From Actinophytocola xanthii (GTDB lineage: Bacteria; Actinomycetota; Actinomycetes; Mycobacteriales; Pseudonocardiaceae), in NCBI RefSeq assembly GCF_001921205.1, contig NZ_MSIE01000012.1, positions 1 to 33,071 of the forward strand: a stretch of 33,071 nucleotides of DNA, given 5' to 3'. Shown piece after piece: positions 1 to 33,071 of the stretch. Every line of letters starts with the position of its first letter. Positions within the stretch are counted from its first letter, which is position 1. The notes under the pieces were generated by a model. It was given only the letters and a program-made list of their open reading frames with translations. It had not been told where the DNA came from and searched no databases. Made by a program: the position numbers and the translations under genes.

Positions 1-1774
1 GCGGGCTGCTGTCGCCGCCGCGCCGGCCCGCCGGTCCGGGGGGCGGGGCGTCGGCCGGGTCGAGCAGGGCGGGCGGGGTCGGGCGGGGTGGGACGTCCAG
101 CGGCGGGATCGGGCCCACGGCCCGCAGGCGGCGCACCGAGGGCGTCTCGTCGGTGAACGAGCCGGGCTCGTCCAGCGGCGGGGCGGCGGGCTCCTCGCCG
201 GGGCGTACGGCGCGCAGGCGCCTTCCCGTCAGCGGGTCCGCGGGGACCGTCCACGAGCCGGGGCTCTGCTCGGCGGCGGGGTGCGGTGCGGGAGTGGGTC
301 CCTCGGCGGAGGCGCTCGCGCCGGTGGGCTCGTCGGCGGGCCGCTGGCCCGAGGGATGGCCGGAGGCCCGGCGTCGGCCGGTGGTCTCCTCGGGAGCGGG
401 TTCGAGGGCTCGGCGTCGGCCGGTGGGCTCCTCCGGAGCGGGCTCGCCGGCCCGGCGTCGGCCGGTGGGTTCGGCGACCGGGGGGTTCTGCCCGGTGGGC
501 TGGTCGATGGGTCCGCGTCGACCGGCGGGGTCCTCGGTGGGGTGGGCGGGGCCAGGTAGGTCGACGGCCCGGCGTCGGCCGGTGGGTTCGTCGGCGGCCC
601 GGCGGCGGCCGCCCGGCTCGTTGTTCGGGCCCGGGGGCGGGGCGACCGGACGGTTCCGGCCGGAGGGCTGGTCGGCGCCGGGAGCCGGGGCACCCCCGCC
701 GGCGCCGGCGGGCTCGCCGAACGGGCGGAACCGGCCGGAGGGCTGCTCGGCCGGCCGCCCCGGGCCCGGGTGCTCACCGGGGGACCGGCGGGGTTCCTCG
801 GCCGCGCGGCTCGGCCCCGTCGGCTCGTTGAACAGCCGGCTCGCACCCGAGGGCCGACCCGCGAGCGGGTCCTCGACGGGGCGGGGTGGCCCGGGCTCCT
901 CCGGCGCGGAACGGCCGGCGGGCGGCTCGAGGTCGTCGGGGTCCGGAAGGTGGAAGGTGCCGGACGAGTCGACCAGCGACGGGGGCTCCACCACCTCGAA
1001 CGCGCCGGAGGACGTGACCGGCGGCTCCGGCTGGCCGGAGTCGGACGGGTCCGGGCGGTGCTCCTCGTCGACGGCTGGGCGTTCGCTGGTGAGCGTGTGG
1101 CCGTTGCGGGGCGTCTCCGGGTGCGGGGGGCGGAACGGCGGGAACGTCTGGGTCGCCGCCCCCACCGGCTCCGGCTGGGGGGCCGGCTCCGGGCGGAACG
1201 GGGGGAGGCGCGCGAAGCCGGGATCGATCCGCGCGGTGGCCATCGTCCGCTGCGCCCAGGCTCGCGCCCGGCTCAACGGATGGTCGGGGAACTGGGCGTC
1301 CCACCGGGCGTCGTCGGCCACGTGCCAGGGCAGGCGGCCGACCACCTCGGGGGCGTACGGGTGCGGGCGGACACCTCCCTCCGGCCCCACCTGGGCGTGC
1401 ACCGCGGCCTCCCGCACCCCGATCGCCTCCTCCTCGGCGCACTGGATGCGGAGCACGACGCTGCACGTCGCCTTCGGGACGGTGAAGGCGGCAATGAACG
1501 CCTGGCCCGTCTCCTGGTTGGGAATAGGCACCTTGAGCAGCTGCAACAGGGTCGGTACCTGGTCGACGAACACCACGTGTGCCTCGATGAGCGCACCCAC
1601 CTCGGCGGTCTCCACCGCCAACCGCTGGCGCAGGCGCGGCAGGTCCTCCAAGGCCGCGGGCAGGTCGGGAACCAGTCCGATGTAGGTCAAGCTCACCTGG
1701 TCCCCGGTCCGTGGGTCGAACCACGTCCGCTCGTCGTACTGCTCCATTCCGGAGGTGTCGAAGACAACGGGCAC
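1..1774 (-). CDS. Hypothetical protein with conserved N-terminal domain and long Pro/Arg-rich repetitive tail (partial, 3' end off window)
   Basis: The frame is open from a GTG at 1774 to the left edge (591 codons) with no stop, so the C-terminus is missing. The first ~190 residues look globular, beginning MPVVFDTSGMEQYDERTWFD and including GQAFIAAFTVPKATCSVVLR. From about residue 190 the protein becomes low complexity and rich in Pro, Glu, Gly and Arg, with repeated short units such as EPTGRRRA, EETTGRRRA and DEPTGRRRA and FRPFGEPA-like pieces. I see no signal peptide or membrane segment in the visible part. There is no Shine-Dalgarno sequence. A TAGACT hexamer (complement of 1781-1786) ends six bases before the GTG, which fits a leaderless transcript. 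It diverges from dxs. I do not recognise the family and assign no function. Frame choice rests on the conserved-looking N-terminus and the absence of stops; the tail's extreme GC keeps several other frames open too. Confidence 0.75.
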   Translation of the reverse strand, partial: MPVVFDTSGMEQYDERTWFDPRTGDQVSLTYIGLVPDLPAALEDLPRLRQRLAVETAEVGALIEAHVVFVDQVPTLLQLLKVPIPNQETGQAFIAAFTVPKATCSVVLRIQCAEEEAIGVREAAVHAQVGPEGGVRPHPYAPEVVGRLPWHVADDARWDAQFPDHPLSRARAWAQRTMATARIDPGFARLPPFRPEPAPQPEPVGAATQTFPPFRPPHPETPRNGHTLTSERPAVDEEHRPDPSDSGQPEPPVTSSGAFEVVEPPSLVDSSGTFHLPDPDDLEPPAGRSAPEEPGPPRPVEDPLAGRPSGASRLFNEPTGPSRAAEEPRRSPGEHPGPGRPAEQPSGRFRPFGEPAGAGGGAPAPGADQPSGRNRPVAPPPGPNNEPGGRRRAADEPTGRRRAVDLPGPAHPTEDPAGRRGPIDQPTGQNPPVAEPTGRRRAGEPAPEEPTGRRRALEPAPEETTGRRRASGHPSGQRPADEPTGASASAEGPTPAPHPAAEQSPGSWTVPADPLTGRRLRAVRPGEEPAAPPLDEPGSFTDETPSVRRLRAVGPIPPLDVPPRPTPPALLDPADAPPPGPAGRRGGDSSP

Positions 1775-1780
1775 GGGGGG

Positions 1781-1821
1781 AGTCTAGGGCGGGCCCTCCG
1801 GTTGGTGGACGCTCGTAGACT
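1781..1821. promoter_or_regulatory. Divergent -10-like hexamers between the hypothetical gene and dxs
   Basis: The 95-base gap between the two divergent genes contains TAGACT on both strands: the complement of 1781-1786, facing left, and 1816-1821, facing right. Both fit the actinobacterial -10 pattern TANNNT. The left-facing copy would start transcription at or next to the GTG at 1774, implying a leaderless mRNA. The right-facing copy would leave a leader of roughly 40 bases before dxs. No convincing -35 box is visible for either, so this is a pattern-based suggestion. Confidence 0.35.
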
Positions 1822-1869
1822 GGCCGTGCTCCCCGTCCCCCGAACTCGACCCCGAAATCGAGGTGACCA

Positions 1870-3804
1870 GTGGTGACCGACCACCCGAGTCTGCTCGCGT
1901 CCCTACACGGACCCGCCGACCTCAAGCGGCTGTCCGCCGAGGACCTGACCAGGCTCGCGACCGAGATCAGGGAGTTCCTGGTCGACAAGGTCACCACGAC
2001 CGGCGGCCATCTCGGGCCCAACCTCGGGGTGGTCGAGCTGACCATGGCCATCCACCGGGTCTTCGACTCTCCGAAGGACTCGGTGATCTTCGACGTGGGG
2101 CACCAGGCCTACGTGCACAAGGTCGTCACCGGACGCCAGGCCGAGTTCGACTCGCTGCGCCAGCGCGACGGGCTCTCCGGCTACCCCAGCCAGGCCGAGA
2201 GCGAGCACGACCTGGTGGAGAACAGCCACGCCTCCACCGCACTGTCCTACGCCGACGGCCTGGCCAAGGCCTACGAGCTGCGCGGCGAGCGCCGGCACGT
2301 GATCGCCGTGGTCGGCGACGGCGCGCTCACCGGCGGCATGTGCTGGGAGGCACTCAACAACATCGCCGCCGGCAAGGACCGGCCGATGGTCATCGTCGTC
2401 AACGACAACGGGCGCTCCTACTCGCCGACCATCGGCGGGCTCGCCGACCACCTCACCACGCTGCGCCTGCTGCCCAACTACGAGCGCGCTCTCGAGGGCG
2501 GCAAGCGGATGCTGCAGGGCACGCCGGTCGTCGGCAAGCCCCTCTACGCCGCCCTGCACGCCGCCAAGCGCGGCATCAAGGACGCGCTCAGCCCGCAGAT
2601 GATGTTCGAGGACCTCGGCCTGAAGTACCTGGGCCCGGTCGACGGGCACGACTTCGCCGCGCTGGATGCCGCGCTGCGCCGGGCCAAGGAGTTCGGCGGC
2701 CCGGTCATCGTGCACGCGGTCACCTGCAAGGGCCGCGGCTTCCCCCTCGCCGAGAACGACGAGGTGGACCAGATGCACCAGACCGACCCGATCGACCCGG
2801 TCACCGGCAAGCCGACCTCGGTCCGCGGCGCCACCTGGACCTCGGTGTTCGCCGAGGAGATGGTGCGCATCGGGGAGTCCCGGCCGGACGTCGTGGCGAT
2901 CACCGCGGCCATGCTGCGCTCGGCGGGCCTCGAGCCGTTCGCCCAGGCCCATCCGGAGCGTTGCTTCGACGTCGGCATCGCCGAGCAGCACGCGGTGACC
3001 TCGGCCGCCGGCATGGCGATCGCCGGCCTGCACCCGGTTGTCGCGATCTACTCGACGTTCCTCAACCGCGCGTTCGACCAGATGCTGATGGACGTCGCGC
3101 TGCACCGGCTGCCGGTCACCGTGGTGCTGGACCGGGCGGGGATCACCGGGCCCGACGGGGCGAGCCACCACGGCATGTGGGACCTGTCGATCCTCGGCGC
3201 GCTGCCCGGCGTGCGGATCGCCGCGCCGCGCGACGCCGGCACCCTCCGCGAGGAGCTGCGGGAGGCGGTCGCGGTGACCGACGGTCCGACCGTGCTGCGT
3301 TATCCCAAGGCGTCGGTCGGCCCGGACATCGCAGCGCTGGAGCGGCGCGGCGTGGTCGACGTCCTACGCCGGCCCACCGAGGGCAGGCACGTGCTGCTGG
3401 TGACCGTCGGGGCGTTCGCCGAGCTCGGCCTCGCCGCCGCCGAGCGCCTCGCCGACCAGGGCATCGGGGTGACCGTGGTCGACCCGCGCTGGGTGGTCCC
3501 GGTTCCGCCCGAGCTGGTCGAGTTGGCCGCCGAGCACCGGCTGGTGGTCACCGTCGAGGACGGCGGCCGGCACGGCGGCGTCGGCTGGACGCTGGCCGCG
3601 GCCCTGCGCGACGCCGATGTGGACGTTCCGCTGCGCGACATCGCGATCCCGCAGGAGTTCCACCCCCAGGGCTCCCGCGCCGAGGTGCTTGTCCGGTTGG
3701 GACTCACCGCTCAGCAGGTCGCGCGCAGGGTCACCGAGTGGACCGTCGACCGCATCGGAGAGGTGGCCGCGGCACAGGCCAGGGCCACCGCCAGCGAGGC
3801 CTGA
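1870..3804 (+). CDS. dxs: 1-deoxy-D-xylulose-5-phosphate synthase
   Basis: Condenses pyruvate and glyceraldehyde-3-phosphate to 1-deoxy-D-xylulose-5-phosphate, the committed thiamine-diphosphate-dependent step of the MEP isoprenoid pathway in the cytosol. The 644-residue length is normal for the family. Visible hallmarks are [14 protein letters not shown] (His48), [15 protein letters not shown] (His79), the ThDP/Mg site GDG (149-151) through NDN (178-180), and the central pyrimidine-binding segment [22 protein letters not shown]-terminal transketolase domain follows. Two consecutive GTG codons (1870 and 1873) can start it. The GAGGTGA at 1860-1866 is better spaced from 1873, so the true start may be one codon later. 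It diverges from the hypothetical gene at the left edge. In M. tuberculosis dxs1 also lies beside rnd and the heme genes (from memory), so this is its ancestral neighbourhood. Confidence 0.97.
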
Positions 3805-3856
3805 GCACCGCCGGGGGGCGTGGGCACCGCGATCGCGCCTGTGGCACCGTGGTGAC

Positions 3857-4540
3857 GTGCGCATTCTGATCGTCGAGGACGAGGAGCCCCTGGCCGAGGC
3901 GGTGGCCAGGGGCCTGCGCCGGGAGGGCATGGCCGTCGACGTCGCGCTGACCGGCGACGAGGGCCACGAGAAGGCCGCGGTCACCCGCTACGACGTGGTC
4001 GTGCTCGACCGGGACCTGCCGGGCATGTCCGGCGACGAGCTGTGCCGCGAGATCGTCAGCTCCGGCGCGCTGACCCGGGTGATCATGCTCACCGCCTCCG
4101 GCTCGGTCGCCGACCGGGTGGAGGGGCTGTCGCTGGGGGCCGACGACTACCTCGCGAAGCCGTTCGCGTTCGACGAGCTGGTCGCGCGCGTCCGTGCGCT
4201 GGCGCGGCGGTCGACCCCGGTCACCCCGCCGGTGCTGCGGGCCGGCGACCTCGAGCTGGACCCCGCCCGCCGCACGGTCACCAGGGCCGGCACGCCGGTC
4301 GAGCTGACCCGCAAGGAGTTCGGGGTCCTGGAGGTGCTGCTCGCCGCGTCCGGGTCGGTGGTCAGCAGCGAGGAGCTGCTGGAGCGCGTGTGGGACGAGC
4401 ACGCCGACCCGTTCACCACCACGGTCCGAGTGACGGTCATGACGTTGCGCAAGAAGCTCGGTGAGCCGGGGATCATCGACACGGTCGTCGGCTCCGGCTA
4501 CCGCGTGCCCGCCGCGGCGGGCGGCGCCGAGCAGGGGTGA
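3857..4540 (+). CDS. cutR: OmpR/PhoB-type response regulator, CutR-like
   Basis: A 227-residue DNA-binding response regulator. The receiver domain (1-~115) begins MRILIVEDEE, with predicted phospho-acceptor Asp51 (VVLDRDLPG), Thr79 and Lys101 (LAKPF). A winged-helix DNA-binding domain (~125-220) ends with TVRVTVMTLRKKLGEP and VGSGYRV. The wording MLTASGSVADRVEGLSLGADDYL and WDEHADPFTTTVRVTVMTLR closely matches the Streptomyces CutR family as I remember it. The GTG at 3857 is chosen because the receiver domain starts exactly there; upstream in-frame sequence overlaps dxs. Only a weak GGTGA lies nearby, so translation may be inefficient. It starts 52 bases after dxs and overlaps cutS by four bases (GTGA), so the pair is translationally coupled. 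CutRS in Streptomyces is known to repress antibiotic production; the target here is unknown. Confidence 0.9.
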   Translation: MRILIVEDEEPLAEAVARGLRREGMAVDVALTGDEGHEKAAVTRYDVVVLDRDLPGMSGDELCREIVSSGALTRVIMLTASGSVADRVEGLSLGADDYLAKPFAFDELVARVRALARRSTPVTPPVLRAGDLELDPARRTVTRAGTPVELTRKEFGVLEVLLAASGSVVSSEELLERVWDEHADPFTTTVRVTVMTLRKKLGEPGIIDTVVGSGYRVPAAAGGAEQG

Positions 4541-5667
4541 CCAGAGTCCGGCGCGGTCCCGGCCTGCGGGTCAGGATCACGCTGCTCGCGACCGCACTGG
4601 CCGCGGCGGTCGCCGCCCTGCTGCTCTGGCTCGCCTGGATGCTCGCCGGCGGGGCCGTCGCGGTCCCGTCGCTGCCGGCGGGCACCACGATCGACGTCGA
4701 CGGCGTTCCGGTGCGGCCGCAGGACCTCGCCGAGGTGCTGCGGGACCAGGCGCGGTTCCAGGTGCTGGTCGCCGGGTCCATCGCGTTCGGCTGCGTGCTG
4801 GTCGCCGCGGCCCTGCTGGCCTGGACGTTCACTGGCCGGATGCTCCGGCCGCTGCGCGAGGTCACCGGGACCGCGCGGCGGCTGTCGGCGGAGTCGCTTG
4901 GCGAGCGCATCGCGCTGCGCGGCCCGCGCGACGAGGTGGCCGAGCTGGCCGACACGTTCGACGCCATGCTCGACCGCCTCCAGGCCACCTTCTCCGCCCA
5001 GCGCCAGTTCGTCGCCAACGCCAGCCACGAGCTGCGCACCCCGCTGTCGGTGATCCGCACCGAGCTCGACGTGACGCTGTCCGACCCGGACGCCGACGCC
5101 GAGGAGCTGCGCCGGATGGCCGGCGTGGTGCGCGAGGCGAACATGCGCGCCGCGCAGCTTGTCGAGGCGTTGCTGCTGCTGGCCAGAACCGACGGCCTGG
5201 GGATCGGGGTCGTCGAGCCGGTGGACCTGTCCGGCGCTGTCGCCTCGGCCTGGCAACCGGTCGCCGCCGAGGCGTCCCGGCGGCGCCTGACGATGGTGTT
5301 CCACGACCTGCCCGCGCCCGTCGCCGGCGACCCCGCTCTGCTCGAGCGGGTCGCCGGGAACCTGCTGGAGAACGCGGTGCGGCACAACGTGGATGGCGGC
5401 TGGATCGAGGTCTGGACCGGCGCGAGCGCGGAGTGGGCGAGCCTGCGGGTCTCCTCCTCCGGCACGGGGGTGGATCCGGAGCGGGTGAACGAGCTGTTCG
5501 AGTCCTTCCGCCGGGGCGGCGTGGACCGGACCGCCCACTCGGGCACCGGTCTTGGGCTGTCGATCGTGCGCGCGGTGGTGCTCGCCCACCGCGGCACGGT
5601 GTCCGCCGAGGCCGTCCCCGGTGGCGGCCTCACCGTGACCGTCCACCTCCCGGCCGCCCACCTGTGA
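4537..5667 (+). CDS. cutS: Sensor histidine kinase, CutS-like
   Basis: Membrane sensor kinase partner of the preceding regulator, 376 residues. Order: TM1 (~13-37), a short extracytoplasmic loop of about 38 residues, TM2 (~76-97), HAMP (~98-150), dimerisation/phosphoacceptor helix with FVANASHELRTPL (His164), N box NLLENAVRHN (Asn279), and a G2 box GTGLGLSI (336-343). The G1 box reads SSGTG (307-311), with serine where the usual Asp of DxGxG binds adenine. I recall a similarly degenerate G1 in Streptomyces CutS, so it may be a subfamily trait. The loop contains no cysteine; the only Cys in this region lies within TM2. The GTG start overlaps the cutR stop as GTGA. The gene ends six bases before the convergent DUF72 stop. 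Confidence 0.9.
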   Translation: MTRVRRGPGLRVRITLLATALAAAVAALLLWLAWMLAGGAVAVPSLPAGTTIDVDGVPVRPQDLAEVLRDQARFQVLVAGSIAFGCVLVAAALLAWTFTGRMLRPLREVTGTARRLSAESLGERIALRGPRDEVAELADTFDAMLDRLQATFSAQRQFVANASHELRTPLSVIRTELDVTLSDPDADAEELRRMAGVVREANMRAAQLVEALLLLARTDGLGIGVVEPVDLSGAVASAWQPVAAEASRRRLTMVFHDLPAPVAGDPALLERVAGNLLENAVRHNVDGGWIEVWTGASAEWASLRVSSSGTGVDPERVNELFESFRRGGVDRTAHSGTGLGLSIVRAVVLAHRGTVSAEAVPGGGLTVTVHLPAAHL

Positions 5668-5673
5668 ACTGTG

Positions 5674-6507
5674 TCAGGCCGGTGGCCAGGCGAGCTCCAG
5701 GCGGGCACCCAGGGCGATGGCGTCCGCCGGGGCCTTGACCTTGGCGTCGTTGTCGAAGTAGGCGTAGGCGTCCAGGCCGTCGGCTGTCCAACGGCGGATC
5801 CGGGCGGCCAGGCGGTCGAGAGCGTCGTCGGTGTAGCCGCTGGTGTAGAGCTCGGTACTGCCGTGCAGGCGCACGTAGGCGAAGTCGGCCGTGACGTGCT
5901 CCAGGTAGGGCCAGGCCGCCGCGGCGTCGGCGATCACCAGGCCGATGCCGTGCTCGCGCAGCACGTCCAGGAACGCCGGGTCGGTGAAGCTCTGGTGGCG
6001 CACCTCCAGGGCGTGCCGCAGCGGAGCGTGCGTTCGCGCGACGGTCAGCGCCCTGCCCTCCAGGCGTTCGTCGTGCCGGGTGGCCAGCTCCGCGGCGGCG
6101 GTGGTGGTCCGCGGGAGCATCGCGAAGAACGCCGCGAGCTGGTCGGCGTCGAACGGCAGGCTCGGCGGCAGCTGCCACAGGAACGGCCCGAGCTTCTCGC
6201 CGAGGGCGAGCACCCCCGAGGCGAAGAAGTTCGCCAGCGGCGCGTCGATGTCGCGCAGCCGCTTCATGTGCGTGATGAACCGGCCGCCCTTGACCGCGAA
6301 CTCGAACCCGTCCGGCGTCTGCTCGCGCCAGCTCTGGTAGCTGGCGGGGCGCTGGAGCGAGTAGAACGAGCCGTTGATCTCGACCGAGTTGACCTTGCTC
6401 GACAGGTACTCCAGCTCGCGGCGGTGCGGCAGCTTCGGTGGGTAGAACACGCCGCGCCACGGCGGGTAGAGCCACCCGGACGTGCCGATCCGGACTCGAC
6501 CTGCCAC
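5674..6507 (-). CDS. DUF72 family protein (YecE-like)
   Basis: A 277-residue protein of the DUF72/YecE family, a TIM-barrel-like fold of unproven function. Typical family segments are visible: VRIGTSGWLYPPWRGVFYP at the N-terminus, VEINGSFYSLQ, FEFAVKGGRFITHMKRL, LGPFLWQLPPSLPFD, ALEVRHQSF, and a C-terminal segment ADFAYVRLHGSTELYTSGY followed by AYAYFDNDAK. Length and segment order are normal. Its GTG at 6507 lies four bases after the rnd stop on the same strand, so rnd and this gene probably share a transcript. No strong ribosome-binding site is visible, which fits translational coupling to rnd. No biochemical role can be assigned from sequence. Confidence 0.92.
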   Translation of the reverse strand: MAGRVRIGTSGWLYPPWRGVFYPPKLPHRRELEYLSSKVNSVEINGSFYSLQRPASYQSWREQTPDGFEFAVKGGRFITHMKRLRDIDAPLANFFASGVLALGEKLGPFLWQLPPSLPFDADQLAAFFAMLPRTTTAAAELATRHDERLEGRALTVARTHAPLRHALEVRHQSFTDPAFLDVLREHGIGLVIADAAAAWPYLEHVTADFAYVRLHGSTELYTSGYTDDALDRLAARIRRWTADGLDAYAYFDNDAKVKAPADAIALGARLELAWPPA

Positions 6508-6511
6508 GACG

Positions 6512-7753
6512 TCAGCCGCTGCCCTTGAGCGCGGTCGCCAGGGCGTCCCCGGTGAGCCTGATCTGCCACTCCCTGGCCCCGCCCGCGCGTAACGCCTCGG
6601 TCACCGAGTCGGTGGACAGCGGCTCCGGCGGGCGCCAGCAGGTGCGGCGGACCAGCTCGGGCTGGAGCAGGTTCTCGATCGGCAGCCGGTGCTCCTCGGC
6701 GATCACGGTCAGCTGGGCGCGCACCGCGGCCAGCCGCGCGGCAGCCGCCGGATCGCGGTCACCCCAGCGGTTGGGCGGCGGGGGACCCTCGTGCGGCGGC
6801 GAGGGGTCGGGCAGCTCGGAGCGGGACAGCGCGGCCGCCTCCCGCAGCGCGCGCACCCACAGCTCGGCGATCCGCCGCTGCGAGCGGCCCTTGAACACCG
6901 GCAGGCGCAGCAGGTCGGTCTCGTTGTCCGGCGCGGCGATCGCCGCCTGCACGATCGAGGTGTCCGGCAGCACGCGGCCGGGCGCGATGTCACGCTGCCT
7001 GGCCAGCTGGTCCCGGGCCTCCCAGAGGGCGCGGACCGCGGCCAGGCCGCGCGGGGTGCGCACCCGGTGGATGCCCGACGTGCGCCGCCACGGCTCGGCG
7101 CGCGGCGGCGGGGGCGGGGCCACCCGCAACGCCTCGAACTCCTCCAGCGCCCACTCGAGCTTGCCCTGCTCGGCGAGCTCGGCCTCGAGGGCGTCCCGCA
7201 GCTCGACCAGCAGCTCGACGTCCAGGGCGGCGTAGTCGAGCCACTCCTGGGGCAGCGGACGGCGCGACCAGTCGGCCGCCCCGTGCCCCTTCTCCAGCCG
7301 GTAGCCGAGCAGCAGCTCGACGAGCGTGCCCAGCGCGACCCGCTCGTAGCCGGCCAGCCTTCCGGCGAGCTCGGTGTCGAACAGCCGCGCGGGCGCCAAG
7401 CCCAGCTCGGCGAGGCACGGCAGGTCCTGGGAGGCGGCGTGCAACACCCACTCGGTGTCGGCCAAGGCCGCGATGAGGGGGTCGATGCGGTCGTTCAACG
7501 CGACCGGGTCGACGAGGACCGTGCCCGCGCCCTGGCGGCGGACCTGGACGAGGTACGCGCGTTGGGAGTACCGGTAGCCGGAGGCGCGCTCGGTGTCCAC
7601 CGCGATCGCTCCCCGACCGCCGGCGAGCGCCGCCGCGGCGGCGCGCAGCGCCTCGGGCGTCGCGACCACGTCCGGCGTGCCGTCCACAGGTTGGGTCAGC
7701 AGAGCCGGCTCCGGCCGCTCCTCCCCGTCAGTTCCCGTCCCCGAATCGCCCAC
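6512..7753 (-). CDS. rnd: Ribonuclease D, DEDDy 3'-5' exoribonuclease with HRDC domain
   Basis: A 413-residue RNase D homologue, expected to trim 3' ends of stable RNA precursors in the cytoplasm. The exonuclease domain (~25-215) shows the DEDDy residues: Asp53 and Glu55 in AVDTERASGYRY, Asp110 in HAASQDLPCLAELG, and Tyr174/Asp178 in DYAALDVELL. An HRDC-type helical domain (~235-315, around RALWEARDQLARQRDIAPGRVLPD) and a second C-terminal helical region follow. GTG at 7753 is the start giving the usual N-terminal extension before the first strand. DUF72 follows four bases downstream. It sits near dxs and the heme genes as in mycobacteria. A small hairpin at 7775-7793 lies just upstream of its start. 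Confidence 0.95.
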   Translation of the reverse strand: MGDSGTGTDGEERPEPALLTQPVDGTPDVVATPEALRAAAAALAGGRGAIAVDTERASGYRYSQRAYLVQVRRQGAGTVLVDPVALNDRIDPLIAALADTEWVLHAASQDLPCLAELGLAPARLFDTELAGRLAGYERVALGTLVELLLGYRLEKGHGAADWSRRPLPQEWLDYAALDVELLVELRDALEAELAEQGKLEWALEEFEALRVAPPPPPRAEPWRRTSGIHRVRTPRGLAAVRALWEARDQLARQRDIAPGRVLPDTSIVQAAIAAPDNETDLLRLPVFKGRSQRRIAELWVRALREAAALSRSELPDPSPPHEGPPPPNRWGDRDPAAAARLAAVRAQLTVIAEEHRLPIENLLQPELVRRTCWRPPEPLSTDSVTEALRAGGAREWQIRLTGDALATALKGSG

Positions 7754-7774
7754 GCCGGATGACCATACGGGACG

Positions 7775-7793
7775 GGCGCACTCGACGTGCGCC
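7775..7793. promoter_or_regulatory. Small hairpin upstream of rnd
   Basis: A perfect seven-base inverted repeat, GGCGCAC (7775-7781) and GTGCGCC (7787-7793), with a five-base loop, lies about 20 bases upstream of the rnd GTG. It could be a 5'-UTR structure, an operator, or a second terminator behind the upstream response regulator. No evidence separates these. Confidence 0.4.
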
Positions 7794-7819
7794 TAACGTG
7801 GACGAACGGGTCGAACACC

Positions 7820-7861
7820 GGCGGATCGGGGAGCGCACTGTGCCCCGCGCCCCGATCCGCC
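7820..7861 (-). terminator. Hairpin terminator downstream of the LuxR-type regulator
   Basis: A perfect 12-base inverted repeat, GGCGGATCGGGG (7820-7831) and CCCCGATCCGCC (7850-7861), with an 18-base loop, begins nine bases after the stop of the regulator at 7871. It lacks a clear T-tract, which is common for hairpin terminators in high-GC actinobacteria. Position immediately 3' of the gene supports a terminator role. Confidence 0.6.
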
Positions 7862-7870
7862 GAGCGTCGA

Positions 7871-8587
7871 TCAGCGGATCACACCGGCCCGCATGGCCAG
7901 CGCGACCATCTGTGCCCGGTCGCCGGTGCCCAGCTTCCGGCCGATCCTGGAGAGATGGCTCTTCACCGTCAGAGCCGACAGGTTGAGCCCCTCTCCGATC
8001 TCCTTGTTGGACTGTCCGTCCGCGACGAGCTGGAGAACCTCCACCTCACGCGCCGACAGCTCGCGCGGGGTGTTGTCCGTGCCGGGGACCCGCGTGCCCG
8101 TGGCGAGGATTGGCGCGACGCTCGGGTCGGCGTAGACGCCGCCTTCGAGCACTCGCCGCACCCCGTCGGTCACGACCACCGGCGAGGCCGACTTCAGCAG
8201 GTATGCCTGGGCACCTGCCTGGAAGGCCGAACGCACGGCGTACGGATCGTCCGAGGACGCCAGCACCACGATCCGCGGCCAACCCTGGCTGCGGAGCTCG
8301 GTGACCAGCTCGATTCCACTGCCGTCCGGCAGACCGAGATCGAGGATCGCCAGGTCGCACGGCCCGGTGGCCAGCGCTCGCGCCCTCGCTTCGGCCACCG
8401 TGGCAGCCTCGTGAACGGTGCCCGCACCCATCTGGGTCAACCGGGCAGCTATCGCCTCCCTCAACAACGGATGGTCATCGACCACCAGCACCGAGAACAG
8501 CTCTTCCCGCGGGTGCGGGACCATGTTCGCCGGCAACACGCCGGCTGGCGTGGTACGAACGGCCTGACCTAAGCCGACGGCAGCCAC
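7871..8587 (-). CDS. Orphan NarL/FixJ-type response regulator with LuxR-type HTH
   Basis: A 238-residue response regulator. After a ~30-residue extension comes the receiver domain (~31-150): FSVLVVDDHPLLREAIAARL with Asp37/Asp38, the phospho-acceptor Asp83 in LAILDLGLPDGSG, and Lys132 in YLLKSASPV. The C-terminal LuxR-type HTH (~175-235) contains ELSAREVEVLQLVADGQSNK and LTVKSHLSRIGRKLGTGDRA. The GTG at 8587 is supported by a strong GGGAGG seven to eight bases upstream. No histidine kinase gene is adjacent, so it is an orphan regulator. From memory, near-identical proteins are widespread in Pseudonocardiales, suggesting a conserved regulatory role, but I know no defined regulon. It is followed by a hairpin terminator. 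Confidence 0.9.
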   Translation of the reverse strand: MAAVGLGQAVRTTPAGVLPANMVPHPREELFSVLVVDDHPLLREAIAARLTQMGAGTVHEAATVAEARARALATGPCDLAILDLGLPDGSGIELVTELRSQGWPRIVVLASSDDPYAVRSAFQAGAQAYLLKSASPVVVTDGVRRVLEGGVYADPSVAPILATGTRVPGTDNTPRELSAREVEVLQLVADGQSNKEIGEGLNLSALTVKSHLSRIGRKLGTGDRAQMVALAMRAGVIR

Positions 8588-8841
8588 GTCACTACCTCCC
8601 TGGAGTCGGTCGTGCCCCCCGACCTACACCGGGACCTTCGGCCGAACAGCCGCGCCGCCATTGGACCGAAAGTGGTGTTGACGAAGGCAGCCTAGCCCCC
8701 CAAGCGGGTTAGCGGGATGATCAATTCGTTATCTATCCAATCGAGACATCACTCGAGGGGAAGGGTGTAACACGATCGGGTGATGATGAGGTAGTGATGT
8801 AACGGAGACGTCTCGCAATGCGATGAAACGGAGTCATAGTT
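8588..8841. promoter_or_regulatory. Divergent intergenic region with short palindromes
   Basis: This 254-base region separates the divergent LuxR-type regulator and the dipeptidase and is visibly more AT-rich than its flanks around 8700-8830. It contains the inverted repeat TCGAG-N6-CTCGA (8741-8756) and a perfect ten-base palindrome GAGACGTCTC (8805-8814). The palindrome lies 27 bases upstream of the dipeptidase GTG and could be an operator. The leftmost 16 bases hold the ribosome-binding site of the regulator. An ACGGAG near 8827-8832 is the probable ribosome-binding site of the dipeptidase. No confident -35/-10 pair is visible on either strand. Confidence 0.45.
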
Positions 8842-9993
8842 GTGCGGAAGAGTGACGACGGGCGCGCTCGGCGGTTGCTGGGGTCCACTCCTCTGGTCGA
8901 CGGACACAACGACCTCCCCTGGGCGCTGCGGTCGCTGCCGGGTGCCGACATCGCCCGCGCGGACGGCTTCGGCGTCGACCTGACCCAGCCCCAGCCCGGG
9001 CTGCACACCGATCTCGGGCGGCTGCGCGCCGGTGGTGTCGGCGTCCAGTTCTGGTCGGTCTACGTGCCGTGCCGGCTCACCGGCGACGCCGCGGTGGCCG
9101 CCGTCGTCCAACAGGCCGAGCTGGTCCACACGCTCGCCGAGCGCTACCCGGAGCACCTGCGGGTCGTGTGCACGGCCGCGGAGGCCCGCGCGGCGTTCGC
9201 GGACGGCCGGATCGCCTCGATGCTCGGCGCCGAGGGCGGGCACTGCATCAACTCCTCGCTCGGCGTGCTCCGCGCGCTCCACCGGCTCGGCGTCCGGTAC
9301 ATGACGCTCACCCACAACGAGAACGTGCCGTGGGCCGACTCGGCCACCGACGAGCCCGCGGTCGGCGGCCTGAACGACTTCGGCCGCGAGGTGGTCGCGG
9401 AGATGAACCGGATCGGCATGCTCGTCGACCTCTCGCACGTGGCCGCGACCACGATGCGTGACGCGCTGGACACGAGTACCGCCCCCGTGATCTTCAGCCA
9501 CTCCTCGTGCCGGGCGGTCACCGACCACCCCCGCAACGTCCCCGACGACGTGCTGGCGCGGCTGGCCGCCAACGGCGGCGTCTGCATGGTGACCTTCGTC
9601 CCCTCGTTCGTCTCCAGCGCCCGGGCCGAGCGCGACGCCGAGCTGCGGGAGGCCATGGTCGCGGCCGGGGTCGACCACCGGGACGTCGACGCGCGACAGG
9701 CCTTCGCCGGGACCTGGTCCGGGCCGGCCCTCCCGCCGGTCGGCGTCGAGGACGTCGTGGCGCACGTGGAGCACGCCAGGGAGGTCGCCGGCATCGACCA
9801 CATCGGCATCGGCGGCGACTACGACGGCGTGGACGCCCTGCCCGACGGGCTGGAGGACGTGAGCGGCTATCCGGCCCTGTTCGAGGCCCTGCTCGACCGC
9901 GGCTGGAGCGAGCGGGACTGCGCCAAGCTCGCCGGCGAGAACGCGCTGCGCGCCCTGGCCGACGCCGAGCAGGTGGCCGCCGCGAGTCGGTGA
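8842..9993 (+). CDS. Membrane dipeptidase, peptidase family M19 (renal dipeptidase type)
   Basis: A 383-residue zinc dipeptidase homologue that should hydrolyse dipeptides. No signal peptide or lipobox is visible, so a cytoplasmic location is likely despite the family name. Predicted zinc ligands are all in place: His22 and Asp24 in [11 protein letters not shown], Glu131 in LGAEGGHCI, His199 in VDLSHV and His220 in FSHSSCRAV. The His199/His220 spacing equals that of human renal dipeptidase. The conserved GIGGDYDG segment lies near the C-terminus. The GTG at 8842 is preceded by an ACGGAG. It is divergent from the orphan regulator and convergent with the DUF3000 gene, 24 bases away. Confidence 0.93.
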
Positions 9994-10017
9994 GCGCGAG
10001 GACGCGCCCTGCCCCAG

Positions 10018-10581
10018 CTAACCGCCCTGTCGCTGCGAGAACACGGAGACGCCCACCGGCGGCAGGCCGACGACGCTGGCCATCAGGTCGCAGAAGGCCT
10101 CGCCGTGCGGGGCCAGGGCGGCGTCCAGCGGTGTCCAGGAGGCCCGCAGCTCGAGGTCGTCGGTCCTGGCCGGACCGGAGATGTCGCCGAAGCGGGCCGA
10201 GGACGTGTCGGTGACGGTCCCGCCGAGCGCGGTGTACCTCGCCCCGGTGGAGGTCAGCGCGTCGGTCAGCCAGGACCAGCCGACGGTCGGCAGCAGCGGG
10301 TCGTCCGCGAGCTCGGCGTCCAGCTCCGCCCGGACGTAGGCCACCAGCCGCAGCACGCCGTTCCAGGACTCCTGGCCCTCCGGGTCGTGCAGCAGGACCA
10401 GCCGCCCGGTGGCGAGCACGTCTGCCGGGCCGGTGACCTCAGCGGTGATCGCGAACGCCCAGGGGGCGAGGCGCTGGGGAGCGCGCACGACGCCCAGCTG
10501 CAACTCGGGCCGGGGGCGCAGCGATCTCAGCGCCGCGACGGCCTGCGAGAACAGTTCCGGCGCTGCCGACGTTCTGGTCAC
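10018..10581 (-). CDS. DUF3000 domain-containing protein
   Basis: A 187-residue protein of the actinobacterial DUF3000 family, function unknown. Family-like segments include [20 protein letters not shown] near the start, then [15 protein letters not shown], then [20 protein letters not shown]. The C-terminal half contains [11 protein letters not shown] and [21 protein letters not shown] chose the GTG at 10581 because the family normally begins just before the ELF-Q-AV-AL segment. A longer frame to 10740 is open but would add an unlike N-terminus. A TAAAGT hexamer ends eight bases before this GTG on the coding strand, so a leaderless transcript is plausible. It diverges from hemE, as DUF3000 genes commonly do near heme genes. 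Confidence 0.88.
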
Positions 10582-10745
10582 GACTCGTAACTTTAGGACC
10601 ACCCGTGTCGGTGAGCGTGACGCCGCGCCGGAGACGATCAGGAGTTGGTACGTACCCAGAGTTGGAGCGGCCAAACCTACTCCCTCGCGCGGGCCGCTCG
10701 GCTCCCCGCCGTCCCTCACGCGGCCCGTGGCACCATGCACCTGCT
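10582..10745. promoter_or_regulatory. Divergent DUF3000/hemE intergenic region with a palindrome
   Basis: The 164-base gap between the divergent DUF3000 and hemE genes contains a perfect ten-base palindrome, GGTACGTACC (10647-10656), about 90 bases upstream of the hemE ATG. It also holds the proposed -10 hexamer of the DUF3000 gene (TAAAGT on the minus strand). No clear promoter for hemE was identified, and the hemE ATG lacks a good Shine-Dalgarno sequence. Confidence 0.35.
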
Positions 10746-11804
10746 ATGACTTCCGCGCCAGACACCGCCCCCCGCGCCACCACGGCACCGCTGCTGGTGG
10801 CAGCCGCGGGCGGAACCCCAGCCCATCCGCCCGTCTGGTTCATGCGCCAGGCCGGCCGGTCGCTGCCCGAGTACCGCGACGTCCGCAGGGACGTCCCGAT
10901 GCTGACGGCCTGCTTCACCCCGGACCTGGTCTGCGAGATCACGATGCAGCCGGTGCGCCGGCACGGCGTGGACGCGGCGATCCTGTTCAGCGACATTGTC
11001 GTCCCGCTGGTCGCCGCGGGCATCGACGTCGACATCGTGCCCGGCACGGGCCCGGTGGTGGCCGCCCCGGTCCGCACCTCGCAGGCCGTCGCCGGCCTGC
11101 CGGGGCTCGCTCCCGAGCAGCTCGCGCCGGTGGCCGAGGCCGTGCGGCTGCTGCGGGCCGAGCTGGGCGAGACGCCGCTGATCGGGTTCGCCGGCGCCCC
11201 GTTCACGCTGGCGTCCTACCTGATCGAGGGCGGCCCGAGCCGCCACCACGAGCGCACCAAGGCGCTCATGTACTCCGACCCGGACACCTGGCACGCGCTG
11301 CTGGGGGCGCTCGCCGGCATCACCCGGACCTTCCTCGAGGTGCAGATCGCCGCCGGGGTGTCGGCGGTGCAGCTGTTCGACTCCTGGGCCGGCGCGCTGT
11401 CCGAGCGGGACTACCGGGAGTTCGTCCTGCCGCACTCGTCGGCCGTGCTGGCCGCCGTCGAGGGGGTGCCGCGGATTCACTTCGGCGTCGGCACCGGCGA
11501 GTTCCTCCCGGCCATGCGGGAGGCGGGCGCGGACGTCGTCGGCGTGGACTGGCGGGTCCCGCTGGACGAGGCGGTGCGCCGGCTGACCGTGCCCGGCCGC
11601 CCCGCCCCGGTCGTGCAGGGCAACCTCGACCCGGCCGTGCTGTTCGCGGACTTCGACGTGGTGGAGCGCGAGGTGCGCCGCGTCGTCGCCGAGGGCCGGG
11701 CCGCGGGCGGACACATCGTCAACCTGGGCCACGGCGTCCTGCCCGACACCGACCCGACCCTGCTGACGCGGGTCGTCGACCTCGTGCACAGCCTGGCGCC
11801 GTGA
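10746..11804 (+). CDS. hemE: Uroporphyrinogen decarboxylase
   Basis: Decarboxylates the four acetate side chains of uroporphyrinogen III to give coproporphyrinogen III in the cytosol. The 352-residue length is normal. Signature 1, [16 protein letters not shown] (29-44), includes the substrate-binding Arg34 and Arg38. Asp83 in [10 protein letters not shown] corresponds to the central pyrrole-binding aspartate. Signature 2 is [17 protein letters not shown], and the C-terminal [16 protein letters not shown] is typical. The ATG at 10746 is the natural start; upstream in-frame sequence is Arg/Pro-rich and unlike the family. Its stop overlaps the hemY start by four bases (GTGA), so these two genes are translationally coupled. 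Confidence 0.97.
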
Positions 11805-13228
11805 CCGGTTCGACCAACCGTCCCGCTCAGGTCGTGGTCGTCGGCGGGGGAGTGTCGGGGCTGACCGCGGCCTACCGGCTGCGGCGCCTGCTCGGCGACG
11901 GTGCGCGGATCACGCTGGTCGAGCAGGCTCGCCTGCTGGGCGGGAAGCTGCGCACGGTCGAGGTGGGCGGCGTGCCGACCGACGTGGGCGCCGAGGCCTT
12001 CGTGCTGCGCAACCGGTCCGCCGTCGACCTGGTGGCCGAGCTGGGGCTCGGCGACCGGCTGTTCCACCCCGGGCCGGCGCCGGCGACGGTCCGGGCCGGC
12101 GGACGCACCGTGCCGCTGCCGAGGCGGACCTACCTCGGCGTGCCGGCCGACGCGGACGGGGTTCGCGAGGTGCTCTCGCCGGAGGCCGCGAGCCGGGTCG
12201 AGGCGGAGGAGTCGCTGCCGCCGCTGGAGCTGGCCGAGGACGAGGACGTGTCGGTGGGCGAGGTGCTCGGCCGCCGCTTCGGCCGCGAGCTGGTCGACGA
12301 CCTGGTCGAGCCGCTGCTCGGCGGTGTCTACGCCGGACGCGCGGACCTGCTCGGGCTGCGGGCCACGATGCCGGCGCTGGTCGCCGGGCTCGACCGGGCC
12401 GGTGGGTCGTTGCGCCGCGCGGCCGCGGCCATCCTCGGGCCGCCGTCCGGCGGCGCCCGTCCGCCCGTGTTCGCCGCACTGCGCGGCGGGATGGGCGTGC
12501 TGGTCGGGGAGCTGGCCAGGCGGTCCGGCGCGGAGCTCCGGCTGGGCTACCCGGTGCGGGAGCTCACCAGGGACGAGGGCGGCTGGCGGCTCGAGGTCGG
12601 CAGCCCCGGCCGGGCCGAGGTGCTGCATGCCGACGCCGTGGTGCTCGCGGTGCCGCCGCCGGCAGCGCGCCGGCTGCTCGCCGACGTGGCGCCCGCTGCC
12701 TCGAGCGGGTACGGCGCGGTCGAGATGGGCTCGGTGGCGGTGCTGTCGATGGTGTTGCCGGACGGGGTCGAGCTGCCCGCGAGCAGCGGGGTGCTGCTCG
12801 CGGTCGGGGAGCGGCACGCGGACGGGACGCCGTTCACGGCCAAGGCCTTCACGCACACCAGCGTCAAGTGGGGCGGCGGACCGGTTCGCCTGCGGGCCTC
12901 GCTGGGGCGGGTCGGCGAGACCGAGGTCCTGCGCCGCGACGACGAGGACCTGCTCACCGCGGTCCTGGCCGACCTGGCCGAGCTGACCGGGGTGCGCGCC
13001 CGGCCGGTGGACTGGCGGCTGACCCGCTGGGGCGGCGGTCTTCCCCAGTACGGCGTGGGCCACCTCGCCGCGGTCGCCGCGGTCGAGCGGGCGGTGGCCG
13101 AGGTGCCCGGGCTCGCCGTGGCCGGTGCCGCCCTGCGCGGTGTCGGGGTCCCGGCCTGCGTCGACACCGCGAGCGCGGCAGCCGACCGTGTCGCCGGGCA
13201 CCTTCTGGCGCACGCCGCCCCGAGGTAG
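11801..13228 (+). CDS. hemY: Protoporphyrinogen/coproporphyrinogen III oxidase, HemY (CgoX) type
   Basis: An FAD-dependent oxidase of 475 residues. The N-terminal Rossmann fold has [17 protein letters not shown], and the C-terminal FAD contact region includes [17 protein letters not shown]. In actinobacteria this HemY-type enzyme is known to oxidise coproporphyrinogen III to coproporphyrin III, hence the name cgoX; older annotations use hemG or hemY. It lies between hemE and hemQ, which supports the coproporphyrin-dependent route. The GTG at 11801 overlaps the hemE stop (GTGA), which fixes the start, since the nucleotide-binding strand begins about 13 residues later. The frame stays open far upstream only because of high GC. 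Confidence 0.93.
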
Positions 13229-13243
13229 TGGGACGATGACGGC

Positions 13244-13933
13244 ATGGCCCGCCTGAACTACACCGAGCTCAACGAGAAGGTCGTCTACACGATGTGGTCG
13301 GTGTTCCGCGCCGAACCCGGCCGCCTGGCCGACCGCGGCTCCGCCGCCACCGAGGTGACCGAGTACCTGGACGCGCTCGCGGGCAAGGGTGTCACCGTGC
13401 GCGGCGTGTACGACGTGGCAGCCCTGCGGGCCGACGCGGACTACCTCATCTGGTGGCACGCCGAGGAGATCGAGCAGTTGCAGGCCGCCTACAGCGGCTT
13501 CCGCCGTACCGCGCTCGGCCGCGCGTCCACTCCGGTCTGGAGCCAGGCCGCACTGCACCGGCCGGCGGAGTTCAACAAGAGCCACATCCCGGCGTTCGTC
13601 GCCGGTGAGCCGGCTCGCCGGTACGTCTGCGTCTACCCGTTCGTCCGGTCCTACGAGTGGTACCTGCTGCCCGACGAGGAGCGCCGCGACATGCTCGCCG
13701 AGCACGGGCGGATGGCACGCGACTACCCGGACGTGCGGGCCAACACCGTGCCCGCGTTCGCCCTCGGCGACTACGAGTGGATCCTGGCCTTCGAGGCCGA
13801 CGCGCTCGACCGGATCGTCGACCTCATGCGCGAGCTGCGGGCCAGCCGGGCGCGCCGGCACGTCCGCGAGGAAGTGCCGTTCTACACCGGCCCGATGGTG
13901 CCGCCGGCCGAGCTGGTCGCGAACCTGCCCTGA
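13244..13933 (+). CDS. hemQ: Coproheme decarboxylase, HemQ/ChdC (chlorite-dismutase fold)
   Basis: Converts coproheme III to heme b using peroxide, the last step of the coproporphyrin-dependent pathway. The 229-residue length is typical. The catalytic tyrosine is predicted as Tyr131 in [14 protein letters not shown] and the proximal heme ligand as His154 in [13 protein letters not shown]. Their spacing of 23 residues matches Streptomyces coelicolor ChdC (Tyr135/His158) as I recall. The segments [20 protein letters not shown] and REEVPFYTG are highly typical of actinobacterial HemQ. It starts 15 bases after hemY with only a weak GGGACG upstream. It ends 13 bases before the metallophosphoesterase, so all four genes are probably cotranscribed. 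Confidence 0.96.
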
Positions 13934-13946
13934 GTACGCTACGGCG

Positions 13947-14699
13947 GTGATCATCGGCCACGTCAGCGACCTGCACTTCGGCCACGACCTCGACGGCGAC
14001 GGCGGAGCACGGGCGACCCGCCGAGCACACCAGGTGCTCGACTACCTCGAGCGCCTCCCGGGCGAGGTCGACGTCCTGCTGGTCACCGGCGACATCGCAG
14101 ACCACGGGTTACCGGCCGAGTACTTCGAGGCGGCCCGACTGCTCGGCGCCTCCCGGTTCCCGGTGCTCACCTGCCCTGGCAACCACGACGAGCGTTCCGC
14201 CTACCGGGCGGTCTTCCCGGACGGCCGGGCGGACGGGCCGGTCAACCAGGTGCACCGGGTGGCCGGGGCGACGTTCGCGATGTGCGACTCGAGCATTCCC
14301 GGCCGTGCGGACGGCCTGCTCGACGAGGAGACGATCGGCTGGTTGGACGAGGTGCTCTCGGCCGTGCCGCGGGAGGAGCCGGCGTTCGTCTGCTTCCACC
14401 ATCCGCCGGTGCGCCTGGAAGTTCCGTTCGTCGACGACATCCGGCAGTTCGGCGAGGAGCGCCTGGCCGAGCTTCTCGGGCGGCACCAGCAGGTCGTCGC
14501 CGTCCTGTGTGGACACGCTCACACGGCCGCGGCCACCACCTTCGCCGGCCGCCCACTGCTGGTGGCCCCCGGCGTGGTGTCGACGATCGTGCCGCCCCTG
14601 GAGAGCGACACGATCGTCGACTACCGGTTACCGCCCGGGTTCGCCTTCCACGTCCTCACTGACGATCGCCGGCTGGTGACTCACTTCCGCAGCTTGTAG
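13947..14699 (+). CDS. Calcineurin-like metallophosphoesterase (CpdA-type)
   Basis: A 250-residue dinuclear metallophosphatase of the cyclic-nucleotide phosphodiesterase/Icc-like group. All motifs are intact: Asp8/His10 (HVSDLHFG), Asp49 (VTGDIADHG), Asn79-His80-Asp81 (CPGNHDE), His151 (CFHHPP) and GHAH (189-192). The natural substrate is uncertain. The GTG at 13947 lies directly before the first metal-binding strand. No Shine-Dalgarno is visible; translation may be coupled to hemQ, or leaderless from a TACGCT hexamer upstream. Its last 19 bases overlap, tail to tail, the end of protease copy A. Its 3' part contains a long inverted repeat (14579-14621), and a decayed copy of its C-terminal end lies at 21541-21620 downstream of protease copy C. 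Confidence 0.92.
   Translation: MIIGHVSDLHFGHDLDGDGGARATRRAHQVLDYLERLPGEVDVLLVTGDIADHGLPAEYFEAARLLGASRFPVLTCPGNHDERSAYRAVFPDGRADGPVNQVHRVAGATFAMCDSSIPGRADGLLDEETIGWLDEVLSAVPREEPAFVCFHHPPVRLEVPFVDDIRQFGEERLAELLGRHQQVVAVLCGHAHTAAATTFAGRPLLVAPGVVSTIVPPLESDTIVDYRLPPGFAFHVLTDDRRLVTHFRSL
14579..14621. repeat. Inverted repeat inside the 3' end of the metallophosphoesterase gene
   Basis: The arm GTCGACGATCGTG (14579-14591) pairs perfectly with CACGATCGTCGAC (14609-14621). After one mismatch, three more pairs extend the stem inward, giving about 17 positions in total. It lies within coding sequence, encoding the STIVPP to DTIVD part. It could work as a bidirectional terminator between the convergent metallophosphoesterase and protease A transcripts. 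The same structure, without the mismatch, recurs at 21542-21584. Confidence 0.65.
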
Positions 14700-17600
14700 G
14701 CATCGAGGATGGTCTGGCGGACGGTGTTGCCCTCGCGGTCGGTGGCGTCCGCCCGCAGTGAGACGGTCTGGGCGTCTGCGGGGTGGTGTAGCACGGCGGT
14801 CAGGTTTGCCGTGATGCGCACCGGTTGCCAGGTCGTGCCGCGGTCGTAGGAGACCTCGACCCGGATGGACCTGGGTTTGGTCGTCGCGCCGGTCTGGTCC
14901 TGCATCCGCAGTGGCACGAGGAACTGGCGGCCGGCGGGTGCGGAGTTGGTCCTGTCCAGCTCCGGGAGGAACCTGACCGCGTTGAGCTCGATCGCCACCG
15001 GCTCCTTTCCGTCCACATGGGAGGAGGTGAAGGTGTACTCGGCACTGATCGACGTCGTCGTGTCGAACATCGCCGGGCGGGTGGCCGTTGTCACCAGGTG
15101 GTATCGGCCGGGTTCGGCGGGCAGTCCCTCGAAGGTGCCGTGGCCGGGATACGGCGTCTCGCCGAGCAGCTCGCCGCCGCGGTAGAGCTGGGTGCGCGCC
15201 GTCTCGACGGCGAGGAAGTAGCCGGCGTTGCCGGATGAGTCGCTGAACAGCGGAATGTCCACCTCGAGGGTATCGCCGGTCCGGTGGCTACGGGGGGCGT
15301 CGGTCGGCGGCAGCGCCGGGCCGAACACCGCGTAGTTGAAGCGCGGCTCGTAGGTGCGCCCGGCCCGGTACGTGGTGGGCGGCGAGGTCAGCTCCGCGAT
15401 GCGTGTCTCGGACTCCGGGTGGTAGAAGCGCAGCTTCGTGGTCCAGCGCGTGCCGCCCTCGGTGGTGAGGTACTGGGTGCGGATGCCGGGCAAAGGCACG
15501 TCGAAGTCGATGCCGGACGGGAACGCGGTCCCGACGCGCGGTTCCGGGATCGCGAAGAGCTGACCGGTGACGTTCTCGGCCGAGGGACCGAAGTCGGCTC
15601 GCACGGTCGCGAGGTCCTGGGGGCGTACCACCTTGTCGAACCCGGTGGGCAGCTCGCCCTCGGGGAACCAGGACAGGCCATAGGACGAGCCGTTCCCGCC
15701 CAGCCAGTGGGTGTTGATCATGCTGATGAGCGTGGTGCCCGGCAGCACCTTCCCGACCTGCGCCGTGGAGACGGCGCTCAGGTCCTCAACGAGGAACGTC
15801 AAGCCTGTACCGAGGAGCTGGCCTTGGGCCCGGTACCCGATGTCGCCCGCCCTCAGGTCCACCTCGGCCGGGGGTGTGACGCGGATCGGCCTGGTGTGCC
15901 GCGCGTCCATGGTCACCGTGCGGGGACGGTCCACGGACAGACCCGGGGCCAGCAGGAGATGCGTGTGTCCGGTCTCCTCGTTGTACACGTGGACGTCGAG
16001 CAGGTACTGGCCCTTGGGCAGGCGGAGCGTGGTCGTACCGCCCTCGCCGTAGATGTCCGGGGTGTAGAGACGGTTGTCCATCCCCGCCAACGTGAACTTG
16101 AAATCGCTCGGCTCGCCGTTGTGGTCCAGGACCTTGACCGTGAGGTCGTAGCTCTCCCCCTCGCGGGTGACCGCCAGGGGTGTTCTCGTCGTCGTTCCGG
16201 CTCCGGTCGCCACGACCGCTCCGGTGTAGACGCCGTCGGTCTCGCCGAGGCGGGTGTTGGCGGTGACGGTGACCGAGGCGGTGCCGCCGGCGGGCACGGT
16301 GAGCTTGTCGGCGCTGAGGGAGAACAGGTCGGCGGGTGCGCCGTCCGGTCCGGTGGCGTCGGCCGACAGGGTGAGCACGAGGTCGGTGTCGCCCAGGTTC
16401 TGGTAGGTGAGTTCCCGGTTGACCGGCTCGTCGTCGTGGTGGGGCCAGGCCACCGTGCCGAGGCCGAGGCTGGTCGGCTTGGTGATCAGGGTCTGGGTCA
16501 GTGCCGCGGGGATGTCGACCCGGCCGGCGCCCTGTTCGAACGGGCTCAGGGACGGGTGCGGCCGGGCCGAGGCGGAGAGGGCGGCCTTGAGCTGGGCGCC
16601 GGTCCAGTCCGGGTGCTGCTGGGCCAGCAGTGCCGCGGCGCCCGCCACGTGCGGGGCGGCCATGGAGGTGCCGGACAGGGCGGTGTAGCCGTCGGAGACG
16701 GGTTCGCCGATGGTGCCGTCGGCGTGTCGTGCGGCGACGATGTCGACGCCGGGGGCGGTGATGTCGGGTTTGATCCCGCCGTCACCGACCCGCGGCCCAC
16801 GGCTGGAGAACCGGGCCAGCTCGTCGTCGCGGTCCACCGCGCCGACGGTCAGTGCGGCCGCGGCGCTGCCGGGCGAGCCGATCGTGCCAGGGTTGGGTCC
16901 GGCGTTGCCGGCGGCGATGACGAAGAGCGTGCCGTGTTCGGCGGAGAGGGTGTCGACGGCTTCCTCGAGTGGGTCGAGTTCCTCGGTGTCCTCGCCGCCC
17001 AGGCTCATGTTGACCACGTCGGCGCTCTGTTCGGTGGCCCATTCCATGCCGGCGATGATCCAGGAGTCGAGGCCCCAGCCCTCGTCGTTGAGTACCTTGC
17101 CGTCGAGGATGCGCGTTCCCGGGGCGACGCCGCGGAATCTCCCGTCGGACTTCGCGCCGGTGCCGGCGACGATCGAGGCGACGTGGGTGCCGTGTCCGAC
17201 CCGGTCGACTGCGTCGGGCGAGTCGGTGAGGTTGTGTTCGGCAACCTCACGGTCGGCGAGGTCGGGATGGGTCTGGTCGACTCCGCTGTCGAGCACCGCC
17301 ACCGTCGTGCCCGTGCCCGTCAGTCCCGCCTCCCAGGCGGTGGGGGCGCCGATCTGCGGGACGCTGTGCTCCAAGGTGGACTGTCGTTTGCCGTCAAGCC
17401 AGATCTTCTCGATGCCGCCGGCGGTTCGGCGGGTGGTGGTGCCGTCGGTGAGCGTTTCCCAGGTCTTGCTTCCCTTGTCGGCATTCAGGGCGACGGCGTC
17501 GATGCTGGGTAGTTCCCGGGTGACGGAGGTGGCCGCCAGCCGGGGAGCCCGTCCCTCGCCATGGGTGACGATCAGGGGGATGGTCTCCCGGGCGGCGTCG

Positions 17601-17944
17601 TCGTAGCCGAACTCGAGCAGCGTGGTCACGTCGAACAACCGCCGGTCCAGGCGGCCCCGCGCCACCAACCCTGCCGCATCGGTCGGGACCACGTAGTCGT
17701 GCCCGTCATGGCTGCGGACGGAGAAGGTGGTTCCCTCCCGGCCATTGCCCGGCCGGACCGATCCCACCTTTCCGTCCCGGACCACGACCTGGTCCCCGGT
17801 CACCAGCGTGACCGTGCGAACCTCGCCGGCTGTCCCCGGAACGGCCGGCGCGGCTCCCGGTGGCGCCGCGCCGGCCGCCGGGGTGGTGGCGAGCACCGAC
17901 CCGAGTACTACCCCGCAGACCGCGGTTCTCCTGCTGATTCCCAC
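14681..17944 (-). CDS. Secreted S8 family serine peptidase (subtilisin-like), tandem copy A
   Basis: Predicted exported subtilisin of 1087 residues. A signal peptide (1-~27) contains GVVLGSVLATTPAAGAA. A propeptide-like region (~40-200) includes EVRTVTLVTGDQVVV and ends near HSVPQIGA. The S8 domain (~205-485) has Asp219 (VAVLDSGVDQTHPDL), His251 (GHGTHVASIVAG), Asn347 (AAGNAGP) and Ser427 (LSGTSMAAPHVAGA), so it should be active. About 600 residues of beta-rich accessory sequence follow, including a segment LRLPKGQYLLDVHVY like carboxypeptidase regulatory folds, ending LDAYKLRK. GTG 17944 is chosen because GGAGG lies seven bases upstream and the signal peptide starts there. A longer ATG-initiated frame from 18070 would bury the signal peptide. 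It is closest to copy C over most of its length. Its end overlaps the metallophosphoesterase by 19 bases. Confidence 0.93.
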   Translation of the reverse strand: MGISRRTAVCGVVLGSVLATTPAAGAAPPGAAPAVPGTAGEVRTVTLVTGDQVVVRDGKVGSVRPGNGREGTTFSVRSHDGHDYVVPTDAAGLVARGRLDRRLFDVTTLLEFGYDDAARETIPLIVTHGEGRAPRLAATSVTRELPSIDAVALNADKGSKTWETLTDGTTTRRTAGGIEKIWLDGKRQSTLEHSVPQIGAPTAWEAGLTGTGTTVAVLDSGVDQTHPDLADREVAEHNLTDSPDAVDRVGHGTHVASIVAGTGAKSDGRFRGVAPGTRILDGKVLNDEGWGLDSWIIAGMEWATEQSADVVNMSLGGEDTEELDPLEEAVDTLSAEHGTLFVIAAGNAGPNPGTIGSPGSAAAALTVGAVDRDDELARFSSRGPRVGDGGIKPDITAPGVDIVAARHADGTIGEPVSDGYTALSGTSMAAPHVAGAAALLAQQHPDWTGAQLKAALSASARPHPSLSPFEQGAGRVDIPAALTQTLITKPTSLGLGTVAWPHHDDEPVNRELTYQNLGDTDLVLTLSADATGPDGAPADLFSLSADKLTVPAGGTASVTVTANTRLGETDGVYTGAVVATGAGTTTRTPLAVTREGESYDLTVKVLDHNGEPSDFKFTLAGMDNRLYTPDIYGEGGTTTLRLPKGQYLLDVHVYNEETGHTHLLLAPGLSVDRPRTVTMDARHTRPIRVTPPAEVDLRAGDIGYRAQGQLLGTGLTFLVEDLSAVSTAQVGKVLPGTTLISMINTHWLGGNGSSYGLSWFPEGELPTGFDKVVRPQDLATVRADFGPSAENVTGQLFAIPEPRVGTAFPSGIDFDVPLPGIRTQYLTTEGGTRWTTKLRFYHPESETRIAELTSPPTTYRAGRTYEPRFNYAVFGPALPPTDAPRSHRTGDTLEVDIPLFSDSSGNAGYFLAVETARTQLYRGGELLGETPYPGHGTFEGLPAEPGRYHLVTTATRPAMFDTTTSISAEYTFTSSHVDGKEPVAIELNAVRFLPELDRTNSAPAGRQFLVPLRMQDQTGATTKPRSIRVEVSYDRGTTWQPVRITANLTAVLHHPADAQTVSLRADATDREGNTVRQTILDAYKLRK

Positions 17945-18000
17945 CTGGCACCCTCCCTCGAGGTTGTGTCCGAGGGCCCCACGGTGCCGGGCTCGACGAA

Positions 18001-18045
18001 AACTGCCATCGGCCATTCGGCCAGTGTTGTTGGGACTAAATATTT
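18001..18045 (-). promoter_or_regulatory. Upstream element of protease A shared with protease C
   Basis: On the coding strand, TTAGTCCCAAC is followed by CACTGGCCGAATGGCCGA, centred on the imperfect palindrome GGCCATTCGGCC (plus-strand 18011-18022), 67 bases upstream of the GTG. The corresponding region of protease C carries the same order of elements with a perfect palindrome. It is a candidate operator or promoter-proximal site. It is absent from the region upstream of protease B. Confidence 0.5.
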
Positions 18046-18085
18046 TCGTGCGATCGTGATTCCGCAACAACTCCGACCTGGCGGA

Positions 18086-21000
18086 TCATCTCCGCAGCTT
18101 GTAGGCGTCGATGAGCGTCTGGTGCACGGTGTTGCCCTCGCGGTCGGTGGCCTCCGCCCGCAGCGAGACGGTCTGGGCGTCGGCGGGGTGGTGCAGGACC
18201 GCTGTCAGGTTTCCCGTGATCCGCACCGGTTGCCAGCTCGTGCCGCGGTCGTAGGAGGCCTCGACCGTGATCGACCTGGGTTTGGTCGTCGCGCCGGTCT
18301 GGTCCTGCATCCGCAGTGGCACGAGGAACTGGCGGCCGGCGGGTGCGGAGTTGTTGTCGTCCAGTTCTGGGAGGAACCGGACCGCGTTGAGGTCGACCGC
18401 CTCCGGCTCTTCACCATCCACATGGACCGAAGTGAACGTCCACTCCGCGCTGACGGACGTGGTGGTGTCGAACAGCTTCGGGCGGGTGGCCGTTGTGACC
18501 AGCCGGTACCCGCGGGGTTCCGCGGGCAGCCCCTCGAAGTAGCCGCCGCTGTACGACGACTCGCCGATCAGCTCGTCGCCCAGGTACAGCTCGGTGCGAG
18601 CTGACTCCGTGACGGTGTAGCCGGCGTTGCCCGAGGAGTCGCCGAACAGGGGAATGGCCACGTCGAGATCATCGCCGGACCGGCCGGCCCACGGCCACCG
18701 TGCCGGTGGTAGCGCCGGTCCGAACACCGCGTGGTTGATCCGCAGTGGGTAGGTGCGGCCCGCTCGGTACGCGGTGGGCGGCGTGCGGAAAAACGCGACC
18801 GGGTCTCTCGTCTCCGCGTCCTCGAGATCCAGGGACGTGGACCAGAGGACGCCGGCGTCGGTGTTGACGTACTCGGTGCGGGCTCCGGGTACGGGCACCT
18901 CAACAAGGCGGTCCACCACCACGTTCTTGCCTGACACCGGGAACACCGATCGCACACCGAGGAGCCCTTCGGACGCGGGGCCGAACTCGGCCCGCAGTGT
19001 CGCGAGGTCCCGTTGGCGCACCTCCTTCTCGAACCCGTTCGGCAGCCCGCCCTCCGGGAACCAGGACAGACCGTAGAAGGAGCCGTTCTGGGCGAGCCAC
19101 CGTGTGATGACCTCACCGGAGATCGTGGTGCCGGGCAGGGCGTCCCCGAGGTGAGCCGTGGAAATGGTGGTCTCACCGGAAATGAGCACCGCCGTACCTC
19201 TGCTGGTGAACTCGTTCTCCACCATGGTCCCGATCTGGCTCAGAAGTTGCTCCGCGGCAACCGGCGGGGTTACGCGGACAGGCCGTGTCCGTCGGGTGTC
19301 GGCGGTCACGGTGAGGTTCCGGTCCACCACGAGACCCGGATGCATCATCACGTCGAAGTGGCTGGTCTGCTCCTGGTAGCCCACAACGTCGAGAAGGTAG
19401 TGGCCCTTGGGCAGGCGGAGACGGACCGAGCCGTCCTCGTCGTACGGTATCTCCTCGGCGTCGCTGTCCAGCCCGCGCAGCATCATGTCGTACTCGGGGG
19501 TGGGCTCACCGTCGGGGCCGAGGACGTTGACAGTGAGGTCGTAGCTCTCCACCTCGCGGGTGACGGCCAGGGGTGTCCTGGTTGTCGACTGGCCGGTGGT
19601 CGCCATGACCGCGCCGGAGTACACACCGTCGCTCCCGCCGAGGCGGGTGTCGGCGGTGACGGTGACCGAGGCGGTGCCGCGGGCTGGAACGGTGAGTCGG
19701 GTGGTGCTGAGTGAGAAGAGGTCGGCGGGTGTGCCGTTGGGGCCGGTGGCCTCGGTGGACAGGGAGAGTGTGAGGTCTGTTTCGCCCAGGTTTTCGTAGG
19801 TCAGCTCCTGGTACAGCGGCTCGTCGTCCTCGTGCGGCCAGGTTGCCGTCCCAAAGTTGACGCTGGCCGGCTGGGTGACGACGGTCTGGGCCAGTGCCGC
19901 GGGAACGTCGACCCGCCCGGCGCCCTGGTCGAACGCGGTGAGCGAGGGGTGGGGGCGGGCCGAGCCGGCGAGGGCGGCCTTGAGCCGGGTGCCGGTCCAG
20001 TCCGGGTGCCGCTGGGCGAGCAGCGCGGCGGCGCCGGCCACGTGCGGCGTGGCCATCGAGGTACCCGACAAGGCGGTGTAGCCGTCCACCACCGGCTCGC
20101 CCACGGTGCCTTCGGAGTGCCGTGCGGCCACGATCTCCACCCCGGGTGCGGTGATGTCGGGTTTGATGCCGCCATCGCCGACTCGCGGCCCACGACCGGA
20201 GAACTCGGCGATCTCGTCGTTTCGGTCGACCGCACCGACGGTGAGCGCCGCGGCGGCGCTGCCCGGCGAGTCGATCGACTCCGCGCCCGGGCCCCAGTTG
20301 CCGGCGGCGATGACGAAGAGTGTGCCGTGTTCGGCGGAGAGGGCGTTGACCGCTTCCTCGAGCGGGTCGAGTTCTGTGGTGTCGGTACCGCCCAAGCTCA
20401 TGTTGACGATGTCGGCGCCCTGTTCGGCTGCCCATTCCATGCCGCCGATGATCCAGGAGTCGAGGCCTCCGCCGGAGTCGTTGAGCACCTTGCCGTCGAG
20501 GATCCGTGCTCCGGAGGCGACGCCGCGGAACCGGCCGTCGGATTTCGCCCCGGTGCCCGCGACGATCGAGGCGACGTGCGTCCCGTGTCCCACCCGGTCG
20601 ACGTTGTCCGGGGCGTCGGTGAAGTTCTGTTCGGCCGCCTCGCGGCCGGCGAGGTCGGGGTGAGTCTGGTCGACACCGGTGTCGAGTACGGCCACAGTGG
20701 TGCCGTCGCCGGTGTAGCCGGCTTCCCAGGCAGTGGGGGCGCCGATCTGCGGCACGCTGTGCTCCACAGTGGACTTCCGCTTGCCGTCGAGCCAGATCTT
20801 CTCGACGCCGCCGGTGGTTCGGCGGGTGGTCGTGCCGTCGGTGAGCGCTTCCCAGGTCTTGCTTCCCTTGTCGGCGTTCAGGGCGACCGCGTCGATGCTG
20901 GGCAGCTCCCGCGTGGCGGTGGTGGCGGCAAGGCGGGGTGCGGGGCGGTTCTCGGGGTGGGTGACGATCAGCGGCAGGGTGTCCCGGTCGGCGTCGCCGT

Positions 21001-21340
21001 AGCCCGATTCGAGCAGGGTCTGTACGTCGAACAAGCGCCGGTCCAGGCGGCCCTGCGCCAGCAACCGTGCCGCATCCGTCGGGACCACGTAATCGTGCCC
21101 GTCCCGGCTGCGGACCGAGAAGGTGATTCCCTCCCGGCCCTCACCTGGCTGGACCGATCTCACCCTGCCGTTCTGGACCATGACCTGATCCCCGGTCACC
21201 AACGTGACCGTTCGGATCTCGCCGCTGCCCGCTCGGTCAGGTGGTGTCGTTTCCGGTGGCGCGGCGGCGGCCGCGGGGGCGGTGGCGAGCACCGTCCCGA
21301 GGACCACCCCGCAGATTCCGGTTCTTCTGCTGGTTCGCAC
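18086..21340 (-). CDS. Secreted S8 family serine peptidase (subtilisin-like), tandem copy B
   Basis: Second subtilisin paralogue, 1084 residues, same architecture as copy A. The signal peptide contains GVVLGTVLATAPAAAAA. The propeptide-like region contains TVTLVTGDQVMVQNG. The catalytic residues are Asp220, His252, Asn348 and Ser428 (LSGTSMATPHVAGA). It differs from A and C beside the oxyanion Asn (AAGNWGP) and strongly in the middle of the accessory region, for example LRGLDSDAEEIPYDEDGS. Yet its final 302 bases (18090-18391) are identical to those of copy C. GTG 21340 is chosen from the signal peptide and an upstream GAGGAAGG. An open frame to 21574 adds a non-signal-like extension. It lacks the palindromic upstream element of A and C, so its regulation may differ. 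Confidence 0.92.
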   Translation of the reverse strand: MRTSRRTGICGVVLGTVLATAPAAAAAPPETTPPDRAGSGEIRTVTLVTGDQVMVQNGRVRSVQPGEGREGITFSVRSRDGHDYVVPTDAARLLAQGRLDRRLFDVQTLLESGYGDADRDTLPLIVTHPENRPAPRLAATTATRELPSIDAVALNADKGSKTWEALTDGTTTRRTTGGVEKIWLDGKRKSTVEHSVPQIGAPTAWEAGYTGDGTTVAVLDTGVDQTHPDLAGREAAEQNFTDAPDNVDRVGHGTHVASIVAGTGAKSDGRFRGVASGARILDGKVLNDSGGGLDSWIIGGMEWAAEQGADIVNMSLGGTDTTELDPLEEAVNALSAEHGTLFVIAAGNWGPGAESIDSPGSAAAALTVGAVDRNDEIAEFSGRGPRVGDGGIKPDITAPGVEIVAARHSEGTVGEPVVDGYTALSGTSMATPHVAGAAALLAQRHPDWTGTRLKAALAGSARPHPSLTAFDQGAGRVDVPAALAQTVVTQPASVNFGTATWPHEDDEPLYQELTYENLGETDLTLSLSTEATGPNGTPADLFSLSTTRLTVPARGTASVTVTADTRLGGSDGVYSGAVMATTGQSTTRTPLAVTREVESYDLTVNVLGPDGEPTPEYDMMLRGLDSDAEEIPYDEDGSVRLRLPKGHYLLDVVGYQEQTSHFDVMMHPGLVVDRNLTVTADTRRTRPVRVTPPVAAEQLLSQIGTMVENEFTSRGTAVLISGETTISTAHLGDALPGTTISGEVITRWLAQNGSFYGLSWFPEGGLPNGFEKEVRQRDLATLRAEFGPASEGLLGVRSVFPVSGKNVVVDRLVEVPVPGARTEYVNTDAGVLWSTSLDLEDAETRDPVAFFRTPPTAYRAGRTYPLRINHAVFGPALPPARWPWAGRSGDDLDVAIPLFGDSSGNAGYTVTESARTELYLGDELIGESSYSGGYFEGLPAEPRGYRLVTTATRPKLFDTTTSVSAEWTFTSVHVDGEEPEAVDLNAVRFLPELDDNNSAPAGRQFLVPLRMQDQTGATTKPRSITVEASYDRGTSWQPVRITGNLTAVLHHPADAQTVSLRAEATDREGNTVHQTLIDAYKLRR
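18090..18391. repeat. 302-bp direct repeat, copy 1 (3' end of protease B)
   Basis: Base-by-base reading shows 18090-18391 identical to 21623-21924 (offset 3533). The two genes diverge immediately beyond each edge. The tract encodes the last ~100 residues of proteases B and C. Perfect identity including third codon positions indicates recent gene conversion or recombination. Confidence 0.88.
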
Positions 21341-21618
21341 GTGGCACCCTTCCTCGTGGAGGGGGCGGCCCATGGCGCGGCACGCTTCGCCGCGTGTCTC
21401 TCCGACGAGACCCGGCGCCCCCGGTTCCGTTTCGCGGGCACCACGCTGCCGCATCCGCCGAGAGGCGAGGATCAGCCGATGGGTCGGTTCCTTGGTGAAC
21501 AACAAGCTCTCTGGCGTGCAACCTGATGAGGTGGTCCCAGCGTCGACGATCGTGCCGCCCCGTGGGAGCGGCACGATCGTCGACTGCCGGCTGCCGCCGA
21601 CGTGGACCGTTCAGGCAC
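21341..21618. other. Spacer between proteases B and C
   Basis: A 278-base spacer upstream of protease B and downstream of protease C. The left part holds the ribosome-binding site of B (GAGGAAGG about 8 bases before the GTG). No palindrome like that of A and C is present, and I see no recognisable promoter. The right part, from about 21541, is the metallophosphoesterase remnant with a perfect hairpin, described separately. Confidence 0.6.
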
Positions 21619-21620
21619 TT
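21541..21620 (+). pseudogene. Remnant of the metallophosphoesterase 3' end downstream of protease C
   Basis: This stretch translates on the plus strand as STIVPPRGSGTIVDCRLPP followed by TWTVQALT. The C-terminal end of the intact metallophosphoesterase reads STIVPPLESDTIVDYRLPP and GFAFHVLT. At DNA level 20 bases from 21542 are identical to 14579-14598, and a second block, ACGATCGTCGACT, also matches. Homology runs to the protease 3' end, except that about 24 bases present after the LT codons in the intact gene are missing here. Nothing upstream of 21535 resembles the rest of the gene. It is therefore a truncated copy carried along when a protease plus its downstream neighbour was duplicated. 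Confidence 0.8.
21542..21584. terminator. Perfect 17-bp hairpin downstream of protease C
   Basis: The arm GTCGACGATCGTGCCGC (21542-21558) is the exact complement of 21568-21584, with a nine-base loop. It lies 35 bases beyond the stop of protease C and about 200 bases upstream of protease B on the same strand. It is a likely terminator or attenuator between C and B, although no T-tract follows. It is the counterpart of the one-mismatch hairpin in the metallophosphoesterase gene. Confidence 0.65.
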
Positions 21621-24600
21621 ACCTCCGCAGCTTGTAGGCGTCGATGAGCGTCTGGTGCACGGTGTTGCCCTCGCGGTCGGTGGCCTCCGCCCGCAGCGAG
21701 ACGGTCTGGGCGTCGGCGGGGTGGTGCAGGACCGCTGTCAGGTTTCCCGTGATCCGCACCGGTTGCCAGCTCGTGCCGCGGTCGTAGGAGGCCTCGACCG
21801 TGATCGACCTGGGTTTGGTCGTCGCGCCGGTCTGGTCCTGCATCCGCAGTGGCACGAGGAACTGGCGGCCGGCGGGTGCGGAGTTGTTGTCGTCCAGTTC
21901 TGGGAGGAACCGGACCGCGTTGAGCTCGATCGCCTCCGGCTCCTTCCCGTCCACATGGGACGAGCTGAACGTCCACTCGGCGCTCATCGACGTCGTCGTG
22001 TCGAACGTCTTCGGTCGGGTGACGGTGGTCGTCAGCCGGTAGCGGCTCTCCTCCGCGGGCAGTCCTTCCATCGTGCCGCTGCCCGCGGTCGGTGTCTCGG
22101 CGAGCAGCTCGTCGCCGCGGTACAGCCGGGTGCGCGCGGAACCGGTATACGAGAAGCCCGCATTGCCCGACGAATCCCCGAAAAGCGGGATGTTCAGCTC
22201 GAGGTCGTCGCCGACCCGATAGGCCCACGGGTCGTCGTTCCTCGGCAGCGCCGGGCCGAACACCGCGTAGTTGAAACGTGCCTGGTAGGTCTGCCCGGCC
22301 CGGTAGGCAGTGGCCGGCGACCGCAACGACCCGTGTCGCTGCGCGGTCTCCGGGTCGTCGAGGACCAGCTCGGTGCTCCACCGCGTGCCGCCCTCGGTCG
22401 AGAAGTACTCGGTGCGGGCGCCGGGCACCGGCACCGGGCGGCCGATGCCGAGCCCGAACGTGGCACCCGTGCGAGGGTGCGGGTACACAAAACGCAAGGC
22501 GTTGACGTTCTCGGCCGTGGGGCCGAAGTCCGCGCGCACTGTTGCGAGGTCCTGCTGGCGTACCACCTTGTCGAACCCGGTCGGCAGCTCGCCCTCCGGG
22601 AACCAGGACAGGCCGTAGAACGAGCCGTCCTCATCGAGCCAGTGGGTGTTGACCCTGCCGGTGAGGGTGGTGCCCGGCAGCTCGTCCCCGACCTGAGCCG
22701 TGGAGATCCTGCTCAGGTCGTCGAAGAGGACCCCCAGCCCTGTGGTGCCCGCCTCGGTCTCGACCCGGTACGCGATATCGCCCAGCACCAGGTCCACGTC
22801 CTCGCGCGGCGGGGTGACCCGGACCGGCCTTGTCCGGCGCGCGTCCATCGTGACGGTGAGGTCCCGGTCCACCAGCAGTCCCGGGGCCGCCAGGAGGTGA
22901 CCGTGCCCGGTCTGCTCGTCGGACACCAGGACGTCGAGCAGGTACTGGCCCTTGGGTAGTCGGACCTGGAACGAGCCGTCCTCCTCGGAGAAGGACTCGT
23001 AGGTGCTGTTGTCGAGCCCCGCCAGCGTGGCCTGGCTGAGGGCGGCCGGTCCACCGTTCTGGTCGAGCATGTTCACCGTCAGGTTGTAGCTCTCCACCTC
23101 ACGGTCGATCGCGAGCGGTGTCCTCGTCGTCGTCCCGGGCCCGGTGGCCACCACCGCGCCGGAGTACACGCCGTCGGTCTCGCCGAGGCGGGTGTTGGCG
23201 GTGACGGTGACGGTGGCTGTGTCGCCGGCGGGGATGGTGAGTTCGGTGGTGTTGAGGGAGAAGAGGTTGGTTGGTGTGCCGTCGGGTCCGGTGGCGTCGG
23301 TGGTCAGGGAGAGGGTGAGGTCGGTGTCGCCGAGGTTGTGGTAGGTCAGCTCCTTGCTGACCGGCTCGTCGTCGTCATGCGGCCAGGCCGCGACGCCCAG
23401 GCTGATGCTGGTGGGTTCGGTGACGATGCTCTGGGCGAGTGCCGCGGGCACGTCGACCCGGCCGGCGCCTTGTTCGAAGGGTGTGAGGGAGCGGTGTGGA
23501 CGGGCCGAGGCGGAGAGGGCGGCTTTGAGTTGGGTGCCGGTCCAGTTGGGGTGGCGTTGGGCCAGGAGTGCCGCGGCGCCGGCCACGTGTGGTGCGGCCA
23601 TCGAGGTGCCTGAGATGGCTGTGTAACCGCCGACGACGGGTTCACCGACGGTGCCGTTGGCGTGTCGTGCGGCGATGATGTCGACGCCGGGTGCGGTGAT
23701 GTCGGGTTTGATGCCGCCGTCGCCGGCCCGCGGTCCACGCGCTGAGAATTCGGCGAGGTCGTCGTTTCGGTCCACGGCGCCGACGGCGAGTGCGGCGGCC
23801 GCGCTGCTCGGCGACTCGACCGTGCCCGCGCCGGGGCCGGCGTTGCCGGCGGCGACGACGAACAGCGTGCCGTGCTCGGCGGAGAGGGTGTTGACCGCTT
23901 CCTCCACCGGGTCCAGCTCCTCGCCGTCATTGCCGCCCAGGCTCATGTTCACCACGTCCGCGCCCTGGTCGGCGGCCCATTCCATGCCGGCGATGATCCA
24001 GGAGTCCATGCCCCAGCCCTCGTCGTCGAGCACCTTGCCGTCGAGGATGCGCGCTCCGGACGCGACGCCGCGGTAGCGGCCACCGGATTTCGCGCCGGTG
24101 CCGGCGACGATCGAGGCGACGTGGGTGCCGTGTCCGATGCGGTCGACTGCGTCGGGTGCGTCGGTGAAGTTCTGTTCGGCGGCCTGACGGTCGGCGAGGT
24201 CGGGGTGGGTCTGGTCGACTCCGCTGTCGAGCACCGCCACCGTCGTGCCCGTGCCCGTCAGTCCCGCCTCCCAGGCGGTGGGGGCGCCGATCTGCGGGAC
24301 GCTGTGTTCGAGGGTGGGCTGTCGTTTGCCGTCGAGCCAGATCTTCTCGATGCCGCCGGTGGTTCGGCGGGTGGTGGTGCCGTCGGTCAGCGCTTCCCAG
24401 GCTCCGCCGCCCTTGTCGGCGTTCAGGGCGACCGCGTCGATGCTGGGCAGCTCCCGGCTGACGTTGGTGGCGGCCAGGCGGGGTGCGGGGCGGTTCTCGG
24501 GGTGGGTGACGATCAGCGGCAGGGTGTCCCGGGTGGCGTCGTCGTAGCCGAGTTCGAGCAGTGTTGTCACGTCGAACAACCGTTGGTCCAGGCGGCCCTG

Positions 24601-24885
24601 CGCCAGCAACCGTGCCGCATCCGTCGGGACCACGTGGTCGTGCCCGTCACGGCTGCGGACGGAGAAGGTGGTTCCCTCCCGGCCCTCACCCGGCCGGACC
24701 GAACTCACCCTGCCGTTCTGGACCATGACCTGGTCCCCGGTCACCAGCGTGACCGTGCGGACCTCGCCGGTCGTCCCGGGAGCCGGCGGCGCGGCTCCCG
24801 GTGGCGCCGCGCCGGCCGCCGGGGCGGTGGCGAGCACCGCACCCAGGACCACCCCGCATGTTCGAGACTTCCTGCCGAGTCGCAC
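21619..24885 (-). CDS. Secreted S8 family serine peptidase (subtilisin-like), tandem copy C
   Basis: Third subtilisin paralogue, 1088 residues. The signal peptide contains GVVLGAVLATAPAAGAA. The propeptide-like region includes EVRTVTLVTGDQVMVQNG. The S8 domain has Asp220 (VAVLDSGVDQTHPDL), His252 (GHGTHVASIVAG), Asn348 (AAGNAGP) and Ser428 (ISGTSMAAPHVAGA). A ~600-residue accessory region ends IDAYKLRR. Over the signal peptide, catalytic domain and middle region it is nearest to copy A, with 101 identical bases at 24206-24306 versus 17268-17368. Its last 302 bases are identical to copy B. GTG 24885 is chosen for the GGAGG four to five bases upstream and the adjacent signal peptide. It diverges from the GH87-like gene across a 241-base region, so the two may be co-regulated. 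Confidence 0.93.
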   Translation of the reverse strand: MRLGRKSRTCGVVLGAVLATAPAAGAAPPGAAPPAPGTTGEVRTVTLVTGDQVMVQNGRVSSVRPGEGREGTTFSVRSRDGHDHVVPTDAARLLAQGRLDQRLFDVTTLLELGYDDATRDTLPLIVTHPENRPAPRLAATNVSRELPSIDAVALNADKGGGAWEALTDGTTTRRTTGGIEKIWLDGKRQPTLEHSVPQIGAPTAWEAGLTGTGTTVAVLDSGVDQTHPDLADRQAAEQNFTDAPDAVDRIGHGTHVASIVAGTGAKSGGRYRGVASGARILDGKVLDDEGWGMDSWIIAGMEWAADQGADVVNMSLGGNDGEELDPVEEAVNTLSAEHGTLFVVAAGNAGPGAGTVESPSSAAAALAVGAVDRNDDLAEFSARGPRAGDGGIKPDITAPGVDIIAARHANGTVGEPVVGGYTAISGTSMAAPHVAGAAALLAQRHPNWTGTQLKAALSASARPHRSLTPFEQGAGRVDVPAALAQSIVTEPTSISLGVAAWPHDDDEPVSKELTYHNLGDTDLTLSLTTDATGPDGTPTNLFSLNTTELTIPAGDTATVTVTANTRLGETDGVYSGAVVATGPGTTTRTPLAIDREVESYNLTVNMLDQNGGPAALSQATLAGLDNSTYESFSEEDGSFQVRLPKGQYLLDVLVSDEQTGHGHLLAAPGLLVDRDLTVTMDARRTRPVRVTPPREDVDLVLGDIAYRVETEAGTTGLGVLFDDLSRISTAQVGDELPGTTLTGRVNTHWLDEDGSFYGLSWFPEGELPTGFDKVVRQQDLATVRADFGPTAENVNALRFVYPHPRTGATFGLGIGRPVPVPGARTEYFSTEGGTRWSTELVLDDPETAQRHGSLRSPATAYRAGQTYQARFNYAVFGPALPRNDDPWAYRVGDDLELNIPLFGDSSGNAGFSYTGSARTRLYRGDELLAETPTAGSGTMEGLPAEESRYRLTTTVTRPKTFDTTTSMSAEWTFSSSHVDGKEPEAIELNAVRFLPELDDNNSAPAGRQFLVPLRMQDQTGATTKPRSITVEASYDRGTSWQPVRITGNLTAVLHHPADAQTVSLRAEATDREGNTVHQTLIDAYKLRR
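21623..21924. repeat. 302-bp direct repeat, copy 2 (3' end of protease C)
   Basis: Identical to 18090-18391 at the 3' end of protease B. Within it, 81 bases (21806-21886) are also identical in protease A (14868-14948) and in B (18273-18353). Those bases encode the segment around NSAPAGRQFLVPLRMQDQTG. Confidence 0.88.
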
Positions 24886-25126
24886 TGGCACCTCCGATGG
24901 GGATGGGCGGGTCGTTCTGCCCGGGCAAGCTAGCCACGCGCCGGCGAAGGCGACCTCGGCCGATCGGCCAGTGCGTTGGGAACTAACCGAGAACTTTCTG
25001 ATCGACGCCGTTGACTTCCTGCAGCTTGTGCGCAACTCTGATTTGGATCACCGCAAAAAACGAGCAGACTGATGCAAATACCGATCATCCCGCTGTCCTG
25101 TCCGTCTCGACGATGAGAGCGACGCA
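24886..25126. promoter_or_regulatory. Divergent promoter region of protease C and the GH87-like gene, with a 12-bp palindrome
   Basis: A 241-base intergenic region, noticeably AT-richer from 24975 to 25110. It holds the perfect palindrome GGCCGATCGGCC (24958-24969), 73 bases upstream of the protease C start. On the C coding strand it is preceded by TTAGTTCCCAAC. Both features recur upstream of protease A. On the plus strand a TTGACT (near 25010) resembles a -35 box, but no well-spaced -10 is convincing. A five-codon ATG reading frame (25113-25130) overlaps the GH87-like start as ATGA. Confidence 0.5.
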
Positions 25127-28100
25127 ATGAGAGCGAAGAGAGTCGTGTCCTGGCTGACCGCCTCGGCACTGGTCACCGGGGTGTTCGCGGTGACCGGCCA
25201 GTCGAGCGCCGCGGCCGAACCCCATCCCGCCGACCTCGCCCATGGCCGATCGGTCATATCGAGCGACGGCGGTTCGAGTACGGCCGCCGTCACCGACGGG
25301 GACGCCGAGACCTACTGGGAGAGCTCCACCGCCCGGCAGCGGTGGTTGCGCGTCGACCTCGGGAGGACGGCCCGGCTCGGCGAGCTCGTACTGAAGGTCC
25401 CGTCCGGATGGGACAGCCGCTCGCAGGTGCTGGCCGTGCGTACCGGCGCGGAGACCGGCGCCATGCAGACCGCGGTCGCCGCGGCGCCACGGGTCTTCGA
25501 CCCCGCCAAGGACAACACGGTCCGCCTCCAGCTCGCCGGCGTCACGGCCCGCTTCGTGCAGCTCGACTTCACCAACAACGGCGGCCGGGACACCGCCCAG
25601 CTGGCGGAGCTGCAGGTGTTCCCGGCGCGGGTGTCCACCCGCGACCTCGTCCGCGCCGTCTCGACGAGCAGCTCGCTGGGTCAGTACCCCGCCAGCAACG
25701 CCACCGACGGCAACCCGGCCACCTACTGGGAGAGCACCAACAACGCCTTCCCGCAGTGGATCCAGGTCGACCTCGGCGCGGTCGTCGCGGTCAACCGCGT
25801 GGTGTTGGCGCTGCCGCCCGGCTGGGAGGCGAGGACCCAGACCATGGCCCTGCGGCGCAGCGAGAACGGCTCCGCGTTCAGCGATCTGGTCGCCTCCACC
25901 GGCTACCGGTTCGACCCCTCGACGCAGAACAGGGTCACCATCGACTTCGCCCAGACCAGCACGCGGTACCTGCGGGTGCACATCACCGCGAACACCGCCT
26001 GGCCCGCCGGGCAGGTCGGCGAGGTGACGGTACTCGGTCCGGCCACCGGCGACACCGAGGCGCCGAGCGCACCGACCAACCTGGCCCTGACCCAGCCGGC
26101 GAGCGGGCAGATCCGGCTGACCTGGCAGGCGAGCAGCGACAACGTCGGCGTGTCCGGGTACAACGTCTACGCCAACGGTTCGCTGCGGACCAGCGTCGGC
26201 GCCGGGGTTCTCACGTTCACCGACACCCAGCCGGCGAGCGCGACCGTGACCTACCACGTCCGCGCGCGGGACGCGGCGGGCAACGAGTCCGCCAACAGCA
26301 ACGCCGTGGTCCGCACCGGCACCACCCAGGGCACGAACCTGGCCCTGGGCAAGCCCATCACCGCTTCCGGCCACGTGCACACGTTCGTCGCCACCAACGC
26401 CAACGACGACTCGCTGACCACCTACTGGGAGGGCAACGGCGGGGCCTACCCCAACACCCTGACCGTGAGCCTCGGGTCGAACGCCACGATCACCTCGGTC
26501 GTGGTGAAGCTGAACCCCGACCCCGTCTGGGGCCCGCGCCGGCAGACCTTCGAGGTACTGGGCCGGGACCAGGACGCCTCCTCGTTCACCACGCTGGCCC
26601 CCTCGGCCGGCTACGACTTCAACCCGGCCAGCGGCAACGCCGTGACCGTCCCGGTCACGGCGACGGCGGCGGAGCTGCGGTTGCGGTTCACCGCGAACAC
26701 CGGTGCTCCCGCGGGGCAGGTGGCCGAGCTGCAGGTCATCGGCGAGCCGGCGCCGAACCCGGATCTCACCGTCACCGGGCTGAGCTGGACGCCCACGGCG
26801 CCGTCGGAGAGCGACACGGTGACCCTGTCGGCCACCGTGCGCAACGCGGGGGAGCGTCCCGCACCCGCCGCTCCGGTGACCTTCCAGCTCGGCGCGGACG
26901 AGGTGGGCACGGCCCGGGTCGGTGCCCTCGCCGCCGGTGCGAGCGCCACCGTGACGGCGAACATCGGCGCGCGCGACGCGGGCAGCTACCCCGTGCGTGC
27001 CGTCGTGGACGTCGACGACGAGGTCGTGGAGAAGGACGAGACCAACAACGCGTTCACCAGCTCGTCCTCGCTCGTGGTGACCGCGGTACCGACCTCAGAC
27101 CTGGTCGCGTCCTCGGTCAGCTGGACGCCGACCAGCCCGCGCGAGGGCACCGCGGTGACCTTCTCGGTGGCGATCCGCAACCAGGGAACGGTCGCCTCCG
27201 CCGGCGGCAGCCACGGCATCACGCTCACCCTGGTCAACGCGACGACCGGTGCGACGGTCCGCACGCTGACCGGCGCGTTCACCGGCACCATCGCCGCGGG
27301 CGCGGCCACCGGGCCGGTCAACCTGGGCACCTGGACGGCCGCCAACGGCCGGTACACGGTGCGGGTGGCGCTGGCGGCCGATGCCAACGAGCTGCCGGCC
27401 AAGCAGCCCAACAACACCTCCACCCACAGCCTGTTCGTCGGTCGCGGGGCGAACATGCCCTACGACATGTACGAGGCCGAGGACGGACGGACCGGCGGCG
27501 GAGCCGCAGTGGTCGGTCCGAACAGGACGGTTGGCGACCTCGCCGGCGAGGCGTCGGGCCGTCGCGCGGTCACGTTGAACGGCAACGGCTCCTACGTGGA
27601 GTGGACCACCCGCGCGCCGACGAACACCCTGGTGACCCGGTTCTCGATCCCGGACGCCCCGGGCGGAGGCGGCATCAGCTCGACGCTGAACATCTACGTC
27701 AACGGCAGCTTCCACAAGGCTGTCTCGCTGACCTCGAAGTACGCCTGGCTCTACGGCAACGAGGCGAGCCCCGGCAACTCGCCGAGCGCCGGCGGCCCGC
27801 GGCACATCTACGACGAGGCCAACGTCATGCTCGACTCGTCGGTACCGGCGGGCAGCACGATCCGGCTGCAGAAGGACCCGGCCAACAACACCACCTACGC
27901 GATCGACTTCGTGAGCCTCGAGCAGGTCTCACCAACCGCGAACCCAGACCCGGCGCGGTACACCACGCCGACCGGGACCGGGCACCAGGACGTGCAGAAC
28001 GCCCTGGACCGGGTGCGGATGGACACCACAGGGAACCTGGTCGGCGTCTACCTGCCCCCGGGCGACTACCAGACCACGAGCAAGTTCCAGGTGTACGGCA

Positions 28101-29122
28101 AGCCGGTACGGGTGGTCGGGGCCGGCCCGTGGTACACCAGGTTCCACGCACCGTCCACCCAGGAGAACTCGGACGTCGGGTTCCGCGCCGAGGGCTCCGC
28201 GAACGGGTCGCTGTTCTCCGGCTTCGCGTACTTCGGCAACTACACGATCCGCAACGACGGGCCGGGCAAGGTGTTCGACTTCGGCACGCACGCGAACTCG
28301 ACGATCGAGAACATCTGGGTCGAGCACTTCGTGTGCCTGTTCTGGGGCATGAACACCGACAACATGACCATCAGGAACAACCGGATCCGCAACATCTTCG
28401 CCGACGCGGTCAACATGACCAACGGCAGCTCCGGGAACCTGGTGTCCAACAACGAGTCCCGCGCCTCCGGTGACGACAGCTTCGCGCTGTTCAACGCTCA
28501 GGACGGCGGCGGCGGGGAGGTCACCGGCAACACCTACGAGAACCTGACGTCGATCCTGACCTGGCGGGCCGCCGGCATCGCGGCCTACGGTGGGTACAAC
28601 AACGTGTTCCGCAACATCTACGTCGCGGACACGCTGGTGTACTCCGGTGTCACGATCAGCTCGCTCGACTTCGGCATCCCGATGAACGGCTTCGGCGCCT
28701 CACCGCCGACCCGGTTCGAGAACATGTCGATCGTCCGGGCCGGTGGGCATTTCTGGGGCGCGCAGACCTTCCCGGGAATCTGGGTGTTCTCCGCGTCCAA
28801 GGTGTTCCAGGGCATTCGCGTGTCCGATGTGGACATCGTGGACCCGACCTACAGCGGGATCATGTTCCAGACGAACTACGACAACGGGCAGCCGCAGTTC
28901 CCGGTGGCGGACACCGTGTTCACCAACGTCTCGATCAGCGGTGCCCGCCGCAGCGGCGACCAGTTCGACGCGAAGTCCGGGTTCGGTATCTGGGTCAACG
29001 AGATGCCGGAGGCGGGCCAGGGCCCGGCCCGGGGCTCGGCGACGTTCACCAACCTGACCCTGACCAACAACGCGGTGGACATCAGGAACACGACGACGAC
29101 GTTCACGATCGTCCGGAACTGA
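25127..29122 (+). CDS. Secreted multidomain GH87-like alpha-1,3-glucanase (mycodextranase type)
   Basis: A 1331-residue exported protein. Order: signal peptide (1-~30, ending SSAAAE); two F5/8C discoidin-like modules (~32-166 and ~170-308, each with DG-A-TYWES); FN3 (~312-400); a third discoidin-like module (~405-540); two CARDB-like modules (~545-650 and ~655-775, with DLTVTGLSWTPTAP and DLVASSVSWTPTSP). A CBM35/CBM6-like module (~776-945, MYEAEDGRTGG) precedes a C-terminal parallel beta-helix (~950-1331). The helix has Asp1093 (FADAVN) and Asp1116/Asp1117 (SGDDSFALFN). This spacing resembles the three catalytic Asp of Paenibacillus Agl-FH1 (1045/1069/1070, from memory). GH87 enzymes hydrolyse alpha-1,3-glucan, as in fungal walls. 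ATG 25127 precedes a normal signal peptide. It diverges from protease C and is followed by a strong hairpin. A different beta-helix glycosidase remains possible. Confidence 0.85.
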   Translation: MRAKRVVSWLTASALVTGVFAVTGQSSAAAEPHPADLAHGRSVISSDGGSSTAAVTDGDAETYWESSTARQRWLRVDLGRTARLGELVLKVPSGWDSRSQVLAVRTGAETGAMQTAVAAAPRVFDPAKDNTVRLQLAGVTARFVQLDFTNNGGRDTAQLAELQVFPARVSTRDLVRAVSTSSSLGQYPASNATDGNPATYWESTNNAFPQWIQVDLGAVVAVNRVVLALPPGWEARTQTMALRRSENGSAFSDLVASTGYRFDPSTQNRVTIDFAQTSTRYLRVHITANTAWPAGQVGEVTVLGPATGDTEAPSAPTNLALTQPASGQIRLTWQASSDNVGVSGYNVYANGSLRTSVGAGVLTFTDTQPASATVTYHVRARDAAGNESANSNAVVRTGTTQGTNLALGKPITASGHVHTFVATNANDDSLTTYWEGNGGAYPNTLTVSLGSNATITSVVVKLNPDPVWGPRRQTFEVLGRDQDASSFTTLAPSAGYDFNPASGNAVTVPVTATAAELRLRFTANTGAPAGQVAELQVIGEPAPNPDLTVTGLSWTPTAPSESDTVTLSATVRNAGERPAPAAPVTFQLGADEVGTARVGALAAGASATVTANIGARDAGSYPVRAVVDVDDEVVEKDETNNAFTSSSSLVVTAVPTSDLVASSVSWTPTSPREGTAVTFSVAIRNQGTVASAGGSHGITLTLVNATTGATVRTLTGAFTGTIAAGAATGPVNLGTWTAANGRYTVRVALAADANELPAKQPNNTSTHSLFVGRGANMPYDMYEAEDGRTGGGAAVVGPNRTVGDLAGEASGRRAVTLNGNGSYVEWTTRAPTNTLVTRFSIPDAPGGGGISSTLNIYVNGSFHKAVSLTSKYAWLYGNEASPGNSPSAGGPRHIYDEANVMLDSSVPAGSTIRLQKDPANNTTYAIDFVSLEQVSPTANPDPARYTTPTGTGHQDVQNALDRVRMDTTGNLVGVYLPPGDYQTTSKFQVYGKPVRVVGAGPWYTRFHAPSTQENSDVGFRAEGSANGSLFSGFAYFGNYTIRNDGPGKVFDFGTHANSTIENIWVEHFVCLFWGMNTDNMTIRNNRIRNIFADAVNMTNGSSGNLVSNNESRASGDDSFALFNAQDGGGGEVTGNTYENLTSILTWRAAGIAAYGGYNNVFRNIYVADTLVYSGVTISSLDFGIPMNGFGASPPTRFENMSIVRAGGHFWGAQTFPGIWVFSASKVFQGIRVSDVDIVDPTYSGIMFQTNYDNGQPQFPVADTVFTNVSISGARRSGDQFDAKSGFGIWVNEMPEAGQGPARGSATFTNLTLTNNAVDIRNTTTTFTIVRN

Positions 29123-29130
29123 CCCTCCCG

Positions 29131-29164
29131 CCCGCGGGCACCGGCCGTTGTCGGTGCCCGCGGG
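29131..29164 (+). terminator. Hairpin terminator after the GH87-like gene
   Basis: A perfect 13-base inverted repeat, CCCGCGGGCACCG (29131-29143) and CGGTGCCCGCGGG (29152-29164), with an eight-base loop, starts nine bases after the stop codon. No T-tract follows. The right arm ends 12 bases before the next ATG, so the hairpin could also affect translation of the hydrolase on a read-through transcript. Confidence 0.7.
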
Positions 29165-29176
29165 TACGGTCCGCCC

Positions 29177-29962
29177 ATGACGAACATGGTCACCTCGGCG
29201 GATGGCACACGGATCGCCTACGACCTGCTCGGCTCGGGCCCGCCGGTGGTCGTCGTGGGCGGGGCGACCTGTGAGCGCACCAGGATGGCGGGCATCGCCG
29301 AGGAGCTGGCGGAGCACTTCTCGGTGGTGAACTACGACCGGCGGGGCCGGGGGGAGAGCGGCGACGCCGAGCACTACGAGGTGGCGCGCGAGGTCGAGGA
29401 CCTCGGCGCGCTCGCCGCGGCGGTGGGCGGTCCGGTCGCACTCTACGGCCACTCCTCGGGAGCCGGCCTCGTCCTGCAGGCGAGCGCGGCCGGCGTGCCG
29501 GTGTCCAGGGCCGTGCTGCACGAGCCGCCCTACGTCGCCGCGGACATGGCGGCCGAGTCGCGCGCGAGCGCGGCCGAGCTGACCGCACTGCTGGGGCAGG
29601 GCCGCCGCGACGACGCCCTGGCGCACTTCCTGACGATGACCGGCGTGCCGGCGGAGGAGGTCGCCGGGTGGCGGACCGAGCCCTGGTGGGCCGGGACCGC
29701 GGCGCTGGCCCACACGCTGGCCTACGACACGGCGGTCCTGGGTGGCCCGACCGGCGGCACGGTACCCACCGCGCTGGTGGCCGCGGCCACCGTGCCCACC
29801 CTCGTCCTGGTCGGCGGCGCGAGCCCGGAGTGGATGCTCGAGACCGTGCGGGACCTCAGCCGCGCCCTGCCGGACGGCCGGCTCCAGGTCCTGCCCGGCC
29901 AGCACCACGTGGTTCCGCCGGAGGTCCTCGCCCCGGTCCTGCGTGAGTTCCTCGCCCCGTAA
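29177..29962 (+). CDS. Alpha/beta hydrolase fold protein
   Basis: A 261-residue alpha/beta hydrolase. The N-terminal strands read TRIAYDLLGSGPPVVVVGGA, followed by VVNYDRRGRGESGD, the usual post-strand loop. The nucleophile elbow is GHSSG with Ser93, and a C-terminal catalytic His is likely His243 or His244 (LPGQHHVVPPEVL). The expected acidic residue after the preceding strand (LVLVGGASPEWM) is not obvious, so the exact triad is unclear. No signal peptide is visible, so it is probably cytoplasmic. The substrate cannot be predicted. The ATG at 29177 follows the hairpin terminator of the GH87-like gene; no strong ribosome-binding site is seen. Confidence 0.88.
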   Translation: MTNMVTSADGTRIAYDLLGSGPPVVVVGGATCERTRMAGIAEELAEHFSVVNYDRRGRGESGDAEHYEVAREVEDLGALAAAVGGPVALYGHSSGAGLVLQASAAGVPVSRAVLHEPPYVAADMAAESRASAAELTALLGQGRRDDALAHFLTMTGVPAEEVAGWRTEPWWAGTAALAHTLAYDTAVLGGPTGGTVPTALVAAATVPTLVLVGGASPEWMLETVRDLSRALPDGRLQVLPGQHHVVPPEVLAPVLREFLAP

Positions 29963-30008
29963 GTCCTCGGTGTGCCCGGGTAGGCGGGTCGGTCGGGACG
30001 GGCAGGGG

Positions 30009-30893
30009 TCAGCTGTGGACCTCGTCGACGCGGTGGAGGAGGCGGTGCTGGGCGTCCGGCTCGAGGACGAAGGGGGTGTCGTGCTCGTCGTCGGGGTCCC
30101 GCTCGTCGAGGAGGTCGGTCGCCTCGAGGAGCCAGGTGGTGGCGCCGGCGGAGACCAGGCCGGGGGTGTCGGCCAGTGCCTCGATGCCACCGGTCTGCTG
30201 GATCTGCCGCAGGGCGTCGGCCAGGCCGACCACGTCGCTCGGCTCGGCGTGGTCGGTGGGGTCCCAGGCGTCGTGGTAGGCCTCCTTGCCCGCCTGGACC
30301 ACCGCCGACTCGTCGGCGACGACGAAGTCGGCGCGGTGCAGGACGGTGAGGCGGAGGGCGGGCTCGGAGGCCCCCTCGATCTCGGACTCGGCCCCCTCGA
30401 TCTCGGACTCGGCCTCGTCGGACTCGGAGTCCTCGAGTTCGTCTTCCTCGAGTTCGTCTTCCTCGAGTTCGTCTTCGTCGAGTTCGTCTTCGTCGTCCAG
30501 GTCGGTGTCGTCCAGGTCGGTGTCGTCCAGGTCGGTGTCGTCCAGGTCGGTGTCGTCCAGGTCGGTGTCGTCCAGGTCGGTGTCGTCGAGGTCGGTGTCG
30601 TCGAGGTCGGTGTCGTCGAGGTCGTAGGTGTCCTCGTCCTCCTCGACCTCGTCGAGGCCGAGAGGGGGCACGGTGGCGCTGAGCTCGTACTGGGCGTCGG
30701 CGTAGGCCGCGGCGGCCTCGGCCAGGGCCTCGGCCACCTGGTCCACCGCCTCGGTGTCCTCGCCGACACCGGGCAGCTCCAGTACCGCCGCGCTGTGCTG
30801 GCGGATCGCCTCGACCAGGTTCGCCGCCGCGGTCCGGAACGACTCGCGGGCCTCGTCGGTCCACAGGGTGTCGTTCTCGTCCAGCTCCATCAT
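30009..30893 (-). CDS. Hypothetical highly acidic protein with DLDDT tandem repeats
   Basis: A 294-residue protein with no signal peptide or membrane segment. The N-terminal ~80 residues look helical (WTDEARESFRTAAANLVEAI and VAEALAEAAAAYADAQYELS). Residues ~88-135 are a pentapeptide array of eight DLDDT units, followed by DELDEDELEEDELEEDEL and two EIEGA-type repeats. The C-terminal ~110 residues look globular again (LRLTVLHRADFVVADESAVV and GLADALRQIQQTGGIEALAD). The flanking domains suggest a real conserved protein whose linker expanded by tandem duplication. A calcium-binding or charge-spacer role for the array is possible but unproven. Start choice is between adjacent ATGs at 30893 and 30890. 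It is convergent with the hydrolase, 46 bases away. I do not recognise the family. Confidence 0.8.
   Translation of the reverse strand: MMELDENDTLWTDEARESFRTAAANLVEAIRQHSAAVLELPGVGEDTEAVDQVAEALAEAAAAYADAQYELSATVPPLGLDEVEEDEDTYDLDDTDLDDTDLDDTDLDDTDLDDTDLDDTDLDDTDLDDTDLDDEDELDEDELEEDELEEDELEDSESDEAESEIEGAESEIEGASEPALRLTVLHRADFVVADESAVVQAGKEAYHDAWDPTDHAEPSDVVGLADALRQIQQTGGIEALADTPGLVSAGATTWLLEATDLLDERDPDDEHDTPFVLEPDAQHRLLHRVDEVHS
30495..30626. repeat. 15-bp tandem repeat array coding DLDDT units
   Basis: Eight copies of GTCGGTGTC occur at exact 15-base spacing, separated by GTCCAG or GTCGAG linkers. On the coding strand they encode Thr-Asp-Leu-Asp-Asp. The left five or so units carry GTCCAG and the right units GTCGAG, so sub-blocks were probably amplified separately. 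The array length is divisible by three, so copy-number change keeps the frame. Confidence 0.88.
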
Positions 30894-31558
30894 CCCGCGC
30901 CCATCCTCACCGGGCGGACCTCCGGCGGGTCCGCGTCGCGCCGGACGCTACCGGAGCCCTCCGGCCCGCCGTGCGCGAGCCGGCGCGTCCGCCTCCCCGA
31001 CCCGCCGCTACCGAATCGAGATGAAAGAAAGCCCGAAACCCGTTCACGAACCCGGTTCCGAAATGTGGGAATGCGCTGTTCTGAACGGTAATGGGAGGGC
31101 GAGAAGCGGCCGTGGACACTTTGTTTCCCTGCTTCGCTACGGCCGAACGGGTGACGTGCGGGATCCCCAGATCGCCACGGCCTGCGACCAGATCGGAGCG
31201 CACAACGCGCATCCGGCTCCGGTAGGGGCGAGCCGTATTACAGCTAACACCCAATTGTGATGTACAGCCATTCCACTGTCACACGACAGGTCGTAATCTC
31301 ATCGTCAGACAACGCGTTACAACCCAACAGAATGAGGAAGCGGAAGTTCTCTGACCAGTCTGACCAGTCTCACCGGAAGGCCCGTTCGACCGCAAACGCA
31401 GATGCAATTGCAACCTCCCTCGCCGAGCGTCGCAGGACCCCGGCGACGAACCCCCTGCGCCCCCTCCAGCAACGCGGATCAGGTCGTCGTCCAGCGCACC
31501 TTTTCGTGATGTGCCGCGACCTGCCACGCCCGTGAGGCTGTCCGAGCTGGAGGCCGGC
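30894..31558. other. 665-base non-coding region upstream of the MFS transporter
   Basis: No convincing gene is present: open frames on both strands lack family resemblance and codon bias. Base composition falls markedly between about 31010 and 31420 relative to flanking genes. Visible structures are an inverted repeat CTGTC-ACAC-GACAG (31276-31289) and a short direct repeat of TCTGACCAG, two full copies plus a partial third (31350-31374). Either could be a regulator site for the transporter. I recognise no RNA family here. Confidence 0.5.
31350..31374. repeat. Short direct repeats upstream of the MFS transporter
   Basis: TCTGACCAG occurs twice in tandem (31350-31358 and 31359-31367), followed by the partial copy TCTCACC. 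The nine-base period is close to one helical turn, as in some operator arrays. It lies about 185 bases upstream of the transporter ATG. A regulatory role is speculative. Confidence 0.45.
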
Positions 31559-33071
31559 ATGAGGCCGAACCATGTCGTCGGGCGCAACACGCCGCCCTAC
31601 CGAGTCCTTGTTCCGGCCCGCCCGGCGGGTGCGGCCGTGCACCGGGCCGAACAGCGCCCGCAGGTGACCGAGCTCCCGGTCGGCGGCGCCCGCCTCGCGC
31701 TGTCGTTGTCGGTGCTCATCGCCGTCCCACTGCTCGCGTTGAACCTCCGGCCCGCCGTGACCAGCGTCGGCGCCGTGCTGGCCGACATCCGCACCGGTAC
31801 GGGCATGTCCGCGGTCCTGGCCTCGGTCGTGGTGGCCGCGCCGGTCTGGTGCTTCGCCGTCGGCGGCGGTCTGGCCTACAAGCTGCGGGGAACCTGGGGC
31901 ACCTCCCGAACGGTCACCGTGGCGCTGCTCGTGCTGGCCGCGGCCCTGGCCGGCCGGGTGGTCGCGGGACCGTACACGCTGCTCGCCGGCACCGTGCTCG
32001 CCTGCCTGGCGATCGCCGTGCTCGGCACGCTGCTCCCGGTGATCACGCACGCCGCCCCGACCAGGGCCTGGGCGTTGCTGACCGGCTGCTACGTGGCCGC
32101 GATGGGTGGCGGCAGCGGGCTCGGCGCGTTGATCACGCCGCACGTCGCCGGCGGGCAGACCTGGCAGACGGGCGTGAGCGCGTGGGCGCTGCTGGCCGCG
32201 GCCGCGTTGGTGGCCTGGCGGGTGGCGGTGCGGCGGTTCATCGAGCAGCCGGTGGACACGGGGGAGCGGCCGAGCCCGTTCACCCTGCGCCCGGTCGGGA
32301 TCGCCTGGGCCGTGACCATTCACTTCGGCCTCACGTCGGGCTTCACCTTCACGATCATGGGGTGGCTGCCCAGCATCCTGCTCGACCACGCGAACGTCAG
32401 CCCGACCGTCGTCGGCTGGATGTTCACCGTGGCGATGGCCCTCGGCGTGCCGATCGCCCTGCTGGTGCCGAAGTGGGCGCGGGCGTCGACCAGCCAGTCG
32501 GCGCTGGCGATAGCCCTGTGCGCGCCGAACCTGATCGCGATGGGCGGCCTGCTGCTCTATCCGGACATCACGCCGTGGGTGTGGGCGGTCGGGCTCGGCC
32601 TGGGGATGCCGTCGGTGGGCCTGGCGCTCGCGCTGATCTCGCTGCGGGCCGCGCCGGACGGCGACACCGCCGCCGCGCTGTCGTCGATGGTGCAGGGCTT
32701 CGGCTACGCCCTCGCCGGCGCGACGGCCCTGGCGGCGGGGTTGCTGCACAGCTCGACCGCGTCCTGGGAGTGGCCGCTGATCGGCCTGCTCGGCGTGCTC
32801 GTCGGCCAGCTGATCACCGGGATGTACGCGGGCTTGCCGACGACCGTCTACTGCGGCCGCCGTGCGGCGCGGGCCCCGCTGGCGCCCGTGCCGGCACGGC
32901 GCCCGGCCCCGCCGCCGCGACTCGCCGCGCGTCCGCTGCCCGCCCAGGTTCCCTCGCCGGTGACCACGGGCCCTCTGCCGGTGTCCTCACCGGTGTCCCC
33001 GCCCGTCCCCGCCCCGCGCCAGGCACCGCCGGCCTGGGGCCCGCAGCCCTACCAACCGCCCCGAACCGCGG
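31559..33071 (+). CDS. MFS transporter, CynX/NimT family (partial, 3' end off window)
   Basis: The frame is open from ATG 31559 to the right edge (504 codons). A GGAGG at 31549-31553, five bases upstream, supports this start. After a ~45-residue cytoplasmic N-terminus come about 12 hydrophobic segments. The first contains LLALNLRPAVTSVGAVLADI, the characteristic entry of the cyanate/2-nitroimidazole (CynX/NimT/YeaN) group, and later ones include FGLTSGFTFTIMGWLPSIL. From about residue 425 a Pro/Ala-rich tail (APVPARRPAPPPR and later PVSSPVSPPVPAPRQAPP) extends off the window, which is unusual for the family. Substrate is unknown. It is preceded by a long non-coding region with short repeats that may hold its control sites. 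Confidence 0.85.
   Translation, partial: MRPNHVVGRNTPPYRVLVPARPAGAAVHRAEQRPQVTELPVGGARLALSLSVLIAVPLLALNLRPAVTSVGAVLADIRTGTGMSAVLASVVVAAPVWCFAVGGGLAYKLRGTWGTSRTVTVALLVLAAALAGRVVAGPYTLLAGTVLACLAIAVLGTLLPVITHAAPTRAWALLTGCYVAAMGGGSGLGALITPHVAGGQTWQTGVSAWALLAAAALVAWRVAVRRFIEQPVDTGERPSPFTLRPVGIAWAVTIHFGLTSGFTFTIMGWLPSILLDHANVSPTVVGWMFTVAMALGVPIALLVPKWARASTSQSALAIALCAPNLIAMGGLLLYPDITPWVWAVGLGLGMPSVGLALALISLRAAPDGDTAAALSSMVQGFGYALAGATALAAGLLHSSTASWEWPLIGLLGVLVGQLITGMYAGLPTTVYCGRRAARAPLAPVPARRPAPPPRLAARPLPAQVPSPVTTGPLPVSSPVSPPVPAPRQAPPAWGPQPYQPPRTA

Follow-up and report, generated by a model that had tools for sequence, protein, structure and literature searches.

A 57-nt piece of a metallophosphoesterase (MPE) gene lies downstream of protease C, one of three tandem subtilase genes in a 33,071-nt stretch of Actinophytocola xanthii DNA (the window), and most of this piece is a hairpin on the protease strand. 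We consider it probable that the hairpin is a 3'-end element of the protease message encoded antisense in the MPE gene, and that duplication of the protease carried the MPE end along; downstream of C mainly the hairpin would have been kept, where it may terminate or protect the protease C message. What the sequence itself shows is the homology, the sister relation of proteases A and C, and the hairpin together with where it lies and how it pairs. The features are as follows.

13947–14699, plus strand: MPE gene, intact, with a GTG start and a checked frame (Pfam Metallophos, E = 6.7e-17)
14579–14621, minus strand: hairpin antisense within the MPE coding sequence, nt 60–102 past the protease A stop, 20/20 pairs
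14681–17944, minus strand: protease A, S8 subtilase (Pfam Peptidase_S8, E = 1.5e-63), included in the tree
18086–21340, minus strand: protease B, S8 subtilase by Pfam, 3' flank with neither an MPE piece nor a strong hairpin
21542–21584, minus strand: hairpin making up most of the remnant, nt 35–77 past the protease C stop, 20/20 pairs, 17-bp perfect arms
21542–21598, plus strand: MPE 3'-end remnant, 57 nt, 88% identical to 14579–14635
21619–24885, minus strand: protease C, S8 subtilase by Pfam, sister of A (99/99)

The MPE remnant and its locus

The MPE gene encodes a calcineurin-like phosphoesterase (Pfam) and is convergent with protease A, whose end (14681) it overlaps by 19 nt. Besides the tandem copies A, B and C, the genome has a fourth, D, which is dispersed and lies on contig C48. 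The S8 family as a whole is expanded, with 34 matches to protease B in the genome, and two full S8 copies and a third piece stand in tandem at G000:C128:31836-39645. The gene order hemE, hemQ, MPE, protease, glucanase recurs in the genus (six genomes examined), and the protease stands tail to tail with the MPE gene in four of the six. One protease is present at the locus in G002, one in G005 and two in G004; in G003 the MPE gene is present and the protease absent, and G001, which has only a weak MPE relative, was left out of the locus comparison. The MPE gene is split over two frames in G004 (L048 7842-8584) and lies in three pieces in G005 (L049 6249-6999), through either decay or sequencing error. 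Elsewhere in the window, a minus-strand ORF (30009–30893) carries a run of DLDDT repeats.

The original prediction held that a piece of the MPE end lies downstream of protease C, between 21535 and 21620. A whole-genome search with the MPE/protease A junction confirms the homology (88% over 57 nt, E = 2.3e-13) and trims the span slightly, to 21542–21598 matching MPE 14579–14635. Local alignment of the remnant region with the MPE end, the check proposed with that prediction, gives a score of 82, far above the best of 2000 dinucleotide shuffles (35; 0/2000 reach 82), and tblastn with the MPE protein matches STIVPPRGSGTIVDCRLPP in the window (E = 2.6e-05). Against the MPE genes of the other loci the same region scores 79 (D), 46 (G005), 24 (G002) and 18 (G004). 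Past 21598 there are 20 nt in place of the 45 nt of the MPE gene, and the alignment there is unconvincing. The 3' flank of protease B has no MPE piece (score 16 against the MPE end, reached by 739/1000 shuffles), just as had been claimed, and none is found between the two G004 proteases (score 19, reached by 499/1000 shuffles).

Tandem gene duplication can carry along a truncated flanking gene, and the neighbour's piece then marks an edge of the duplicated unit. Here the fragment is homologous to the neighbour and the protease copies concerned are sisters, which supports the proposal that the duplicated unit comprised the MPE 3' end plus the protease, the piece deriving from MPE. Among the six genus genomes (locus compared in all but G001), no further one showed an A/C pair together with this remnant; G004 is the only one of the other genomes with two proteases at the locus, and these group with each other (92/94).

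Kinship of the protease copies

A tree of nine protease genes (first 2990 alignment columns) has the form ((A,C),B),D, with 99/99 support for A+C. The alternatives rejected by the AU test are A+B (p = 0.0006), B+C (p = 0.018), A+D (p = 0.0004), C+D (p = 7e-9) and B+D (p = 0.003). Support for A+C is weak in columns 1–600 (61/45) and rises to 97/97 in columns 600–1800 and 94/94 in columns 1800–2990. In the last 318 columns B groups with C instead (96/94), and at their ends (18086–18400 and 21619–21935) B and C are identical at 63/63 fourfold sites, unlike the remainder of the gene; we read this near-identity as recent conversion. The pairing of A with C is supported, and the argument from 'three independent criteria' in the original prediction is weakened. 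The upstream element invoked there is common to A, C and D (C/D match over 69 nt, E = 1e-11; A/C match over 32 nt, E = 4e-4) and, being also in D, is not a mark of A and C only. This element is palindromic (GGCCGATCGGCC-like), lies at 17945–18030 and 24895–24995 as well as before D, and is perhaps a promoter or operator.

Protease B branches outside A+C, yet sits between them. This would fit an order of events in which mpe'-protease-B was duplicated in tandem and the second B was then lost.

Copy D (L007, G000:C48 4973-9023) comprises an intact protease, an almost complete MPE gene and the final ~35 nt of hemQ, and window positions 13899–17963 align to it at 79.8%. Its MPE gene has a frameshift near codon 11, possibly an assembly error, and a GHAH to GYVH change, but with a dN/dS of 0.37 against the MPE of A we did not class it as a plain pseudogene. 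A recombinase-like ORF lies at 237–1664 on the same contig.

The hairpin and its pairing pattern

The leftmost base of the homologous block is also where a near-perfect inverted repeat begins (arms 21542–21561 and 21565–21584); the corresponding arms in MPE are 14579–14595 and 14605–14621. The original prediction mentions neither this hairpin nor copy D. Perfect arms of at least 12 nt occur at three places in the window: in the remnant (17 bp), at the start of protease A (13 bp) and at 29131–29164 (13 bp). The last of these is a perfect hairpin directly past the alpha-1,3-glucanase gene (25127–29122) and a terminator candidate of its own. As downstream of A, the hairpin of D occupies nt 60–102 past the protease stop. 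RNA of the protease strand folds with z-scores of -5.25 (C), -4.11 (A), -4.77 (D) and -3.71 (G005), reached by 0/200 shuffles in each case. No strong hairpin is found in the 3' flank of protease B (z = -1.26; 22/200 shuffles fold as well).

Twenty stem positions were compared. On the protease strand 20/20 pair in A, 20/20 in the remnant, 19/20 in D and 18/20 in G005; on the MPE strand the values are 17, 19, 17 and 16 of 20. The four-sequence alignment has 77/80 paired cells on the protease strand versus 69/80 on the MPE strand. This hairpin is absent from G002 and G004, in each of which 10/20 positions pair on the protease strand. In 21 control MPE genes (the ungapped ones among 82 loci outside the test set; gapped rows excluded) 9–14 of 20 positions pair (mean 11.2), and the control loci have no relative of protease A detected at E = 1e-8. 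Three stem pairs have changed on both sides, with only four sequences compared; 7/500 shuffles reach this number, and slid versions give 0–1. Wobbles occupy eight cells, spread over four stem positions, and all are G.U on the protease strand and C.A on the MPE strand; the sample is small, in that three of the four hairpin-forming sequences come from one genome and position 18 has the same wobble in all four. One further wobble, in another hairpin of G002, has the same strand direction. Two substitutions in the MPE of D, T to M and V to I, preserve a stem pair. Fold energy of the MPE strand was uninformative as a discriminator (A ranks 10th of 87 and D first).

Hairpins of other kinds are found in related 3' flanks. 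Among 17 distinct family flanks of 120 nt (matches short of query residue 1070, flanks below 80 nt and repeats excluded), the longest stems are 20 (C), 20 (A), 16 (D), 17 (C32), 17 (L039), 21 (L046), 17 (G004_2) and 13 (G004_1, G002 and L037, the last no better than shuffles). In seven of the 17 (B, two of C128, L032, L036, L038 and G005) the longest unbroken stem is 6–8, in G005 because its stem is interrupted. G004_2 has its 17-bp hairpin from nt 6 past the protease stop. G002 and G004_1 have a different 13-bp hairpin inside MPE, from nt 8 past the stop and not at the site of the A hairpin, and all five MPE-abutting protease copies (A, D, G002, G004_1 and G005) consequently have a hairpin antisense in MPE. 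In the last 132 nt of MPE the longest antisense stem measures 20 (A), 16 (D), 13 (G002), 13 (G004) and 8 (G005), and a stem of at least 13 occurs in 6/82 controls. Sorted by a crude, GC3-based call of next-gene orientation, 5/39 convergent versus 0/42 co-oriented controls have such a stem (p = 0.022; one control was too short to score), a contrast on which we do not lean because all six carriers are Streptomyces records and probably not independent.

In one respect the hairpins of A, C and D look like intrinsic terminators, each being a stable GC-rich stem-loop shortly past the stop. No U-tract follows the stem (of the next 10 nt, none is U in A or D and one is U in C), and the hairpin is therefore not filed with the canonical intrinsic type; it would be terminator-like, a U-lacking terminator or a 3'-end protector. 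A dispersed REP-like repeat was also considered and rejected, as many paired copies near unrelated genes are not found in the genome: nine zero-mismatch arm matches exist, of which six form the A, C and D hairpins and three are single arms (arms with two mismatches were considered only among the matches listed).

Origin and possible role of the retained hairpin

In the scheme we favour, the protease of an ancestor within the genus ran tail to tail into the MPE gene, and the closing stretch of the MPE coding sequence contained, in antisense, the hairpin forming the 3' end of the protease message. Since the element would have been housed in the convergent neighbour, a tandem duplication of the protease with its 3' end would have taken the MPE 3' end along, giving MPE-A ... 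mpe'-C. Downstream of C mainly the hairpin, with its full 20-pair stem, would have been retained, and the other MPE sequence would have decayed. There the hairpin most probably ends the transcription of protease C, or shields the 3' end of its transcript, before polymerase can reach protease B on the same strand. We infer both this role and selection as the cause of retention. The stems of A and the remnant are identical at 38/40 positions (p = 0.0007 under neutrality of both lines, 0.097 under neutrality of the remnant line alone), which suggests retention by selection and does not prove it. Besides the small sample and the MPE-strand fold energy noted above, the following weighs against this scheme: B has no strong hairpin and the seven family flanks named above have no unbroken stem longer than 8; G002 and G004 do not form the A-type hairpin; and there is at most one U in the 10 nt past the stem. 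The term 'fossil' in the original prediction is right as to MPE origin and probably incomplete as a label, since the hairpin that was retained appears to serve the protease transcript.

The strongest competing account, which we nevertheless think unlikely, takes the piece as a neutral remnant: the MPE end came along by accident and decay has yet to erase it, its palindromic character is that of the MPE sequence at this place, and template switching between the arms brought the stem closer to perfection without selection. The 38/40 identity is not unusual if only the remnant line is neutral, A and C stand fairly close (375/505 fourfold sites identical), and DNA template switching can make or mend stems and so mimic compensatory change (PMC8794818). 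The near-complete loss of the sequence beside the hairpin (20 nt against 45 in MPE) does not sit well with such an account, nor does the direction of the wobbles, all G.U on the protease strand, since copying of one arm yields Watson-Crick arms. The separate hairpin in the same neighbouring MPE gene of G002 and G004_1 likewise counts against it.

Breakage at the base of the palindrome could instead have set the edge of the duplication, and the hairpin would then play no part in the message. Fragility of palindromic sites has been described (PMC7999016), and the homology does begin at the first base of the inverted repeat, an edge that could equally be the limit of retained sequence. Fragility leaves both the strand bias of the wobbles and the different MPE-embedded hairpin of G002 and G004_1 unexplained, and as the sole explanation it appears improbable; it is compatible with the retained 3'-end hairpin and does not exclude it.

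DNA palindromes are common operators, and protease B, which the remnant separates from C, starts some 200 nt away on the same strand; that the palindrome is a regulator-binding operator of protease B is very improbable, given the same palindrome 3' of A and D, inside MPE, and one-strand G.U-type deviations, which fit RNA rather than a protein site.

A retained 3'-end hairpin, our preferred reading, has partial counterparts in known systems. Streptomyces transcript ends lie at a median of 66–76 nt past the stop with few Us (PMC12207403); the hairpins here end at 77 nt (C) and 102 nt (A and D). The U-poor hairpin terminators of high-GC actinobacteria, with I-shaped or U-lacking 3' ends mapped in Streptomyces, are alike in having a long GC-rich stem soon past the stop and few Us (PMC8269248 and PMC12207403), and in S. 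clavuligerus 49/1,427 mapped ends fall in an opposite-strand ORF (PMC8269248). Those terminators have mapped 3' ends, whereas the present hairpin is known from sequence alone; unlike them, it is part of the coding end of a convergent gene, and its duplicated copy is free-standing as a gene fragment. Convergent-gene terminators of Bacillus cereus show compensatory stem changes, and one segment may serve or overlap two convergent genes (PMC5381666). The hairpin resembles these in having stem pairs that change on both sides, but they are predicted rho-independent terminators with poly-U (PMC5381666), whereas here the stem codes for the neighbour and no U-tract follows. With regard to the usual carried-over fragment, the difference is that what was kept here is at the same time a structured element, one read from the same strand as the duplicated gene. 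Hairpin ends in an opposite-strand gene and compensatory stem changes are already known; the new part is the copy freed by duplication and built from a coding end. Our literature searches recognised no described case of this kind, which is no proof of absence.

More tentatively, and short of an even chance in our judgement, the protease may depend on its antisense 3'-end element strongly enough to shape the MPE protein, as in the two pair-preserving substitutions of D, with duplication turning a freed gene fragment into a terminator and sister species using another MPE hairpin. If the reading is correct, it would explain how a duplicated gene comes to drag along a piece of its convergent neighbour, it would show how a fragment of coding sequence can persist in a regulatory function, and the locus would offer a natural test of the constraint that an antisense RNA element places on protein sequence.
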